A stretch of 63,927 nt of DNA from Acidimicrobiaceae bacterium (GTDB lineage: Bacteria > Actinomycetota > Acidimicrobiia > Acidimicrobiales > RAAP-2), in contig PKXJ01000023.1 in the NCBI GenBank assembly GCA_003132305.1, positions 1 through 63,927 of the forward strand. The letters are read 5' to 3'. Positions within the stretch are counted from its first letter, which is position 1. The number at the start of each line of letters is the position of its first letter. The notes below the pieces were generated by a model, which ran no database searches, was not told the origin of the DNA, and worked only from the letters and a program-made list of their open reading frames with translations. The translations under genes were made by a program, and so were the position numbers. Below are positions 1 through 63,927 of this stretch, in pieces.

Positions 1-311
1 TACTTTCTCTGGGGAACCTCAGGTGGGTGGTCGTCGAGAAAAACAATCTGACCCTCGTGGTTGATGATATAGAGCGCGTAGCGCTTCACCGAGATCGCGA
101 AGCACGTGGCCGTGGCCTCCAACTTCAAGATGTCCGGAACGGCGTCTTTGTCGAAGGGATTGATCCCATCGTTTCTGTACGCATCCGACAGGTGAAATGA
201 ACCGACTTCAGGCGGACCGCGCAGAATCGAAAGTGGCGCCCGACTCCGAGTTAGTGCCCGTGGAATGCCCACGGCCCTCAGTCCGTAAATTGTCCCGGCA
301 GAAAAGACCGC
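1..311 (-). pseudogene. fragment of a DNA-polymerase-like conserved protein, open at the window edge
   Basis: The minus strand is open from an in-frame TAA at 312-314 down to base 1 and translates to a sequence with AISVKRYALY, which I associate from memory with a B-family DNA-polymerase-like group of conserved hypothetical proteins. There is no ATG near the 5' end; a GTG at 272 is possible. The sequence upstream of the stop does not continue the similarity that I can see, so this is probably a 5'-truncated remnant whose remainder lies left of the window. The family assignment is weak. Confidence 0.33.
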
Positions 312-401
312 TTAATCAGTACATTCACCTCGTCCTCTTCTTGAAGCCCACCACCCTTTCAAGGTGGTGTCCCCACCACGCAAAATTCGAACCTGAAGCG
401 T

Positions 402-875
402 TCATCTCACGCCCCCGTTTCCGGGTGAGTGAGGTATATCAGTCCCCAAATTAGACCTGAGTTCCTCCACGAGCTCTACGATTTGCCTTCGGCTCAGTTT
501 CGTCAATGGCCGGGGATCGTTCCACGGCGATTTACTTGGGTTGGGTTCTGAGTCGCGACGCCGAGGTATCAAATGAAAATGAACATGCGCATCGGTGTTA
601 CCTAGGACGGCGAGGTTGATGCGAGATGCGCCCGTTAAAGCAGACATGGCTCTCATCGCACGCTGCGAATCTGCGACAAATTCGTTGAGCAATTCCCTGG
701 GAATATCCTCCCAATGCTCGAAGTGTTCGTTGAGGACCAGTATCGTCCTTCCCGGAAACCGCCCATCGTCATATAGCCCGAGAAAACTAACATTCATTTG
801 ACAAATCGGGTTCCACAGTTCGAATCCGCAGCTTGGGCATCTGAAACAATCGGAAGATGAGAGACCTTGCATCAA
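402..875 (-). CDS. HIT family hydrolase/transferase
   Basis: This is a 157-aa protein of the histidine-triad superfamily, whose members hydrolyse or transfer nucleotide monophosphates (AMP-lysine, ApnA and similar). The triad is visible as HVHFHLIPR at residues 97-105. The N-terminus carries three spaced cysteines (C10, C13, C16) followed by a tryptophan, suggesting a small metal-binding knuckle, as in some bacterial HIT proteins. It overlaps the upstream nucleotidyltransferase gene by 4 nt, so the two are translationally coupled. Pairing an enzyme that can attach nucleotides with one that can remove them suggests opposing activities; that is inference. The exact substrate is unknown. Confidence 0.85.
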   Translation of the reverse strand: MMQGLSSSDCFRCPSCGFELWNPICQMNVSFLGLYDDGRFPGRTILVLNEHFEHWEDIPRELLNEFVADSQRAMRAMSALTGASRINLAVLGNTDAHVHFHLIPRRRDSEPNPSKSPWNDPRPLTKLSRRQIVELVEELRSNLGTDIPHSPGNGGVR

Positions 876-2041
876 AAGAGTAAATACCTTCTCGTCAGAC
901 CGCTCAATGTAAGCAGATCTTCGTCACCGTCCAATTTAGTGCTGGCGCCAAGAAATGGATTCTTGGAGCAAAACAATCGTTCGAGGCAGATTTCGAGTTC
1001 TTGGGTAAGTGCACGAGCGCGACGGAAAGCGTCGTTGCTTCCAGGGTTGCGAGGATGTTGGACCTTACAGACTTCGCTTCGGAATTCAGAATCATTGAGC
1101 AATCCAGCAAATTCGTCAGCGATCTCGAAGCTCCGGCGAAGATGAACCTTGTCTTCTTCACACACGAACTGCTCCAACTGGGCCAGACGCGCGAGCGGAG
1201 GCATTTTAAATTGTTCGCAGAGCAATTCTGTTTCGACCGGAACGTCCAGAATGCAAGGAATGAACAGCGAGATAATTGTTCCCGCGAACGCAAGTTTTCT
1301 GCTGCTCCGCAGTTTGACGTACCGGAGGCCCCACTTGGGAGAATCGAACTCCGTTCCGTCATCTGAAAATTCTTCAGGCAGCGAAACTTCGTCCCAGCGT
1401 TTTGCTTGGTAATCGACCGCGATCGTTCGCCAGTATCTAACGACATCATTGAGGAGAAAGCGCGGCACACCCTTCTTATGAAGAGTCGACTTCTCTTCTT
1501 CGTTTTGGTAGTCATGCAGATACCGATTCAAAATTGACGCCACGGTGATTGAGTGAGACACAATATCGATAATCGGCACGCTCTCCTCAAGAAAAAGCAT
1601 CCGTTGAGTGTGACTTCGATTCGTGTCTTCCTCAAGGCCGATTCGATTTATCAGATCCGAAGAGGAAATGACGCCCCCAAAAAGTCTCGTGCGCCCTGGA
1701 TCACCGAGGTTCGATCGTTTCTGCGCGACAAGCGCAGCGACGCGATAGTTCTGAATATCCTCTGGCAGTTCAATGGCACGGTATGCGACAATGGCATGAT
1801 CAAAATCGCTCGTGTCAGGCGCAGTACAGAGTTCTTGTCGAGCAAGACTTCCGAACGCTACAAGACCAAGAGGAAGATTTTCATGAGTCTCCCCCCTTCG
1901 AAGGACGCCTTTATCGACAAGATACCCCTCGGCGGACCTTCTTACCTCCTTCAGAGTCTCCTCTGATGCCTGTGCCGCTCTCGACAGATTCGGCAACTCA
2001 AGGGCGAGCGCGGACTTTAAGCGTTCCAACTTCTCGTGCAT
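872..2041 (-). CDS. Pol-beta-type nucleotidyltransferase domain protein
   Basis: This is a 389-aa protein with a nucleotidyltransferase signature: GSLARQE at residues 64-70 followed by an Asp-x-Asp pair at D79/D81 (SDFDH), as in minimal, GlnD- and DUF294-type transferases. The C-terminal half has a conserved-looking helical segment (LLNDVVRYWRTIAVDY, then RYVKLRSSRKL) that I recognise as typical of a large uncharacterised family. It starts with ATG after a GGGGGCGG ribosome site. It is the middle gene of an XRE regulator-nucleotidyltransferase-HIT operon. It probably transfers a nucleotide to a protein, RNA or small molecule. A toxin or defence role is possible but unproven. Confidence 0.75.
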   Translation of the reverse strand: MHEKLERLKSALALELPNLSRAAQASEETLKEVRRSAEGYLVDKGVLRRGETHENLPLGLVAFGSLARQELCTAPDTSDFDHAIVAYRAIELPEDIQNYRVAALVAQKRSNLGDPGRTRLFGGVISSSDLINRIGLEEDTNRSHTQRMLFLEESVPIIDIVSHSITVASILNRYLHDYQNEEEKSTLHKKGVPRFLLNDVVRYWRTIAVDYQAKRWDEVSLPEEFSDDGTEFDSPKWGLRYVKLRSSRKLAFAGTIISLFIPCILDVPVETELLCEQFKMPPLARLAQLEQFVCEEDKVHLRRSFEIADEFAGLLNDSEFRSEVCKVQHPRNPGSNDAFRRARALTQELEICLERLFCSKNPFLGASTKLDGDEDLLTLSGLTRRYLLF

Positions 2042-2126
2042 CGCTACCGCCCCCGGAATGGCAATCCATTCGTAGAACCGCAGATTTCATCGACATGTCT
2101 TCCGCGCTTACCAACTAAGGCCCATC

Positions 2127-2402
2127 CTAACTGGCGTGGCGCTCTTGACGATTAGAGGTCAGGTCTTCTGAACTTAGCAATTCATCGACGACCCTTAGAC
2201 CGAGAGCATCCGAAACGCGAAATGCCGTTTGAAGATCCCACCGTGGCTTCCAAAGGAGTCGCATCAGACCGCTGCTTTCCAATCCGAGACTTTCACAGAC
2301 TTGCAATGGATCACGGTTTTGAATCTCCCCAATGCATATGGTGCGCAGCAAGGAGGCTAGATCTCTCTCTCGCTCGGTTGATGAGTGAATGGATCTATTC
2401 AT
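2127..2402 (-). CDS. small XRE-like helix-turn-helix regulator
   Basis: This is about 91 aa from the ATG at 2402, chosen because AGGAGGG lies 6 nt upstream; a longer ORF starting at 2462 lacks a site. The predicted helices DPLQVCESLGLESSGLMRLL and WDLQTAFRVSDALGLRVVDE fit a Cro/CI fold in which recognition residues are followed by the repeat-specific C-terminal helices. It is the first gene of the operon with the nucleotidyltransferase and HIT genes (85-nt gap), and the likely autoregulator or antitoxin-like partner. No operator is obvious upstream. Confidence 0.6.
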   Translation of the reverse strand: MNRSIHSSTERERDLASLLRTICIGEIQNRDPLQVCESLGLESSGLMRLLWKPRWDLQTAFRVSDALGLRVVDELLSSEDLTSNRQERHAS

Positions 2403-2810
2403 TAATTCCCTCCTAGATCTGACGTTGCATGTAGCCAAATAGGTCCATTGACGACAACGCAATGAAACCTATTTGCCTTTGGGTGTGCGTTGAAAGGGGT
2501 AAATCGTATGCATTTGTTGGGGGTAACCTGTCGAGAATTGGCTCGAATCTGAATATGCACCTCGCTCTCTTGTTTCTCGCCGCGTAGTTACATGCATGTA
2601 GTTTAGAGACACAGACTCGGCATATCGAACATTTGTTCGTAGAAAATCGACATCTTTCTCTGGTCGCTACTCTGTCTGAGGTTTAGAATAAAACTCCTCG
2701 GTCGATCAGGCCGAATCCTCGAAAGCGAGAGGTTCGACCCACGGGACTGCGAAGGTCTGAGGAGGCATCTTTCAACCAAAGCGAGAGCGGTCCCACTTGA
2801 TTATTCTCCA

Positions 2811-2970
2811 CAGTGGCTCCCAACGGTCGCAGCATTTTCGAACGACACTCAAATAATTCGGGAATGTTCTCGGGTGAGTGCGTTAGTGCACAGTGGCTCC
2901 CAACGGTCGCAGCATTTTCGAACGACACTCAAATAATTCGGGAATGTTCTCGGGTGAGTGCGTTAGTGCA
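2811..2970. repeat. perfect 80-bp tandem duplication in a gene-free gap
   Basis: Two identical 80-bp units (2811-2890 and 2891-2970) are followed by five bases of a third. Eighty is not a multiple of three and both strands are broken by frame changes, so it is not coding. Each unit contains CACTCA and TGAGTG arms that could pair, and ends with TTAGTGCAC, whose inverse complement GTGCACTAA occurs at 3005-3013. The rest of the 2403-3037 gap shows no gene. Confidence 0.9.
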
Positions 2971-3037
2971 CAGTGAATCGCGAAGGACAGTTCCTATGTC
3001 ACTCGTGCACTAAAGAGCGCGCTAATGCAAATATGAG

Positions 3038-4081
3038 TTAACTCCCGTCAGGACTCGGCCATACCTCTTCGTCTTCGGAATCGTTTGACTCAGAGGGCTC
3101 ATCAAAGACCACCGTCTCCGGCAACTTGATTGGCGGTTTCCACGGAGAAAAATGCTTATACTCCCATGACTTGACCTTGGGTGCTCCAGGGTCGAACAGT
3201 GTGAGCAGTCCCCTTGCCTCACGACGCCTGGCTTGACGATTGGCCACTGCTTGCGATCTCTGCTCGGGTATACCCTTTGCTCTTGTGGCCCGATAAATAC
3301 TCGACATGATCTTGTTCCCGGGGAAAGCGTCGGTCGCAAACACCATCGTATAGATCGGTTGATCCGAGACATTGGTGAGCTTGAGGTCGTGCGTCCACTC
3401 GTATCCGAGTACCTTCTCTAGCCTCCACCTCAGTAGATTGACGAACTCGTCACGTGTGCGCTGCGGGCCGAACTCGCCCGACTGCCGCCGCTGATAAATC
3501 GCGATCCATTCGTCGGTGCCAAAGTAACCAGTGAGCTGTGCAGGCCACCCTTCACCTCTAGTGCCCTTGAGACCGAGCACTCGGGCGAAGGCTGGTTCGG
3601 GAACGAGTATCCACATCTCAACTTTGCGCTCTTTTTTGTCTCTGCGCCACTTGGAGAGCATTTCCAGTGTGGTCCACTCAACTTCCAGCCCCTTTGGATC
3701 AACGAACGCGAAGGTCGGCGCCCATCTGAGATCCTTCACGCTCTCCAGACCCTCTTCTAAGCAGCGATTGCAATCGCCCGCGACGACTTTGTATCGGTCA
3801 TCTCCTGGGAACGCTTCTTCCAAATCCAATTTCAGTGAGGCGGCTTGCGCGTCAAGTTCCCAGAAAACGAGACGAGAAAATGGCGGCTTCGTGCGAAGGG
3901 CTCGCGCCGTAGATCCAGGAAATGTTTTTCCGCTTTGTTCCAGAGTGTGAGAAAGGCTCCCGCCGAATAAATCTAGGTACACAGTTGACTTTGCTGAACG
4001 AGAAGCGTTGTTGAATGCAGAAAGATACTTAGATAGAACGTCAAGCTTGACTTCAGTCCAATATCCCCCCCAGTTCGCCAC
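3038..4081 (-). CDS. tcmP: three-Cys-motif partner protein TcmP
   Basis: This 347-aa protein has an N-terminal Rossmann-like, methyltransferase-type region (VYLDLFGGS near residue 34; VVAGDCN near 98; TFAFVDPKGLEVEW near 123), as in the TcmP family. TcmP proteins are habitually encoded beside a radical-SAM-like DUF5131 (phage Gp37/Gp68) protein, and here its GTG start overlaps the stop of exactly such a gene (TAGTG). The C-terminal tail is acidic and low in complexity. The biochemical role of the pair is not established. They are common in phages and accessory islands, and a DNA or nucleotide modification role has been guessed at from the fold. I recognise the pair, not the function. Confidence 0.85.
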   Translation of the reverse strand: MANWGGYWTEVKLDVLSKYLSAFNNASRSAKSTVYLDLFGGSLSHTLEQSGKTFPGSTARALRTKPPFSRLVFWELDAQAASLKLDLEEAFPGDDRYKVVAGDCNRCLEEGLESVKDLRWAPTFAFVDPKGLEVEWTTLEMLSKWRRDKKERKVEMWILVPEPAFARVLGLKGTRGEGWPAQLTGYFGTDEWIAIYQRRQSGEFGPQRTRDEFVNLLRWRLEKVLGYEWTHDLKLTNVSDQPIYTMVFATDAFPGNKIMSSIYRATRAKGIPEQRSQAVANRQARRREARGLLTLFDPGAPKVKSWEYKHFSPWKPPIKLPETVVFDEPSESNDSEDEEVWPSPDGS

Positions 4082-4941
4082 TATCGATGCTGACTTGGAC
4101 CAGTTGGCATCTCATTCCAAGTTCTTCCACCCATGGTACGTCCGGCGGCCCCTTTTCCGACGCGACGCATTCTCACAGGAGCGCCGGGCGCCATCACCTT
4201 TGGCATGGCATCTAGAATCTCTCCTTCGATGGTGACTGGTACCGCTCCAGACTCACGATTTGGCACCCAAGCGCCCCACTGCTTGAAGAAAAAGGCCACA
4301 CCCTCCACCCTGCATCGATCTCGAAGGTCTTCGGCCCAAGCGGGATACATCGGTCGTGCCCCGGGCCCGGACTCTCCACCAGCAATCAGCCAGTCAATAT
4401 CGGTCAGTTCAAGATTCGGGAGCGGCCCAAGGAGTGGTTCGGCGGAGATGAAGCGCACTGCGGCTGGAACCTTGCGGAGATGATTCGCTCTAAAGCTGTA
4501 CCGAGCCGATTCGACAGAAACCCCCATCCAGATGTTGTCGGTCCAAGGCAAAAGCGTCGCGATTTTAGAGAGCCGCTGAGCGCGCTTCGTTAGCACCTGA
4601 TAGGTATGGCGCGGGGTGTCGGCCATGACTTGAAATACATCCTCGATGAATTCGTCAGGCACGTCGGGGTGGAACAGGTCGCTCATGGAGTTCACGAAGA
4701 TTAGACGTGGTGCCTTCCAGCGATGTGGAAGCTGTAGCTGATCCGGGTGAATCGTAAGTCCGAAGCCAGGACCGGAAGTCTTTGGAGAGCCATCGCGCTG
4801 ATACTTCGGGTTTCCCATTGCCTTGAGTCGACGAGACAGCGTTAGCGCGTAACAGTGGTCACAACCTGGGGACGTCTGATCGCAGCCCGTCGTCGGATTC
4901 CAGGTTGCCTGAGTCCACTCAATACTTGACTTATCGGCCAT
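4081..4941 (-). CDS. DUF5131 (phage Gp37/Gp68) three-cysteine protein
   Basis: This 286-aa protein begins with the family hallmark IEWTQATWNPTTGC and cysteines C20, C27 and C30 (C-x6-C-x2-C followed by Tyr), a likely iron-sulfur or radical-SAM-type motif. Further family blocks are visible: NSMSDLFH, YQVLTKR, WMGVSVE, FISAEPLLGP, WLIAGGESG and FFFKQWG. Its ribosome site GGGGAG is well placed. It forms a two-gene operon with tcmP. The function is unknown. Confidence 0.9.
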   Translation of the reverse strand: MADKSSIEWTQATWNPTTGCDQTSPGCDHCYALTLSRRLKAMGNPKYQRDGSPKTSGPGFGLTIHPDQLQLPHRWKAPRLIFVNSMSDLFHPDVPDEFIEDVFQVMADTPRHTYQVLTKRAQRLSKIATLLPWTDNIWMGVSVESARYSFRANHLRKVPAAVRFISAEPLLGPLPNLELTDIDWLIAGGESGPGARPMYPAWAEDLRDRCRVEGVAFFFKQWGAWVPNRESGAVPVTIEGEILDAMPKVMAPGAPVRMRRVGKGAAGRTMGGRTWNEMPTGPSQHR

Positions 4942-5470
4942 AACGTTTTCTCCCCTTCTCCGACATTAGAAGCAACTGCGCATTAGGGCGCAGTCGATTG
5001 AGATCTTCGCAAGGCTTTGACTCATCTCAACTTTAGAGGACCAGCCAGTAAAGCCGCGCGATGACACGGAGCCAAGTTTGTGCCACCGAGTCGAGCCACG
5101 TCGATTGACAAGAGATGAACGTAATGCAATAGCTCGGTTATAGTGGGAGCCCACGATGTTGCGCAGATGAATATTGAAGCGAGCAGGCGCGGCCATCGCA
5201 GGTCTACGAGCCCTCAGGTCCTGAAAGTGATTCGTCCGCCGAAAAAGAAAACTGCAATCGAGATCCAGATGATGCGCCGCTCCATTTATTGCCGACGATG
5301 GTGACTCAATCATGTGCGCCGCATCGTTTGGCAGATTTAGGAACCCGCGATCACCAACATGACGGGACTAGCGAGCACCGAGAGGCACCGTTGAGTTCCC
5401 GGCGTCAACTTGGAAGTGCGCGAACACCTGACCCCTTGCACGGTTTGAAAGGGGTCAGCCTTATCAAATC
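4942..5470. other. gene-free stretch
   Basis: There are only short, overlapping open frames without ribosome sites or recognisable domains. I see no integrase although the stretch leads into a tRNA fragment. It probably consists of decayed mobile-element sequence. Confidence 0.5.
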
Positions 5471-5492
5471 CTTTAGCAACGCCTTTAGCAAC
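5471..5492 (+). repeat. 22-bp repeat, copy 1
   Basis: This is a double 10-mer: CTTTAGCAAC, then GC, then CTTTAGCAAC. Identical copies lie at 7185-7206 and 12677-12698, all in the same orientation and all outside genes. This copy sits about 107 bp before a tRNA-Ala 3' fragment. Confidence 0.9.
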
Positions 5493-5598
5493 ACCGGCAA
5501 CTTCGCGCACTCACGCACGGACGTCGGCGAAGTCAAACGCCCATGATTCACCACGCGTGCGGACACGAGTAGACACCTGCGAACTGGAAAAGTCGGCA

Positions 5599-5642
5599 TG
5601 GCATGCAAGGGGTCAGGGGTTCGAATCCCCTTACCTCCACCA
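5599..5642 (+). pseudogene. 3' half of tRNA-Ala(GGC), likely attachment-site remnant
   Basis: The sequence starts in the anticodon loop (TGGCAT), continues with the 3' anticodon strand GCAAG, a perfect T arm (AGGGG-TTCGAAT-CCCCT) and the acceptor strand ACCTCCACCA. No matching acceptor, D arm or 5' anticodon strand precedes it. Integrases of genomic islands recombine in tRNA 3' halves and leave such copies behind, so this probably marks an att site of the accessory region. Confidence 0.75.
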
Positions 5643-5799
5643 AGTCTGTTACTAAGACTATTGACCTGAAAAAACCACGCTCGGCGTGTCTGAGACTTCC
5701 TTTCCGGCCTTTGTCAGCATTTCTAGGCGACTGTGTCCGCTGTAGCGCCACCTCAATTCGAAATTTCAACGTGAACTTTCTTGTGGTGGCTCCCATGGA

Positions 5800-5840
5800 G
5801 ACACCCTTTCACCGACCCTTCGGTCGGCTTATCGGGTGTC
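5800..5840. repeat. nested inverted repeat (stem with inner stem)
   Basis: The outer arms GACACCC and GGGTGTC enclose an inner perfect hairpin CCGACC-cttc-GGTCGG. It ends 28 bp downstream of the stop of the minus-strand gene that ends at 5869 and may serve as its terminator, although there is no U tract. Alternatively it is a recombination structure next to the tRNA remnant. Confidence 0.5.
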
Positions 5841-5868
5841 CACTATTTCTGGGAAGCTCAGGGCGTAA

Positions 5869-6294
5869 CTAGAACGCGGCCGTCACAGTTCCGTCAACCA
5901 ACACCTGAATGGGCTGTTTCCGCCACGGCGCGAAGAGGAGCGGTCTGGATTTCACGAACTTTATGTCATGGTGCTCTGCTGTACCCAGGCTCAGTTCGAA
6001 TCTTCTGGACCTGCCAAACGATTGGATCTCAATTTTCCGTAGTTGTACCACGCCGTCCACCGTGATTTGCACTCTGCCCGTCATCTGATTACGTAAGAAG
6101 TGAACTTCGTGCTTCTCGGACTGCCCCACTACGAGGTTGAAGTCCGAGTTGAATGCCCTTGACACATTCAAACTGACGAGACCGAACACCACCAAAGCGC
6201 AGCCCGCCAGCCACGGCTGCCGAGCGACAGTAAGCGCGGAGAAGAACCCGAACCAAGCAACCACCATTATTGTGTATTGAATCTGCATCTTCAT
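5869..6294 (-). CDS. hypothetical protein with two N-terminal membrane segments
   Basis: This 141-aa protein has two hydrophobic helices (about residues 8-23 and 27-45) followed by a predicted beta-rich soluble domain (VGQSEKHEVHFLRNQMTG, ITVDGVVQLRKI). The soluble part ends in a repeated VDG-type strand motif (QVLVDGTVTAAF). It lies 13 bp downstream of a second small membrane gene, and the two are probably cotranscribed. I do not recognise the family. Confidence 0.6.
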   Translation of the reverse strand: MKMQIQYTIMVVAWFGFFSALTVARQPWLAGCALVVFGLVSLNVSRAFNSDFNLVVGQSEKHEVHFLRNQMTGRVQITVDGVVQLRKIEIQSFGRSRRFELSLGTAEHHDIKFVKSRPLLFAPWRKQPIQVLVDGTVTAAF

Positions 6295-6307
6295 CGCTTC
6301 ACCCTGA

Positions 6308-6565
6308 CTATTTACTTCTTGTATTCTTCCTGATCAAATTAATGCCCAAAATCCAGAAAATCAAAATGACAGCGATTACGCCTAGGTAGATTGGCAGTTT
6401 GTCCTTGCCGTAGCCTTTCGAAAGCCAGACGCTGAACATGAAGATCGATGCACTCATGAGAGCGATGACTATCAAAGTAAGTTTGCGTTCTTTCTTCATC
6501 AATGAATTTATGGTACGCCTGCTCACGTGTTCAGACAACGCCACTGTGTCTTCAGGTTGCGACAA
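6308..6565 (-). CDS. small two-helix membrane protein
   Basis: This 85-aa protein has a basic linker (KKERK), two strongly hydrophobic helices (about residues 29-46 and 56-76) and a basic C-terminus. It precedes the 141-aa membrane protein gene by 13 bp. There is no recognisable domain. The pair could be a small membrane complex, but nothing in the sequence says what it does. Confidence 0.5.
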   Translation of the reverse strand: MSQPEDTVALSEHVSRRTINSLMKKERKLTLIVIALMSASIFMFSVWLSKGYGKDKLPIYLGVIAVILIFWILGINLIRKNTRSK

Positions 6566-6689
6566 TCAAATGCGAATACGAGGTTGAGACTTCGTTCGAT
6601 TGATGGAACCAATAGGAGGTTACGCCCGAGACCGTGCCGTCCGCAACACCCGACACCACAGTGTCGGCACCTACCGTTGCCGCGAGCGC

Positions 6690-7142
6690 TTAACGTTCTC
6701 GCCCATGCGTCTTGCGAACCTCAATTCGGCGTCTCAATAGACAATTCCTCACAGTATTCGCGCAAAATCCGAGTTGCTTGCTGACCTCCAGGAGTGAGAG
6801 TCCGGACGCGTACAGACGTACCATCGAGTCGATGGCTTCGGACGTGGGAGATTGGCAGCGCATCGCAATTCCGGCCTTCTTGAGCCGTGCGGCGACAGTC
6901 GTGCGATGACAGCCGAATTCAGCAGCTAGCTCGTACACCGTGGCTCCTCCTTCGTAACGCGCGGCCACTTCGATCACCTGAGCCTCTGTGAGCCGCCTCT
7001 GTCGTTGACGGATTGGGCCACGTAGTTGATAATTGGACGAGGTGTGATCTTCCGGTGTTTGCCCCTTCAAGCGGTCTTCGACAAGGAGTAGCCATTTGTT
7101 TGAGTCAGCAGTGGATAGGGCCACCAAAAGAAACCTGATCAT
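6690..7142 (-). CDS. helix-turn-helix protein of the recombinase-associated type
   Basis: This is a 150-aa ORF. The C-terminal two thirds hold two helix-turn-helix units: LTEAQVIEVAARYEGG with VYELAAEFGCHRTTVAARL, then VRLYASGLSLLEVSKQLG with ANTVRNCLLRR. This resolvase-like arrangement is common in small actinobacterial proteins near serine recombinases. No recombinase is adjacent here. The first 40-50 residues lack similarity and the true start may lie further in. It could be a regulator or a leftover of a mobile element. Confidence 0.6.
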   Translation of the reverse strand: MIRFLLVALSTADSNKWLLLVEDRLKGQTPEDHTSSNYQLRGPIRQRQRRLTEAQVIEVAARYEGGATVYELAAEFGCHRTTVAARLKKAGIAMRCQSPTSEAIDSMVRLYASGLSLLEVSKQLGFCANTVRNCLLRRRIEVRKTHGRER

Positions 7143-7184
7143 AGGATTTTTGATACTTCAGGGGATGGTGTTGCTAGTGGTGAA

Positions 7185-7206
7185 CTTTAGCAACGCCTTT
7201 AGCAAC
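7185..7206 (+). repeat. 22-bp repeat, copy 2
   Basis: Identical to the copies at 5471-5492 and 12677-12698. It lies in the 304-bp gene-free gap between the helix-turn-helix gene and the GH57-like gene. Confidence 0.9.
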
Positions 7207-7446
7207 CCAATCGAGACTTGGCATCGCCTGGCCGCATGGTTCGAGTTTTCGGGATGGAAACCCGGCACGATTCAGACCCCGTTAAGTACCCGCCCCTTTG
7301 ATTGGTCAAGAGCATCTGGCTCGGTACAAAGCTCTGGTTCAGTTTCCTGGATCCTCTTCAGAGAACCCGTGAAGAGCAGTCCAGATCGTTGGGTGTCCAC
7401 ATCCCCTAGGGAGGCTCATTCCGCGCTTGTCCTGACGTGTCAGTAA

Positions 7447-8562
7447 CTAAGGGGAGGAAGAAAGACTCTTGACGATTTCAAGCGCTCGCTGAAGATACTC
7501 ACGTTTCCGACTGACAGTCTTCCAGAACAGAAAGAAGATATCCTGCAGTTCCATTATCTCTTTGTCGTAATTGTGTCCAACATCCAAAGCGCACAACTCC
7601 GCCAGAATCGCCATGTAGTGGCGACTGTCCATTCCCTCAAGAAGCAAACTCTCGAAGTTCGGTAGTGCGTATCCAGGAAGGTAACTAAGGCGCGGAAACC
7701 TTTGTGAAGACAGCAGCTGGTCGCATCGAACGAGTGAACCCTCCGCAAGGATGTCCAGAAACGTCTCGTAGTGACGAAGCGACACCGGATTGACCCGGTC
7801 GCCATCATCAGCGAGCGTGACCACAAAACCACTGTCGACCGCGCAATTCAAACCTTCGGCAAACTCCACAATCTCTGAATCAGTATTGACTTGCTGAATC
7901 AATCCAGTCGATCCAAAACTAAACTTGCGGACGAAACTGCTATCTCTGAAGAAGCACCGCAAGACGTTCGAGTCGACGTTGAACTTCGCCTCGCACTCAA
8001 TCACACGCCAAAGTTCACGCCGGTCGATCGAGGGATCAAGCAACACGCTCTCAGGTGCACCAACTCCCCCTCCGGACCACCGCCATGACTGTGGAGAGAC
8101 GGCCAACCTGTAGTGATCTGCATCGAGGATGATCTGGTCGATTCCATGTTCGGCCAAGCACGATTCGATTGCTCCGACCCATGCAAAATTCGGCGGGAAG
8201 AAGGTTCGCGGCTCTACACCTAAGAGTTGCGTCTTGATAGCGACGTCACTTGAAATCTGCTTGTGCAGAAACCGGAACGAAAGAAGTGATGGAAAAGCCT
8301 CATGCATGAGCGTCACTGCTCCGTCACACAATCCTTCTGAGGTCATGTTGCTCAGCATCTCGACTGTGCGAGGCGCATCAATGGCAAGTCTCGAAAGCAA
8401 TGTCCCGGAGATTGCAAGTGTCAGTGGCACCCCGCGTCGCTCGTGGGCTCTTAACAACGGATCTATGCTCCGATGCGCGAGGTCCTGTACTTCACTACTT
8501 GGACAGATAGTTGGTAGGTGAAAGTACCAAGACACGACGATGCCCGAATTTCGAAAGTTCAC
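7447..8562 (-). CDS. GH57/deacetylase-superfamily glycoside hydrolase-like protein
   Basis: This 371-aa protein begins with a strand and histidine typical of the GH57/38 alpha/beta barrel (VVSWYFHLPT) and has the characteristic LTLAISGTLLSRLA segment near residue 47, then FFPPNFAW (about 117-124), equivalent to the carbohydrate-binding middle block. It is shorter than full GH57 alpha-amylases (usually over 400 aa), so catalysis is uncertain. Its start overlaps the preceding glycosyltransferase gene by 4 nt. The pair probably builds or trims an alpha-glucan or a surface polysaccharide. Confidence 0.65.
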   Translation of the reverse strand: MNFRNSGIVVSWYFHLPTICPSSEVQDLAHRSIDPLLRAHERRGVPLTLAISGTLLSRLAIDAPRTVEMLSNMTSEGLCDGAVTLMHEAFPSLLSFRFLHKQISSDVAIKTQLLGVEPRTFFPPNFAWVGAIESCLAEHGIDQIILDADHYRLAVSPQSWRWSGGGVGAPESVLLDPSIDRRELWRVIECEAKFNVDSNVLRCFFRDSSFVRKFSFGSTGLIQQVNTDSEIVEFAEGLNCAVDSGFVVTLADDGDRVNPVSLRHYETFLDILAEGSLVRCDQLLSSQRFPRLSYLPGYALPNFESLLLEGMDSRHYMAILAELCALDVGHNYDKEIMELQDIFFLFWKTVSRKREYLQRALEIVKSLSSSP

Positions 8563-9722
8563 ATTAGGCCCTCAAAGAGTTCCAGAAGTGCCCGCACGTG
8601 GTCGCTCCAAGAGTACTTGAGCGCTTGGTCAATTGCCCGTTCAGCCTCCAATTGGAGAAGACGTGAATCGAGCGAGAGAAGCTCAATCCGGTTTACCAGT
8701 GCCGGAACGTCACCAATGTCAGCAAATGATTTGGCCAATTCAGGACCAACGAGTTCCCGAATGCCCTCGATGGCAAAGCCCACCGGGACACAACCTCGGC
8801 TCATTCCTTCAAGGACTGCGAAACCAAAGGTCTCATAGAGTGACAAGCTGACAAGGATCCGAGCAGACCTGTAGTAATCAAACACTTCCGATTCTTGGTC
8901 TACCTGGGATACGAACTCAACGACACCTTGCACTCGTTCCGCCCTTAGCGATTCTTGCAACCGATCCGCCAGCGGTCCTCGACCGATAACGACGACTCGG
9001 CAATTGATGCCTCTCCCGGTTAACTGCGAAACAAGGTCGGGAAGATAAGCAAGCCCCTTTTGATGAGTAAGTCGCGACACCACGAGTAGTGATATTGAAT
9101 CACCATCGTGGTTAGCGAACGAGTGACTTTGACTCTCAGGCATCGTTACGCCGGGGGGTAGGACACGGAGGCGCTCTGCCGTGACGTTGTGAGATTGCAG
9201 GATTACGCCCGCCGCAAACTTCGAGGGGGTGATCACGGCGGCCGATAACCGAAATATCATCGATTCCAATGCGTGCTGCCGATCAATTGCTCCTGGTCGA
9301 TCAAAGTATGAGAAACCTGCGTATAAGGGAAGATGGGAGTAAGCCACCATTCGACTCGCGTATCCAGATAAGAAGATGTCAACTGCTAACTGAGCCGTGA
9401 AGTAGTCCTGCACGAATAGCACGTCGTAATCGTTCCGCAGCCACTCCGCAAGATTCGGGGTAACTTGTGTTGCTTCGTTGAAAGGATCCAGCATCGATTC
9501 AGATTGATCGTGGGTCGCTGAGCGCAAGTGAATGCTGTTGCCTCGTGGCGAACTTGAACAATGCGAGTCACCAATCTGACCCGCACTTACTGCATAAGTC
9601 GGGACATCTATTACGTCGACGATCGAGTGTTCGCGGAGACGTTCAACCACCTCTTTGCTGTATCTCCCAACGCCGCCCCACGTGTACGGCGGATACTCAG
9701 ACGTGAGCATGAGAATCTTCAT
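8559..9722 (-). CDS. GT4-family glycosyltransferase
   Basis: This 387-aa GT-B enzyme has the N-terminal SEYPPYTWGGVGRYS motif of glycogen-synthase-like GT4 enzymes, a C-terminal nucleotide-sugar domain with VVSRLTHQKG and VIGRGPLADRL, and the E-x7-E region YETFGFAVLEGMSRG. A cytoplasmic retaining sugar transfer from an NDP-sugar is expected. It is coupled to the GH57-like gene (4-nt overlap). The acceptor is unknown. Confidence 0.85.
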   Translation of the reverse strand: MKILMLTSEYPPYTWGGVGRYSKEVVERLREHSIVDVIDVPTYAVSAGQIGDSHCSSSPRGNSIHLRSATHDQSESMLDPFNEATQVTPNLAEWLRNDYDVLFVQDYFTAQLAVDIFLSGYASRMVAYSHLPLYAGFSYFDRPGAIDRQHALESMIFRLSAAVITPSKFAAGVILQSHNVTAERLRVLPPGVTMPESQSHSFANHDGDSISLLVVSRLTHQKGLAYLPDLVSQLTGRGINCRVVVIGRGPLADRLQESLRAERVQGVVEFVSQVDQESEVFDYYRSARILVSLSLYETFGFAVLEGMSRGCVPVGFAIEGIRELVGPELAKSFADIGDVPALVNRIELLSLDSRLLQLEAERAIDQALKYSWSDHVRALLELFEGLM

Positions 9723-9767
9723 TCGAAACCCAAGTTGAGGATGTTCTTCTGACGACCGCTTCTCAAC

Positions 9768-10982
9768 TTAGTGACCAAATATGGCGATAAGGACACCGAG
9801 GACACCAAGGATTGCGGACAAGCCGCCGATAATTAGGAGGATCAGATTTAGTGAGCTTGCTTGAAGGTCGCGTATATTCTCGCCCGTAGGTCCAAGCTGC
9901 TTCTCCTCAACTAGCCGACTGACGTAGTCACGAACGACTGGCAAACGAATCGCGTCAGAATACCTGGCACGGTAGAACTCGCTTTGCAAGCGAGCGGAAC
10001 CTCGCCACACTCTCAGTGGATAGAGCCAACGTGAAGAATCATGGATCCGAAAAAGTCGAGTTTCCACCGACCGCATTACCTCCTCGATCCAACCCGAATA
10101 CAAACCAACTAAGAGTCCGCAGTATCTAAGCGGCGGATATTCAGGTAGGAGGTCGTACGTCTCAAACATTGAACTCTCCCGCGGCAGGGCTCTCGTGCAA
10201 GGGAGGCTTCCTTGGCTCGGAAGAAAGTATTCGCGATTCGCATCATAGATTTGGGAAGGGTACGGACGGGATACGGAAACAATCGCTCCAGGTTGGGAGA
10301 AATTCCGGAAGAACTCGGTGCTTCCCCAAATGTGACCCTCAAGGTAGCCAGATGCCAGTTCGGCGTCAACCCCCTCCCGATGAAGAAACAGGAGACCATA
10401 GATCAGAGAGGAGTACTTTTCCCAGTTAACAATCACTTCTGCATCTTGATCACATATTGATACGTAAAGATATTTCGAAGGAATCCGGTCACCAAGATGT
10501 TCGCGCAGAGCATGCTCCCATCTTCCAAGTGTCGGAAACGCTTCAACGATCTCATCGGACCCCCAGTAGAGGTCGTACATGAAACCAATGACCGACGAAT
10601 GCTTGGCTCTTACAAGATTGTCAGTACTGACAATAAGTTCGCTCAGGGAGTATTCGTTCCTCTCGACTAGGACATGAATATCAAGCGTCACTGTCTCGTG
10701 AAACGAATTTTCGATGACGAAGTAGTCAAGGCGGACACGACCAAGGCTCCCGTCACCAGTCATCGGCATTGTTGCTATCTCGCATCCCAGATACGTAAAT
10801 GTCAACCTCGAGTCCAACGAGTCATTAAACAGAAAACGCGACGCACTTCGATATAGTCCCTTGACCGACTCGTCAAGTACCTCACTCTGCTTGCCGATTG
10901 GTTCTCGAAGTACAGACGCGAAGGAAATGGGAGCCACGAGCGACCTAGTGAAGTAGATACGTCCACTCCCCGCGCTTGACAT
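9768..10982 (-). CDS. unrecognised protein with a C-terminal membrane anchor
   Basis: This 404-aa protein is mostly soluble and ends in one hydrophobic helix at about residues 380-402 (LILLIIGGLSAILGVLGVL), so it is probably tail-anchored with the bulk in the cytoplasm. The middle contains conserved-looking aromatic patches (FMYDLYWGSDEI, RWLYPLRVWRG). It lies 45 bp upstream of the GT4 gene in the same direction. A variable cytoplasmic domain plus tail anchor in an island would suit a defence or surface role, but no domain is recognisable. Confidence 0.55.
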   Translation of the reverse strand: MSSAGSGRIYFTRSLVAPISFASVLREPIGKQSEVLDESVKGLYRSASRFLFNDSLDSRLTFTYLGCEIATMPMTGDGSLGRVRLDYFVIENSFHETVTLDIHVLVERNEYSLSELIVSTDNLVRAKHSSVIGFMYDLYWGSDEIVEAFPTLGRWEHALREHLGDRIPSKYLYVSICDQDAEVIVNWEKYSSLIYGLLFLHREGVDAELASGYLEGHIWGSTEFFRNFSQPGAIVSVSRPYPSQIYDANREYFLPSQGSLPCTRALPRESSMFETYDLLPEYPPLRYCGLLVGLYSGWIEEVMRSVETRLFRIHDSSRWLYPLRVWRGSARLQSEFYRARYSDAIRLPVVRDYVSRLVEEKQLGPTGENIRDLQASSLNLILLIIGGLSAILGVLGVLIAIFGH

Positions 10983-11369
10983 GCCGTGAACATACCATCA
11001 CGAGATCACTCACACTCTCCTGGAAGAAACTCGCACCGCATCCCACAGCCGCGCCAATATGCACGGCCCAAATCTGCCTGACACAACCGCCGGACCACGA
11101 TTTCTAAGCCACTCGCTCCGAGCCCCCGTTTTTACACCAGTACGCAACCAGGCCGACAAGAGACAACACGATTTCGTTTGAATCACAGCGAGTTGTCGGC
11201 CAACTCAGCACCACACAACCATCAGGCAGAACCCTCTAATCCAAAGGTGTCGGAATCCAGGCCCGGGCGGCCCACGAACAACCACAAAGGGAGCCCCACT
11301 TCCTCGCCCTAAGCGAGTGTGCTCCACCTTCGAAGAGCAATAGCATCGCTATCGGGGTACGATCACCGA
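10983..11369. other. intergenic region between divergent genes
   Basis: It should hold promoters for the minus-strand 404-aa gene and the plus-strand 427-aa-ORF gene. A TACGAT hexamer at 11358-11363, 6 nt before the ATG at 11370, could be the -10 of a leaderless transcript. Nothing else is recognised. Confidence 0.4.
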
Positions 11370-12602
11370 ATGGCTGGTGAGGACCATACCAAAGCAGCTT
11401 CTAGCTCCGGCGCCGGAGGATCGAATGGTGGCTCAGCCGTCGCCACGGTTGGCTCCGACGTCGCCGTCCACTTGGCCCTTGAGATCGGTTGGACCGTTGC
11501 CGTGCTTTACGGGCACTTGATTTCCAGATCAGGCACGTCGCTGAACCGCCTGCCGACTGAACACGAGCTTGAGCCCGTTCAGCGGATTGAACTCGAAGTC
11601 GAGCGACTTGACTCTCTGCTCAATCAACTGAGTGCACAACCTCTGGCCGCTTCCCACCGGCTCCCCGCGGTTCCGCGAACTGCTGACTTGGATGAAACGG
11701 AGCGTTCGCAGACGTTGTTAAAATTCAACCTTGAGATGCTTGAGGCCTTGGCTCAAATGGGTCGTGCCATCGAATTGGCATATCAATTGGGTCGAAGTCT
11801 TCGAGACACGGTCCATCCTCCCCTGCGAGCGGATTTGCAATCAGCTGGCCAACCTTCCGGCGCCTTGAATGACTCAGCGACCACTCAAGGACCGAGGATC
11901 GATCCCGCGGTTGCCGCCATCCGGAGTCAATTTTCACGCGGGAGAGTCTTCAAGCTGCAGAGCTGGCTGATTGTGCTGGGGCCCCAGTTGCCCAAGGATT
12001 CCGCCGCGATCGTAGGTACATCTCTCGGACATTGGTGCGATTTCACATGGTCGGTTTTCGACTCGTCCTCGCCTGAAAGGACGCGCCTGAAGTCGGATGA
12101 GCCAGAAGTTGCCTTCGCGAATGTCATTCTCAGCAGCCTCTTGAACCAAGGGGATGTCTGGCTGAATCTGCTCATTGGTGTCCAATCACCGGGAGGATTT
12201 CTGACGCCGGAGGGATACGTGGCCGCGGGTGAGGCCGCTCTGCATCGAACGGCGAAAATCATCCGGAGGATTGCTCTTCACTACTGGTTCGCGTTGCTCG
12301 TCCTCGCAGCAGCTCTGGTGGTCATCTTCTACATTGCCGCGAGAGACCTCGGTGGCGCCGCCAAGTTGTGGACACAGACCGGGGCCATTGCGGGTTCTCT
12401 AGGGATCACAGCGAAGGGAATCGGCAACAAACTGTCCTCTCTCGCGAACGAAGCCGAGAGTCCTATCTACGGACTGGAGAAGATTGACGTAGAAGCTTGG
12501 GCCGTCACCTCTCTTCCACGAAGTGTGAAACTGAACTCCCAAGGAGTACGCTTGCTCCGGCGAAACGGCATCTTGGGCCCAAGAACATTAGGTCGCAACT
12601 AG
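11370..12602 (+). CDS. hypothetical protein with a C-terminal membrane region
   Basis: This is about 410 aa from the ATG at 11370 (MAGEDHTKA), preferred over an upstream start at 11319 that has no ribosome site. The Gly/Ser/Ala-rich N-terminus is followed by a long helical soluble region. Near residues 301-320 lies a strong membrane helix (FALLVLAAALVVIFYIAA), and a second weaker hydrophobic stretch follows. The C-terminus has a conserved-looking LPRSVKLNSQGVRLLRRNG. I recognise the general type (actinobacterial accessory protein) but no function. Confidence 0.6.
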   Translation: MAGEDHTKAASSSGAGGSNGGSAVATVGSDVAVHLALEIGWTVAVLYGHLISRSGTSLNRLPTEHELEPVQRIELEVERLDSLLNQLSAQPLAASHRLPAVPRTADLDETERSQTLLKFNLEMLEALAQMGRAIELAYQLGRSLRDTVHPPLRADLQSAGQPSGALNDSATTQGPRIDPAVAAIRSQFSRGRVFKLQSWLIVLGPQLPKDSAAIVGTSLGHWCDFTWSVFDSSSPERTRLKSDEPEVAFANVILSSLLNQGDVWLNLLIGVQSPGGFLTPEGYVAAGEAALHRTAKIIRRIALHYWFALLVLAAALVVIFYIAARDLGGAAKLWTQTGAIAGSLGITAKGIGNKLSSLANEAESPIYGLEKIDVEAWAVTSLPRSVKLNSQGVRLLRRNGILGPRTLGRN

Positions 12603-12676
12603 AGACTTCAACCGCTCTTCTGAGCCGGCGAGTTCCAACCATCCAACGACCCTTTGCACAGTGTGCAAGCACAATA

Positions 12677-12698
12677 CTTTAGCAACGCCTTTAGCAAC
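12677..12698 (+). repeat. 22-bp repeat, copy 3
   Basis: Identical to copies 1 and 2. The bases that follow (GTCGGCGATTACGTG) resemble those after copy 1 more than those after copy 2. It lies 75 bp past the end of the preceding gene. Confidence 0.9.
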
Positions 12699-12973
12699 GT
12701 CGGCGATTACGTGTGGTCGCGCCCGTATGCCTGTGAATCGAAAGCGCAATATTCCAACCGCCCACGGTCAGCAGCGGACGTGAGCAAACTGAACAGGGCC
12801 GCATGGCATGAAAGTTCAAAGGCCGGTTGCGAGTGGCTCAACGTCGTTTTTGAGGAGCGCCTCGGTTCTTTTTACATTATGCTTGTGGATTCCAACCGAG
12901 CGTCGCCGGGATCGCCCATCTCGACTAATTGAGTTTTTGCGGGACGCTTAGAAACTCCTCCGACGTCCCTTCA

Positions 12974-13352
12974 TCAATCGCGACGAAGTTCCATGGTTTC
13001 TCCCTTGGAATATTCGAATCGAACATTGGCTAGACCCGAAAACGAATCTTTGTCTAGCCATTCGCCTAGCCAAGAGATCAGACTACGGAGAATTTCTGAA
13101 GACGTCGCCGAACGACCGGCATCATTTGAACAGCAAATTTGAACAGAGAGCGACGGCCCCGTACTTACCAAATTGGTTCCCAGGGCGTCGGGAAAGCAGA
13201 AGGGATATTGCACAAGCCCGGCACCTGGAAGTGCTCTTGAGTCTCATCAATCTGTCAACTACATCGACAGCAATCACGTGCGTCACGTTCCACGTGTCTG
13301 TCTCGATTTCGAGTTGCTTTAAGCGCCAGTCCCATGGCGAAGTCCAATACAA
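12974..13352 (-). pseudogene. possible frameshifted hypothetical gene
   Basis: Two overlapping minus-strand frames each look protein-like over different parts: the first reads IETDTWNVTHVIAVDVVDRL, the second LISWLGEWLDKDSFSGLANV. A frameshift in the overlap (13122-13213) would join them into one protein of about 120 aa. No family is recognised, and the rest of the 12699-13432 gap holds nothing else. Confidence 0.3.
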
Positions 13353-13432
13353 TCGAGCGTACGGTTGCGGAATAGCGTGAACATAGTCAGCACTTCAAAC
13401 AAGGACTTGCGACAGTAGCGTATAGAGTCATT

Positions 13433-13494
13433 TCTCGCGACTCGGTCTGTTTCAAATGAAACAGACCGAGTCGCGAGATCTCAGTTTTTCTTTT
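13433..13494 (+). terminator. 46-nt perfect palindrome with flanking T tract
   Basis: Arms of 22 bp (13433-13454 and 13457-13478, TCTCGCGACTCGG... and its complement) meet over only 2 nt and are followed by TTTTTCTTTT on the plus strand. There is an A tract when read from the minus-strand gene ending at 13500. It probably acts as a bidirectional terminator between that gene and the decayed region to its left. Confidence 0.75.
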
Positions 13495-13499
13495 GCCTC

Positions 13500-14096
13500 T
13501 TAAGCACAGCCGTAGTAGTTGCAGAAGAGTTGGGACGACGCAGTGTCGTCAAAACTGCCCATGTCATATGCCGAGCCGTTAACACCGATCAGATACGCAG
13601 GTGACCCGTAGTTGGCGTTCGCGAACAAGGTCGTTGCACATCCGTCGTAAGCTGCAACAGACTTCGCCTTATTATTGAAAGACGACGGCATATTGGCGCC
13701 ACCAACGGTTGCCGAACAACCCGTGCCGGTCCAGACCAAGGTAGCGCCTGAGAAGCCACTGCCAGAATAGTCGATGGCAAGCACCATGCTGGGCGGCGGA
13801 ACTAGTATCGAACTCGATTGTGAATTACTCGCACCTACTCCCATCTCGGAGGGTGAAACGTGTCGAGCTGCGCTAGCGTTCGCCAAGACTACTAGGCCGT
13901 GCGTGGCGTAACTAATCGAACCTCCGAAAGTGCTAAAACACTGGACGGAGCCATTCGATGAAGTAGATGTCACGCAATACGGTCCCGATCCGTTTGTCGG
14001 CGTTGCGGCGTTTACCGCCGACGGAATGGTGAGCGTTACTCCGCCGACCAACGCAACGATACCGAGCAGCTTTGTAAATCTATTGAAGTTCCTCAT
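13500..14096 (-). CDS. secreted crystallin-like/I36-type protein
   Basis: This 198-aa protein has a signal peptide (basic RNFNRFTK, hydrophobic core, cleavage after VNA near residue 29). The mature part is rich in Ser, Gly and Tyr with five cysteines and strand patterns such as YCVTSTSSNGSVQCFS and ATTLFANANYGSPAYLIG that recall beta/gamma-crystallin or peptidase-inhibitor I36 folds. It is likely exported and disulfide-stabilised. A similar secreted protein is encoded at 19050-19607. Function unknown. Confidence 0.6.
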   Translation of the reverse strand: MRNFNRFTKLLGIVALVGGVTLTIPSAVNAATPTNGSGPYCVTSTSSNGSVQCFSTFGGSISYATHGLVVLANASAARHVSPSEMGVGASNSQSSSILVPPPSMVLAIDYSGSGFSGATLVWTGTGCSATVGGANMPSSFNNKAKSVAAYDGCATTLFANANYGSPAYLIGVNGSAYDMGSFDDTASSQLFCNYYGCA

Positions 14097-14817
14097 GTGA
14101 GTGATCTCTTTCTCTTGATTGGTTGTTCTCAGACTGCATAACTACACTTCCTTCGACCCACCCCTTTCAATGTCGATGCGGTTAAATACGGATCTCTGTC
14201 AGGTCGCGCTGCAATACTTCATAAGCTTCGGTAAACCCAACCTCGCGCATGTTGAAGATGTGCCAGAGAAGACTCCTGCCGTGCCGTTTGGCAGCGTGCA
14301 GACTACGAGACTCGGAATCAGATGAATTGTTTTGGATTCACTTATACGGATGAAATGCGAAACACCTTTGGCGCTGAGCCCATCTCGCCAACGCATGCTG
14401 CACGTGCCCAATGCATTCGCCGCCTGAGCGTCCGAGCCGGGTCTACCCGCAATAGAAACGGTCGCGCCGTCATGCCTTGTGACTCGTTGCCACAATTCAA
14501 AGTCTGTCAAGCCGTCAGAAACATCCCCCACGTACTATTTGTGTCCGGCTCCCACTGTTTGGTTTCCAAAAAAGGAATAATTGTCGAATTTTAGACATTT
14601 CCCGTGATACAAACGAGGGCGTTTCTCGGTGGTGTTCGACAATCCCCGCGCTGTCCGTGCCATGTGTTCCGTCTACGACACAAATCCGATATCGCCAGTC
14701 GTCCGTTGCCATCGGATTAACCGGTCCGATGAACTGGCCAACATCTGACGCGGGGATCAGATACCAAATGACCGCTACCAATGGTGGAGAAGGCCGCATA
14801 AATCACTACTTCTAACC
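14097..14817. other. gene-free stretch before an IS3 remnant
   Basis: The first part (14097-14160) should hold the promoter of the secreted-protein gene. Beyond it only short overlapping frames are present, none with a ribosome site or recognisable motif. It may include a decayed 5' part of the IS3 element. Confidence 0.45.
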
Positions 14818-15171
14818 GCGAAACGCGAGCGCCCGGGACCAATCGCAGATCCCCAGGGCACAATAGTTCTTTCCGACTGCGGATCGTCATTCCGCTTTCG
14901 GCCGTTCGTGCGCACCCTCAAGATCAACCGACTCGTGGGCTCTATGGATCGAGTGAGTGCGGCCGGTGACTACGCCGCGATGGAGTCGCTCTTTTCGATC
15001 TTGCAAAAGAACATGCTCGACACACAGCGCTGGCAGATACGTGAAGACCTGCAACTCGCCGTCCTGACGTGGATTGAAGCGAAACACGACCGTCAGCATC
15101 GCAAACGTTCCCGCGACAAGTTGACCTCGCTAGAGTTTGAGACCATCAACGCGACCCGAAAGGTCGCCTAA
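14818..15171 (+). pseudogene. C-terminal remnant of an IS3-family transposase (OrfB)
   Basis: The frame reads GTIVLSDCGSSFRFRPFV then GSMDRVSAAGDYAAMESLFS and EAKHDRQHRKRS. This matches the integrase-core end of IS3 OrfB (normally IVHSDRGSQF, then GS...DN...ES). The first two thirds of the gene, including the first catalytic Asp, are missing, and the normally conserved Asn after Asp is Ala (DYAAMES), so it is dead. Confidence 0.8.
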
Positions 15172-15186
15172 AGCTTTGAACCAAAT

Positions 15187-15649
15187 GTGTCAACCGAATC
15201 GGCGGCAGTCCCAAGTGACTACCTCGTTCTATGGAGAATCCATTCTCATCAGCGGAAATCCCGGCTCGTGAAAGTCGGTCGCAATGAGAGTGATTCTCGC
15301 GGGGCTCACCGTGTCGCGGAACGCGTGTCTTGTCGGCATTGTCCCGAAGTTCGCCGAGTTATCTATTTGGCGCCCACGCTTCAGCCGGCTGGTATGCGGC
15401 AATGAAGTAGAGCGAATCGTCCTACTGACCAACGAACTACTCGCGGACGTACAACCGCGAGCCGAGTTTCTGGCGACCACTCAAACGGCCAAACTCCAAC
15501 CGACCGGTGCGCGCCCGTGGAATGTATTGGTCATTGATGAATGGGTCGAGCTTGACGCAGCGGGCGACCTAAAACAACGTGCCCACACCATCACGCTTCT
15601 TCGCCGCTACCTAAGTCTTGGCAGGGGGGTAGGGTGCACGGCTCCATAG
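15187..15649 (+). pseudogene. decayed FtsK/TraB-like DNA translocase of a conjugative element
   Basis: The frame reads GESILISGNPGS, then a TGA at 15269-15271, then KSVAMRVILAGL. This is a Walker A motif whose glycine codon has become a stop. Downstream are FAELSIWRPRFSRL, LVIDEWVELDAAGD (Walker B-like) and LLRRYLSLGRGVGCTA, all typical of FtsK-like translocases of actinobacterial integrative conjugative elements. Both ends are lost. From 15650 to 16036 nothing further is recognised. Confidence 0.75.
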
Positions 15650-16036
15650 GTCAGACAAAGACCCACGAGCGACTCCGTGGATGTTGGCACGTGAACACTC
15701 AACACGCACCGCATCGCTCTCAATTGCGGGGACCGTCATCAAGCCGAAGCAGTTCTTGGAGTTGGAGCATTCGTCCACGATCAACTTCTGTCGGCAAGTT
15801 CGGGCCGTGCTCTCTAGAGTGATGGCGGACCGTCCTCTTCCGTGCAGGTTTTCAATTTCACTGATGAGCAAGTACCCACTCTGGTGATCGCTGGCCTGAG
15901 ACCTCGTTAAGAAAGTTCCGTGTCATTGATCGGAAGAATCCATTTGGCAGGAATTCGTGAGGTAGTCCAGGCTCATGACTCCAACGGACGACACTCGAAC
16001 GCTTTGCTTCAATACTTGGTGGCCTTTACTTCTCAA

Positions 16037-17575
16037 TTACCCTCCCGAACCGCCCTTCGTCAGGTAGAGACCGAAGCCTCCGCGACTGCGTATGAGGGCG
16101 TAATCACTTGTAATCCCTTCGAATACTTTCGGATAGTCGCTAGGGCCGAGGACAATCGGAAGCACCAGATACTGCACTTCTTTTGCCATCGGCAATCGTG
16201 CTCCCGTGTTGTTCAGAAGGCCCCAATTCTGAGCGCTGAACGGCGTGGGCCACACGTAAACCTGCGCGCGGTGGTCAATGTGCGACACAAGTGGGTACCA
16301 AGCAGAGACGACCGCGTTCGGCGGCAACCCTTGTTCAACATAGTTAATCGCTTGAGCGCCACTGTTGGGGCTCCAACCGGGAATCAACTGATTGACAGAG
16401 AACGGAGCGTATCCCCAGACGAGGCACGACCACAATGCTGCTGATACCACGACGGCAGTCAAAATGTTGCGTCGACGAACACTCCTTTGCCGAGCAATTG
16501 CGAAGACGGTCCCCATCACGATGACCGGTGCGAGCGGCATCGAGTATTGATAAAGAATCTGGTGCATGTAGGGATCAGTACTCAAGACGTTTTCGGCAAC
16601 GACGAGAATCCCAATCATCGCTATCTCGGGGGCGAGCAAGAAAACAAAGCCGGTCGTGCTTCCGAGTTGCCAGAGGTAGAAGAGGCGCCCTTGAGAACCT
16701 AAGTAGGACAACAATTGGTTTGGACGGTGTATAACGGTGCTGAACACGCCCGAAAAGCTACCGAAGGGTATCCGTCCAGCGTAGAAGCTCGACGAACCTA
16801 GGATGCCGGGGATGATCAACCAGTTAGCGGCCATCGCCCAGGCGACTGCTGCACCGATGATCAAGAGTCCCCATCGCCAATCCCGGCGGACTACGACCCA
16901 GATACCTAGCGGCACGACCAGCATCGCCGCGTCCTCTTTGACCATGAGTGACAGTGCCACCATCACGACGAGCATTACGGGCTTGCGCTCGAACGCCGCG
17001 TAGATTGCCAAACTGATAATAAGCACCTGGAAGGCTTCGGGGTGAAACTGGTCCAAATTGCCTTGTTGAAGCATCGGGTTAAGCAGATACGTAGCGACGA
17101 GCAGCGTCGCAATGGTGGTGCTCCTTATAAGTTTCTGGGCGAGAATGTAGATGGGAATTGCCGCGCCCGCGACAAGGAATGTTTGAAGTATCAACAAACC
17201 CTGGGGCTCCGGAAAGAGTCGATAAAACGGTGCGAAGAGCAGAAGGATAAACGACGTATGGTCGCCGAATAAATTGCGTCCCATAATCGTGACGAAGGGT
17301 GCGTGAAAGTGGGAGAGGAGCCATAAACCTTGGTCAAAGATTGCGAGGTCAAAGGGAGGATACCCGTACCCATAATAAAGCTTCATGCACAAGCTAATAA
17401 ACCAGACAATGTAGGAGGCGAGCAAAAGGATGAGTCCGAGGTGCTTGACGTTCCCCACATTGAGGCAGAGTTCTCGTACATTCCGGATTGGTCTGTGATC
17501 AGCCACCGTGGCGCCACGCTGCGCTTCCGCGCAACCCTTCTCATATAGTTGCGAATTAGAAGAGGCTTCGGTCAT
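16037..17575 (-). CDS. DUF2079 polytopic membrane protein
   Basis: This 512-aa membrane protein has about ten hydrophobic helices. The DUF2079 signature is clear: FDLAIFDQGLWLLSHF (about residues 75-90), GDHTSFILLLFAPFYRLFP, FHPEAFQVLIISLAIYA and MVKEDAAMLVVPLG. The family has a GT-C-like topology and is thought to act in extracytoplasmic glycan or polyprenyl-sugar transfer. The catalytic-type residues D and E of GDH and KED are present. It stands alone between pseudogenes and the sigma factor operon. Confidence 0.85.
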   Translation of the reverse strand: MTEASSNSQLYEKGCAEAQRGATVADHRPIRNVRELCLNVGNVKHLGLILLLASYIVWFISLCMKLYYGYGYPPFDLAIFDQGLWLLSHFHAPFVTIMGRNLFGDHTSFILLLFAPFYRLFPEPQGLLILQTFLVAGAAIPIYILAQKLIRSTTIATLLVATYLLNPMLQQGNLDQFHPEAFQVLIISLAIYAAFERKPVMLVVMVALSLMVKEDAAMLVVPLGIWVVVRRDWRWGLLIIGAAVAWAMAANWLIIPGILGSSSFYAGRIPFGSFSGVFSTVIHRPNQLLSYLGSQGRLFYLWQLGSTTGFVFLLAPEIAMIGILVVAENVLSTDPYMHQILYQYSMPLAPVIVMGTVFAIARQRSVRRRNILTAVVVSAALWSCLVWGYAPFSVNQLIPGWSPNSGAQAINYVEQGLPPNAVVSAWYPLVSHIDHRAQVYVWPTPFSAQNWGLLNNTGARLPMAKEVQYLVLPIVLGPSDYPKVFEGITSDYALIRSRGGFGLYLTKGGSGG

Positions 17576-17721
17576 TTTCCAACCGTCCTCGACAATCTGA
17601 CCACGCCGTTAAACGATGACCGCGCTTCATGGTAAAGCAGGCATGGAAAAACTTCGTGATGCCATCACTTCGGATGGCGCACCGGCTCGCAGATTTCTGC
17701 CCTTCGCCCGCCATAATTCGA

Positions 17722-18462
17722 TCAATCTGCCATCGGTGTCTTAATATCGATGCCGACAATGTCAATGATCCGTGACCCGACTTGAATTCCAAAGGTCGCG
17801 CACGCAACTCGTGAGTCGGAACCACTGGTACGAATGCGCCATCCCACTAATCCATACTTTCCAATGAGCAGTAACACCCGCTTTTGGGCTGTGCTAATAG
17901 AGACGCACTGATTTTTCGAAAAGTAACGTTCAACCAAGTTTTCGAATGACAGAACTCGTGGATATTTGAGTCTCCCATTAAAGACGGCAAGGCCTAACTT
18001 CGCACAATTTTCATTGTGCGCCGAAGGAGGAAAACCGGCCAGCGATCCGTCGAGGAGTACACAGAGAAAACCTGATGGCGTGGCACCTTTCCTTTCGCGC
18101 TTCCACTTCAATTCGGAGTGACACAATTCCAGCGGGTGACTACTGTAGGAAAACTCCTCAACGACCCTTGAATGCAACGAATCCTGCGAGTAACAGCTGA
18201 ATCGATAAGTGTTACTGACGGGAGACCGCAACAATGTAATGGCCGCTGCAGTTCCCGCGAAGACAAGTATCGCCGATATGGAAACTATGGCAGTTCGACG
18301 CCATGATCTATGACGGAACCCACGAAACTGTTTGCTCGAATACTCAGTTTGAATTCGTCGAAGAACACGATCGGCAGGAAAAATCGCATCAAGCTCCTTG
18401 TCACCCAAACCTTTAACGGGATCGACCGCGTTAAATAATTGCCGGAAAGCGTCGTCTTTCAA
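17722..18462 (-). CDS. putative anti-sigma/sensor protein with one membrane helix
   Basis: This 246-aa protein has a cytoplasmic N-terminus of about 50 residues, one membrane helix (AIVSISAILVFAGTAAAITLL) and an extracytoplasmic domain with several cysteines. Its start overlaps the sigma factor gene stop by 4 nt, the usual arrangement for an ECF sigma factor and its membrane anti-sigma partner. The N-terminal domain lacks an obvious zinc-type H-x3-C-x2-C motif. Confidence 0.65.
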   Translation of the reverse strand: MKDDAFRQLFNAVDPVKGLGDKELDAIFPADRVLRRIQTEYSSKQFRGFRHRSWRRTAIVSISAILVFAGTAAAITLLRSPVSNTYRFSCYSQDSLHSRVVEEFSYSSHPLELCHSELKWKRERKGATPSGFLCVLLDGSLAGFPPSAHNENCAKLGLAVFNGRLKYPRVLSFENLVERYFSKNQCVSISTAQKRVLLLIGKYGLVGWRIRTSGSDSRVACATFGIQVGSRIIDIVGIDIKTPMAD

Positions 18463-19007
18463 CTTTCGAACTCCCTTCCGAAAATAGACGGACTGGAACT
18501 GTCGCCTTGTTCCGAAGAAAGTAGCGCCTTCAAAACTAGTTTTGCGCGATTGATTCTAATACCGACTGCGTTTTCACTAACACCAATAATCTTGGCGATC
18601 TCTCGGTACGTCAACCTTTCCCAATATACAAATTCAAGTAGTTCTCGATCGGTGGAACGAAGTTGGTCGAGCGCACGCCTCACGATCACCGCGTCAACAA
18701 AATCAGATTCGTCGCCGTCAGAGTGGGGATCTCTCTCCAAAGAGAGCCGAGTACGAAGTCGTTCTCGTCGATCGCGCGAGCGCCGTTGATTTGACAAAAC
18801 ACGATAGGCAATTCCGTAGAGCCACTGCAGTTCGCGCTCGTGCTCAGGTAGGTCATCCCAACGTCGCCAGGCGATTAAGAACGTATCGGCAACTACGTCT
18901 TCGCAACTTTTAACGTCGTTCAGCCGTCGAAGCGTAAATCGCCGTAGCGCTCGTGAGTGCTCATTGAAAAGACGCGTGAACTCATCAATCGTTCCGCCGT
19001 CGCGCAT
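18459..19007 (-). CDS. ECF-type RNA polymerase sigma factor
   Basis: This 182-aa protein has a region 2 with CEDVVADTFLIAWRRWDDLP (about residues 35-54), WLYGIAYRVLSNQRR after it, and a region 4 helix-turn-helix LTYREIAKIIGVSENAVGIR with RINRAKLVLKALL. The arrangement sigma, anti-sigma and a secreted protein gene just upstream (19050-19607, same strand, 42-bp gap) suggests one regulon responding to an envelope signal. Confidence 0.9.
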   Translation of the reverse strand: MRDGGTIDEFTRLFNEHSRALRRFTLRRLNDVKSCEDVVADTFLIAWRRWDDLPEHERELQWLYGIAYRVLSNQRRSRDRRERLRTRLSLERDPHSDGDESDFVDAVIVRRALDQLRSTDRELLEFVYWERLTYREIAKIIGVSENAVGIRINRAKLVLKALLSSEQGDSSSPSIFGREFES

Positions 19008-19049
19008 GGTATCCGTTCGTAAAGCTATTTCTCGAGCGATGCCCTCCGT

Positions 19050-19607
19050 CTAGTAAATGTACACAGACTGAACTCGATCGTTCCAAGCCGTTCCGATCCA
19101 AGAAACGTCGGATCCCGCGGACGTCGCGCCCGGATAGACGTTACCTGAGCCGTTTTGGCCATCGGTCATGCTTATCGAGCACGCGCCGACCTTGTAAGAC
19201 GATACTTCGTCAGAAAATGAGTAGCTCGACAGATTAATCCACGCCGCTTTCTGAAAGAGAACTAACTCATTACCGCCATAGCTGACGTTCTGATATAGCT
19301 GGAGACCGGATGAGCAGTTAATCAGAGGTTGAACTCCTCCGAGACCCGTGTTGATGGAAATCCAAGACTCATAGTCACTCTTATTAGCGAAACAGTTCGT
19401 TCCGTAGTTGGAGACGGCGCAAACGGTGGCAGTTCCCCAGCCTTGGGACAAGTCGATGGTTCCCCCGTTGTACGTCGCCATAACGTCCGAACCCGTTGAC
19501 GCGGACGCAATGGAAACACCTCCAATCGTCCCTAACAGCGCTCCCGCAACGATCAGGGCCACAAACTGACCGAGACGATCGACACTTCGCATAGTTGTCC
19601 TCTCCAA
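19050..19607 (-). CDS. secreted beta/gamma-crystallin-like (peptidase inhibitor I36-type) protein
   Basis: This 185-aa protein has a signal peptide ending near SIASAS (about residue 37). The mature domain contains LQLYQNVSYGGNELVLF, NLSSYSFSDEVSSYKVGAC and ends WNDRVQSVYIY, a two-motif crystallin-type pattern with Tyr and Gly at the expected turn positions and paired cysteines. It lies directly upstream of the sigma factor operon. Confidence 0.65.
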   Translation of the reverse strand: MERTTMRSVDRLGQFVALIVAGALLGTIGGVSIASASTGSDVMATYNGGTIDLSQGWGTATVCAVSNYGTNCFANKSDYESWISINTGLGGVQPLINCSSGLQLYQNVSYGGNELVLFQKAAWINLSSYSFSDEVSSYKVGACSISMTDGQNGSGNVYPGATSAGSDVSWIGTAWNDRVQSVYIY

Positions 19608-19792
19608 GACGACAAAGAACCTCTGATGCTGTTTGTTTCCACGAGTCGGAAATACTTTCGAAAAGACGACATTATGTTTTTATCGGCGCAATTCACCTAA
19701 TCAAAAGCCATTTTTGAGGGAGACTTCGCTCACACTGAAACCTTTTCTGTCACGTGGAAACAGAAAACGTGGTGAGTAAATAAGCGTTTCTC

Positions 19793-20431
19793 GTGCTCCA
19801 ACTCGTGGGCGGCCCTGGGGGTCTCGTGTATAGCAGTCGATACGCAATCAATGAACTCGTTGACATGTACAACGAACTTCACGGCGCATCCACTTTTGAC
19901 CAACAGGCACTCGGAAATTTGCTTGACCGGGCGGCGCGTGAGAAGCACAATTTTGGCACAGGACGTGCACTTCCACCCCGAACACTTCCGATGAACTCGC
20001 AGCTCGCGTCGTCAGTTGTCGGGGACATCGGTCGAACATTGCTCGACCTAGACGTTGAATTACGTCGCACGATATCTTTCATCTCGGACGGCTCAACGCG
20101 CCCGCTGAGAGATCGAAATGCAGTTGAGTTTCTCAGCGCCCGTCAAACTTCGTCGACGGATATTTTCCTGCTTTTGTCACGCGTGTTCTACGAAGTACTT
20201 ACTTCGAGACCCCTAGACTTCCTCGTCACATTTTCGTGGTTCTGGGAACATCGCTTGAATCAGACGAGAAGCCGTCCGGCCCAAGATACGAAGAGCCACA
20301 TCAACGTGCTCAACGTAATTGGTGAAAACGCACGTGCGAGTCTCAATTCTGGCCAACCGGTAGTGATCACGATCTCTATAGCTACCGGTGGTTCAACAGA
20401 CATCGTATTTGACGCTGGCAGACCCGATTGA
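19793..20431 (+). CDS. hypothetical protein
   Basis: This is a 212-aa ORF from a GTG start. The sequence is globular-looking (YAINELVDMYNELHG, LDVELRRTISFISDGS, FLLLSRVFYEVL) with no membrane segment and no known domain. It is followed in the same direction by the small-protein cluster at 20.5-21.8 kb. The start is uncertain because no strong ribosome site precedes it. Confidence 0.5.
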   Translation: MLQLVGGPGGLVYSSRYAINELVDMYNELHGASTFDQQALGNLLDRAAREKHNFGTGRALPPRTLPMNSQLASSVVGDIGRTLLDLDVELRRTISFISDGSTRPLRDRNAVEFLSARQTSSTDIFLLLSRVFYEVLTSRPLDFLVTFSWFWEHRLNQTRSRPAQDTKSHINVLNVIGENARASLNSGQPVVITISIATGGSTDIVFDAGRPD

Positions 20432-20573
20432 GATGAGTGTCTTAAACGCGTAACCGATAAGGAGGAGGGTAAAAAAGTCAATGGAGGACTTGATACTCAA
20501 TACAAGGATCATTTCTCGTTCGCCATTTGGTCTTGAAGAGTAATTTCGAACATCAAATTGAGCGAGGAAGCTG

Positions 20574-20753
20574 ATGGCCTTAGTAAACGAATTTCACACG
20601 TCAAGTGAAGAGGACGGCGACAAGTTGGTGTACCACAATCAAAGTGAATGCGGATACGGAAAGGAGATCATTCGAAACGGAAACCGAATATCGGGACGGG
20701 CGGACGGCAGTACTCTTTGCGAACGCTGCCGCGACATTGCTTTGGGAGAATAG
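20574..20753 (+). CDS. 59-aa zinc-ribbon-like small protein
   Basis: ATG at 20574 is preceded by GAGCGAGGAAG. The peptide contains VYHNQSECGYGKEI and, near the end, LCERCRD: three cysteines and a histidine in a H-x4-C...C-x2-C pattern like small actinobacterial zinc-binding proteins. It ends in TAG at 20751-20753. Confidence 0.6.
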   Translation: MALVNEFHTSSEEDGDKLVYHNQSECGYGKEIIRNGNRISGRADGSTLCERCRDIALGE

Positions 20754-20878
20754 GTGAAAGACCTCTTGCAGTCGGAGTTTCATTGTCAACTCAGAGGGCG
20801 CCGTCCCGCGATTAGACAACGCGAACTGTTTCGATAATTGCCGAATGTTGTGCATTAACTAGCCACTGGGAGGTTGAA

Positions 20879-21259
20879 ATGATTGGACTTGTGACGGTCG
20901 TAACGGGTACGAGCAACACAGATTTTATTGGAATCATCGCGCTGGGCGCACTGGCCCTAATTATTTTCACAGCAGTCTATGTAAAGGAGAGACAGGTGAG
21001 CGCAACCTTCGCGCGAGTCTTCGCGCTCATTGTCATTGCAGTACTTGGTGTTGCTCTGGGTTTCGCCAGTATTACGAGTACGACACAGACCGCCGGATTT
21101 ACTCTTCTTGGCACGATCGCAGGGTATCTCGCAGGTACAAAGACCAAGACCGCGACCACGTCAAAGTCAACTGTCGATGCCAATATGAACGTTATGGGAA
21201 TCGCTGGATCCCCGACGGCTGAGGAAAGCAAACCCCACACATTTGAAACGTACCTGTAA
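20879..21259 (+). CDS. small membrane protein with three helices
   Basis: This 126-aa protein starts with ATG after GGGAGG. It has three hydrophobic segments (about residues 16-34, 43-62, 70-85) and a Thr/Lys-rich tail with a soluble C-terminus. No family is recognised. It belongs to a run of small plus-strand genes between a 59-aa ribbon protein and a secreted protein. Confidence 0.6.
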   Translation: MIGLVTVVTGTSNTDFIGIIALGALALIIFTAVYVKERQVSATFARVFALIVIAVLGVALGFASITSTTQTAGFTLLGTIAGYLAGTKTKTATTSKSTVDANMNVMGIAGSPTAEESKPHTFETYL

Positions 21260-21292
21260 GCCCCTACAAGAATTAAGGAGATAACTAGTCGA

Positions 21293-21391
21293 TTGGAAGA
21301 ATCAGTCGCGCCAACTTCAGTTTCCATCTCGCTTGCAAATAGTTCGAAGACTAAGAAACGAATACTTCTCTCCGGAAACTGTGCCCATTAG
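21293..21391 (+). CDS. possible 32-aa peptide
   Basis: A TTG start follows AAGGAG with a long 13-nt spacing. The peptide is Ser/Thr-rich, ends in a basic and cysteine-containing stretch (KTKKRILLSGNCAH), and lies between a membrane protein gene and a secreted protein gene. It could be chance. Confidence 0.25.
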   Translation: MEESVAPTSVSISLANSSKTKKRILLSGNCAH

Positions 21392-21435
21392 GCAACAGAA
21401 CGTTGTGTTTCAAAGTCGCTTCGGAAGTGAGTTCG

Positions 21436-21766
21436 ATGAATAAGATTTATTTCAAGAGAGCAGTAGTTTCGTGTGCTGTGGCCGCAGTTCTTGGAGCTAC
21501 GCTTGTTGCGATTCCGGCCGGAGCTTCGCCAACAGTGCCGAGCATGTCTAGCGTTGCGGGCGCGATGAAATCATCAGGTGCCGACGCTGGCTTCGCCACC
21601 AATTGGATTTCAAGCGCCTCGTCGCCGGTAACGGCTACGAACAACGGGGTAACAGTTTCTCTTCCGGAAAACGCAACAGGCTTAGCAACGACTCGCAGAG
21701 TTAGTGGCTTAGTTTTCGGGGTCCGGCCAGGTGCCCCTTCACTCACACAAACGCCGCCCGACGGGG
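21436..21766 (+). pseudogene. secreted-protein gene truncated by an IS end
   Basis: ATG at 21436 follows GGAAGTGAG. The product has a clear signal peptide (NKIYFKRAVVSCAVAAVLG..., cleavage near AGAS, residue about 31) and about 75 mature residues, then the frame runs into TGTCCG repeats of an IS21-type end at 21767. The original 3' end is lost. The extension to 22002 is not part of the gene. Confidence 0.6.
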
Positions 21767-21833
21767 TGTCCGAAAACTCCGGAACGGGTGTCCGGATTCA
21801 ATCGGAACGCCTGTCCGAAAACTCCCGGAATCG
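21767..21833. mobile_element. IS21-type terminal repeats (remnant)
   Basis: Three copies of a TGTCCG-led repeat begin at 21767, 21789 and 21812. The first and third share TGTCCGAAAACTCC. Multiple TGTCCG terminal repeats are typical of IS21-family ends in actinobacteria. No istA/istB is present. From 21834 to 22181 there is no recognised gene apart from a short open tail (QFEKQFRDLVEYVESLEEP) ending at a TAG at about 22160. Confidence 0.55.
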
Positions 21834-22181
21834 CCACCCAGGCGGCCCACCAGTAGTACCAAGGACTTTGGAAAGTTCTCACGAATTCGTGCTGGGTAAA
21901 TCCCACATTCCCTCCCTCCCCTCTGTGCTGAAGATCGCGAAAGAGAAAGAATCTAACGACCGGCGCTGCGACGACCGAGTGGATCGTTCGTGGATCGATT
22001 GAGCCTTTCACTAAGGCCCAATTTCAACAACTGAAAGGGTAAGAATCTCGTGGGCAGCACAGTGACAAGGGAACCGTCAGCAGCCCCCTCAGTTTGAAAA
22101 GCAGTTCCGAGATCTGGTTGAGTATGTGGAGTCGCTCGAGGAGCCAAGCACCGAGGAGTAGATGCGGTCACATGCCTTCAT

Positions 22182-23378
22182 GTGAAGTTTGTCGCACACT
22201 TCTACGTGAACGCAACTCTCCTCAAGATCGAGCCCGCGACAGACGAGTTACTAGTCTTAGGTTTCGTGGACAGAATAGGAGACTGGATCGACAGAGACCA
22301 GCAATGGGTCGAAGAGAACCGCGGCTTCGTTGAACTCGTCTTTGACTACTTCGTCCGGTTTCATACTTGGCCAAAGAATTCAGAATTCAGACGCTATCTA
22401 TTTCAGCGTGGTATGGACGTCGACGTGCAGTCAATTGCTGACCAAAAACCCGTGCTACCCATGTGGAATCAGCAACCTGGTGTTTCGTTTATTGCGCTTG
22501 GCGCTCGACACTTGTTGATGCTGCCCAAGGCAAGGAGTCTGCTGAACTTAGCTGTCGCTGCCACAAGATTGGCGCTCGAAGTCTTTCAAGGCCCCGATGA
22601 GCATCCAACGGTCACCTACGACGATCAGCGCTTCTTCTCCTACACCTCAACCGATGTAATTCTCCTCCCCCGCTTGTTTGAATCGGACTATCCCAGCCCT
22701 CTTGGTGGTGGAGGAGACGATCACTGGACCATGTGGGTCAATGAATCGGACATATTTGATTTTGTTGAGGCGAAGTCGCCGGACACTTACGTGGAGTGTC
22801 AGCGCAAAGTCATTGAGAAACTCGTTTCTAAGCAATCAACGTTCTCGGCCAGTTCTACGCCGGAAGAGCGATTTCACGCATTGACCGGACCCAAAGGATC
22901 GGAATCGTCGTCGATCTCGGAACCTCAAGTAGCGAGTGGCCAAATCTTTATCGTGCACGGCCACGATCTAGGAAAACTTGATGAAGTGGTAGATACCGTC
23001 AAGGAGTTAACAGGGAGGGACGCAATCATTCTCTCGGAAATGCCGAACCGTGGGCAAACGATCATCGAAAAGTTTGAACGACATGCTGTCGAAGCTGGAT
23101 TCGTTGTCGTGCTAGCTACTGCAGACGATGTTGGTCACGAGAGAGATTCTCTCATACCTCAACCTAGAGCACGCCAGAACGTCGTCTTCGAACTCGGGTT
23201 TTTCATCGGAGCTCTGGGTCGGCCAAGTGTTCTCATTCTTTACGATGAAGGTGTTGAACTTCCCTCCGACATGGATGGCGTCATTTATGTTTTAAATGAC
23301 GCCCAGGGAAAATGGAGGTCGGATTTGAAACGCGAACTTACTGCAGCCGATTTCATAATCGACACAGCAACGGCCTAG
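22182..23378 (+). CDS. TIR-like predicted nucleotide-binding protein (CAP12/PF10137 type)
   Basis: This 398-aa protein starts with GTG. The C-terminal about 140 residues form a TIR-like domain: IFIVHGHD (about 255-262), MPNRGQTIIEKFE, FVVVLATADDVG, and ARQNVVFELGFFIGALGR with the catalytic-type Glu at about 336, then GVELPSDMDGVIYVLND. Proteins with this domain act as NAD-degrading effectors in CBASS and related anti-phage systems. The N-terminal about 240 residues match nothing I know and would be the sensor part. No cyclase gene is adjacent. It is followed by a HipBA module, consistent with a defence island. Confidence 0.75.
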   Translation: MKFVAHFYVNATLLKIEPATDELLVLGFVDRIGDWIDRDQQWVEENRGFVELVFDYFVRFHTWPKNSEFRRYLFQRGMDVDVQSIADQKPVLPMWNQQPGVSFIALGARHLLMLPKARSLLNLAVAATRLALEVFQGPDEHPTVTYDDQRFFSYTSTDVILLPRLFESDYPSPLGGGGDDHWTMWVNESDIFDFVEAKSPDTYVECQRKVIEKLVSKQSTFSASSTPEERFHALTGPKGSESSSISEPQVASGQIFIVHGHDLGKLDEVVDTVKELTGRDAIILSEMPNRGQTIIEKFERHAVEAGFVVVLATADDVGHERDSLIPQPRARQNVVFELGFFIGALGRPSVLILYDEGVELPSDMDGVIYVLNDAQGKWRSDLKRELTAADFIIDTATA

Positions 23379-23479
23379 TCGATTGCCTTTGAAATCCACG
23401 AGCGCGAGTTCGAGTTGTTTGTCAGTGCCGGTCCGCGCGAGGTCCTCGAGCAGAAACGAGACACCCTGACGCACAATTC

Positions 23480-23548
23480 GTGGGGATATCACCACATATC
23501 CTATTGTGGTGATATCCCCACTTGCTGTAATGTGGGAATATCACCACA
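23480..23548. promoter_or_regulatory. operator array of the hipBA operon
   Basis: Two 17-nt arms (23480-23496 and 23505-23521, GTGGGGATATCACCACA and its exact complement) lie 8 nt apart. A third, direct-oriented copy with one mismatch lies at 23532-23548, 15 bp before the hipB ATG. HipB-type regulators bind such palindromes and repress their own operon. Confidence 0.85.
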
Positions 23549-23563
23549 AAGGGAGCCGCACAC

Positions 23564-23800
23564 ATGCCTCGCGTAATAGTACGAAAGCCTCAAGACATTG
23601 GATCGACCATCAAAGCTGCGCGACAAGACAGTGGCCTATCGCAAGAAGAACTCGCCAATCGGCTCGGTTTTAACCGCGACTATTTAGTAGACCTTGAAGC
23701 CGGCGCGACGAATCTCTTTACCCGACGATTGTTGGGCGCGTTCCACGAACTCGGCGTGACTGTCACTCTCACGTATGGAGATGACCGTGGCCAGTCTTGA
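23564..23800 (+). CDS. hipB: HipB-like XRE antitoxin
   Basis: This 78-aa protein has a helix-turn-helix fold: IGSTIKAARQDSGLSQEEL then ANRLGFNRDYLVDLEAG, and the C-terminal FHELGVTVTLTY strand typical of HipB. It binds the palindromes just upstream and should neutralise the HipA kinase. Its 3' end overlaps hipA by about 26 nt (20 nt if translation starts at the second Met), implying coupling. Confidence 0.85.
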   Translation: MPRVIVRKPQDIGSTIKAARQDSGLSQEELANRLGFNRDYLVDLEAGATNLFTRRLLGAFHELGVTVTLTYGDDRGQS

Positions 23801-25070
23801 TCTCTTCCTTCGCAATCAATATGTGGGTACCGTGGCACCAGATCGTCGTGATCGCAGCAAGGTAACACTTGACGTCAGCGCTGACTACAACGAACGAATC
23901 GTACTCAGCGAGTCGTTTACGACGATCTCTGGTCGGTTGGCTCCGATCGAAGCTGTTTCCAACTTCCTTGGGGGTTATGTTCCAGAAGGAAGTCAGCGAA
24001 CCCACATGGCAGCTAAACGCCATATCGAGAGTGACAACCTTTTTGACCTCCTGCACGAATTCGGGGGGTCAATTGCCGGTGCCGTAACTCTCCGCGACCA
24101 CGATGAGCCATCGAACTTTCACATGACCTACGAACCGCTTTCAGATGAAGCGCTCAGTCAGCTACTGCTGCGAGCACTCGATGAGAGCGACCAGGGGATT
24201 ACCGACGACAGTCGTTCTACCTTGCCAGGATGGCAGCCCAAGGTCCTAGTCGCGCGGTTTGACCACGAATGGTTGCGGCCTCATGGTCGAGCTCATTCCA
24301 CACACATTCTCAAACCTCAAGTTCCCGACCGCGCCGAGAGAATCTACGACGAGCACTACAGCCACCTTCTTTGTCGACACATGGGGTTGTTGCATTACAG
24401 CAGCGAGATCCTGGTTGCTGGCGGCGTAACGTTTCTCGCGATCGAACGTTTCGACCGAGAGGTCATCAACGACACTGTGCAACTCATCCATCAAGAGGAC
24501 TTGGCCCAAGTAATGTCGCTCGACTGGAGAGACACAGATGTCAAGTTCCAAGAACCGTTGCGACCCTCGGATCCCGCTCGAGCTTCGGCCCGAAGCATTG
24601 CCAGCGCGCTCAGCCTCATTCCTGGGGGTGACAGAGCCGTAGAACAGTGGTTACGACAACTCACGTATCGAGTGGCGATTGGTGACAACGACGGTCACGC
24701 GAAGAACGTTGCGGTCATGCATACTCCTGGAGCTACCACGCTCACGGATGTGTACGATGCCGTTCCGAACCTCTTTCAGCAAGAACGAATTGCGTGGAAT
24801 CTCGGACTGGCAATCGACGGCATCTTCGATCAGAGGTTGCTCTCGCCCTCGAACCTGGTTAATGAAGCAATGTCTTGGGGAACTCTGTCGTCGAGTCGAG
24901 TTGGCGAAATCGTCGAAGAGACATTGACAGACCTGCAGAGCGCACTTGAAGTTGTCTCAATTCCAATTGGCGCTTCCGAAGGACTACAAAGGCGACTTCT
25001 TACGGGCGTCGGCCGTCTGGTGCAAGGTGACGAAATTGGTGATCCTTCGCTGGCGCTACCCCGTGACTGA
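23775..25070 (+). CDS. hipA: HipA-family serine/threonine kinase toxin
   Basis: This 431-aa protein is close to the usual HipA length (about 440). It has the N-subdomain GGSIAGAVTL, the loop LPGWQPKVLVARF (equivalent of the SxAGAQ-K motif, ATP loop), HILKPQ, AIERFDRE, the catalytic loop GDNDGHAKN (about residues 303-311) and the metal-binding LTDVYDAVP. Known HipA kinases phosphorylate glutamyl-tRNA synthetase or relatives and stop growth. All key residues appear present, so it is probably active. Two Met codons (1 and 3) are possible starts. Confidence 0.85.
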   Translation: MEMTVASLDLFLRNQYVGTVAPDRRDRSKVTLDVSADYNERIVLSESFTTISGRLAPIEAVSNFLGGYVPEGSQRTHMAAKRHIESDNLFDLLHEFGGSIAGAVTLRDHDEPSNFHMTYEPLSDEALSQLLLRALDESDQGITDDSRSTLPGWQPKVLVARFDHEWLRPHGRAHSTHILKPQVPDRAERIYDEHYSHLLCRHMGLLHYSSEILVAGGVTFLAIERFDREVINDTVQLIHQEDLAQVMSLDWRDTDVKFQEPLRPSDPARASARSIASALSLIPGGDRAVEQWLRQLTYRVAIGDNDGHAKNVAVMHTPGATTLTDVYDAVPNLFQQERIAWNLGLAIDGIFDQRLLSPSNLVNEAMSWGTLSSSRVGEIVEETLTDLQSALEVVSIPIGASEGLQRRLLTGVGRLVQGDEIGDPSLALPRD

Positions 25071-25269
25071 GTCGAGAAACTGACCATCCGACGTCTGCAT
25101 TTCAGTAGAGCTCTCCGGAATACGCACGAGATGCAAAGGAGCATCAATCGCGCTTTCCATCTGCTCCATTCTTGCTCCAGAATTTCGCAATGTCTTCGTT
25201 CGTACACCCAGACAGACCCCGTAAACCAGCGGATTTCCAAGCTCTCCCGAGTGTTTGCCATATCGATCT
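25071..25269. other. gene-free border of the accessory region
   Basis: A short minus-strand open frame spans it but looks like tRNA-derived and random sequence. No integrase is seen. Confidence 0.4.
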
Positions 25270-25312
25270 TCGGATTAGGAAACCGATGCTCTATCCCCTG
25301 AGCTACGGGAGC
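25270..25312 (-). pseudogene. 5' half of tRNA-Arg(CCU)
   Basis: Read on the minus strand it has acceptor GCTCCCG, D arm GCTC-AGGGGATA-GAGC and anticodon arm with loop TTCCTAA (anticodon CCU). The last anticodon-stem pair is mismatched and no T arm or matching 3' acceptor follows; an unrelated sequence begins at the anticodon stem end. It is likely a tRNA split by island insertion or rearrangement at the border with the arsenic cluster. Confidence 0.65.
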
Positions 25313-25411
25313 GGCCGGTCTAGAAAACGGTTTTGAAAACCCACCGTCAAAACTGTACTCGTGCGTTTTGGTCATCATAAGAAGTGATGAGAGTGTCGGT
25401 CCCGCTCGCTT

Positions 25412-25822
25412 TTAGGAAGTGGACTTAAGAAGATCGTCGATGAGTCCTCGTACACGCTGTTCAATATCGTCACGAATCAGGCGAACTTCGTCGATTTGCC
25501 CACCGGCCGGGTCAGCCAACTCCCAGTCGAGATAGCGCTTGCCGGGGTACACGGGACAGGCGTCGCCGCAACCCATCGTCACGACCACATCGGCGCTGCG
25601 GCCCATTTCGTCGGTCAGTGCGCGAGGCGACTCATTGGATATATCGATTCCTCTTTCTTTCATCGCGCGAACGACTTCGAGATTGAGTGTCTCGCCGGGC
25701 GCGGAGCCCGCTGAGAGCACGACAATGTCTTCGCCTCCGATCTCGCGAGCGAATGCCGCGGACATTTGGGACCTTCCAGCATTATGCACGCACAGGAAGA
25801 GGACTACCGGGCGCTTCTTCAC
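25412..25822 (-). CDS. arsC: arsenate reductase, low-molecular-weight phosphatase type
   Basis: This 136-aa protein has the P-loop CVHNAGRS (C-x5-R-S) near the N-terminus, the second redox region MGCGDACPVYPG with the two further cysteines, and DWELADPAGG (general acid Asp). This is the full set for a thiol-relay ArsC that reduces arsenate to arsenite. It overlaps the acr3 stop by 4 nt. The operon order is arsI, acr3, arsC. Confidence 0.93.
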   Translation of the reverse strand: MKKRPVVLFLCVHNAGRSQMSAAFAREIGGEDIVVLSAGSAPGETLNLEVVRAMKERGIDISNESPRALTDEMGRSADVVVTMGCGDACPVYPGKRYLDWELADPAGGQIDEVRLIRDDIEQRVRGLIDDLLKSTS

Positions 25823-26931
25823 GTTGCCTCTTTCTCATCGACGACGGAACCGTAAAAGCGGCGCTTCGCCCACAGCGACACGTAGACCAAGCCAACGAGT
25901 GCGGGCACCTCGATGAGAGGGCCGACCACCCCGGCTAGGGCTTCCCCGCTCGTGACCCCAAAGACACCGATGCAAACTGCGATGGCCAACTCGAAGTTGT
26001 TACCGGCCGCGGTGAAGGCCAGCGTCGCGGTGCGATCGTAGGGAAGACCGAGGGCTCGCCCGAGGGCGAACGACCCGAACCACATGATTGCGAAATAGCA
26101 CAGCAGGGGCAGTGCAATGCGTGCCACGTCGCTAGGCCGAGAGGTAATGGTGTGACCCTGGAGGGCGAAGAGGATAACGATGGTGTAAAGCAATCCGTAA
26201 AGCGCAAAGGGGCCGAGGCGCGGCAATAGTTTCGTCTCGTACCACTCTCGACCTCGTTTGCGTTCGCCCAGCGTGCGAGTCAGGTAACCGGCGACGAGCG
26301 GAATGCCGAGAAAGATCGCGACAGTCGCTGCGATTCGCCCGATCGACAGATGAAGACCCTGCGTTTGCAAGCCGAGCCACCCAGGCAGCAACTTAAGATA
26401 GAAGTAGCCGAGCAGGGCGAAGGCCACGATCTGGAACAACGAATTGATCGCAACGAGCACGGCCGCCGCTTCTCGGTGCCCCCCGGATAAATCATTCCAA
26501 ATGAGTACCATCGCAATGCAACGCGCAAGGCCCACGATGATCAAGCCGGTTCGATACGTGGGCAAGTTGGGCAGGAGCAACCAGGCCAGCGTGAACATGA
26601 CCGCCGGACCGACCAACCAGTTGAGTGCGAGCGACGCTACCAACAGACGCCGGTCACGCGTTACCGTACCCAACCGGTCGTAGCGAACCTTGGCCAGTAC
26701 CGGATACATCATGACCAGCAGCCCGATGAAAATTGGCAACGACGTGCCCGACGTGACCTGCACCGCGTTGAGGTGGCTGTTGAGACTCGGAAAGACTCGG
26801 CCGAGTGCAATGCCCACGACCATCGCCAAGATGATCCACACAGGCAGGAATTGATTGAGAAATGACAATCGGGCGATGACGGGCACGCTCAGCGTGCTGT
26901 CCTCAGTCTGCTCCGAGACCGCACCGCTCAC
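25819..26931 (-). CDS. acr3: Acr3-type arsenite efflux permease
   Basis: This is 370 aa from a GTG at 26931 with GGGAG upstream; an open frame extends to 27096 but that part overlaps arsI and has no transporter features. About ten membrane helices are present, including the hallmark LARCIAMVLIWN (conserved Cys in helix 4) and TAAGNNFELAIAV in helix 9. It exports arsenite across the membrane, completing detoxification with ArsC. Confidence 0.93.
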   Translation of the reverse strand: MSGAVSEQTEDSTLSVPVIARLSFLNQFLPVWIILAMVVGIALGRVFPSLNSHLNAVQVTSGTSLPIFIGLLVMMYPVLAKVRYDRLGTVTRDRRLLVASLALNWLVGPAVMFTLAWLLLPNLPTYRTGLIIVGLARCIAMVLIWNDLSGGHREAAAVLVAINSLFQIVAFALLGYFYLKLLPGWLGLQTQGLHLSIGRIAATVAIFLGIPLVAGYLTRTLGERKRGREWYETKLLPRLGPFALYGLLYTIVILFALQGHTITSRPSDVARIALPLLCYFAIMWFGSFALGRALGLPYDRTATLAFTAAGNNFELAIAVCIGVFGVTSGEALAGVVGPLIEVPALVGLVYVSLWAKRRFYGSVVDEKEAT

Positions 26932-26962
26932 GATCGCTCCCGGATGACGCTCAAACGAAAGC

Positions 26963-27409
26963 TCAGCAGCACGAGGTGGCCTCTGACGTAGGCGGCGTCG
27001 CTGTCGTGCAGCACATCTCGTCGCCAGCCAAGGTAGGGGTCTCGCTGGCATCGGCGAGAACCGTGTAGACCTCCCAGCGCGAACTATCAGGTCCATCCAC
27101 CCATACCTTGTCCTGGAGCGCGTGGCAACAGATTGTCCCGTCCTCGACGTCGGTATCGAAACCCTCGCTGGCGAGGTACCGAGTAGCCTCCACCACTTCA
27201 GTCGTCGAAAAGACCTCGACGCCTAGGTGATTGATCGTGCCGGGAACTTCGCGATTCTCAAAGAGGACCAACTTGAGCGGTGGCTCGGCAATGGCGAAGT
27301 TCGCGTAGCCGGGACGAACCTTCGCTGGCTCAGTTTTGAAGAACTTGGAGTAGAACTCAATGGACTCTTCGAGATTCGACACGTTGAGGGCGAGCTGCAG
27401 TCTGGACAC
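26963..27409 (-). CDS. arsI: ArsI/CadI family dioxygenase (VOC fold)
   Basis: This 148-aa vicinal-oxygen-chelate protein has LQLALNVSNLEESIEFYSK at the N-terminus, metal ligands in NHLGVEV and WEVYTVL, and the vicinal cysteine pair in TICCHALQ that binds trivalent arsenic in ArsI. The C-terminus has further CC pairs (EMCC, SCC). ArsI cleaves the carbon-arsenic bond of organoarsenicals; CadI homologues are cadmium-induced. It is the first gene of the ars operon. Confidence 0.85.
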   Translation of the reverse strand: MSRLQLALNVSNLEESIEFYSKFFKTEPAKVRPGYANFAIAEPPLKLVLFENREVPGTINHLGVEVFSTTEVVEATRYLASEGFDTDVEDGTICCHALQDKVWVDGPDSSRWEVYTVLADASETPTLAGDEMCCTTATPPTSEATSCC

Positions 27410-27425
27410 TTGGGGTCTCCTTTAC

Positions 27426-27475
27426 ATTGATATTTGTCAATTGGAAGAGTAACCGTCACATCGATGCTTGTCAAT
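27426..27475. promoter_or_regulatory. ArsR operator repeats between divergent arsI and arsR
   Basis: Two direct repeats, ATTGATATTTGTCAAT (27426-27441) and ATCGATGCTTGTCAAT (27460-27475), are spaced by 34 bp start to start. Each is an imperfect ATTGA...TCAAT palindrome like ArsR/SmtB sites. They can repress both directions. Confidence 0.75.
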
Positions 27476-27490
27476 AGTAATGTGGAACAG

Positions 27491-27835
27491 ATGTCGCATC
27501 CAAAGTCCATTGCCATCGATGAGCAAGTCATTAGTTGCTGCGAACCATTGGTGGGCGGTGTGATGTCCGAAGTCGAGGCCAGCGACATGGCCCAGATCTT
27601 TGGAGCCCTCAGCGATCCCGTCCGGTTGCGGATGCTGTCACTCGTAGCTTCTCAAGACGAAGTATGTAGTTGCTCGCTCGAAGAGCCTTTAGGAAAAAGC
27701 CAGCCGACGATCTCGCATCACACCAGGATTCTTGCCGAGGCGGGGCTCATCGTTGGTGAGAAGCGGGGCCGTTGGATGTGGTGGCACGTCGTTCCTGAAC
27801 GACTCGAAGACGTCGCGAGAATCATGGCATCTTGA
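27491..27835 (+). CDS. arsR: ArsR/SmtB family repressor
   Basis: This is about 114 aa from the ATG at 27491 (MSHPKS); an upstream open extension overlaps the operator and is not favoured. It has a winged helix with FGALSDPVRLRMLSLVA, the metal-sensing CSCSL, the recognition helix GKSQPTISHHTRILAEAGL and a wing GEKRGRWMWW. An additional CC pair occurs at the N-terminus (VISCCEPL). It represses the divergent ars operon until arsenite binds. Confidence 0.92.
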   Translation: MSHPKSIAIDEQVISCCEPLVGGVMSEVEASDMAQIFGALSDPVRLRMLSLVASQDEVCSCSLEEPLGKSQPTISHHTRILAEAGLIVGEKRGRWMWWHVVPERLEDVARIMAS

Positions 27836-27860
27836 GCGCCCTCGAAAGGGCGCCTTTTTT
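27836..27860 (+). terminator. intrinsic terminator of arsR
   Basis: GCGCCCT-CGA-AAGGGCGC is followed by six T, starting 1 nt after the arsR stop codon region. Confidence 0.9.
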
Positions 27861-27984
27861 CGCCGAGCGACGAGTCCCGGTGCACTATTGACGGACAATC
27901 GATATCGGTAACGACTGTGGTTCGAGACGCACCCTCTAGGTTGAGAGTGACGGGCACGAAATGATGACCAAAAGGAGTGACGAC

Positions 27985-28461
27985 ATGGAGATCATCCGAA
28001 ATCCCGACGGGAGCCTGGTGGTACCTATTGCAGAGGGGCGACATCACGACAGTGACAACGCAGCCGACACTCCGACCGATGACAGCGTTGACGTGGTCGC
28101 TGAACCAACGACTCGGTTGTTGCATCCCGGTGAAGGAGGCTATAGCGAGGCTCTTGCCGAATGGGATCTTCAACAAAATCCCGATCGTGCCCCCGCCGTC
28201 TCGACCGCGAGTGGGCGAGAAGAAGCGATGAACGTCGTGCACACCCTCGCCGAGTCGCCCGACCATGACGTTGCCGGCGCGCTCAAAGACGTCAACGACT
28301 CCGAAGCGAGCGGCGAGGCGCTGCGACACGTGCTCATTGGGGGGACTCACTCGGTCGAGGCCTTCTCCGAAGAAGTGGCGGAAGCCGAAGGGGGCGAACC
28401 ACTCCCGGCCCACAAGATGACCAAGATCATTGGCGAAGTCTTAGCCGAGCTGGACAAGTAA
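27985..28461 (+). CDS. hypothetical acidic protein
   Basis: This is 158 aa from the ATG at 27985, preceded by AAAGGAG at good spacing. The product is acidic (many Asp/Glu), with no membrane segment, a conserved-looking start IIRNPDGSLVVPIAEG and a C-terminal helix MTKIIGEVLAELDK. It is not recognised. Confidence 0.6.
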   Translation: MEIIRNPDGSLVVPIAEGRHHDSDNAADTPTDDSVDVVAEPTTRLLHPGEGGYSEALAEWDLQQNPDRAPAVSTASGREEAMNVVHTLAESPDHDVAGALKDVNDSEASGEALRHVLIGGTHSVEAFSEEVAEAEGGEPLPAHKMTKIIGEVLAELDK

Positions 28462-28764
28462 TCGGTCCGACCTTGCGCGATCTGTCACGGTGGCTCGGAT
28501 CGTATTTGTAGATTGTCGAGGCCAGCGTGCGCCGCCGCAGATTAAGCAGCCGACGAGCGCCGGCGTCGCGGGCCTCTTGAAGGTCCCATCATCAATCGTT
28601 TCCTAGCCGACGACGTGTGTCGTCACCGGAAATTTCATTCACCATGAACTCAACGCAGCGGCGGCGTGAAATGAATACCTACGAGCGCTCTACGAAGTCC
28701 GCTCATGGGGTAACCAGATTCCGTGCACGGCACGAAGAACTTTCGTCATTAACCTGTTTGTCTC
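28462..28764. other. intergenic region
   Basis: No gene is recognised. It should hold the promoter of the ABC-F gene. Confidence 0.5.
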
Positions 28765-30480
28765 GTGACAATCCTCATCGATCTTCAAAAGGTCACCCTT
28801 CAAGGCACCGATCGAGCGCTGTTAGAGAACCTCGATCTGACGATCTCCTCCAGAGACCGGATCGGCGTCGTCGGAATCAACGGCGTCGGCAAGACAACTC
28901 TTCTCAAGATCATTGCCGGTGATTTAGTACCAGACTCGGGCGATATTCGCCGAGGTCGAGACGTCCGGGTGAGCTTCTTGGAACAGGTACCCACGCTGCC
29001 ATCGGGAACGGTCCGCGAGGCCGTGGGGTCCGGGTGGCAGATCGACGCGGCGCTCGATCGATTGGCAATGTTGAGTGCCGTCGACACCGCGACCAACCAA
29101 CTGTCCGTCGGCCAACTCAAGCGCGTGGCGTTAGCTCGTATCTTTGCCAATCTCAACGATGTTCTCATTCTCGACGAACCAACGAACCACTTGGACTTGA
29201 ACGCGATCCAGTGGCTCGAGCAGCAGATCATGAACTTCCGAGGCGCCGTCATTCTGGTAAGCCACGACCGGTTTTTACTCGACCAGGTCACCACTCGGAT
29301 GGTCGAAATCGATCGCGGCAAGACGTTTATTCATGCTGGTGGCTACTCGCGATTGCTGGAGGCCCAGGCCGAGCGAGAAGAGCAGGCCGCGTCGGTGGAA
29401 CAGGTTCGTCGCAACCTCGCCAGAACTGAGTTGGCCTGGTTGCGTCGCGGCGTCAAAGCCCGCTCCACGAAGCCCCAGGCCCGCATCGACGCGGCCAAAC
29501 GACTCTTAGCCGGTCGTCCCGAGGCGGCGGCTCGCTTGGGAGCGCTCGAACTAGGTACCGACACGCCTCGCCTCGGCACCATGGTGATCAAAGCACACCA
29601 CGTCGCTTTCTCCTACGACGATGAGCACCAGATCCTCCACGACGTCAACGTCGAGCTCGGCCCCGGTGACCGGGTGGGCATCGTCGGGCCCAACGGCTCG
29701 GGAAAGTCGACGTTCGTGAACCTCCTCGCGCAAGTGATCGAACCCTCGAAGGGAACGGTAAAGCGCGGCCCTACGGTCGTGTCCTCGTACCTCGAGCAAG
29801 GTGGCGGCGGCTTCAACGAGCAAGCAACCATCCAAGAACTCGTCGCGGGCCCTCAAGGAGTGCCGGGCTCCCCCGCCGACGTGGCGCTCATGCGGCGATT
29901 TTGGTTCACCGGAGCGCTGCCCGGGACGAAAGCCAAGGATCTTTCGGGCGGCGAGCGACGGCGACTGCAGTTGCTCCTAGCCCTGTCGGCGCGACCCAAC
30001 GTGCTGTTCCTCGACGAACCAACGAACGACCTCGACCTCGAGACCATTCGCCTCATCGAAGGGTTTCTGAGCCAGTGGCCCGGCACGTTGGTGGTGGTCT
30101 CGCACGACCGAACGTTCCTCAGCCGCACCACTGATCGTCTGTTGGAAGTTCACGAAAACGGAACGATGAGCGACGTGCCGGGCGGCATCGACGCCTGGAT
30201 TGCCAGAGCCACCGGCGTCAGCGTGAGCTCGTTGCCCGACGTCGACGACAAAGCGGCTCCGACCTCACCGTCCGCCGCCCTGTCGCGAGTTTCTCTGGGG
30301 CGTCAGATCCGCGACGCCGAGAAAGAGATGTCGCGTCTCGATCGACGCCGTCACGCGCTCACGAAGAAAATTTTGGCCTCACCCGATCGCGCGGAACAAG
30401 CGCAGCTCGGTACCGAATTGGAGGGCGTGCAGGAGGCATTAAGTACCGCCGAGGAGTACTGGTTGACGCTGGTCGAATAA
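28765..30480 (+). CDS. ABC-F family ATPase
   Basis: This is 571 aa from a GTG, without membrane segments. It has two ATP-binding cassettes: Walker A GINGVGKTTL and GPNGSGKSTF, signatures LSVGQLKRVALAR and LSGGERRRLQLL, Walker B LILDEPTNHLD and LFLDEPTNDLD. The inter-domain linker is basic, and a C-terminal coiled-coil-like tail (RQIRDAEKEMSRLDRRRHAL) is of Uup type. ABC-F proteins act on the ribosome E site (EttA, Uup) or protect ribosomes from antibiotics. The subtype is not decided. Confidence 0.92.
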   Translation: MTILIDLQKVTLQGTDRALLENLDLTISSRDRIGVVGINGVGKTTLLKIIAGDLVPDSGDIRRGRDVRVSFLEQVPTLPSGTVREAVGSGWQIDAALDRLAMLSAVDTATNQLSVGQLKRVALARIFANLNDVLILDEPTNHLDLNAIQWLEQQIMNFRGAVILVSHDRFLLDQVTTRMVEIDRGKTFIHAGGYSRLLEAQAEREEQAASVEQVRRNLARTELAWLRRGVKARSTKPQARIDAAKRLLAGRPEAAARLGALELGTDTPRLGTMVIKAHHVAFSYDDEHQILHDVNVELGPGDRVGIVGPNGSGKSTFVNLLAQVIEPSKGTVKRGPTVVSSYLEQGGGGFNEQATIQELVAGPQGVPGSPADVALMRRFWFTGALPGTKAKDLSGGERRRLQLLLALSARPNVLFLDEPTNDLDLETIRLIEGFLSQWPGTLVVVSHDRTFLSRTTDRLLEVHENGTMSDVPGGIDAWIARATGVSVSSLPDVDDKAAPTSPSAALSRVSLGRQIRDAEKEMSRLDRRRHALTKKILASPDRAEQAQLGTELEGVQEALSTAEEYWLTLVE

Positions 30481-30558
30481 GACCAACGCTGAAGTATGGT
30501 GGCGTCCGGGAAGTTCGCCGATGAACGCCAGAAGTGCTGAAGTAGCCTGGGAACTTCT

Positions 30559-31638
30559 ATGAGCCTCTCGATTGGTATCGTCGGACTGCCGAACGTTGGA
30601 AAATCAACACTTTTCAACGCGCTTACGAAAAACAACGTACTGGCGGCCAACTACCCCTTCGCGACCATTGAACCCAACGTGGGCGTCGTCGCGGTGCCCG
30701 ACGAGCGCCTCGGCGTCCTTGCCGCAATGTTTCACTCCGAAAAAATCATCTCAGCGGTCGTGAACTTCGTCGATATCGCGGGCATCGTGCGCGGCGCGTC
30801 GACTGGTGAGGGTCTCGGCAATCAGTTTCTCGCCGCCATTCGCGAGTCTGACGCGATCTGTGAAGTGGTGCGCGTCTTTGAAGACGATGACGTCATTCAC
30901 GTCGACGGCCGCATCGATCCGGCGAGCGACGTGGCGACTATCGAAACCGAACTGATTCTCGCCGATCTTCAGACCGTAGAACGAGCGTCCGCACGCCTCG
31001 AGCGCGGCGCCAAGCGTGGCGGCGACGACGCGATCAAGTTGGCGGAGTACAAGAAAGCCCAACTTGCCTTGAACGAGGGTCGCGTTATCTCTCAGATAGG
31101 CAAGGAACTCGATCGCTCGTTGCTCTACGATCTGCACCTCTTAACCGATAAGCCCTTCATCTACGTCTTCAACGTCGACGAAGAAACCCTCGGCGACGAA
31201 GCACGTCAGGACGAACTGAAGGCGTCCGTCGCGCCGTCGGCCAGCATTGTCCTCTGCGCCAAAGTCGAAGCCGAACTCTCAGAACTTGACGACGCCGAAG
31301 CACTGGAACTTCTGCAGTCCTACGGCCAAGACGAGTCGGGGCTCTCGCAACTCTCTCGCGTCGGTTTTTCGACCTTAGGCCTACAGACCTTTCTCACGGC
31401 CGGACCCAAAGAGGCGCGCGCCTGGACCATTCACAAGGGCGAGACCGCGCCCGAGGCAGCCGGCGAGATTCACACTGACTTTCAAAAGCACTTCATCAAG
31501 GCCGAGGTCGTCTCTTTCGAAGACCTGATCGCGGCCGGTTCGATGGCGGCGGTGAAGGCCGCCGGCAAAGCGCGCGTCGAAGGCAAGGAGTACGTGATGC
31601 GCGACGGCGACGTGGTCGAGTTCCGAGTGGGCGTCTAA
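30559..31638 (+). CDS. ychF: ribosome-binding GTPase/ATPase YchF
   Basis: This 359-aa protein has the length and motif set of the Obg-related YchF: G1 GLPNVGKSTLF, G3 VDIAGIV, NVDEE in place of NKxD, and the C-terminal TGS domain (TAGPKEARAWTIHKG, FIKAEVVSFEDL). It is a universally conserved ATPase that binds the ribosome and is redox-sensitive. It stands alone 79 nt after the ABC-F gene. Confidence 0.96.
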   Translation: MSLSIGIVGLPNVGKSTLFNALTKNNVLAANYPFATIEPNVGVVAVPDERLGVLAAMFHSEKIISAVVNFVDIAGIVRGASTGEGLGNQFLAAIRESDAICEVVRVFEDDDVIHVDGRIDPASDVATIETELILADLQTVERASARLERGAKRGGDDAIKLAEYKKAQLALNEGRVISQIGKELDRSLLYDLHLLTDKPFIYVFNVDEETLGDEARQDELKASVAPSASIVLCAKVEAELSELDDAEALELLQSYGQDESGLSQLSRVGFSTLGLQTFLTAGPKEARAWTIHKGETAPEAAGEIHTDFQKHFIKAEVVSFEDLIAAGSMAAVKAAGKARVEGKEYVMRDGDVVEFRVGV

Positions 31639-31707
31639 GCAGTACAGTTGAGGTGGGCGACTGCGACAGAGGTCGGCGCCTAGAAACTTCGAACTCCTAG
31701 GAGAATC

Positions 31708-33153
31708 ATGACCTCTGACACCTTTAACTTCAAAGTTGCGGACCTCTCGCTTGCGCACTACGGTCGCGCGGAAATTATCCTGGCCGAACACGAAATGCCC
31801 GGTCTCATGGCGATGCGCGCCGAGTTTGGCGAGTCGAAGCCCCTCCAGGGATCTCGCATCGCTGGATCGTTGCACATGACGATTCAAACGGCGGTGTTGA
31901 TCGAGACACTCGTCGCGATTGGCGCGGACGTTCGCTGGGTAAGTTGCAACATCTTCTCGACCCAAGACCACGCGGCGGCGGCGACCGTCGTGGGTCCGAA
32001 CGGCACCGTGGATGACCCGCGGGGGGTGCCGGTCTTCGCCTGGAAGGGCGAATCGCTCGAAGAGTACTGGTGGTGCACCGAGCAACTACTTCGCTGGCCC
32101 GGCTTTGACGGTCCCACGATGATCCTGGACGACGGGGGTGACGCGACGCTCTTCGTCCACAAGGGTCTCGAGTTTGAGCGCGCGAGTTTCGTACCCGCGC
32201 CCGAGTCGGCGGACTCCGAAGAGTACGCGATCATTTTGCAGTTGCTCAACAAGATCATCTCGAGCGGCGAAAAGATCTTCGAGCCCATGGCGAACAGCAT
32301 CATCGGCGTCTCGGAAGAGACGACGACGGGCGTGCATCGTCTGTACGAAATGGAGCGCGACGGCGTCTTGCTCTTTCCCGCGATCAACGTCAACGACGCC
32401 GTCACCAAGTCCAAGTTCGACAACAAGTACGGCGTTCGTCACTCACTCATCGATGGCATCAACCGAGCGACCGACGTGCTGATCGGCGGCAAGGTCGCCC
32501 TGGTCTGCGGCTACGGTGACGTCGGCAAGGGATCGGCCGAGTCGTTTCGAGGTCAGGGCGCTCGCGTCATCGTCACCGAGATCGACCCGATCTGCGCCCT
32601 GCAGGCCGCCATGGACGGTTTTCAAGTCACGACGCTCGAAGAGGCGCTACCGATCGCGGATTTCGTCATTACCGCGACGGGTAATCGCGACATCGTCACG
32701 GTCGAGCACATGCAGACGATGAAGCACTTGGCCGTACTGGGCAACATCGGTCACTTCGACAACGAGATCGACATCGCCGGACTCACGAACCTGCCCGGTG
32801 TAAGGCGCGAGACGATAAAGCCCCAAGTCGACAAGTGGACGTTGCCGAGCGGTCGCGCGATCATCGTGCTCTCCGAAGGACGACTCCTCAACCTCGGCAA
32901 CGCGACCGGACACCCGAGTTTCGTGATGAGCAACTCCTTCACCGACCAGACCATGGCCCAGATCGAGCTCTTCGTAAACCAAGAGATGTACGAGAAGAGG
33001 GTCTACGTCTTGCCGAAGCACCTCGACGAGAAGGTCGCGCGACTCCACCTCGACGCGCTCGGCGTCAAGTTGACGACGCTCTCGAAACAGCAGGCGGACT
33101 ACATCGGCGTCGCGGTCGAAGGACCCTACAAGCCCGACAGTTACCGCTATTAG
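31708..33153 (+). CDS. ahcY: adenosylhomocysteinase
   Basis: This 481-aa enzyme splits S-adenosylhomocysteine to homocysteine and adenosine. It shows [27 protein letters not shown], the NAD-binding [10 protein letters not shown], and the C-terminal KPDSYRY, the usual end that caps the NAD site. The ribosome site AGGAG precedes ATG. It is followed by metY and metX, placing homocysteine recycling and synthesis side by side. No S-adenosylhomocysteine riboswitch is seen in the 69-nt leader. Confidence 0.97.
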
Positions 33154-33215
33154 TGGCGAAGCGGTGTCCGCGGTCTGCTCGACCTGCAACGTCGTACTTG
33201 AACGCTCCGCAGAAG

Positions 33216-35729
<2,514 letters not shown>

Positions 35730-35895
35730 CAACTCCCTACCTTTCGACATTCTCGTCGTCAAATCTCGAAGTCGATCACTATTGAACGAAGGAGTCCGCT
35801 ACCGCTCTGACGGGCCACGCGTCACCTCTTAACGTCAATCTCGTCGCGACGGATCTCCGACAACCCGTCGTGGCCTCACGCTGCGCGATCGTCGA

Positions 35896-35913
35896 GGGGA
35901 CCCGCAGGTCCCC
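35896..35913. terminator. hairpin between convergent metX and mca
   Basis: GGGGACC-CGCA-GGTCCCC has a perfect 7-bp stem without a T tract. It is the only structure in the 190-bp gap and could terminate in either direction. Confidence 0.35.
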
Positions 35914-35920
35914 CGGGCCG

Positions 35921-36778
35921 CTAGCGGTACCCTACGAAAATATCGTCAGCCGGTCCGTCAACGTTCGTCGGATTGGTCACACGAACGAACCACTCGGTGC
36001 GCATCACCTCTTTGAACTGCTCTCGGCCCATCTTCATCCAGAACGAATCGGCGATCTGCGAGTGATGGGCCGCGAGCGCGTCGTACTTCGCGTCGTTCGC
36101 CGAACTCACGTCCACGGCGACGTCGATGAGTTCGTCGAGGGTGCCCATCTCTATTTGATCCTCTTCGCTCTCTTCGGGCTCGGGCGCTCGCACGATGCCC
36201 TTCGCGGCGTCCGCGGCGGCCTTCTCGCGATCTTCTCGCTCCCAACGCTCTCGCATGGTCGCCATGAGCGAGGTGGGAATGGTGTTGAAGTACAAGGTGG
36301 GCTCGTAGTCGAGGAGTTCTAGGGCAGCCATCGTGACGCGGTGCGCCTGGATGTGGTCGGGATGGCCGTAGAAGCCAAAGGCGTTGTAGGTCATGACGAC
36401 CTGGGGACGCTCTTCGAGCAGGACCTCGGCGAGTTTCTTGGCGGCTTCATCGAGGGGCGTTGCCCAGAAGGACTCGGGGTCCTCGTTCTGCGGCCAGCCC
36501 TTCATGCCCGAATCGCGATAGCCGAGTCGCACCAACCGGTCGATCCCGAGGATCTTGACCGCGTTATCGAGTTCGACGGCGCGAATCTTCGCCACTTCGT
36601 CAGCGTCGTGGTGATCGGCGTCGGGCTTCGCACCGTCGAGCGCGTCGCCGCACTCGCCGTTGGTGCACGTCACGAGCACCGTGCGCACGCCCTCGTTCGC
36701 GAGCACGCGGTACAGCCCGCCGGTCGAACTCGCTTCGTCGTCGGGGTGCGCGTGCACGGCCAGAAAGGTAAGTCCCAT
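35921..36778 (-). CDS. mca: mycothiol S-conjugate amidase-like (Mca)
   Basis: This is about 285 aa from the ATG at 36778, which has GGAGG 6 nt upstream; a GTG one codon earlier is less well placed. It is an LmbE/PIG-L zinc hydrolase with HAHPDDEAS, GYRDSGMKGW, FGFYGHPDHIQAHRV and the Mca-type C-terminal region (AAHHSQI, EWFVRV). Mca cleaves mycothiol conjugates to a mercapturic acid and GlcN-inositol, detoxifying electrophiles. It is encoded just after a second LmbE gene. Confidence 0.88.
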   Translation of the reverse strand: MGLTFLAVHAHPDDEASSTGGLYRVLANEGVRTVLVTCTNGECGDALDGAKPDADHHDADEVAKIRAVELDNAVKILGIDRLVRLGYRDSGMKGWPQNEDPESFWATPLDEAAKKLAEVLLEERPQVVMTYNAFGFYGHPDHIQAHRVTMAALELLDYEPTLYFNTIPTSLMATMRERWEREDREKAAADAAKGIVRAPEPEESEEDQIEMGTLDELIDVAVDVSSANDAKYDALAAHHSQIADSFWMKMGREQFKEVMRTEWFVRVTNPTNVDGPADDIFVGYR

Positions 36779-37590
36779 CACAGTCCTCCAAAGAGATCGG
36801 CGCCGTCTCCCGCGGCCTCGTGTCGGCTCCAGGCGCGCTGGTAGTACTCGGTGCTAAAGAGTAACGAGAAGAGATCGTCGCTCATCTCGACGAGGTCGTC
36901 GTTGTCGATCTGCGAGGCGTGAGCCGCCATCGCGTCGTGCTTCACCCGCACGTGGGCGCTCAAGTCCAATCTCGAGGCCACCAGTTCGTCGGGCACGTGC
37001 GTGCCCGCGTCCAACACCCAGGCCGGCATCGAGAGGCCCAACGACGTAGCGCCCTCCACCAACTTTGTGATGACCCCTTCGGGCACGACCGAGTAGTAGA
37101 GACGCTCAGCGCTCGACGAGAAGTCCAGGGCCCGACGAGTCACGACGTTGGCCTGGACGTGATCGGGGTGGCCGTAGAAGCCCTTCTCGTCGTAGGTCAC
37201 GACGACGCTGGCGTGCTCTTCGTCGAGGATTGAAGCGATCGTTCGCGCCACGGCGTCAACGTCGGCGTTCATAAACGCGCTGGGGTTGTCGTTCTCGGTC
37301 CAGCCCTCCATGCCCGAGTCGTCGTAGCCGAGCGTTACGACCCGAGAGAAGCCCAGGATCGCCGCCGCGCGTTGCAGCTCGCCGGCGCGGGTTACTTTCG
37401 TCGCGAGAGCGTCGTGCAGCGGGTCGTTGCCCACTCGGCCGCTGGCGTCGTAACCGAGTTGGCCACCGGTGCACGTGATGAGTACGACCCGATGTCCGAG
37501 GGCGCCGTAGTGCGCCACCGCCCCCGCACCAAAGAACGCCTCGTCGTCGGGGTGAGCGTGCACGCACACGAGGGTGGGTAGAGAGCTCAT
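36778..37590 (-). CDS. LmbE-family deacetylase, MshB/Mca-like
   Basis: This 270-aa zinc-dependent hydrolase has HAHPDDEAFF, ITCTGGQLGYDASG, GYDDSGMEGW, GFYGHPDHVQAN and HASQI. It is clearly paralogous to the following mca gene (1-nt overlap). It could be the mycothiol biosynthetic deacetylase MshB, which removes acetyl from GlcNAc-inositol, or a second Mca. I cannot choose from motifs alone. Confidence 0.85.
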   Translation of the reverse strand: MSSLPTLVCVHAHPDDEAFFGAGAVAHYGALGHRVVLITCTGGQLGYDASGRVGNDPLHDALATKVTRAGELQRAAAILGFSRVVTLGYDDSGMEGWTENDNPSAFMNADVDAVARTIASILDEEHASVVVTYDEKGFYGHPDHVQANVVTRRALDFSSSAERLYYSVVPEGVITKLVEGATSLGLSMPAWVLDAGTHVPDELVASRLDLSAHVRVKHDAMAAHASQIDNDDLVEMSDDLFSLLFSTEYYQRAWSRHEAAGDGADLFGGL

Positions 37591-37599
37591 CAAAAGAGA

Positions 37600-39180
37600 C
37601 TATGAGGTGGCGAGTTGAACGATACGCACGATCAAGAGGATTCCGGCCGCGAAGAGATAGCAGCTCTGGGCCCGCATGAGCAGGCGTCGAGCCTTGGAAC
37701 TGGGCATGGGCGCCAGCAAGGTCAGTCGAGGCGTTCGCCAGTCTCTCTTGTCAATGTCGTAGTGCGGTGGCGCTTCGAGTTTTCTAAGTCCCAGGGGCAG
37801 TCCAACCACCAGGCCCAGCGCCCCCACGATGGACAGGACTACGAGCAGGGGCAACACGGGCACCGACGTAAAGAGCGTGGAGATCATCAACGTGAGGGAC
37901 AACACCACGAGGGCCGTCACGATGATGACCGCCGCCACGTTGAGGAGACGCCCGTTCTTCCATGGTCCCATCAACTCACGGTCGTTCGCCAACAGCAAAA
38001 CGATGATCGTCGTACTCGGCAACATCAACCCGCAGAGCGCTTGCACGGCCAACGTGATGATGCCGAGCGGCGCCCCGGGAATGATCGACACGGCACCGGC
38101 GAGAATCAAGATGGCCGCGAAACCGCCGTAGAAACCCTTGGCTTCGCTGAGCCGAGCGTTCAGTCCCTGGTGCGTCGCGGCGAGATCACTCAACGCGTAG
38201 GAACTCGCGAGCGTGACGACGGCCGCGCCGATGACGGACGCGTTGAGCAGGATGATCGCGAAGAGCGTCCCCGTGTCGTGTCCCACGTAACGACCAAGTC
38301 CTCTCGCCACGCCGAGCGCGTTGGTGTAGGAGTTCGTGCCGCCGTGCCCGGCGAGACCTATGGCGCAGACCGCCACCAGCACCGAGGCGACGATGACGAC
38401 AATGAACGAACCAATGATCGTGTCGACGCGTTCGTAGTTGAGCCAACGCGGGGTGATGCGCTTATCGACGATGTTCGACTCCTGGAAGAAGAGCTGCCAG
38501 GGCGCGACGGTCGTGCCGATAATCGAAATAATGAGCAACACCGAAACCGACGACGCACCGCCGCGAATGTGCGGGATAGCCGCGGAGTGGACCATCGCCG
38601 TGAACGAGGGGTGCGCGATGAGGACGAGTGGAATGACGACGAAGTTGACCGCGATGAAGAGCATCATGAAGCGCTCCCAGCGGCGAAACGACCCCGACGC
38701 CGTCACCGCGAAGAGCAGCGTCACCGCGACGGGCACCGAGACGTAGGGACTGACGCCGAAGTACTCCATCGACAGTGAGATGCCAATGAACTCGGTGACG
38801 ATGATGAGAAAGTTCAGGATCAGAATCGACAAGATCGAGAGGTTGCCCCAGTAGTTGCCGAAGCGCTCACGAATGAGCCGCCCGTAACCCACGCCCGTGA
38901 CCGCGCCGATTCGGGCCGCCATCTCTTGAACAACGATGAGTACCGGGATTAACAGCGGCAGCGTCCAGAGCAAGGAGTAGCCGAAGTTCTGTCCGGCTTG
39001 GGCGTAGGTGGAGACGCCGCCGGCGTCGTTGTCGCCGACCATCACGATGAGCCCGGGACCAATGATGGCGATCAGGGTGAGAAAGCGCGCGCGCGCGCCG
39101 TGGCGACTGCCTTCGTCGTGGGCGCTGATGGTGCCAAAGGCCCCAGCGATCTGTGGTTCTTTCGACTGTTCGCGCTGCAC
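37600..39180 (-). CDS. NRAMP-related divalent metal transporter with variant motifs
   Basis: This is about 526 aa from a GTG at 39180, preceded by AAAGGAGG at ideal spacing; an open frame to 39231 lacks a site. The protein has 11-12 membrane helices of the LeuT-like fold. In helix 1 the canonical DPGN is replaced by GDNDAGG, and in helix 6 the MPH motif by TVAPWQ (Met to Ala, His to Trp). Such substitutions are typical of the NRAMP-related branch that includes magnesium/manganese transporters rather than classical MntH. It follows an MgtE-N/CBS gene, supporting magnesium or manganese transport with a separate sensor. Confidence 0.85.
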   Translation of the reverse strand: MQREQSKEPQIAGAFGTISAHDEGSRHGARARFLTLIAIIGPGLIVMVGDNDAGGVSTYAQAGQNFGYSLLWTLPLLIPVLIVVQEMAARIGAVTGVGYGRLIRERFGNYWGNLSILSILILNFLIIVTEFIGISLSMEYFGVSPYVSVPVAVTLLFAVTASGSFRRWERFMMLFIAVNFVVIPLVLIAHPSFTAMVHSAAIPHIRGGASSVSVLLIISIIGTTVAPWQLFFQESNIVDKRITPRWLNYERVDTIIGSFIVVIVASVLVAVCAIGLAGHGGTNSYTNALGVARGLGRYVGHDTGTLFAIILLNASVIGAAVVTLASSYALSDLAATHQGLNARLSEAKGFYGGFAAILILAGAVSIIPGAPLGIITLAVQALCGLMLPSTTIIVLLLANDRELMGPWKNGRLLNVAAVIIVTALVVLSLTLMISTLFTSVPVLPLLVVLSIVGALGLVVGLPLGLRKLEAPPHYDIDKRDWRTPRLTLLAPMPSSKARRLLMRAQSCYLFAAGILLIVRIVQLATS

Positions 39181-39362
39181 GTTCCACCTCCTTTCGTTCT
39201 CTCGTGGTCGTAGGGCGAAACAACCACGCAAGGACCAAAGGGGGCTAGGCGCTCTCCTTTAGAGACGGGCGAAATTGTGTCGGTACGTTGAAAGCCTCGC
39301 GGCTGGTACTAGGGGGTTTCAGAGAGACCCCCTTAGAACGTGACCTTGGTCGAAGCGGCGCA
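39181..39362 (-). promoter_or_regulatory. 182-nt leader with hairpins between the MgtE-N/CBS gene and the transporter
   Basis: On the minus strand it contains AGGGGGT...ACCCCCT (39308-39332) and CTCT-aaag-GAGAG hairpins upstream of the Shine-Dalgarno sequence. The gap is long for an operon. It may carry its own promoter or a metal-responsive RNA. No M-box or yybP-type consensus is recognisable. Confidence 0.35.
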
Positions 39363-40622
39363 TTACTCCTCCACCGCTCCCACGCCAAACTCTGCGCGCC
39401 AGCCCTGAGGCAGTAGCTCTTCGAGTAGGTCGTCGACCGTCACTACGCCGATCATCTTGGCGTGCTCGTCGTCGAGCACCGGCAACACGGTCAGGTTGAA
39501 ATCACTCATCTTTCTCGACACTCGAAGGACGTCCCAGTGCGGGTGCACGTGGGCGAGGTGCGTCTTGGCCACGCTGAGCGCCAGTTCGCTCGGACGCGCG
39601 CGCACGAGGGGCGCGATCGACGCGGCGCCGATGGGGTGGCCACCATCGTCCACGACGAAGACCGCTTGCAGCGACTCCGCGGGAACGCTGGACGTTCGAA
39701 TGGCCTCAAGCGCGTCGGCGACGGTGGCCGTCGGCGGAACAGAGACGAAGTCGGGGTTCATCAGTCCCCCGGCGGTGTCGGCGTTGTAGGAGAGAAGCTG
39801 GCGAACTTTGAGCTGCTGTTCGCTCGGCAACAACTCGAGAATTGGAAGCCGGCGCTCTTGGTCAATCTCCGTGATGAGGTCGGCCGCGTTGTCGGCCTCC
39901 ATGCGCGAGAGCAACCGGGCAGCTTCGGCGTCGCTGCGCGACTCCAAGAACTCCAGTTGGTGGGTCGTGTCGAGCTCTTCAAAGACGTCGGCTTCGAGCT
40001 CACGGTCGAGTCCCACCGCTTCGATGATCTCCTCACCCTCTTCGTGACTCGATTGCTCGACGAGGTCGGCGATTTGGGCGGGGTGCAACTTCGCGAGTTT
40101 GCGATAAGGGATTCGCAGGCGCGCTGAGGGAACGTGCGAGACAAAGGGCTCAATGGAGGCGAAGTCGACAATGGAGTCGGCTTGCACGTGTGAGCCGATC
40201 CGGTGGCCGAGGACCCGGCGCAGGAACGAACGGCGACCGGGATCGACGCCCACGACCTCCCAGAGACCGTCAATCTCGGCGATTTCGATTTCGTTGGCGA
40301 TGATGATGCGTCCTCGGACCAGGTTAATAAGGTGTCGCGCGAGCAGGTCTTCGGCGAGCAGCAGCTCGCCCGGTCGACGCTCGAAGCGACGGAGATCGAC
40401 TCGGCTGCCTTCAAAGGTCATACGACCCTGGGCCAGTCCACCGATCTTCTTGATCGACACGAAGAGGTTTCGGCCCTCGATGCGGATGACGACGCCCACG
40501 ATCGGCGGGTGCGCGTCGTCGCCGAGACGCGCGACCAGGTCTTGGACGCGTCCGATTCTGTCGCCGTCGGAGTCGAAGATCGGACGGTGCAGGAAGGTTG
40601 AGAGGTGCAATATTTCGGTCAT
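39363..40622 (-). CDS. PRC-barrel/MgtE-N/CBS regulatory protein without membrane part
   Basis: This 419-aa soluble protein has an N-terminal PRC-barrel-like half (FDSDGDRIGRVQDLVARLGD and a second copy near residue 100), a middle MgtE N superhelical domain (LHPAQIADLVE, VFEELDTTHQLEFLESRSD, EADNAADLITEI), then two CBS motifs (NPDFVSVPPTATVADALEAI; VLPVLDDEHAKMIGVVTVDDLLE). It has no transmembrane region. It sits upstream of the NRAMP-related transporter. It probably senses Mg or nucleotides and gates that transporter in trans. Confidence 0.88.
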   Translation of the reverse strand: MTEILHLSTFLHRPIFDSDGDRIGRVQDLVARLGDDAHPPIVGVVIRIEGRNLFVSIKKIGGLAQGRMTFEGSRVDLRRFERRPGELLLAEDLLARHLINLVRGRIIIANEIEIAEIDGLWEVVGVDPGRRSFLRRVLGHRIGSHVQADSIVDFASIEPFVSHVPSARLRIPYRKLAKLHPAQIADLVEQSSHEEGEEIIEAVGLDRELEADVFEELDTTHQLEFLESRSDAEAARLLSRMEADNAADLITEIDQERRLPILELLPSEQQLKVRQLLSYNADTAGGLMNPDFVSVPPTATVADALEAIRTSSVPAESLQAVFVVDDGGHPIGAASIAPLVRARPSELALSVAKTHLAHVHPHWDVLRVSRKMSDFNLTVLPVLDDEHAKMIGVVTVDDLLEELLPQGWRAEFGVGAVEE

Positions 40623-40724
40623 TAGATGCCTTTACAACCCTCTTAGGCTACCGCTTCGTTGGCGGGGCTCGGCTGGCGACGAGTGAACGTCGCGCGAACG
40701 TGGCGCGAACTCGGCCCGTTGCGA

Positions 40725-41753
40725 TCAGCGATTCGAAGGAACGAAGCGCGCGAGCACGTCGGCTGCGAAGTCGACGTCGTTGTCACTCACGCCCGCGTGG
40801 GTGACAAAGCGGGCCCGCTTGGGCGCCACCGTGCCGCCTTCGACACCGAGTAGGGAGAGTTCTTCGACGATCTGGCGGGCCTGGGGGTGATTGAACGAGA
40901 CGATGTTGGTCCGACACGTCGTGGGGTCGAAGTCCGATTCGGGAAAAGCGGCGGCGAAGAGCTCGGCGAGCTGGCGCGCGCGCACGTGGTCGTCGTTCAG
41001 TCGTTCGACCATGGTGTCGAGGGCGACGAGGCCCGCGGCGGCCAAGAAACCGGCTTGGCGCATCGCGCCCCCGAGGCGCTTACGCTCCACGCGCGCGCGC
41101 TCCATCAACGAGGCCGGTCCCGCGAGCAACGACCCAACGGGGGCGCACAGTCCTTTCGAGAGACACGTCATCACCGTCGTGGCGGGAGCCGCGTACTCCG
41201 CGGCGCTCGTCTTGGTCGCGACGACGGCGTTAAAGAGCCGCGCACCGTCGAGGTGAAGCGAACGATCTCCAATCGCGGCGGCGAGGCGGCGAAGGTCCTC
41301 CGCGTCCCAGGGCGTCCCGCCGGACAACATGTGCGTATTCTCAACCGTGACCATCGCGACGTGGGGTTGATGATCGCCTTCGGCGTCGATCACCTCGAGC
41401 ACGTCCGCGAGTTCGAGCGTGCCGTTCGTGTCGTCGACGGTGGCGAACTGCACCGACGAGTTACGTGCCGCGGCGCCCATCTCAAAACTCACGAGGTGTT
41501 GACCGCGTCCGGCGACGATCACGTCACCCGGCTGGGCCAACACGCGAAGCGCGATCTGATTGGCCATGACGCCCGACACCACGAAGAGCGCGGCTTCCTT
41601 ACCGACCAACTCGGCGAATCGTTGCTCGAGTTCATTGATCGTGGGGTCTTCGCTGTAGCCGTCGTCACCGACCACGGCGTTGGCCATGGCGTCGCGCATC
41701 GCGGGTGTTGGCTGGGTCACCGTGTCACTTCGTAGGTCCACGCGACGAGTCAT
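40725..41753 (-). CDS. ltaE: low-specificity L-threonine aldolase
   Basis: This 342-aa PLP enzyme of the beta-eliminating aldolase type has [40 protein letters not shown] and [16 protein letters not shown] with the PLP lysine. It cleaves threonine or allo-threonine to glycine and acetaldehyde. It is a monocistronic gene divergent from the thioesterase. Confidence 0.93.
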
Positions 41754-41785
41754 AGAGGAAGGCTACCGGCTCATAAACTGCCCCT

Positions 41786-42229
41786 ATGAGTGACAACTTG
41801 ATCGATCAGATTCCACATCGTCCGAACGTGAACGATCAACTCGGCGTCGAAGTCGTGCTCGTCACGCCGGACAAGGTGGTCCTACGCGTCGAAGTCGGAC
41901 CCAAGGTGCACCAACAGTACGGCATCTTGCACGGCGGCGTGTCGGCCCTGCTCGCCGAAGGCGCCGCGTCGATCGGGGGCGCCGTCAGTGTGGGGCCCGA
42001 TCACATCGTCGTGGGTACCGAACTCAACTGCTCACATCTGCGCGCGATGAGTTCGGGCACGCTCACCGCGACCGCGACGCCGTTTCGAAAAGGTCGCAGC
42101 GTCCACGTCTGGGCCATCGAGCTACGAGACGAACAGGAGCGACTGATCTGCGTAGCGCGCTGTACTTTGCAGGTTTTACCGGCACCCTCACCCGGTAAGA
42201 CCCACCCTCTAGACTTGGGCAATGACTAG
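41786..42229 (+). CDS. PaaI-type hotdog thioesterase
   Basis: This 147-aa protein has a hotdog fold with HQQYGILHGGVSALLAEGAASIGG (substrate loop and central helix with the catalytic acidic residue) and GTELNCSHLRA. It likely hydrolyses an acyl- or aryl-CoA. It is followed by fabH 19 nt downstream in the same direction. Confidence 0.88.
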   Translation: MSDNLIDQIPHRPNVNDQLGVEVVLVTPDKVVLRVEVGPKVHQQYGILHGGVSALLAEGAASIGGAVSVGPDHIVVGTELNCSHLRAMSSGTLTATATPFRKGRSVHVWAIELRDEQERLICVARCTLQVLPAPSPGKTHPLDLGND

Positions 42230-42248
42230 CCAACGAAGGGGCTGAGAC

Positions 42249-43172
42249 ATGGGTGCTCGTTTTGTTGGCTGGGGAACGGCCGTGCCAGACCGGATTGTCA
42301 CCAACGAGGAACTTTCCTTGACCCTCGACACCAACGACGAGTGGATCACGGAGCGCACGGGCATCAAGGAGCGCCACATCGGCGGCACGGCCAAGAGCCT
42401 CGGGGTCATCGCGGGCAATCGCGCCCTCGAAGACGCCGGCATCGAGCCCAAGGACATCGACTTTTTGATCCTCGCCACCACCACGCCCGACCGCATCACG
42501 CCCGCGACGGCGACGTTGGTCGCGCACGAGATGGGACTGAGCTGTCCGGCGATGGACTTAAACGCCGCCTGCAGCGGTTTCATGTACGCCGTACGCACCG
42601 CCTACGGACTGCTCGAGACCGGTAACAAGCGCGTGCTCGTGATGGGCTCGGAGAACCTGTCGCGTTGGGTCGACTGGAGTGATCGCAACATGGCCGTCCT
42701 ACTCGCCGACGGCGCGGGCGCGACCGTGCTCGAGTACGACCCGACCGAGAACGACCTCCTCTCCTTCGTGCTCGGCGCCGAGGGCGCCGACGCCGACCTG
42801 CTGACCTGCGAACACGAGGGCTACTTCCAGATGGACGGCCGGGCGATCTTTCGCCGCGCGGTGCGCGTCGTCGTGGACTCGGCCGAAAAGGCATTGGCCA
42901 TGGCGGGCATCACGTCGGACGAGCTCAGCCTGGTCATCCCCCACCAGGCCAACATCCGGATCATTCAGGCGGCCTGCCAGCGCCTCAACGTCGGCATGGA
43001 CCGCGCCGTCGTGGTGCTTGATCGCTACGGCAACACCTCGAGCGCGTCGATCCCGCTCGCCTTTGACGACGCCCGACAGAACGACCGCGTCCACAAGGGT
43101 GACTACGCGCTCTTGACGGGCTTTGGCGCCGGATTGACCTGGGCATCCGCCGTTGTTCGGTGGTCCAAGTGA
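42249..43172 (+). CDS. fabH: beta-ketoacyl-ACP synthase III
   Basis: This 307-aa protein (slightly short of the usual 310-330) has the catalytic triad Cys in DLNAACSGFMYA, His in VIPHQAN and Asn in YGNTSSASIP, and the N-terminal DEWITERTGIKERH. It initiates fatty acid synthesis by condensing acetyl- or branched acyl-CoA with malonyl-ACP. The adjacent thioesterase may serve the same pathway. It overlaps the next gene by 4 nt. Confidence 0.95.
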   Translation: MGARFVGWGTAVPDRIVTNEELSLTLDTNDEWITERTGIKERHIGGTAKSLGVIAGNRALEDAGIEPKDIDFLILATTTPDRITPATATLVAHEMGLSCPAMDLNAACSGFMYAVRTAYGLLETGNKRVLVMGSENLSRWVDWSDRNMAVLLADGAGATVLEYDPTENDLLSFVLGAEGADADLLTCEHEGYFQMDGRAIFRRAVRVVVDSAEKALAMAGITSDELSLVIPHQANIRIIQAACQRLNVGMDRAVVVLDRYGNTSSASIPLAFDDARQNDRVHKGDYALLTGFGAGLTWASAVVRWSK

Positions 43173-44011
43173 GCGGTCCGTCGCTCGTCATCTTGGCGGC
43201 CGGCCGCGCCCGTCGCTACGGCGGCGTCAAACAGCTCGCCCCCGTTGGTCTGCACGGTGAGGGCGTCATCGACCTCATCGCCTCGGACGCGTACGCCGCG
43301 GGCTTTGACGACATCGTGATCGTCATCAACCCCGACACCGGTCCCGAGATCCAAGAGCACGTCGCCACGTACTGGCCCAAGGGTCGACGCGTCTCCTTTA
43401 CGCATCAGACCCAACTTCGTGGCACCGTCAGTGCCGTGCTCGCCGCCGAAGAGAGCCTCGATCTCACGCAGCCCTTCGGTGTCTCGAACGCCGACGACCT
43501 CTACGGTCGTGAGTCGTTTCTGCACTTGGGTAGTCACCTCGCCACGAGTTCCAACAACTGTCTCGTGGGCTTCGAACTGGAGCGCGCACTCGTCGGGGAG
43601 CTGCCCGTCTCTCGCGGCACGTGCGTTGTCGTGAACGGCCATCTGACCGAGATCGTCGAACGTCGAAACGTCTCGGCCACCCTCGAGGGCTACTTCGCCG
43701 ACGACGGACTCGAGCCCGCGATTCTGCACCCCCAGACCACGGTGTCGATGAACCTTTGGGGCTTTCAACCGTCAATCTTTCCCCTCATGCACCACGCCGT
43801 TGAACTGCACGACTTCGAGAAGGAGAAGGAGATCCAACTCTCCACCTTCGTCGGTCAAATTCTTCACCGCACGCCACTGCGCTTTGACGTCATGACCACC
43901 AAGTCGCGCTGTATTGGCGTCACCCACGCCGACGATCTACCGCTCGCGCAGATCCTCGTTCGTGAAGAGATCGAAGCCGGCGAACGTCCCGAGTTCGCGT
44001 TCGTCAACTAG
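43169..44011 (+). CDS. NTP-transferase-family nucleotidyltransferase
   Basis: This is 280 aa from the GTG at 43169 (GTGA overlap with fabH). It has a Rossmann-type nucleotidyltransferase with the signature LAAGRARRYGGVKQL (G-x-R-x-GG-x-K) and a metal-binding VSNADDLYG. It resembles sugar-1-phosphate nucleotidyltransferases but lacks a C-terminal beta-helix. The substrate is unknown. Confidence 0.78.
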   Translation: MSGPSLVILAAGRARRYGGVKQLAPVGLHGEGVIDLIASDAYAAGFDDIVIVINPDTGPEIQEHVATYWPKGRRVSFTHQTQLRGTVSAVLAAEESLDLTQPFGVSNADDLYGRESFLHLGSHLATSSNNCLVGFELERALVGELPVSRGTCVVVNGHLTEIVERRNVSATLEGYFADDGLEPAILHPQTTVSMNLWGFQPSIFPLMHHAVELHDFEKEKEIQLSTFVGQILHRTPLRFDVMTTKSRCIGVTHADDLPLAQILVREEIEAGERPEFAFVN

Positions 44012-44198
44012 CCAACAGAGGCATTTCTTCTCGCGTCGTGCTGCTGAATCCACTAGTCATGAAGTGGACTCGCGCCACCGTCGTCTGAACTGAGCAAAGG
44101 ATGACTTTTCAAACGTCGGTACCTCGTTCCTTCATCGAGCTTCACGCACCTCGTGAACCTAGCGAACTTCCCCCTCGCGTGACCGGGGGCGCCGCGAA

Positions 44199-44738
44199 TC
44201 AGCACCCGCTGGACCTCTTTCCAATGGGTGGGGCGACCGCGACAAGTTCCCACGTGGAAGCGGTGAAACTCTGTTGCACTTGCAACCCGGCGTGCGAACC
44301 ATTGGTCAACGTCTTGTGCCACTGGAAGGAGGGAGGTAACGACACGCCCTCACGTTTGTTGACTTTCCAACCGAGCTTTTGGAGTCGAATACTCATGAGG
44401 GCAAAAAGCGACGTCGGTGATCCGACGTACTTGAAACCGCTCTGCACGACAACTTGGGACCAGCCAAACGTTCCCGCCCTCCCACCGCAACTGTCTTGGT
44501 GCGGCTCCATTTTCCAGAGGTAATTTGATGAGCTCGCTGACGGCAGCGCCGAAGCAGTAGGCGCCAACTGCGCTAAAACTCTGCCGCCGGGGTCGCCACC
44601 CGGTCCAGAGAAACGTTGCCACAGCACCACAACGATGGCGGCGGTCACGAGAGCAGCCACGATCGTTAGGAGCAGACGACGTTTCAATTTAGCCCCGATT
44701 AGATTGCGAGATTTCCCTCGAAGGATATCTTGACCCAC
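44199..44738 (-). CDS. hypothetical membrane-anchored protein
   Basis: This 179-aa protein has a basic N-terminus, one membrane helix (LLLTIVAALVTAAIVVVLW) and an extracytoplasmic domain of about 140 residues containing three Cys. There is no recognised family. It is convergent with the nucleotidyltransferase gene; the 44012-44198 gap holds nothing else. Confidence 0.55.
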   Translation of the reverse strand: MGQDILRGKSRNLIGAKLKRRLLLTIVAALVTAAIVVVLWQRFSGPGGDPGGRVLAQLAPTASALPSASSSNYLWKMEPHQDSCGGRAGTFGWSQVVVQSGFKYVGSPTSLFALMSIRLQKLGWKVNKREGVSLPPSFQWHKTLTNGSHAGLQVQQSFTASTWELVAVAPPIGKRSSGC

Positions 44739-44972
44739 GACACGGTACCTTCACGCTCATGCGAAGCCCGTAGCGTTCGTTTTCCCGATTCCCGTGCAGG
44801 CGACCTCGGATCTATTGGTCGCGGCCTGATCGTCTCGGAGATATCAAGAGTTGAGTTTTCTCTCACGTCAGTCGTCAGTCGAGCCCCGTCGCCTCCGCGA
44901 CTATTGGATCCACTGAGACGACGCCGCAGAAATCGAATAGTTCAGTCGCGCGCGCTCGGACGGTCGTGGTTC
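44739..44972. other. intergenic region
   Basis: Nothing is recognised between the 179-aa gene and the 3' end of dnaE2. No clear terminator. Confidence 0.4.
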
Positions 44973-47900
44973 TCATCGCCAGTCGCGTGAAGGCGCCACC
45001 GACCCCAACGTGAGCGGCTCGACGTACTCTGCCGTGAGCGTCACGACGCCCTGTCCTCGCTCGAGCGAACCTCGAATCACCAACGCTGGCTTGTTACTCG
45101 CCACGCTGCCCCACCGGGCCCACGCGCCTTTGGAGAAGATCACGTTCACGTGACCGGTCTCGTCTTCGAGGTTGACGAAGACCGCGCCGTTCGCCGTCTC
45201 GGGTTGCTGACGGTGCGTCACGACGCCGGCCACCATCACGCGGCCGCTCTCCGCCGCGAAGAGTGCGCTCGCGCGCGTGACACCGCGTTCGTTGAGTGAC
45301 GCGCGCACCAGCTCCATCGCCGTTGCCTCGGTCGTGAGACCCATCGACCAGAGATCGTCCGCGACACGCTCCAGCTCACTCACCGTGGGCAGTGACGGCG
45401 CGACGAGTCCCGTCACCACGCCGGGGAGTCGATCGGGCAGCGCCTGCGCCGCGGCGCCGGCCGACCAGGTCAGCGCGCGCCGGCTCGCGCCAAAGGCGTC
45501 AAGAGCACCCGCGGCGGCGAGCGCTTCGAGGTGGTGCTGTTGAAGACCGGCGCGACGAACGAGATCGGTGCTGTTCTCCCAAGGCGCGCCCGCGACCACG
45601 CGTTCCGCGAGTTCCGTGCCGATCGATCGAACGTCACCGAGGCCGAGGCGCACGAGGGGACGCTCGGGGTCCCCCTCTAACGAAGCGCCCACGTCCGAGA
45701 CGTTCACGTCGGGACGCAACACGCGAACGCCGTGACGTTTGGCGTCGGCGACGAGACTCTGCGTCGACCAAAAACCCATGGGCTGGGCGTTCAGCAACGA
45801 GACGAGAAACGCGGCCGGGTAGTGCACCTTGATCCACGCCGAGCAGTAGACGAGGTGGGCGAAGGAGACCGAGTGCGACTCGGGAAAGCCGAAGTTCGCG
45901 AAGGCCGCCAGCGCGTCGAAGAGTTGATCGGCCGCGCTGCCGCTAATGCCGTTCTCCTTCATGCCGGCGTAGAAACGACTCTTCAGTTTCATCATGCGAA
46001 GCTCGGAGCGCTTGGCGGCCATGGCTTGGCGCAACTCGTCGGCCTCGGCCGGCGAGAAGCCCGCCACGGCGACGGCCATCTCCATCAACTGCTCTTGAAA
46101 GAGCGGCACACCGAGCGTGCGCTGAAGGATCGGCTCGAGTCGAGGGTGCAGGTAGGTCACGGGCTCGTCGCCGCGACGCCGGCGAATGTAGGGATTCACC
46201 GCGTGACCTTGAATAGGGCCGGGACGAATAAGCGCCACTTCAATGACGAGGTCGTAGAAGCAGCGCGGCTGCACTCTGGGCAGTGTCGCCATCTGGGCGC
46301 GCGACTCCACCTGAAAGACCCCGACGGTGTCGGCCTCGCACAACAGGTCGTAGACCGTGTCGTCTTGGGGCAAGGTGGCGAGATCGAGCGCCACCTTGTG
46401 AAAGGCCTCGACGGAGTCGACCGCTCGGTGCAGCGCTTCGAGCATGCCGAGTCCGAGAAGGTCGAACTTCACCAGACCAATCGCCGCGCAGTCGTCCTTA
46501 TCCCACTGCAGGACACTGCGCCCGGGCATGCGCCCCCACTCCACGGGGCAGACCTCGAGCACGGGTCGATCACAGAGCACCATGCCCGCCGAGTGAATGC
46601 CGAGGTGACGAGGTCGGTCCAAGAGTTCACTGGCCATCGTGGTGAGAAGTTCGGGCACCGCGGCGTCGGTCGCGCTCATGGTCGATCGATTGACGTGGTC
46701 GCGAAAGTAATTGGCCTCTTCTTCGCTGTGACCGAGCGCGCGCGCCACGTCGCGTAGCGCCGAGCGCGACCGGTAGGTGATAACGGCCGCCACCTGGGCG
46801 GCGTGGTGACGTCCGTAACGCGTAAAGACGTACTGAATCACCTCTTCGCGTCGTCCCGACTCGATGTCGACGTCGATGTCGGGCGGGCCGTCGCGCGCCG
46901 GCGAGAGAAAGCGCTCAAAGAACAAGTTGAGCGCAACGGCGTCGGCGTTGGTGATGCCTAAGGAGTAACACACCGCCGAGTTCGCCGCCGAACCTCGTCC
47001 CTGACAGTAGATATTGTTCGCGCGACAGAACTCGGTGATGTTCCAGACGGTGAGAAAGTAGCCAGCGAAACCGAGTGTCTTGATGACACCGAGCTCGTGA
47101 TCGATCTGACGCCACGCACCCGCGACGCGCTCAGCGTCGCGCGGCCCGTAACGATGCGTCGCGCCCTCGGCGACGATCTCTTCGAGGTAGCTCTGCTCGT
47201 CGTGTCCCTCGGGTGTTAAGAACGCGGGCAGATTAGGCGCCACGAGCCGCAGGTCAAAGGCCAGCTCACTCACGAGCTCACCGGCCCGGTCCACGACCCC
47301 GGGCCAGCGCGCGAAACGGCGACGCTGCTCGGCGTCACTTCGCAGGTGCGCGAGCGGTGACGCGCTGAGCCAGCCCTCCATCTCTTCGAGGCTCTTGCGA
47401 GCACGAATTGCCGAGAGCACGTTGGCCCGAGGAAAGTCGCGCGGCGTGGCGTAGTGCACGTTGTTCGTCGCGACGACCGCGACGTCAGAGCGCACCGCGA
47501 GTTCGGCCAGGACGTCGTTACGCGCGACGTCGTCGGGCGCGCCGTGGTCCCAGATCTCGACGGCCACGTTCTCACGCCCGAAGCGCTCGATCAGCCGCGA
47601 CAGGGAACGCTGCGCGGCGCGCGGCCCCTCGCTCATCAACGCTCTCGTGAGAGGTCCCTTGCGGCACCCCGTCAACACCAACCACTCGTGCGCGCAACTC
47701 GCGACCTCGTCCAGCGTGAAACGCGGCGCGCCCTTCTCGCCGCGCTCGAGGTGCGCGAGCGCGAGCATCCGTGAGAGTCGTGCGTAGCCCGCGGGCGAAC
47801 GGGCCAAGAGAACGAGGTGCTCACCCGAAGGGTCCGACACGCCCACGCGATCGTCGTTACCGTCGAGCGTGATCTCGCTACCAAAGACGCTCGCGAGTCC

Positions 47901-48074
47901 GAGCGCGCGCGCCGCCTCGGAGAAGCGCACCACGCCGTAGAGCCCGTGGTGATCGCACAGGGCGAGGCCCGACAGGCCTAGGCGCGTTGCTTCGACGACC
48001 AACTCTTCGGGGTCACTCGCGCCGTCTAAGAAGCTAAAGCCCGAGTGCGCGTGCAGTTCTCCGTAGGTCGCCAT
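44973..48074 (-). CDS. dnaE2: error-prone DNA polymerase DnaE2
   Basis: This 1033-aa C-family polymerase has an N-terminal PHP domain (ELHAHSGFSFLDGAS, LCDHHGLYGVVRF), the catalytic-site segment PDIDVDIESGR, GRGSAANSAVCY, GVFQVESRAQM and a C-terminal OB fold (GRVMVAGVVTHRQQPETANG, WARWGSVASNKPALVIRGS). The length and the lack of tau-binding tail fit DnaE2 rather than DnaE1. It acts with ImuA and ImuB in SOS mutagenesis. Its ATG shares one base with the imuB stop. Confidence 0.95.
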   Translation of the reverse strand: MATYGELHAHSGFSFLDGASDPEELVVEATRLGLSGLALCDHHGLYGVVRFSEAARALGLASVFGSEITLDGNDDRVGVSDPSGEHLVLLARSPAGYARLSRMLALAHLERGEKGAPRFTLDEVASCAHEWLVLTGCRKGPLTRALMSEGPRAAQRSLSRLIERFGRENVAVEIWDHGAPDDVARNDVLAELAVRSDVAVVATNNVHYATPRDFPRANVLSAIRARKSLEEMEGWLSASPLAHLRSDAEQRRRFARWPGVVDRAGELVSELAFDLRLVAPNLPAFLTPEGHDEQSYLEEIVAEGATHRYGPRDAERVAGAWRQIDHELGVIKTLGFAGYFLTVWNITEFCRANNIYCQGRGSAANSAVCYSLGITNADAVALNLFFERFLSPARDGPPDIDVDIESGRREEVIQYVFTRYGRHHAAQVAAVITYRSRSALRDVARALGHSEEEANYFRDHVNRSTMSATDAAVPELLTTMASELLDRPRHLGIHSAGMVLCDRPVLEVCPVEWGRMPGRSVLQWDKDDCAAIGLVKFDLLGLGMLEALHRAVDSVEAFHKVALDLATLPQDDTVYDLLCEADTVGVFQVESRAQMATLPRVQPRCFYDLVIEVALIRPGPIQGHAVNPYIRRRRGDEPVTYLHPRLEPILQRTLGVPLFQEQLMEMAVAVAGFSPAEADELRQAMAAKRSELRMMKLKSRFYAGMKENGISGSAADQLFDALAAFANFGFPESHSVSFAHLVYCSAWIKVHYPAAFLVSLLNAQPMGFWSTQSLVADAKRHGVRVLRPDVNVSDVGASLEGDPERPLVRLGLGDVRSIGTELAERVVAGAPWENSTDLVRRAGLQQHHLEALAAAGALDAFGASRRALTWSAGAAAQALPDRLPGVVTGLVAPSLPTVSELERVADDLWSMGLTTEATAMELVRASLNERGVTRASALFAAESGRVMVAGVVTHRQQPETANGAVFVNLEDETGHVNVIFSKGAWARWGSVASNKPALVIRGSLERGQGVVTLTAEYVEPLTLGSVAPSRDWR

Positions 48075-49156
48075 CAGTCATAGATTCCAACGAGCCACCA
48101 CCGACTCGACTCCGCCACCACCAACAACGCCTCACCACTAGCGAGCACCATCTGAAGGTGCGCGCGACGGCGATGACGCGACCACCAACGCTCCACCAGC
48201 GGCCAGGGTCCGGCGTGCCAGATGATCTCGCGACGAAGTGGCGAGGAGAAGATCACGGCCGTGGGCTCCGCACTCAGTACGCCGCGCGCGTTCAACACCA
48301 CGGGACGATTCGCGGCGTCGCGCAGTTGCAACGGCACCGGATGGGCCAACGTGGTCGCCGGCGAGGGCGCCGCGAGCTGCCCGGGCCACGGCGCGAGGTC
48401 GCGAACGTTCGTCGGTGGCGAGCCCCAGGGCACGAGCGTGGCCCGGTCCTCGGGTCCGCGACCGCCGCGCAAGGCGGCCACCACGATGCCCTCAGCCCCG
48501 AGACGTCGACGCACGCGGTGCGCGGCCGCGTCGGCCCGGTCGTCACCGGCCCCGCGCTGACCAAAGAAGCCCTGCTGCTCTTCGAAGAGATCCTCCTCGC
48601 CACGCAGCTGCGCCAAGCGTCGCGCGAGACGCAGGTCGCGCTGACCCTCCATCTCAAAGAGTTCGCCGCGCGCCACGCGATGCAGCGCGAGCGCGTGCTT
48701 ATTGAAACGCTCCGCCACGCGCGCACTCTCGAGGTCAGCGAAGGCGCCCAGCGTGTGCAGCCCCAAGCGCTGACACGTGGTCGCGAGGTCCTTACGCCCC
48801 AACACGTCAAGGGGCTGCGCGCGACGAAACGCGTCGCTCGAACCCCGGGGCACGATGAGTTCTCGATGGGCCGCGAGTTCAGCGCAGAACAGTCCCTCGG
48901 CGACGCCGAGCTTGGGCTCCACGCCCACCACGTCGAGGACACTCTGGCGCACCGCGCGTAGCACGGCGTCGTCGCCACCGAAGAATCGACTCGGTCCACG
49001 TAACGGCAACACGTAGAGACCGAGACGCACCACCTCGGTAAAGGGACAGAGCACGCTGAGCGCGTCGAGCAGCGCGAGCGTGTCACGCAACGTCGAGCCG
49101 TCGGGTTGTTCGAGCGCGAGCGGCTCCACCCAGATAGCGAGTAGCTGTTCCATCAA
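48074..49156 (-). CDS. imuB: ImuB, Y-family-like mutasome protein (short form)
   Basis: This 360-aa protein has the Y-family-derived region VVRLGLYVLPLRGPSRFFGGDDAVLRAV, GVEPKLGVAEGLFCAELAA, LGRKDLATTCQRLGLHTLGAFADL. Usual ImuB proteins are about 500 aa; here the N-terminal finger/palm portion is reduced to about 40 residues and catalytic acidic residues are absent, as expected for a scaffold. It bridges DnaE2, ImuA and the beta clamp. It overlaps imuA by 4 nt. Confidence 0.85.
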   Translation of the reverse strand: MMEQLLAIWVEPLALEQPDGSTLRDTLALLDALSVLCPFTEVVRLGLYVLPLRGPSRFFGGDDAVLRAVRQSVLDVVGVEPKLGVAEGLFCAELAAHRELIVPRGSSDAFRRAQPLDVLGRKDLATTCQRLGLHTLGAFADLESARVAERFNKHALALHRVARGELFEMEGQRDLRLARRLAQLRGEEDLFEEQQGFFGQRGAGDDRADAAAHRVRRRLGAEGIVVAALRGGRGPEDRATLVPWGSPPTNVRDLAPWPGQLAAPSPATTLAHPVPLQLRDAANRPVVLNARGVLSAEPTAVIFSSPLRREIIWHAGPWPLVERWWSRHRRRAHLQMVLASGEALLVVAESSRWWLVGIYD

Positions 49157-49812
49157 CTCGCCTCCGCGCGTCCGCGACGATTCGGTACTACCACCACGTG
49201 CTCGGACCCCCGGGCCGCTTCACCGCGACCACTCACGCGCACGGTGAGATAGCGCGCGTCGAGCCGCGAGGAGGCGACCCACTCGGCCTGCGTGACGCGA
49301 AAGAAGAGGTCGGCCGGAAGGGGCCAGGGGGCGCGCGGTTCGCTGAGCGCGATTAACACGGTGCCGCGTTCACGCACCCGATCCATCAAGCGACGCGCGG
49401 CGCCGTGACCGGCGCGCGAGGGTGGTCGCACGAGTACGAGATCAACGCCGTCGAGAAGATCGGCCGCCGACTCGGCCCACGCGCCTCGCGGGCGTGGCAC
49501 GAAGAGCACGCGGCGCAGATCAACGCCGAGCTCGGCCATCGCCACGACACCGGGATCGTCCACGCCCACGACGGCCGCCCAGTGACCTTGCGTGCTGGCC
49601 TCGCTCAAGAGACTTAAGGCGAGACTCAGTCCACCCAGACCCACCGGTGCCTCGACGACCACCGTGGAACCACGACGAAGTCCCGCGCCGGGAACGAGCG
49701 CGCGCCACGGATCACCGAGGGGCAACGTACGACTCTTCGCCAGTGAAACGGGGCGCAAGGCGGCCAGGAGTTCGGGGGAGAGCGAGGGACGAGGTGGCAA
49801 AAAAGCGAACAT
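49153..49812 (-). CDS. imuA: ImuA-like RecA-fold mutasome protein
   Basis: This 219-aa RecA/SulA-related protein has a degenerate nucleotide loop (VVVEAPVGLGGLSLALSLL), DLVLVRPPSRAGHG and the C-terminal strand RYLTVRVSGRGEA. It is the first gene of the imuA-imuB-dnaE2 operon. The ATG at 49812 lies inside the SOS box, so transcription is probably leaderless or nearly so. The IS1595 element ends 19 bp upstream. Confidence 0.8.
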   Translation of the reverse strand: MFAFLPPRPSLSPELLAALRPVSLAKSRTLPLGDPWRALVPGAGLRRGSTVVVEAPVGLGGLSLALSLLSEASTQGHWAAVVGVDDPGVVAMAELGVDLRRVLFVPRPRGAWAESAADLLDGVDLVLVRPPSRAGHGAARRLMDRVRERGTVLIALSEPRAPWPLPADLFFRVTQAEWVASSRLDARYLTVRVSGRGEAARGSEHVVVVPNRRGRAEAS

Positions 49813-49850
49813 ACGTTCGTAAGAGTAGCCGGTGACGTGTAACTTGACAA
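49806..49850 (-). promoter_or_regulatory. SOS box and hybrid promoter of imuA
   Basis: CGAAC-ATAC-GTTCG at 49806-49819 matches the actinobacterial LexA site and covers the start codon. On the minus strand TTGTCA (49850-49845, inside the IS inverted repeat) is 17 bp from TACTCT (49827-49822, native target sequence), 9 nt before the ATG. So the -35 would come from the transposon and the -10 from the host. Confidence 0.6.
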
Positions 49851-49872
49851 ACCCAGTTTTCGGTGGGATAAT
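49844..49872 (+). promoter_or_regulatory. transposase promoter spanning the left inverted repeat
   Basis: TTGACA at 49844-49849 (inside the repeat), 17-bp spacer, GATAAT at 49867-49872, then the ATG 6 nt later at 49879: a leaderless transcript. Confidence 0.75.
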
Positions 49873-49878
49873 TAAGGT

Positions 49879-50850
49879 ATGAACAAAATAACCCTTGGAA
49901 ACATGGCCTCAAGGATACCAACTGAGGCCGACGCCTATATCTACCTGGAAACCCTTAGATGGCCTGAAAAGCCGATCTGCCCTCACTGCGGGGTGATTGG
50001 CGATCACTACTACCTAAAGCCAGAGAACGGCTTTAGCCGTGGGACCACTCGTGGCTCAGTCTCGGAGCGTCGCGTGTGGAAGTGCAAGGACTGTCGCAAG
50101 CAGTTCTCGGCCACGACGAACACGGTCTTTCACGGTTCCAAGGTTCCCCTTCGGACCTGGCTTTTCGTGTTCTTCGAGATGTGCTGTAACAAGAACGGCA
50201 TTGCCGCGCGTGAGATTGCCAGGAAGTACGGGGTGGCCCCAAAGACGGCTTGGTTCATGACCCAACGCATCCGTGAGGCTATGGCTAACGACTCATCTGG
50301 CAAGTTGTCGGGCAACATCGTGATGGACGAAACCTACATTGGCGGGAAGCCTGAAAACTGGCACAAGAACGACCCTCGCAGAGCGAAGGATGGCTACTCA
50401 ACCGCTCACAAGACCCCCGTTGTCGCCCTCATCTCAGAAGAGACCGGCGAGATACGGACAAAGGTCATAACGACGGTTTCGGGTCCGAACATTCGACAGG
50501 TGATCAAGGAGAACGTGAGTCTTGCAACGTCTATTCTCCACACCGACTCAGCCGGTGTCTATCGGACCATTGGTAAAGAGATGGCTGGTCACCACGTCGT
50601 GAACCACCATGTCGGTCAGTACGTCACGGAGCTTTCAGATGGCACCAACAAAGCAGAGAACTTCTTCAGTCAGTTGAAGCGGTCAATCAGTGGCACGCAC
50701 CACAGCATCAGCCCTGAACACCTAAGTCGCTACGTCACGGAGTTCGCCTACCGACACTCAACGCATGGTCTTAGTGACACTGAGCGCATGGTGCGACTCA
50801 TGGCCCAAACGCCTGGTGTGCGTTTGAGTTATCGGCCGCTTACGAACTAG
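49879..50850 (+). CDS. IS1595-family (ISXO2-like) transposase
   Basis: This 323-aa protein has an N-terminal zinc ribbon (CPHCG, CKDCRKQF), a helix-turn-helix AAREIARKYGVAPKTAWFM, and a catalytic core with VMDETYIGGK, LHTDSAGVY and the third motif NKAENFFSQLKR, as in ISXO2-like transposases. It is intact, no stops or frameshifts. Confidence 0.93.
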   Translation: MNKITLGNMASRIPTEADAYIYLETLRWPEKPICPHCGVIGDHYYLKPENGFSRGTTRGSVSERRVWKCKDCRKQFSATTNTVFHGSKVPLRTWLFVFFEMCCNKNGIAAREIARKYGVAPKTAWFMTQRIREAMANDSSGKLSGNIVMDETYIGGKPENWHKNDPRRAKDGYSTAHKTPVVALISEETGEIRTKVITTVSGPNIRQVIKENVSLATSILHTDSAGVYRTIGKEMAGHHVVNHHVGQYVTELSDGTNKAENFFSQLKRSISGTHHSISPEHLSRYVTEFAYRHSTHGLSDTERMVRLMAQTPGVRLSYRPLTN

Positions 50851-50865
50851 AAACGCAAAGAAGCG

Positions 50866-51393
50866 TCAGAGATTCGGGATTCCCCAAGTCGCACCTTTCG
50901 CGAAGTCCTTGAGATTTTTCTTCAAGATTCTTTGCCACTTATCGTCATCGCTAGCAATTGCCCCGCATTCCACTGCTAGCACGAGAAGATCTTCAATCAG
51001 GACTCGACCAGTTGGGTGATGCAACTTACATTCATACTGACTCGCGTGCAGATGCGGAAAGGCTTTGTCAACGGTGTTATCGGGGTGCCAGTGATAGTCA
51101 ACGATTCCAGTGCTATCCGCTGCGATGAGGCGATAAATGTACTTCGTTGTGTGAACTTTCCACTTGCGATCAGGGTGACCGCTCGGGATAATTATGTAGT
51201 TCTGCGCACAAGTGAACGAAAGGTGGGCCGGTCCTTTCAGACGAGTGGGCTTGCCACCGTTGAAAGTGAGAATCCCCGGCTGACTCGCGTCATAGTTGCT
51301 GACACTTAGTCGGCCCGTCGCAAAACACGAAAGGACGTTCTGAATTGGCTTCCTGTAAGCCCCCACGGCTTCCCGTGGAGTCCTGCCGGACAC
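50866..51393 (-). CDS. IS passenger protein, His-rich, possibly TumE-like
   Basis: This is a 175-aa ORF. Its C-terminal part has YRLIAADSTGIVDYHWHP, FPHLHASQ and HHPTGRVLIEDLLVLAVE. The histidine pattern (PHLH, HHP-x-GRV-x-x-ED) recalls DUF6516/TumE-type toxin families. The likeness is by eye only. It is encoded 5 nt after a 61-aa gene, as in toxin-antitoxin pairs, and converges with the transposase. The first about 35 residues may be upstream of the true start. Confidence 0.5.
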   Translation of the reverse strand: MSGRTPREAVGAYRKPIQNVLSCFATGRLSVSNYDASQPGILTFNGGKPTRLKGPAHLSFTCAQNYIIIPSGHPDRKWKVHTTKYIYRLIAADSTGIVDYHWHPDNTVDKAFPHLHASQYECKLHHPTGRVLIEDLLVLAVECGAIASDDDKWQRILKKNLKDFAKGATWGIPNL

Positions 51394-51398
51394 TCCTA

Positions 51399-51584
51399 CT
51401 AACGACCGTGAGGTCTAAGGACCAAGACTTCCATCATCTCTGCAGTTACTGATTCAGCGAATTCCCCCGCGTCCCACCTGCTTGCGAACTCGCTGCCCGA
51501 CATGCCCAATATTCGCTTGGACGCCTTATCAAACATGTTCCAAGCTTCAGTGCTCGAAACCTTTCTAAATGTGACTTCACTCAT
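51399..51584 (-). CDS. IS passenger protein, 61 aa, antitoxin-like
   Basis: ATG at 51584 follows GGAGG at about 11 nt. The sequence MSGSEFASRWDAGEF is a motif I have seen in small conserved actinobacterial proteins encoded near mobile elements. It is followed by the 175-aa gene after 5 nt, so the two are one unit. A toxin-antitoxin role is inference. Confidence 0.55.
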   Translation of the reverse strand: MSEVTFRKVSSTEAWNMFDKASKRILGMSGSEFASRWDAGEFAESVTAEMMEVLVLRPHGR

Positions 51585-51708
51585 TCCTGCCGACACCTCC
51601 GTTGCTGCCCCCCGCTGACAAACCACAACATACTTGCCTGGTGTGGCATGTGGGTAGATTGTGGAATAAGTTGTGCATAAAGACTGCAATTAGAAGTACA
51701 ATCATTGC

Positions 51709-51843
51709 GTGTCACGTGACGCCTTTGAAGGCTACGACGAGCCAGTCAATATCGACATGGACCCCGAAGAGGCTCTACGAATCCTGTTGAACACCGAAGT
51801 TAAAGACGACGAAGCGACTAAGAACGAGTCGCCAAGCGAGTAA
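51709..51843 (+). CDS. IS passenger protein, 44 aa
   Basis: GTG start at 51709 with TACAAT 6 nt upstream (51697-51702), so again probably leaderless. The product carries EPVNIDMDPEEALRILL, a motif shared by small actinobacterial proteins of unknown role. Its end overlaps the convergent 270-aa gene by 26 bp. Confidence 0.5.
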   Translation: MSRDAFEGYDEPVNIDMDPEEALRILLNTEVKDDEATKNESPSE

Positions 51844-52630
51844 ATAGCGCCGGAAGGTTTTTCACCTGAACCTCCATTGTTGATTCGTAAATCGTCTCTA
51901 CGTCCGGATCGAAGAATCCTCTGATGCGGCCCTTCTGATAGACAGCAACCACTGACGGATAGACCTCAGCGACGTAACGCTGAGTTACTTCTGCGTCGTG
52001 CTGATCGCGCCAGGCGTACCCATCCTCTTGGGTGCCGCCTGATCGCGTCATTGCTTCGTGCGGATTCACGTACCAGATTTCTGTTAATGCTCCTATCAGG
52101 GGAGCGACGCGTAGCAACTCCGCTCGGATTTCATCTCGTTCTTCGGGAGTAGCTGGAACTTGGGGTGGCGCATTAGGGGGCTTCGGTGCTTCCCCATTGA
52201 ACGTGAGATTCCATGAACTGTGGTCTGAGTGCGCACCAGGGCCGAAGAGGACGCCGACCGGAGCGTTCGTCACAACCGATTGGGGTTGTCCGGTTGGCGG
52301 CGGATTGTTAATTTGCTGGCCGATTACTTGCGCGTTGGGGCCCTGCTCAATGTGGCCAGCGTTCACCTGACCCCCTCCGGTCTGCCCTGGTCCCCCGTCG
52401 TCGTTTGTTGCGTCAGCCATGCCGTTCCCTCTTCCTCTCCACCACGCCCACGCGGCGAGAATTCCAGTGGCGGCTATCCAAACCAACCCCAGGAAAAACA
52501 CTACGGTGAAGAGCCCCGAAAGGAACCCTTTCGCGCCGGAGTGCTTCGCGAAATGTTGCACTAACCCGTAACCGGCGGCGGCGACGACACTCATGGTGCC
52601 CGCCGATTCAAAGGATGCCTTATGGCCCAT
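51818..52630 (-). CDS. IS passenger protein with two membrane helices
   Basis: This 270-aa protein starts 21 bp inside the right inverted repeat. It has two hydrophobic segments at about residues 9-25 and 33-60, a Gly/Gln/Asn-rich linker with a glutamine-rich repeat-like stretch, and a C-terminal soluble domain (RDEIRAELLRVAPLIGALTE, EVYPSVVAVYQKGRIRGFF). No family is recognised. Confidence 0.6.
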   Translation of the reverse strand: MGHKASFESAGTMSVVAAAGYGLVQHFAKHSGAKGFLSGLFTVVFFLGLVWIAATGILAAWAWWRGRGNGMADATNDDGGPGQTGGGQVNAGHIEQGPNAQVIGQQINNPPPTGQPQSVVTNAPVGVLFGPGAHSDHSSWNLTFNGEAPKPPNAPPQVPATPEERDEIRAELLRVAPLIGALTEIWYVNPHEAMTRSGGTQEDGYAWRDQHDAEVTQRYVAEVYPSVVAVYQKGRIRGFFDPDVETIYESTMEVQVKNLPALFTRLATRS

Positions 52631-52733
52631 GTTTTCAGCCTAATGCCGTTTGGGTTTGTCAAGTTACACGTCACCGAGTAGCCACTCGTCGTCACACGCG
52701 CCAGTGCCGTCAAATCAAGACAAACTAGAGCCT

Positions 52734-53438
52734 ATGTGTGGTCGCGTCGCCCTCTTCAGCCCACCAGCTCGCCTGGCCCGATTCCTCGACGCAGCCCTCG
52801 CCGCGGGACTCGATCCCGACGGACACCCCAGTTGGAACGTCGGACCCCAGCGTCGTCTCTTTGGCGTGAGCGAGCACGACACGAAGCGCGTACTCGATCG
52901 CTACCGCTGGGGACTCGTGCCGAGTTGGGCGAAGGACCCCAAGGTCGGCAACAAACTCTTTAACGCGCGCGGCGAGACCGTCGCCGAGAAACCCTCGTTT
53001 CGTAGCGCGTTCGCGAAACGCCCCTGCGTGATTCCCGTCGACGGTTTTTACGAGTGGGACCATCGCCCCGGACGTAAACGCCAACCGAACTTCTTCACGC
53101 GCACCAACGATGATCCCCTGCTCCTCGCCGGGCTCTACGAACACTGGCGCAACCCCGACGACCCCGACGCCGAACCCGTGGCGACGTGCACCATCATCAC
53201 CACGACGCCGAGTGTTGATATGGACGAGATCCACGACCGCATGCCGGTGGTACTGAGCACCGATGACGTCGAGACGTGGCTAAACGTCACCGACTACGGA
53301 CCCGATGAGCGGTTGCTGTTGCTCCGTCCGGCACCCGAGGGCACGCTCACCCACTACGGCGTGGGTACCGCGGTCGGTTCAGTGAAGAACGACGGGCCCG
53401 AGCTCACCGAGCCCGTTGATCCGCAGTCGCTCTTCTAG
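52734..53438 (+). CDS. SRAP domain protein (YedK/HMCES-like)
   Basis: This is about 234 aa from the ATG at 52734 (MCGRVALF), so that Cys2 is exposed after Met removal; the longer ORF upstream is discarded. The catalytic Cys2, WGLVPSWAKDP, NARGETVAEKPSFR, VPVDGFYEW (as IPVDGFYEWDH) and the His in IHDRMPVVL are all present. It forms a thiazolidine crosslink with abasic sites in single-stranded DNA. It once lay beside imuA, sharing the SOS box region. Confidence 0.92.
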   Translation: MCGRVALFSPPARLARFLDAALAAGLDPDGHPSWNVGPQRRLFGVSEHDTKRVLDRYRWGLVPSWAKDPKVGNKLFNARGETVAEKPSFRSAFAKRPCVIPVDGFYEWDHRPGRKRQPNFFTRTNDDPLLLAGLYEHWRNPDDPDAEPVATCTIITTTPSVDMDEIHDRMPVVLSTDDVETWLNVTDYGPDERLLLLRPAPEGTLTHYGVGTAVGSVKNDGPELTEPVDPQSLF

Positions 53439-53565
53439 TCGTCACCTACGTCGCTCACTTTGACGGTCCCGATGAAGTCGTGTCGAATCAGGAAGTGACA
53501 GGATTCGAGCGAGTCAGTTTTCGACTTGAGCGGTGGCGCGTGCACGTCGCCGTTACGCTGAAACG

Positions 53566-54096
53566 ATGGTGCTACGACTTCGCCCCTATCGAGCAGAAGA
53601 TGAGGCGGCGGCCCTCGCCGCTCATGAAGCGTTGCTCGTTGACGACTTCCACTTTCTCCTGGGGTGGGACGACACGATGGCGTGGTCGGATTTTTTGCAG
53701 GCACTCGATGACCAGCGGCGGGGTCTGAACCTTTCGGAGACGCAAGTTCGCGCCGTGCAACTCGCGGCCGTCGTGGGGGGAGAACTCGTAGGAAGAGCCT
53801 CGGTCCGTTTCGAGCTCAACGGATTTCTTGCGACGACGGGCGGGCACATTGGCTACGCCGTGACGCCCGCACATCGTCGAAAGGGCTACGCGGCCGAGAT
53901 CTTGCGTCAAGCCCTTGTGGTTGTCCGCGCCGAAGGCGTGGATCGAGTACTGGTGACCTGTTCCGAGAACAACGCAGGTTCTCGTCGGGTCATTGAGAGC
54001 TGCGGGGGTACGTTTCAGTCGTCCGTCCCGTTAGAAGCTGGACAGAGTCTTTGTCGAGACGGTGGAAAGGGTGTTCGTCGTTACTGGATCGAGTGA
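53566..54096 (+). CDS. GNAT family N-acetyltransferase
   Basis: This is about 176 aa from the ATG at 53566 (MVLRLRPYRAEDE). GNAT motifs: GYAVTPAHRRKGYAAEIL (acetyl-CoA loop RRKGYA) and ENNAGSRRVIESCGG. The substrate is unknown. Confidence 0.85.
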   Translation: MVLRLRPYRAEDEAAALAAHEALLVDDFHFLLGWDDTMAWSDFLQALDDQRRGLNLSETQVRAVQLAAVVGGELVGRASVRFELNGFLATTGGHIGYAVTPAHRRKGYAAEILRQALVVVRAEGVDRVLVTCSENNAGSRRVIESCGGTFQSSVPLEAGQSLCRDGGKGVRRYWIE

Positions 54097-54133
54097 TCGC
54101 ACGCGCTCGAGCGCAATTAGTCCTAGACGGCCG

Positions 54134-54183
54134 AAAACCCCGAGTGACTAGTGAGCCGAAACTCACCCGCCCCTCGGGGTTTC
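54134..54183. terminator. nested hairpin after the GNAT gene
   Basis: Outer arms AACCCCGAG (54136-54144) and CTCGGGGTT (54173-54181) enclose an inner GTGAG-ccgaaa-CTCAC hairpin. It probably terminates the GNAT gene and/or the opposite strand. The gap 54184-54601 beyond it has no recognised gene. Confidence 0.55.
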
Positions 54184-54601
54184 CGAGGCACGCCAACTAT
54201 GTTCCGTGTCGGACAGAACATCTTTGACGGCAGGCACTTCACGTCATTGGCCTGTTTCGAACAGTGGACCGAACTCCACTGCCCGCTAGAAGGAATCCGC
54301 TCCTCTTGCGAGGCCCCTTTTCCCCCTGCTTCCCTCTCCCCTTGCGGTTCGAAGAATCGTCGGCAGGTACTACGTGAACTACGAGAGACACTCTGCCAGA
54401 GATTTCTGCCCTCACCTCGGTCGCAAGGGGAAATCAAATACTTATGCCCAGAATTGAGACACTTATCCACCAGTTTCGAGGCGAGGGGGTCAGATACCAA
54501 CCACTTAGTCGCATCTTTCCCACAGGAGGGGTGAGCGGTGCGACACTTTTTGTGGCGTTGGGCGAGCTGCCGACGGGTCACGACGAACCGAGTAAAGCGA
54601 A
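54184..54601. other. gene-free stretch
   Basis: Both strands are open over parts of this region but the translations are low-quality (Pro/Arg/Ser-rich, no ribosome site). Nothing is recognised. Confidence 0.45.
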
Positions 54602-55657
54602 CTACGAGTCTGTAGTTTGCTCGAGCCAGCGGCCGTGCGCGTGACACCAACCCCACAGTCTCGGCGACGACTTCGGACGCGTCAACACAATCTGTGAGGC
54701 ACCACGATGATGCGCTTCCTCGTCGACCTTGACGCCCGGCCACTGCACCATGGTCGACTCAATCGAGATCCACGCGACGTTGCTCTCACGACAACGTCGC
54801 GTGAGTTCGTTGAAGTACGCCCGCTGTTCTTCCGGCGTGAAGTAGAAAGCGACCCATGTGTTAAAAACGACCGTCAACGAGTTGGCATCGCTGAGATCAA
54901 AGGCGTCGTCTAGCCGTTCGAGCGCTCTTCCGCTAAGTTCCGTCACACTCGGCCACGAAGGTCGCGCGGCCACGATCGCGTCAAAGCGTTCGTGACGTCG
55001 GCGCTCTTCCGGCCAGAGACAGGCCTTTAACCAAAGGCGGTCATCCTCGTTTTCGAGATCGAGCGGGTTCGGATCGATTCCCACGCGAGAGTTCACCGGA
55101 GGCAGTCTTCGTGAACGATCGATAGGAGTTAGGTCCTCACAGATCAACGTGAGCGGATTGCCGTCGTCCTTCGCGCGCACCGGAAACTGGTCGAAGCAGA
55201 GATTAATGCCCGCCGACGCGCCCACTTCAATGACATTGATCTCGTTGATCGTTTCCGCGACGAGGTCTGCAACAACGGCTTGCAGGACCGCGCCGCGTCC
55301 CGGCTCGTTGGTCTGCGTCGATCGCCACAGTTCACCACTCAACAGATCTGGTGTTTCGCGCAGGACGGCGAGTACGCGACGCGCTGCGTCTTCGGGGTCC
55401 TCGAGTTGACCGTGGCGCGCCGCGTCGTAGATCGGCCCGAGAACTGGGTGACCTCGAAGGGCGGCTAGGTGCAGCGTCGCCAAGATGAGCATCGGGTTTC
55501 GTTGCTCGAGACGAACGCTGGCCAGTAGTTCCAGTGCGAGCGAATCACCCTCTAGTTCGTGCAGCAGCGCCTTGTAGAAGGGTAGGCGCTCGTAGTCCTC
55601 GGGCGCGAGAGCAAAGTGGTAGCGCTTTCGCACGTCGTCCAGATCGGGGGCATCCAT
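54602..55657 (-). CDS. DUF2332 protein
   Basis: This 351-aa protein is of the DUF2332 family: FYKALLHELEGDSLALELL, VIEVGASAGINLCFDQF (a SAM-binding-like glycine motif), GIDPNPLDLENEDDRLWLKACLWPE and the C-terminal WGWCHAHGRWLEW-like end. The fold resembles a methyltransferase; function unknown. Confidence 0.88.
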   Translation of the reverse strand: MDAPDLDDVRKRYHFALAPEDYERLPFYKALLHELEGDSLALELLASVRLEQRNPMLILATLHLAALRGHPVLGPIYDAARHGQLEDPEDAARRVLAVLRETPDLLSGELWRSTQTNEPGRGAVLQAVVADLVAETINEINVIEVGASAGINLCFDQFPVRAKDDGNPLTLICEDLTPIDRSRRLPPVNSRVGIDPNPLDLENEDDRLWLKACLWPEERRRHERFDAIVAARPSWPSVTELSGRALERLDDAFDLSDANSLTVVFNTWVAFYFTPEEQRAYFNELTRRCRESNVAWISIESTMVQWPGVKVDEEAHHRGASQIVLTRPKSSPRLWGWCHAHGRWLEQTTDS

Positions 55658-55755
55658 GAAAGTGCTCCCAATCTTAGGATGATGGCGCGAGAAAAACGTG
55701 AGCGACGATTCACTGGCAACGCTGGGTCACGTTGACGCCGACAACCGCGTTCCAG

Positions 55756-56439
55756 TTAGGAGCGCACTACCGCTTTCGGCGACGAAACACTCACGAGATG
55801 GCTGTAGACCACGATGTTGGATTCGTAGTGTCCGGTGGCACTGTCGAAGGTCCCGCCACAGGTGACCAGTTGCAGTGAGCGCGTGCCGTGCGATCCGTAG
55901 ACCAACCGATCGGGAAAGGAGGTCTTGGAGTACTGCACCACTTCGGTCACGACGAAGTTCGTCACCGTGCCGTCGGCCAAGACCAGCTTGACGCGATCGC
56001 CGGGCTTTAGCAGCTTCAAGTCATAAAACATTCCGGGCCCGAGATACGAGTCCACGTGGCCGAGTATCACCGCCGAGCCAATCTGTCCGGGTGTCGCTCC
56101 GTACTTGTACCAGCCCACCGTGTGCGTACCGGCGGGCACCATGACTTGGTGATTCGGTTGCAGACCGAGCGAGCCGACTTTCGAGCTCACCCCTATCGAG
56201 GGGATCGTGAGTGTGACGGGGCGCGATCTCGCGATCGCTGAAATCTCGTGAGAAACCTTCGCAGGAGTCTTCGCAGAAGCCGTCGACGTGGTCTGCGTGG
56301 GCGTCTGAGCAAGGACGACCACCTTCGGATCACTCTTTGGCAGGGTCGCCAGGAGCGAGACCACGCCGACCGCCAGCGCTATGGCCGCAATACTCCACCA
56401 CGCCCACTGACGGCGCGCGCGCCCGCTCCGACCAATCAC
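55756..56439 (-). CDS. class F sortase
   Basis: This 227-aa protein has an N-terminal membrane helix (AWWSIAAIALAVGVVSLLATL) and an extracytoplasmic sortase domain: LTIPSIGVSSKVGSLGL, VILGHVDSYLGPGMFYDL with the catalytic His, LVTCGGTFDSATGHY with the catalytic Cys. Next to it (27 nt) is a gene for a secreted protein ending in a sorting signal, its likely substrate. Confidence 0.9.
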   Translation of the reverse strand: MIGRSGRARRQWAWWSIAAIALAVGVVSLLATLPKSDPKVVVLAQTPTQTTSTASAKTPAKVSHEISAIARSRPVTLTIPSIGVSSKVGSLGLQPNHQVMVPAGTHTVGWYKYGATPGQIGSAVILGHVDSYLGPGMFYDLKLLKPGDRVKLVLADGTVTNFVVTEVVQYSKTSFPDRLVYGSHGTRSLQLVTCGGTFDSATGHYESNIVVYSHLVSVSSPKAVVRS

Positions 56440-56466
56440 GTCGTGCGAGCGTTCATTGGACGCTCG

Positions 56467-57588
56467 TTAACTACGGCGGCGGCGAGTACGCACGGCGATC
56501 GATGCCGTACCTACGCCAACGCCAAGTGCGCCCAGGCCCACTAGACCCAAGAGCGGCGAAGCAGTTCGCGCCGCTCCACCTTCACCGGTCGCCGGTGCGC
56601 CAACGGGAATGATCGTCGACCCCGGGGCGAGCGTCGTGGTCGTCCCAGGCTTCGTCACGGGCTTTTTAGTTGTCGTGGTGGTCGTCGGATGTGTCGTCGT
56701 GGTCGTGCCCGTTGACGAGGTCGTGGTCGTGCCCGTTGACGAGGTCGTGGTCGTGCCCGTTGACGAGGTCGTGGTCGTGGTGGCCGCGGAGCAGATCGGC
56801 GCGCTGATCGTGTTGTCATCGAGCGTCACGGCACCAGTTTGCGCGAACACTCGGCCATTCACGTTGGCTCCGGTAGTCAATGTCGCCGACGTCAACGCCA
56901 GTATCGTGCCAACGAACGAAGTCGTTGTGCCGAGCGTCGCCGAACTGCCGACTTGCCAGAAGACGTTGCACGCTTGCGCTCCGCCTGTAAGGACAACCGA
57001 GCTACCCGTCGCCGTAGTCAAAGTGGACCCGGCCTGAAAGATGAAGACGGCGTTCGGGTCGCCGTTACCGTTTAGGGTCAACGTTCCCCCCACGGATAAC
57101 GAGCTCGACGCGGTGTAGATGCCCGGCAACAACGTCGTGGCACCAGCGATCGCAGTCACCGAGTTGGGGGGAGCCTGAGTCTCACCCTTCGCAACGAGGT
57201 ACGCCGCCGTGGCGGAGTTCTGCGCCGCTAGCGACACGGCGTCGGCGGCGTCGGTGGTACCACTGACGCTGCCGGCCGAAAAACCGGTGATCGAGGTGCC
57301 CGGAGAGAGTCCGACGTCACCCGTTATCACGGAGGTTCCGGTGTTAGTAATGGTCGAGCCCGCGATCACCGCGTACGGCGTCGCGGCACCGAGGTTGAGG
57401 GTCGTCGCGGCCGCTGCGCTATCGCTCGCGAAGGCGATGAGCGTTATAAAGCTGAGTAAACCCACGCCGAATGTTCCAAGACCGAGTCGGGCTCCAGAGA
57501 GATTGGCTGAGCGCTGGGTCGGGCTTCGAAACATTGAGAATTTCGACGGCGAGGAATAGGGGCGCTTTACTGCAAGGATGGTACGCAT
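56467..57588 (-). CDS. ice-binding-type (DUF3494) cell-wall protein with sorting signal
   Basis: This is about 373 aa from the ATG at 57588; a second ATG at 57534 is also possible. It has a signal peptide (LGLGTFGVGLLSFITLIA) and a DUF3494 beta-solenoid: YAVIAGSTITNTGTSVITGD, DAVSLAAQNSATAAYLVA, LPGIYTASSSLSVGGTLTL, FIFQAGSTLTT and GRVFAQTGAVTLDDNT. A Thr-rich linker is built on three 24-bp tandem repeats. The C-terminus has GAPATGEGG, a hydrophobic stretch and RTRRRRS, a sortase sorting signal. It is likely wall-anchored and may bind ice or serve as an adhesin. Confidence 0.88.
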   Translation of the reverse strand: MRTILAVKRPYSSPSKFSMFRSPTQRSANLSGARLGLGTFGVGLLSFITLIAFASDSAAAATTLNLGAATPYAVIAGSTITNTGTSVITGDVGLSPGTSITGFSAGSVSGTTDAADAVSLAAQNSATAAYLVAKGETQAPPNSVTAIAGATTLLPGIYTASSSLSVGGTLTLNGNGDPNAVFIFQAGSTLTTATGSSVVLTGGAQACNVFWQVGSSATLGTTTSFVGTILALTSATLTTGANVNGRVFAQTGAVTLDDNTISAPICSAATTTTTSSTGTTTTSSTGTTTTSSTGTTTTTHPTTTTTTKKPVTKPGTTTTLAPGSTIIPVGAPATGEGGAARTASPLLGLVGLGALGVGVGTASIAVRTRRRRS

Positions 57589-57920
57589 ACCACACACCGC
57601 TCTCGAGACCGAATTAAGTTCAAAGTCAAAGAGGATGAAAACCGGTCTTCTGTTAGAAATCATACATCTAAGTCGTATTTCAATCAAGTGACATTTTCGG
57701 CTCGATGCACGCCAGTGACGAGAATTGCATCACGATGACCGTAAATTACCGGTGAATGGCGCCTTTGCATCGAAAGAAATCTGATCGACGGGGCTGTCTC
57801 ACATCTTCCGGGCGAGGATGAATACAATTTTTCTCGTCCACTTTCCAATGGGCGAACCACGAGTAGTGACTGGTCACACGCTGTCGAAGAAGGAAGACAG
57901 TTCTTATTACTGGTCTAACG
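57589..57920. other. intergenic region between the DUF3494 gene and the LapA-like gene
   Basis: No gene is recognised. It is somewhat AT-rich near 57640-57720, where the DUF3494 promoter would lie. Confidence 0.5.
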
Positions 57921-58379
57921 CTAGGGACCGCTCGGACCTTCGTCGCCATCACGAGCGTTGTCGGCGTCGCGTTCGACGGAGACGTTGTTCGCAGCGTTCT
58001 CGCGCCGTCGCCGACGGCGCAGGTTGAATCGAAGTTGCGCCACGCGACCAACGCCTATCGCGAGGACTACCACCGCGCCCGCCAGTGCGGCCACGAGAAG
58101 GGCCACGGCGATCGGTATCCGTCCGTTAGCGCCGAAGAACTCAATACGCACGTCACCCGTGTTCTGAGCGATGAAATCGACTAACGCAATGCCGAAAAGT
58201 ACGGCGACGCCGACCGCCGCCCACGCGGCTGATGTTCGGGTATGACGGTAACTCTCAGCGTCGTCACCAAAGCCATGCGACCCTCGTTTCCTTCCTTCCT
58301 GGCGACCACGAGCGCCGGTGGCGTCCTCGGGCGAAACGTCATCCGCCGACTCACGAGGGTCGTTCTCGTTCTCGCTCAC
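57921..58379 (-). CDS. LapA/DUF1049-like membrane protein
   Basis: This 152-aa protein has an acidic N-terminus of about 45 residues, two membrane helices (WAAVGVAVLFGIALVDFIAQN and ALLVAALAGAVVVLAIGVG) with the LapA-type NTGDVRIEFFG between them, and a very basic, Arg-rich cytoplasmic tail. The typical role is envelope assembly; not precise. Confidence 0.75.
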   Translation of the reverse strand: MSENENDPRESADDVSPEDATGARGRQEGRKRGSHGFGDDAESYRHTRTSAAWAAVGVAVLFGIALVDFIAQNTGDVRIEFFGANGRIPIAVALLVAALAGAVVVLAIGVGRVAQLRFNLRRRRRRENAANNVSVERDADNARDGDEGPSGP

Positions 58380-58419
58380 GTCAGCTCGATCTCAGGTTTT
58401 GCGGTCAATTGACCGTCTT

Positions 58420-58495
58420 TGGTGGAGGTGATGGGATTCGAACCCACTGCCTCTACATTGCGAACGTAGCGCTCTACCAATTGAGCTACACCCCC
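58420..58495 (-). tRNA. tRNA-Ala(CGC)
   Basis: 76 nt on the minus strand including encoded CCA. Acceptor GGGGGTG pairs with CACCTCC with the G3:U70 wobble that specifies alanine. D arm GCTC-AATTGGTA-GAGC. The anticodon stem is CTACG with TGTAG (one pair imperfect), loop TTCGCAA, anticodon CGC. T arm GTGGG-TTCGAAT-CCCAT (GTGGG against CCCAT has a wobble end). Confidence 0.95.
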
Positions 58496-58510
58496 TCAGA
58501 GGTCCCCACT

Positions 58511-59293
58511 TTAGCCCAACGCCCGACGAGGCTGAGGTTGCCGACCCCACTGATCGTCAGCCTCCGACTCGTAAAACTCTGACTCGAACTCGTCTTCGTA
58601 GTGCGCGGCGTAGCGCTCGCGGCCCTGTGAGTACAGCGGTTCGATGGTGGCCAGGGGGCGACGCTCGGGCACGCGCACCGGTAACGAGGAATTGTTCAAG
58701 TAGCCCTGACTCACCGAGTAAAAAGCCAGCGCGACGTAAGCAACGACGGCCAGCAACGAAGCTGCCGCCACGTCGAAGAGGAGGGGGTAGCTCGTGACGA
58801 AGGCCAGCAGTGTCAACACGACCGCGACGAGAACGAGTCGCGTGAACATCATGCGCCGCTGCGACCTCATGGTGCGACGCCGTATCGGCGTCTGGTACCT
58901 CGTCGTCGCCACTGGTTCACTCGGACGCGACGAGTAGGCCTGCGCGTAACGATTGGAAACACCAGTGACCGGTCGCGCAGTGTCGTCGTACTCGTACGCG
59001 TAGTCGTCGCTCCACTCGTCCCACGACGATCTCGACTCGAGCGAGCCAAAGGTGTCGTCGGCGTGAACAACGGTGAGACGGGGCTTACGCTCCGATAGAC
59101 GAGAGCTCGAAACGGGCTGATCCGGCTGGTCGAGACGGTGCGCGGGAATAATGGCGTAGTCCTGGCGGCTCAAAACCTCGTGCTCGGCGTGAAAAGACTG
59201 AATGGACTTCTCGGTGCCGCCGTCACGCAGTCGTTGCACCGCAATAGGTGCCAACAGCGCCACCCAAAAGAGGGCCAGCACTATTAGCAGCAT
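58511..59293 (-). CDS. SepX/GlpR-like actinobacterial membrane protein
   Basis: This 260-aa protein starts MLLIVLALFWVALLAPIAVQR, has a disordered middle with SFHAEHEVLSR near residue 33, a pair of membrane helices (about 150-190) and an acidic tail with aromatic residues. The layout is like actinobacterial GlpR/SepX, which contacts a gephyrin-like cell-division protein. Similarity by layout and N-terminus only. Confidence 0.5.
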   Translation of the reverse strand: MLLIVLALFWVALLAPIAVQRLRDGGTEKSIQSFHAEHEVLSRQDYAIIPAHRLDQPDQPVSSSRLSERKPRLTVVHADDTFGSLESRSSWDEWSDDYAYEYDDTARPVTGVSNRYAQAYSSRPSEPVATTRYQTPIRRRTMRSQRRMMFTRLVLVAVVLTLLAFVTSYPLLFDVAAASLLAVVAYVALAFYSVSQGYLNNSSLPVRVPERRPLATIEPLYSQGRERYAAHYEDEFESEFYESEADDQWGRQPQPRRALG

Positions 59294-59367
59294 TCGACCA
59301 GCTCCAAGAGGCGTCCCGATGACATCGGCACAAATTTACTGTTCAAGTCTGATTTTTTGGTGGATAG

Positions 59368-60051
59368 TTAGGCTTCGTGGAGCCCACACTCTTCTTGGTC
59401 GAGTCCGACCCATCGACCCGAGCGTCGATCGCCGGGGACCTGTGGCTTGAGGGTCATGGCCGCGCAGCCAATTGACGCGTAGCCCTCGGCCCAGAGGGGA
59501 TGCTCGGCGAGGTCGTGACTTTTGAGGTAGTAGGCCACGTCCTCGTCACTCCACGTCGCCAAGGGATTGACCTTCACGAGGCCAAATTTCTCATCCCACA
59601 TCAGGGTTTTCATCGCTGCCCTCGACGGGGCGTCGACGCGCTTCACCGACGTGAGCCACGCGGCGCGACTCTCAAGGGCGCGCCCGAGTGGCTCAACTTT
59701 TCGAAGTTCACAACAGTTCTCACTGCCACAGGGCGAAGCAGCCGCGTCGGGGCCCGGCGTGGTACGAGTCAGGTTGAGCGACCACTCCTTGGATATCCGA
59801 TCGGCGAAGTCGAGCGTCTCTTGAAAGTGTCCCCCCGTGTCGAGAAAGATGATTTCCGTCGCGGGTCGAACCTCGTGAACCATGTGCAAGAGTGCCAGGT
59901 CTTCGAAGGAGCAGGCCATCGCGACGTCGTCGTCGAATCGCTCAAAGGTCCATTTGAGCATCTCGAGGGGGGTCGCGCGTTCGAATCGTTCGTTAACGTC
60001 ATCAAGTTCGCGAAGCAGGTCCGAAGTGGGTGTCATCACTGGCATTCTCAT
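59368..60051 (-). CDS. cysH: phosphoadenylyl/adenylyl-sulfate reductase (CysH)
   Basis: This 227-aa protein has the PP-loop-like MACSFEDLALLHMV, FLDTGGHFQETL, and a C-terminal catalytic Cys in EECGLHE. The iron-sulfur cysteine pair CC is present (SENCCELRKVEPL), but the second motif reads IGCAAMT where APS reductases have C-x-x-C, so one ligand Cys is Met. It reduces adenylyl sulfate to sulfite. It is divergent from cysDN. Confidence 0.9.
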   Translation of the reverse strand: MRMPVMTPTSDLLRELDDVNERFERATPLEMLKWTFERFDDDVAMACSFEDLALLHMVHEVRPATEIIFLDTGGHFQETLDFADRISKEWSLNLTRTTPGPDAAASPCGSENCCELRKVEPLGRALESRAAWLTSVKRVDAPSRAAMKTLMWDEKFGLVKVNPLATWSDEDVAYYLKSHDLAEHPLWAEGYASIGCAAMTLKPQVPGDRRSGRWVGLDQEECGLHEA

Positions 60052-60067
60052 AGGAGTCTACCTTTGT

Positions 60068-60082
60068 CTAGTGCATTACTAG
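60068..60082. promoter_or_regulatory. palindrome between cysH and cysD
   Basis: CTAGT-GCATT-ACTAG is centred in the 53-bp divergent gap, 16 bp from the cysH ATG and 22 bp from the cysD ATG. It is placed to act as an operator for both directions. Confidence 0.45.
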
Positions 60083-60104
60083 AATACAATCAGTCCAAAG
60101 AAAC

Positions 60105-61025
60105 ATGACCACGACCTTGCACACCCCCAACGCTACCGACCATCTCGACGTTCTTGAGTCCCACGCTCTCTTTATTCTTCGAGAGGTCGTGGCTGAGTGC
60201 GAACGACCGGTGCTGCTCTTTTCTGGCGGTAAAGACTCCGCCGTTCTCCTTCACCTGGCGGCGAAGGCCTTCGCGCCACAACAACTTCCCTTCCCGGTTC
60301 TGCATATCGACACCGGCCAGAACTTCGAAGAGGTACTTAACTTTCGCAATCGGGCCGTCGAAGCGGCCGGTGCGCGACTCATCGTCGCCAAAGTCCAAGA
60401 CACCATTAATCAAGGCAAAGTCGCCGACCCGGGGCCCTTGGGCTCTCGCAACCGCCTCCAGACGGTGACGCTCCTCGACGCCATCACCGACAACGACTTT
60501 GACGCGGCCTTCGGTGGCGCTCGGCGTGACGAGGACAAGGCCCGCGCCAAAGAGCGCATCCTCAGTTTCCGTGACGCCTTTGGACAGTGGGACCCGCGCC
60601 AGCAACGCCCCGAACTCTGGCAGCTCTACCAGGGCAAGGTCAATCCCGGTGAACACGTGCGGGCCTTTCCCCTGTCGGACTGGACCGAACTCGACGTCTG
60701 GCAGTACATCGGACGAGAGAAGATGGATCTGCCCTCGATCTACTTCGCCCACGAACGCGACGTCGTCTCTCGCGACGGCATGTGGCTCGCCGTGGGTGAG
60801 TTCGTTGAACCGCGTCCCGGTGAGAAAGTCGTTCGGATGTCGGTTCGCTTTCGCACCGTCGGCGACGCCAACTGCACGGGCGCGGTGATCTCGGACGCCA
60901 GCACGCTCGAAGCCATCATCGACGAGGTCGCGGTGGCGAACGTTTCGGAACGCGGCGCTACGCGCGCCGACGACAAGTTCTCCGAAACGGCGATGGAAGA
61001 TCGCAAACGCGAGGGCTACTTCTAA
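60105..61025 (+). CDS. cysD: sulfate adenylyltransferase subunit 2 (CysD)
   Basis: This 306-aa protein has the PP-loop SGGKDSAVLLHL, HIDTGQNFEEVL, GGARRDEDKARAKER and PLSDWTELDVWQYI. It forms ATP sulfurylase with the GTPase CysN, whose ATG directly follows the CysD stop. Confidence 0.97.
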   Translation: MTTTLHTPNATDHLDVLESHALFILREVVAECERPVLLFSGGKDSAVLLHLAAKAFAPQQLPFPVLHIDTGQNFEEVLNFRNRAVEAAGARLIVAKVQDTINQGKVADPGPLGSRNRLQTVTLLDAITDNDFDAAFGGARRDEDKARAKERILSFRDAFGQWDPRQQRPELWQLYQGKVNPGEHVRAFPLSDWTELDVWQYIGREKMDLPSIYFAHERDVVSRDGMWLAVGEFVEPRPGEKVVRMSVRFRTVGDANCTGAVISDASTLEAIIDEVAVANVSERGATRADDKFSETAMEDRKREGYF

Positions 61026-62282
61026 ATGGAGCTCGCGACGAAGGACTTACTACGTCTCGCGACGATTGGATCAGTGGACGACGGCAAGTCAACTTTGATT
61101 GGCCGGTTGCTCGTGGACACGCGTCAACTCTTCGACGACCAGCTCGACGCGGTGGCCGCCGCCTCGGAGAAGCGCGGCATTGGCGACCTCGACTTGAGTT
61201 TCGTCACCGACGGCCTGCGCGCCGAGCGAGAGCAGGGCATCACCATCGACGTCGCGTACCGCTACGCCACGACCCCGACGCGAAAGTTCATCATCGCGGA
61301 CTGCCCCGGTCACGTGACGTACACGAGAAATATGGCGACGGGCGCTTCGACGGCCGACCTCGCGCTCGTGGTCCTCGACGTCGCCTCCGGGCTCAAGGAA
61401 CAGACCCGTCGCCACCTCTGCATCGCCGCCCTGCTCGGCGTGCGCTCGGTGATCGTGGCCGTCAACAAAATGGACACCGTGGCTTGGTCCGAGCTCGCCT
61501 TTCAGCGCGTCGTTGATCAGATCGCGACCGTGTCGCGCGAGTTGGGTTTCTCTTCGACGCTCACGATTCCCGTGTCGGCGCTGCTCGGTGACAACGTCGT
61601 CGAGAACTCGTCGAACACGCCCTGGTACGTGGGACCCTCGGTCCTCGAAGCGCTCGAAGTGTCCGAAGCCGGATCGTGGGAGACCGCCCAGGGGGCGCGA
61701 CTACCCGTCCAGTGGGTGCTGCGCCAGCGCGGGGGCGGACGAACGTACGCGGGCATGGTAAGTGGTGAGGCCTTTCACGTGGGCGATGCTGTGGCCCTGT
61801 TGCCCGCGGGTATCGAGACCACGATTAAGGCGATCAACTTTGGTGGCAAGTCACGACTCGACGCGACGGTTGGTCTCGCGGCCGATCTCGACCTCGCCGA
61901 CGAAACCGACGCCGGACGCGGTGACCTCATCGCGACCGCTCCCCTGCCCACGGTAACGAAAGAGTTCGAAGCGACCATCTGCTGGTTCGGCGAGCAGCCC
62001 TTTAGTGTTGGGGGCCAACGACTTCGACTGAAGCACACGACGAAATCAACGCCGGTGCGCGTGAAAGCCATCAAGGGGCTCATCGACATCGAGTCACTGG
62101 CGATCGTTGACGCCACCTCGCTCGCCACGAATCAGATCGGGCTCGCGACGTTGGTCACGGCTGACGCGCTCGTCGTCGACGACTACCGCGAGGACCGAGT
62201 CACGGGCAGCTTCGTCCTGATCGACGAGGTCACCAACGCCACGGTGGCCGCCGGCATGGTCGGTCACGCTTCGTTTCTCTAG
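61026..62282 (+). CDS. cysN: sulfate adenylyltransferase subunit 1 (CysN)
   Basis: This 418-aa EF-Tu-like GTPase has G1 GSVDDGKSTLIGRLL, GITIDVAYR, G3 DCPGHVTYTRNM and G4 NKMD. It has the length of CysN alone, without a fused APS kinase (CysNC would be about 600 aa). It couples GTP hydrolysis to APS formation. Confidence 0.97.
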   Translation: MELATKDLLRLATIGSVDDGKSTLIGRLLVDTRQLFDDQLDAVAAASEKRGIGDLDLSFVTDGLRAEREQGITIDVAYRYATTPTRKFIIADCPGHVTYTRNMATGASTADLALVVLDVASGLKEQTRRHLCIAALLGVRSVIVAVNKMDTVAWSELAFQRVVDQIATVSRELGFSSTLTIPVSALLGDNVVENSSNTPWYVGPSVLEALEVSEAGSWETAQGARLPVQWVLRQRGGGRTYAGMVSGEAFHVGDAVALLPAGIETTIKAINFGGKSRLDATVGLAADLDLADETDAGRGDLIATAPLPTVTKEFEATICWFGEQPFSVGGQRLRLKHTTKSTPVRVKAIKGLIDIESLAIVDATSLATNQIGLATLVTADALVVDDYREDRVTGSFVLIDEVTNATVAAGMVGHASFL

Positions 62283-62413
62283 AAGTTCTGGGCAATTTAA
62301 CATCTCTCAATCGAGATATTCGCTGCGCCACTTCTCGCGCAAGGGAGCCTGAACTGAGCTATTGACCAGCGATGCGCCAAGAATCTTCGCTCGCTGGATC
62401 TCGAACAAAACGA

Positions 62414-62590
62414 CTATTCGTTGGTCTTGAGCAGACCCCTAAACGCGCTGCGCATCATTGCAATGGAGGAAGAACTCGGCTGACGTAAATACTCAAGGGC
62501 CAACGTGTTTAGTCGACCGTCAGCCAAGATTGACGCCTGGGTTGCAGGTACTGACTCGTCTACTTGAGACGCATCGGCACTTACGTCCAT
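62414..62590 (-). CDS. 58-aa hypothetical protein
   Basis: ATG at 62590 is preceded by GGAGCGGAGGAG at good spacing, stop at 62414-62416. The product has VPATQASILADGRLNTLALEY and ends IAMMRSAFRGLLKTNE. The ribosome site and codon quality support a real gene. Not recognised. Confidence 0.5.
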   Translation of the reverse strand: MDVSADASQVDESVPATQASILADGRLNTLALEYLRQPSSSSIAMMRSAFRGLLKTNE

Positions 62591-62869
62591 GACGCTCCTC
62601 CGCTCCAGCCCCTGCGACTACGGACTATTGCACTTTCACGATCAGTTGTCAAATGGTAGTTATCTCGTTGTCATTTGGTTACACCCCACTTCTCGGTGTA
62701 CGTATTCCGAGAAGTGACCACACCGGCCACAGCATCGCTGAGGTAAGTCCACCCCTTTGAGCGAAGCGGAGCTGATCCAAAGATGTACAACGGCGAACTC
62801 TTGTCGAACGACGGCGCGACCGAAGCGTGCGGCGATTGATCCGACGAGCGCGAGCGGCGCACGTCACTA
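62591..62869. other. gene-free stretch
   Basis: On the minus strand a short open tail reads PLYIFGSAPLRSKGWTYL and ends at about 62671; it may be the end of a decayed gene. Nothing else is seen. Confidence 0.35.
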
Positions 62870-63070
62870 CTAAAATTGAGCGCTGTCGCCAGATCTATAG
62901 CGAGCGAGACACGGTGCCAACTCGTTAGCTGGCTTGGGACAAGTAAAGACGTCTCCCTGCGCGACGTCACATCCGGTCGACGCCAGTTCGGCTAGTACTT
63001 CTGGCGTTTCGACGTCGTCGCCCACCACGGAGAGACCTAGGTTGTGTCCCAGCTCGACGATCTTCCGGCG
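62870..63070 (-). pseudogene. C-terminal remnant of an EAL-domain protein
   Basis: The frame reads KIVELGHNLGLSVVGDDVET, GCDVAQGDVFTCPKPANEL, matching the last third of c-di-GMP phosphodiesterase EAL domains (normally A-E-G-V-E-T and Q-G-Y). The Glu of AEGVE is replaced (GDDVE) and the rest of the domain is absent. It is inactive. Confidence 0.7.
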
Positions 63071-63124
63071 GCAAACTCGAAGGTTCCTGAAACGTAAACT
63101 CGGGTTGTTGAATAAAATCGAATT

Positions 63125-63927
63125 ATGAACCCCCCACGTCTGCTGGTAAGCGTGCCCGACGCTCACTTGGGCGCCGCGCTCGGTGAGATGTCCGAAGGCG
63201 TCGAGATTATTGAATGGGATATGTCGGGCCCGGCGCCGGTCAACGCGATCGACATCGTGGTGCCGCCGTACATGGACACGGCGAAAGCCCTGGCTCAACT
63301 CGCCAACGTGAAGACCCGTCTGGTGCAGAGCCAGTCGGTCGGTTACGACGGTGTCGAACAGCTACTGCCGCCTGGAGTCGTTTACGCGAACGCGGCAACG
63401 GTCCACGAGACGTCGACCGCCGAGCTCACCGTGGCGCTGATTCTCGCGTCGCAGCGCGGCATTCCCGATTTCGTACGCGCCGCCAGTGAAGGCCGGTGGG
63501 CGCCGTCGTGGCACCAGAGCTTGGCCGATCGCAACGTGCTGCTCGTCGGCTACGGCGGCGTTGGCAAAGCCATAGAAGCTCGCCTGCTGCCGTTCGAAGT
63601 CACGGTGACGCGCGTGGCGCTGACCGCGCGCAGCGACGAACGCGGCGAGATTCATGGCTTCGACTCGTTGCACGATCTTTTGCCGCTGGCGGACGTCGTG
63701 GTGGTCGCCGTACCACTCACCGAGAGAACGACGCATCTCATCGACGACTCCTTCCTCAGTCGAATGCACGACGACAGCCTGCTCGTGAACATCGCGCGCG
63801 GCAAAGTGGCCGACACGAACGCACTGCTCGCACACGCCAGCTCTGGACGACTACGCCTGGCCCTTGACGTAACGGACCCCGAACCACTACCCGACGGCCA
63901 TCCACTCTTCTCCCTCGCCAACGTGCT
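63125..63927 (+). CDS. D-2-hydroxyacid dehydrogenase, 3' end outside the window
   Basis: At least 267 aa are visible. The NAD-binding motif GYGGVGKAIEARL is present, along with LADVVVVAVPLTERT, LVNIARGKVADTNALL (catalytic Arg in NIARG) and DVTDPEPLPDGHPL, which carries the Glu. TAAAAT 7 nt before the ATG (63112-63117) suggests a leaderless transcript. The substrate (glyoxylate, phosphoglycerate or other) is unclear. Confidence 0.88.
   Translation, partial: MNPPRLLVSVPDAHLGAALGEMSEGVEIIEWDMSGPAPVNAIDIVVPPYMDTAKALAQLANVKTRLVQSQSVGYDGVEQLLPPGVVYANAATVHETSTAELTVALILASQRGIPDFVRAASEGRWAPSWHQSLADRNVLLVGYGGVGKAIEARLLPFEVTVTRVALTARSDERGEIHGFDSLHDLLPLADVVVVAVPLTERTTHLIDDSFLSRMHDDSLLVNIARGKVADTNALLAHASSGRLRLALDVTDPEPLPDGHPLFSLANV

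Follow-up and report, generated by a model that had tools for sequence, protein, structure and literature searches.

We propose that the segment at positions 49831-52675 of the window, i.e., of the whole 63,927-nucleotide stretch of DNA that was analysed, is a cargo-bearing element of the IS1595 family (a transporter IS) that carries a TumE-like toxin-antitoxin module, a 44-aa second gene and an element-specific 270-aa cargo protein, and we consider this explanation, taken as a whole, to be probable. IS1595-family transporter IS (tIS) were reportedly described by Siguier et al. in 2009. Inside the ends four genes are present besides the transposase gene, encoding proteins of 175, 61, 44 and 270 aa, at the positions where the original prediction had placed four passengers. 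A search for other copies of the element with the same passengers gave no such copy. Homologues of the 44-aa gene are present in nearly all of the 18 other element loci scanned, where the 61-aa/175-aa pair (present in 1 of 19 loci overall) and the 270-aa protein are absent, and thus the gene that had been treated as incidental is the one that is conserved across the lineage.

The assignment to the IS1595 family is made from the ends, the target duplication and the full-length transposase, all located as predicted. Comparison of the ends gives identical 25-bp terminal inverted repeats (TIRs), GGTGACGTGTAACTTGACAAACCCA, at 49831-49855 (forward strand) and 52651-52675 (reverse strand), which are flanked by the two copies of the 8-bp target duplication GAGTAGCC at 49823-49830 and 52676-52683. 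In the scan for paired ends, the ends plus duplication score 30/30, with the chance level in the other loci scanned given by the best second-rank pairs, 26/34, where the maximum of 34 consists of 26 end bases and 8 duplication bases. The 323-aa transposase (49879-50850, forward strand) matches the NCBIfam IS1595 model (E = 1.7e-52), Pfam DDE_Tnp_IS1595 (E = 2.3e-35, profile positions 1-151 of 153) and, with its N-terminal zinc ribbon, Pfam Zn_ribbon_IS1595 (E = 1.6e-14), and it is judged to be intact from the full-length domain match. The recent mobility that was originally predicted has the undecayed ends as its sole basis, while the element is a single copy in its own genome and the TIR, with up to three mismatches allowed, is found in one of 395 genomes of the class, i.e., its own.

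Counting the present element, 15 elements of the transposase clade have recognisable ends. All 15 have matching ends and 8/8 duplications, with sizes of 1480-3928 bp, and all contain ORFs besides the transposase. In the tree, where the transposases of L065, L066, L069 and L070 (split over frames) and of L067 (truncated) were left out, a branch with support 94/84 sets the 13 clade transposases apart, and the label test gives one change for the clade, with none of 500 label shuffles as low. The cargo of the relatives is diverse, mostly without family, and mostly differs between elements; up to four related elements in one genome (G515) share the transposase type and the small gene, with mostly different cargo. 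It is noted that the delimitation of elements varies among loci. A single end was found for L053, a single candidate end for L062 and none for L069, and the ends of L068 and L070 score 27/34, barely exceeding the best second-rank pairs (26) of the same scan. A further end scan of 13 loci gave cargo-sized elements in L071, L072 and L073, plain ones in L080 and L082, a 1518-bp pair in L079, a score in L022 no better than that of the doubtful pair of L075, and no usable ends in L074, L076, L077, L078 and L081. The first scan of genome contigs gave no match with a single-sequence query and six loci with an alignment query.

The 44-aa gene (51709-51843, forward strand, GTG start) encodes a small acidic protein, and the -10-like hexamer TACAAT at 51697-51702 (forward strand), 6 nt before the GTG, fits a leaderless start and is a candidate leaderless promoter. 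A small ORF of this family lies within the ends of all 15 clade elements (12 clear, 2 modest and 1 weak), 11 of which contributed to the small-ORF profile; the four outside the profile contain it at E = 4.7e-9, 4.6e-5, 9e-4 and 0.005. With leave-one-out profiles the small ORF ranks top of its own locus in 10 of 13 cases, at 19.9-47.9 bits, the next match having at most 7.0 bits, and beyond the ends of the 15 elements no match is found in their loci at E <= 0.01. Between the window and L055 the differences by codon position number 8/2/16. The family is loose: with 7.6 bits the member in L063 is weak, 3 of 13 members are basic instead of acidic, and the small ORF of L068, whose element falls outside the clade, does not pass the leave-one-out test. 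A PADLOC match of the 44-aa protein to Cas8f (17.3 bits, E = 5.4e-4) is a short low-scoring stretch and was set aside.

Because the small ORF is inside all 15 clade elements while most other cargo differs, the 44-aa gene behaves as the second gene of the element lineage and not as a passenger, and we suggest that its product may be an accessory or a regulator of transposition. By contrast, it could be that the 44-aa protein is an independent passenger, e.g., a peptide of anti-defence or antitoxin-like type, whose presence in many elements is coincidental. This would be consistent with the variable orientation and position of the small ORF within the cargo of different elements, and with one copy (G515:C124) being on a contig that has no recognisable transposase or ends; it is set against the presence of the ORF inside the ends of every clade element and nowhere outside them, and against its absence from all five genomes not listed with the transposase, the latter being a small control. 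We regard such a passenger as possible, though we lean against it. It is very improbable, on the other hand, that the segment is an ordinary IS in which neighbouring chromosomal genes were trapped between two ends by chance. The diverse cargo of the relatives, mostly without family, fits such trapping; non-transposase ORFs in every one of the 15 elements and the recurrence of the small ORF speak against it. Moreover, the G+C content of the passengers (0.50-0.58) straddles that of the transposase (0.547) and is below that of the remaining window (0.581), which also counts against trapping. Returning to the 44-aa gene as the lineage's second gene, a more far-reaching proposal, which we put forward tentatively and hold to be doubtful, is that transposition in this lineage's cargo-bearing IS1595 elements is a two-gene system, in which the small protein would partner the transposase, being either required by it or regulatory, and would enable the element to carry cargo and exchange it, with the differently sequenced, charged small ORFs of alphaproteobacterial IS1595 elements as its counterparts. 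As judged by titles and the starts of abstracts, none of the papers listed in literature searches deals with a small second gene in IS1595 elements.

The pair consists of a 61-aa putative antitoxin (51399-51584, reverse strand), with three predicted helices and the motif LGMSGSEFASRWDAGEF resembling TumA, and a 175-aa putative toxin that is distantly TumE-like (50866-51393, reverse strand), with the conserved residues H101-W-H-P104, P113-H-x-H116, H125 and E134. Of 28 distinct loci, 23 have a partner homologue directly upstream (12/14, 9/12 and 2/2 in three sets, with L007 = L010 and L090 = L096 each counted once); the loci are not all independent, as L016 is nearly identical to L017 and L008 is close to L009. 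Rows dropped or treated as uncertain include the truncated toxin fragments L012 and L019, which lack a partner, L087 and L092, which run out at contig edges, and L093, whose partner is at only E = 0.46. From these homologues the pair is taken to be a conserved two-gene module, in agreement with the predicted toxin-antitoxin arrangement. Its homologues sit on chromosomes, mobilizable plasmids, a mycobacterial prophage and two viral contigs, and in the flanks examined on plasmid, prophage and chromosomes no IS1595 transposase is near them except a weak fragment beside L094. The proposed profile searches gave paired homologues for both proteins, and gave no family match for either in Pfam, NCBIfam, PHROGs or PADLOC. 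The structure of the 175-aa protein is predicted confidently as alpha+beta; the model has no match at E <= 0.001 with Foldseek against PDB and BFVD, and VIA-align gives a best Z of 4.3, which together are no proof of a new fold.

The resemblance to TumE, hinted at originally from the histidine pattern, receives some support from profile comparison, though not from the Pfam model, as PF20126 matches neither the 175-aa protein of the window nor 10 members of set A5. With hhalign, 18 toxin homologues against nine TumE give E = 4.3e-5 (probability 69%; lowest E in 100 column shuffles 0.057); without the bridging sequence L101 the values are 0.0061 and 6%, and against the cyanobacterial TumE only, E = 0.044, which does not improve on the E = 0.022 of an unrelated decoy alignment (small-ORF set A3). 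For the antitoxin, 21 partner sequences against eight ORFs upstream of TumE give E = 5e-4 (probability 31.5%, 21 columns; lowest of 100 shuffles 0.036). As TumE was not found in 119 relatives or 12 plasmid records, the TumE sequences were taken from 3 of 139 genomes of the phylum and from cyanobacterial plasmids; no plasmid relatives of L101 were found. With TumE-TumA (PF20126/DUF6516; PMC10584680) the pair shares the order of antitoxin gene first and toxin gene second, the Y-x-Y, P-H and P-H-x-H core and predicted alpha+beta nature of a toxin without confident PDB match, and, in the antitoxin, the motif MS-x-x-EF-x3-[YW]-x-x-GE. It differs in the toxin length (175 aa versus 119-147 aa in the nine TumE compared), in the HWHP and H-x-P-T-G-R-x3-E motifs, in being missed by the Pfam model and in a profile similarity that depends partly on one bridging sequence. 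We read the pair as a divergent TumE-TumA-like module, both halves resembling TumE-TumA weakly.

If the likeness were convergent, arising from short His/Pro motifs and a helical GE motif, the pair would be an unrelated new toxin-antitoxin family. The weakening of the toxin match without L101, the decoy alignment, the short span of the antitoxin alignment and the absence of a Pfam TumE match are in line with this, while two separate matches for neighbouring genes in matching order, each better than any of 100 shuffles, and the score of L101 itself above the Pfam TumE cut-off (38.1 bits) speak against it; we give convergence an appreciable probability, below even. It is unlikely that, in place of an addiction module, the pair forms a system for defence (abortive infection) or an enzyme plus small subunit, with the His-rich centre serving as a metal site or acting on RNA. 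Its occurrence on the prophage, the viral contigs and the mobilizable plasmids would suit defence, in which case, PADLOC having no match, the system would be undescribed; the layout of small gene upstream and large gene downstream and the weak likeness of the two proteins to TumA and TumE fit toxin-antitoxin, and the two functions are not mutually exclusive.

Based on the preferred reading, the element would be a transporter IS of an Acidimicrobiia lineage, whose transposase, to judge from the anatomy, works on the 25-bp ends and generates 8-bp duplications. From the distant TumE-TumA similarity, the upstream-encoded 61-aa protein would very probably neutralise the downstream-encoded 175-aa putative toxin, which may block translation, perhaps via RNA, and the module may penalise loss of the element or counter phage. 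The 44-aa gene is retained while most other cargo is swapped, with accessory or regulator of transposition as its most likely role, and the 270-aa membrane protein would ride as element-specific cargo.

The combination of a transposon with an addiction-like module and cargo, originally called unusual, is not so in itself, since both cargo-bearing IS1595 elements and Tn3-family transposons carrying toxin-antitoxin pairs are already known. The former are an established kind, with tISCpe8 and MTnSag1 as examples (PMC3129680, PMC5704250), and share with the present element the IS1595 transposase, the inverted ends, the 8-bp duplication and passengers unrelated to transposition, whereas the conserved small second gene amid differing cargo is not mentioned in the parts of those accounts considered. 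In the Tn3 family, toxin-antitoxin pairs near the resolution site are recurrent (39 of 190; PMC7157771); the module inside a transposon is shared, while here the pair occurs in a single element locus and no gene of the element matches a resolvase family in Pfam or NCBIfam. The related elements, with shared transposase type and small gene, show small transposons collecting and swapping genes, and the dependence of cargo-bearing IS1595 elements on a second protein becomes directly testable. Moreover, an unnamed toxin-antitoxin-like module of actinobacterial chromosomes, plasmids and prophage may extend the recently described TumE-TumA superfamily.

Finally, the 270-aa protein (51818-52630, reverse strand) has no homologue in plasmids, in any other locus compared or in 98 of 99 genomes of the order, the single match being its own genome, and by these searches it is an orphan and element-specific cargo. 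It was predicted as a two-helix membrane protein; one N-terminal helix is clear (residues 40-58), and the second is below the threshold used. Its only family matches are weak and below the Pfam cut-off (SARAF, E = 0.018; Malate_DH, E = 0.043). The 3' end of its gene overlaps that of the 44-aa gene on the opposite strand.

The IS1595-family element at 49831-52675 carries a complete IS1595 transposase between perfect 25-bp ends and is flanked by an 8-bp duplication, GAGTAGCC, and from this anatomy it evidently transposes from its 25-bp ends, leaving 8-bp duplications. The whole is rather probably explained as an element of a known kind, the transporter IS (tIS), i.e., the cargo-bearing kind of IS1595, that holds a divergent toxin-antitoxin (TA)-like module together with a small second gene that is conserved. 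The source genome (2.9 Mb in 35 contigs) has one copy of it. A second, distinct IS1595 transposase in that genome, on contig 19 and 38% identical to that of the window, belongs to a different element with cargo, L068 (G000:C19:217379-220525), the ends of which are less sure and the cargo of which comprises proteins of 202 aa and 331 aa plus a basic 48-aa ORF.

At a cut-off of E <= 0.001, an IS1595-like transposase is present in 58 of the 298 genomes of the order, the source genome included, with the transposases closest to that of the window, a subset of the matches, being 47-59% identical to it. Eighteen stretches were fetched and scanned for inverted ends flanked by 8-bp repeats, and 15 of them gave at least 19 of 26 matching end bases together with an 8/8 duplication. 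With the window counted there are thus 16 elements in all (1480-3928 bp), the ends of which have in common a GGGGATGTGTAACTTGACAAACCC-like pattern with variations. By identity or tree, 15 of the 16 fall in the transposase clade of the window, with the sixteenth, L068, lying outside it. On the tree of 27 transposases the 13 clade members included make up one side of a branch (support 94/84), and the clade is separated by one change, a value as low being reached in none of 500 label shuffles. Note also that one genome, G515, has four clade transposases (L053, L055, L060 and L062), with cargo that is partly different.

ORFs beyond the transposase are found in all 16 elements (the L067 transposase is truncated), in contrast to elements from plasmids with the annotations ISRm32 and ISKpn3, which scan as 1190 and 1031 bp and have no space for cargo. 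The other cargo of the relatives, where ORFs were chosen by a home-made codon score rather than by annotation, is mostly unlike from element to element, with many proteins having no family: L055 carries DUF3800, L056 NYN, DUF5343 and an HTH protein, L070 DUF6941, DUF4258 and DUF2283, and L053 an IrrE-like peptidase. The exceptions are a related two-helix membrane protein common to L055 and L060 and a DUF5343-like protein in L065 (just below the cut-off) and L056 (above it). At least one strong hydrophobic helix occurs in 9 of the 30 cargo proteins examined, the 270-aa membrane protein of the window among them. The pair formed by the 61-aa protein (putative antitoxin) and the 175-aa protein (putative toxin) occurs in one of 19 element loci scanned, that of the window.

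The 44-aa protein (51709-51843, + strand) is the part that the element lineage retains. Its ORF was linked to ORFs of L055 and L057 in an all-against-all comparison, similar small ORFs were spotted by inspection in further elements, and a profile built from 13 members was tested by leave-one-out. Ten of the 13 were still top of their own locus (19.9-47.9 bits, with the next match at 7.0 or below); that of L062 scored 20.9 bits, behind a further small ORF of this type from the L062 locus (36.6), that of L063 was top, yet with 7.6 bits (next 3.4), and that of L068 was not recovered. Since L068 is outside the clade, the count is taken over the 15 clade elements. Four of these from outside the profile also have the small ORF (L056, E 4.7e-9; L064, 4.6e-5; L054, 9e-4; L070, 0.005), and all 15 clade elements with ends have a match at E <= 0.01 within them, of which 12 are clear (the ten from leave-one-out plus L056 and L064), two modest (L054, L070) and one weak (L063). 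Across the 238,748 bases of the 16 element loci, nothing beyond the ends matched at E <= 0.01. Five genomes with clade elements gave 12 matches (nine of them profile members, three new), nine inside elements; of the remainder, two lie near a clade transposase, at distances of about 0.3 kb and about 1.9 kb, and one, at 5725-5868 of L121, is on a contig in which neither transposase nor ends could be recognised, where the ORF may be a remnant, a non-autonomous element or a gene alone. As a small control, the small ORF was absent from all five of five genomes not listed as transposase-matching.

Among the small genes of the window, L055 and L057, differences by codon position are 8/2/16, 8/3/18 and 7/3/15, mostly at the third position, as in a protein under selection. 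Ten of the 13 small proteins are acidic (pI 4.1-4.6) and three basic. Judged from retention, the 44-aa protein is most likely an accessory or regulator of transposition; the literature searched gave no mention of a conserved small second gene of IS1595 elements.

Candidate counterparts, of which we are less sure, come from farther away. IS1595 elements with similar ends lie on three alphaproteobacterial plasmids (L071, 3816 bp, duplication 8/8; L072, 2604 bp, 8/8; L073, 1869 bp, 7/8), and their further ORFs include in each one small charged ORF that is unlike the 44-aa family in sequence. That of L073 (5705-5845) is close to one in L081 (6764-6910; ends unresolved), with DRFKEAARELETDDDEARF... 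in common, and that of L072 (6765-6950) resembles them by eye; all three are annotated as hypothetical protein. L072 also holds a gene annotated as a PIN-domain protein. The L073-type ORF occurs in 32 plasmid records, 30 of them from Pseudosulfitobacter. In the viral contig L022, where the element ends are doubtful, the transposase is followed by a 184-aa ORF whose start gives a weak match to the 44-aa profile (E 0.24 and 0.065 in two scans). ORFs behind the IS1595 transposases at 5824-6774 of L071 and 2838-3680 of L022 look DNA methyltransferase-like by eye.

The 175-aa protein has few homologues (2/148 relatives, 6/395 class genomes and 12/396 phylum genomes, the own genome in each), with further ones on a Dermacoccus plasmid, Pseudonocardia plasmids and two viral contigs, and with genes 30-31 of the Mycobacterium prophage prophiGD44-1 (42%) closest among the 18 aligned. 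The partner homologue is directly upstream in 23 of 28 distinct loci (12/14 + 9/12 + 2/2). Over the 18 rows Y85, P104, P113, H114, H116, H125 and E134 are invariant and H101, W102, H103 and P127 nearly so. The fairly confident predicted structure of the 175-aa protein (pLDDT 82.5, pTM 0.76; last ten residues unreliable) has an N-terminal helix, then mainly antiparallel-looking strands and two C-terminal helices, and the partner is modelled as three helices (pLDDT 91.3).

The Pfam TumE model (PF20126) has no direct match to the 175-aa protein or the homologues checked, and hence the pair is not filed as a TumE-TumA member. Profile-profile comparison of 18 toxin homologues with nine TumE gave E 4.3e-5 (probability 69%) over a core Y-x-Y ... 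P ... P-H-x-H, with 130 column shuffles and one reversal giving probabilities of at most 0.96%. Leaving out L101 gives E 0.0061, and using just the cyanobacterial TumE gives 0.044; three decoy alignments came out at E 0.022, 0.53 and 0.65, and thus the cyanobacterial comparison by itself is background and convergence weighs slightly more as the alternative. L101, an actinobacterial protein (1489-1929) above the Pfam TumE cut-off (38.1 bits), has a tail, LPSGPV, resembling the 175-aa family's PTGRV tail, and is possibly a bridge linking the two families. On the partner side, comparison with ORFs upstream of TumE, two of which are annotated TumA, gave E 5e-4 over 21 columns (LGMSGxEFxxRWDAGEF versus YNMSTREFLKKYNAGEL), the lowest of 100 shuffles being 0.036. 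The gene order is also the predominant one of TumE-TumA, for which an antiparallel sheet bearing two helices, no confidently matching PDB entry and inhibited protein synthesis are described (PMC10584680). On these sequence comparisons, a distant relation to TumE-TumA is likely, and the pair is a divergent, unnamed TA-like module.

By analogy with TumE-TumA, the 175-aa protein would stop translation and the 61-aa protein would restrain it. For Tn3 elements, TA pairs have been proposed to secure invasion (PMC7157771). Since many kinds of cargo occur in the lineage and the pair is just one of them, stabilising the window copy or guarding against phage is more likely here than securing invasion.

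Finally, we note that a perfect GAAC-N4-GTTC box, which we take to be a LexA/SOS-like motif, lies at 49807-49818, 12 bp left of the element. The left-flank genes presumably resemble an ImuA'/ImuB/DnaE2 mutagenesis cassette and the right-flank gene is presumably SRAP-like, which would place the element in between. Another GAAC-N4-GTTC box in the window is at 2627-2638.
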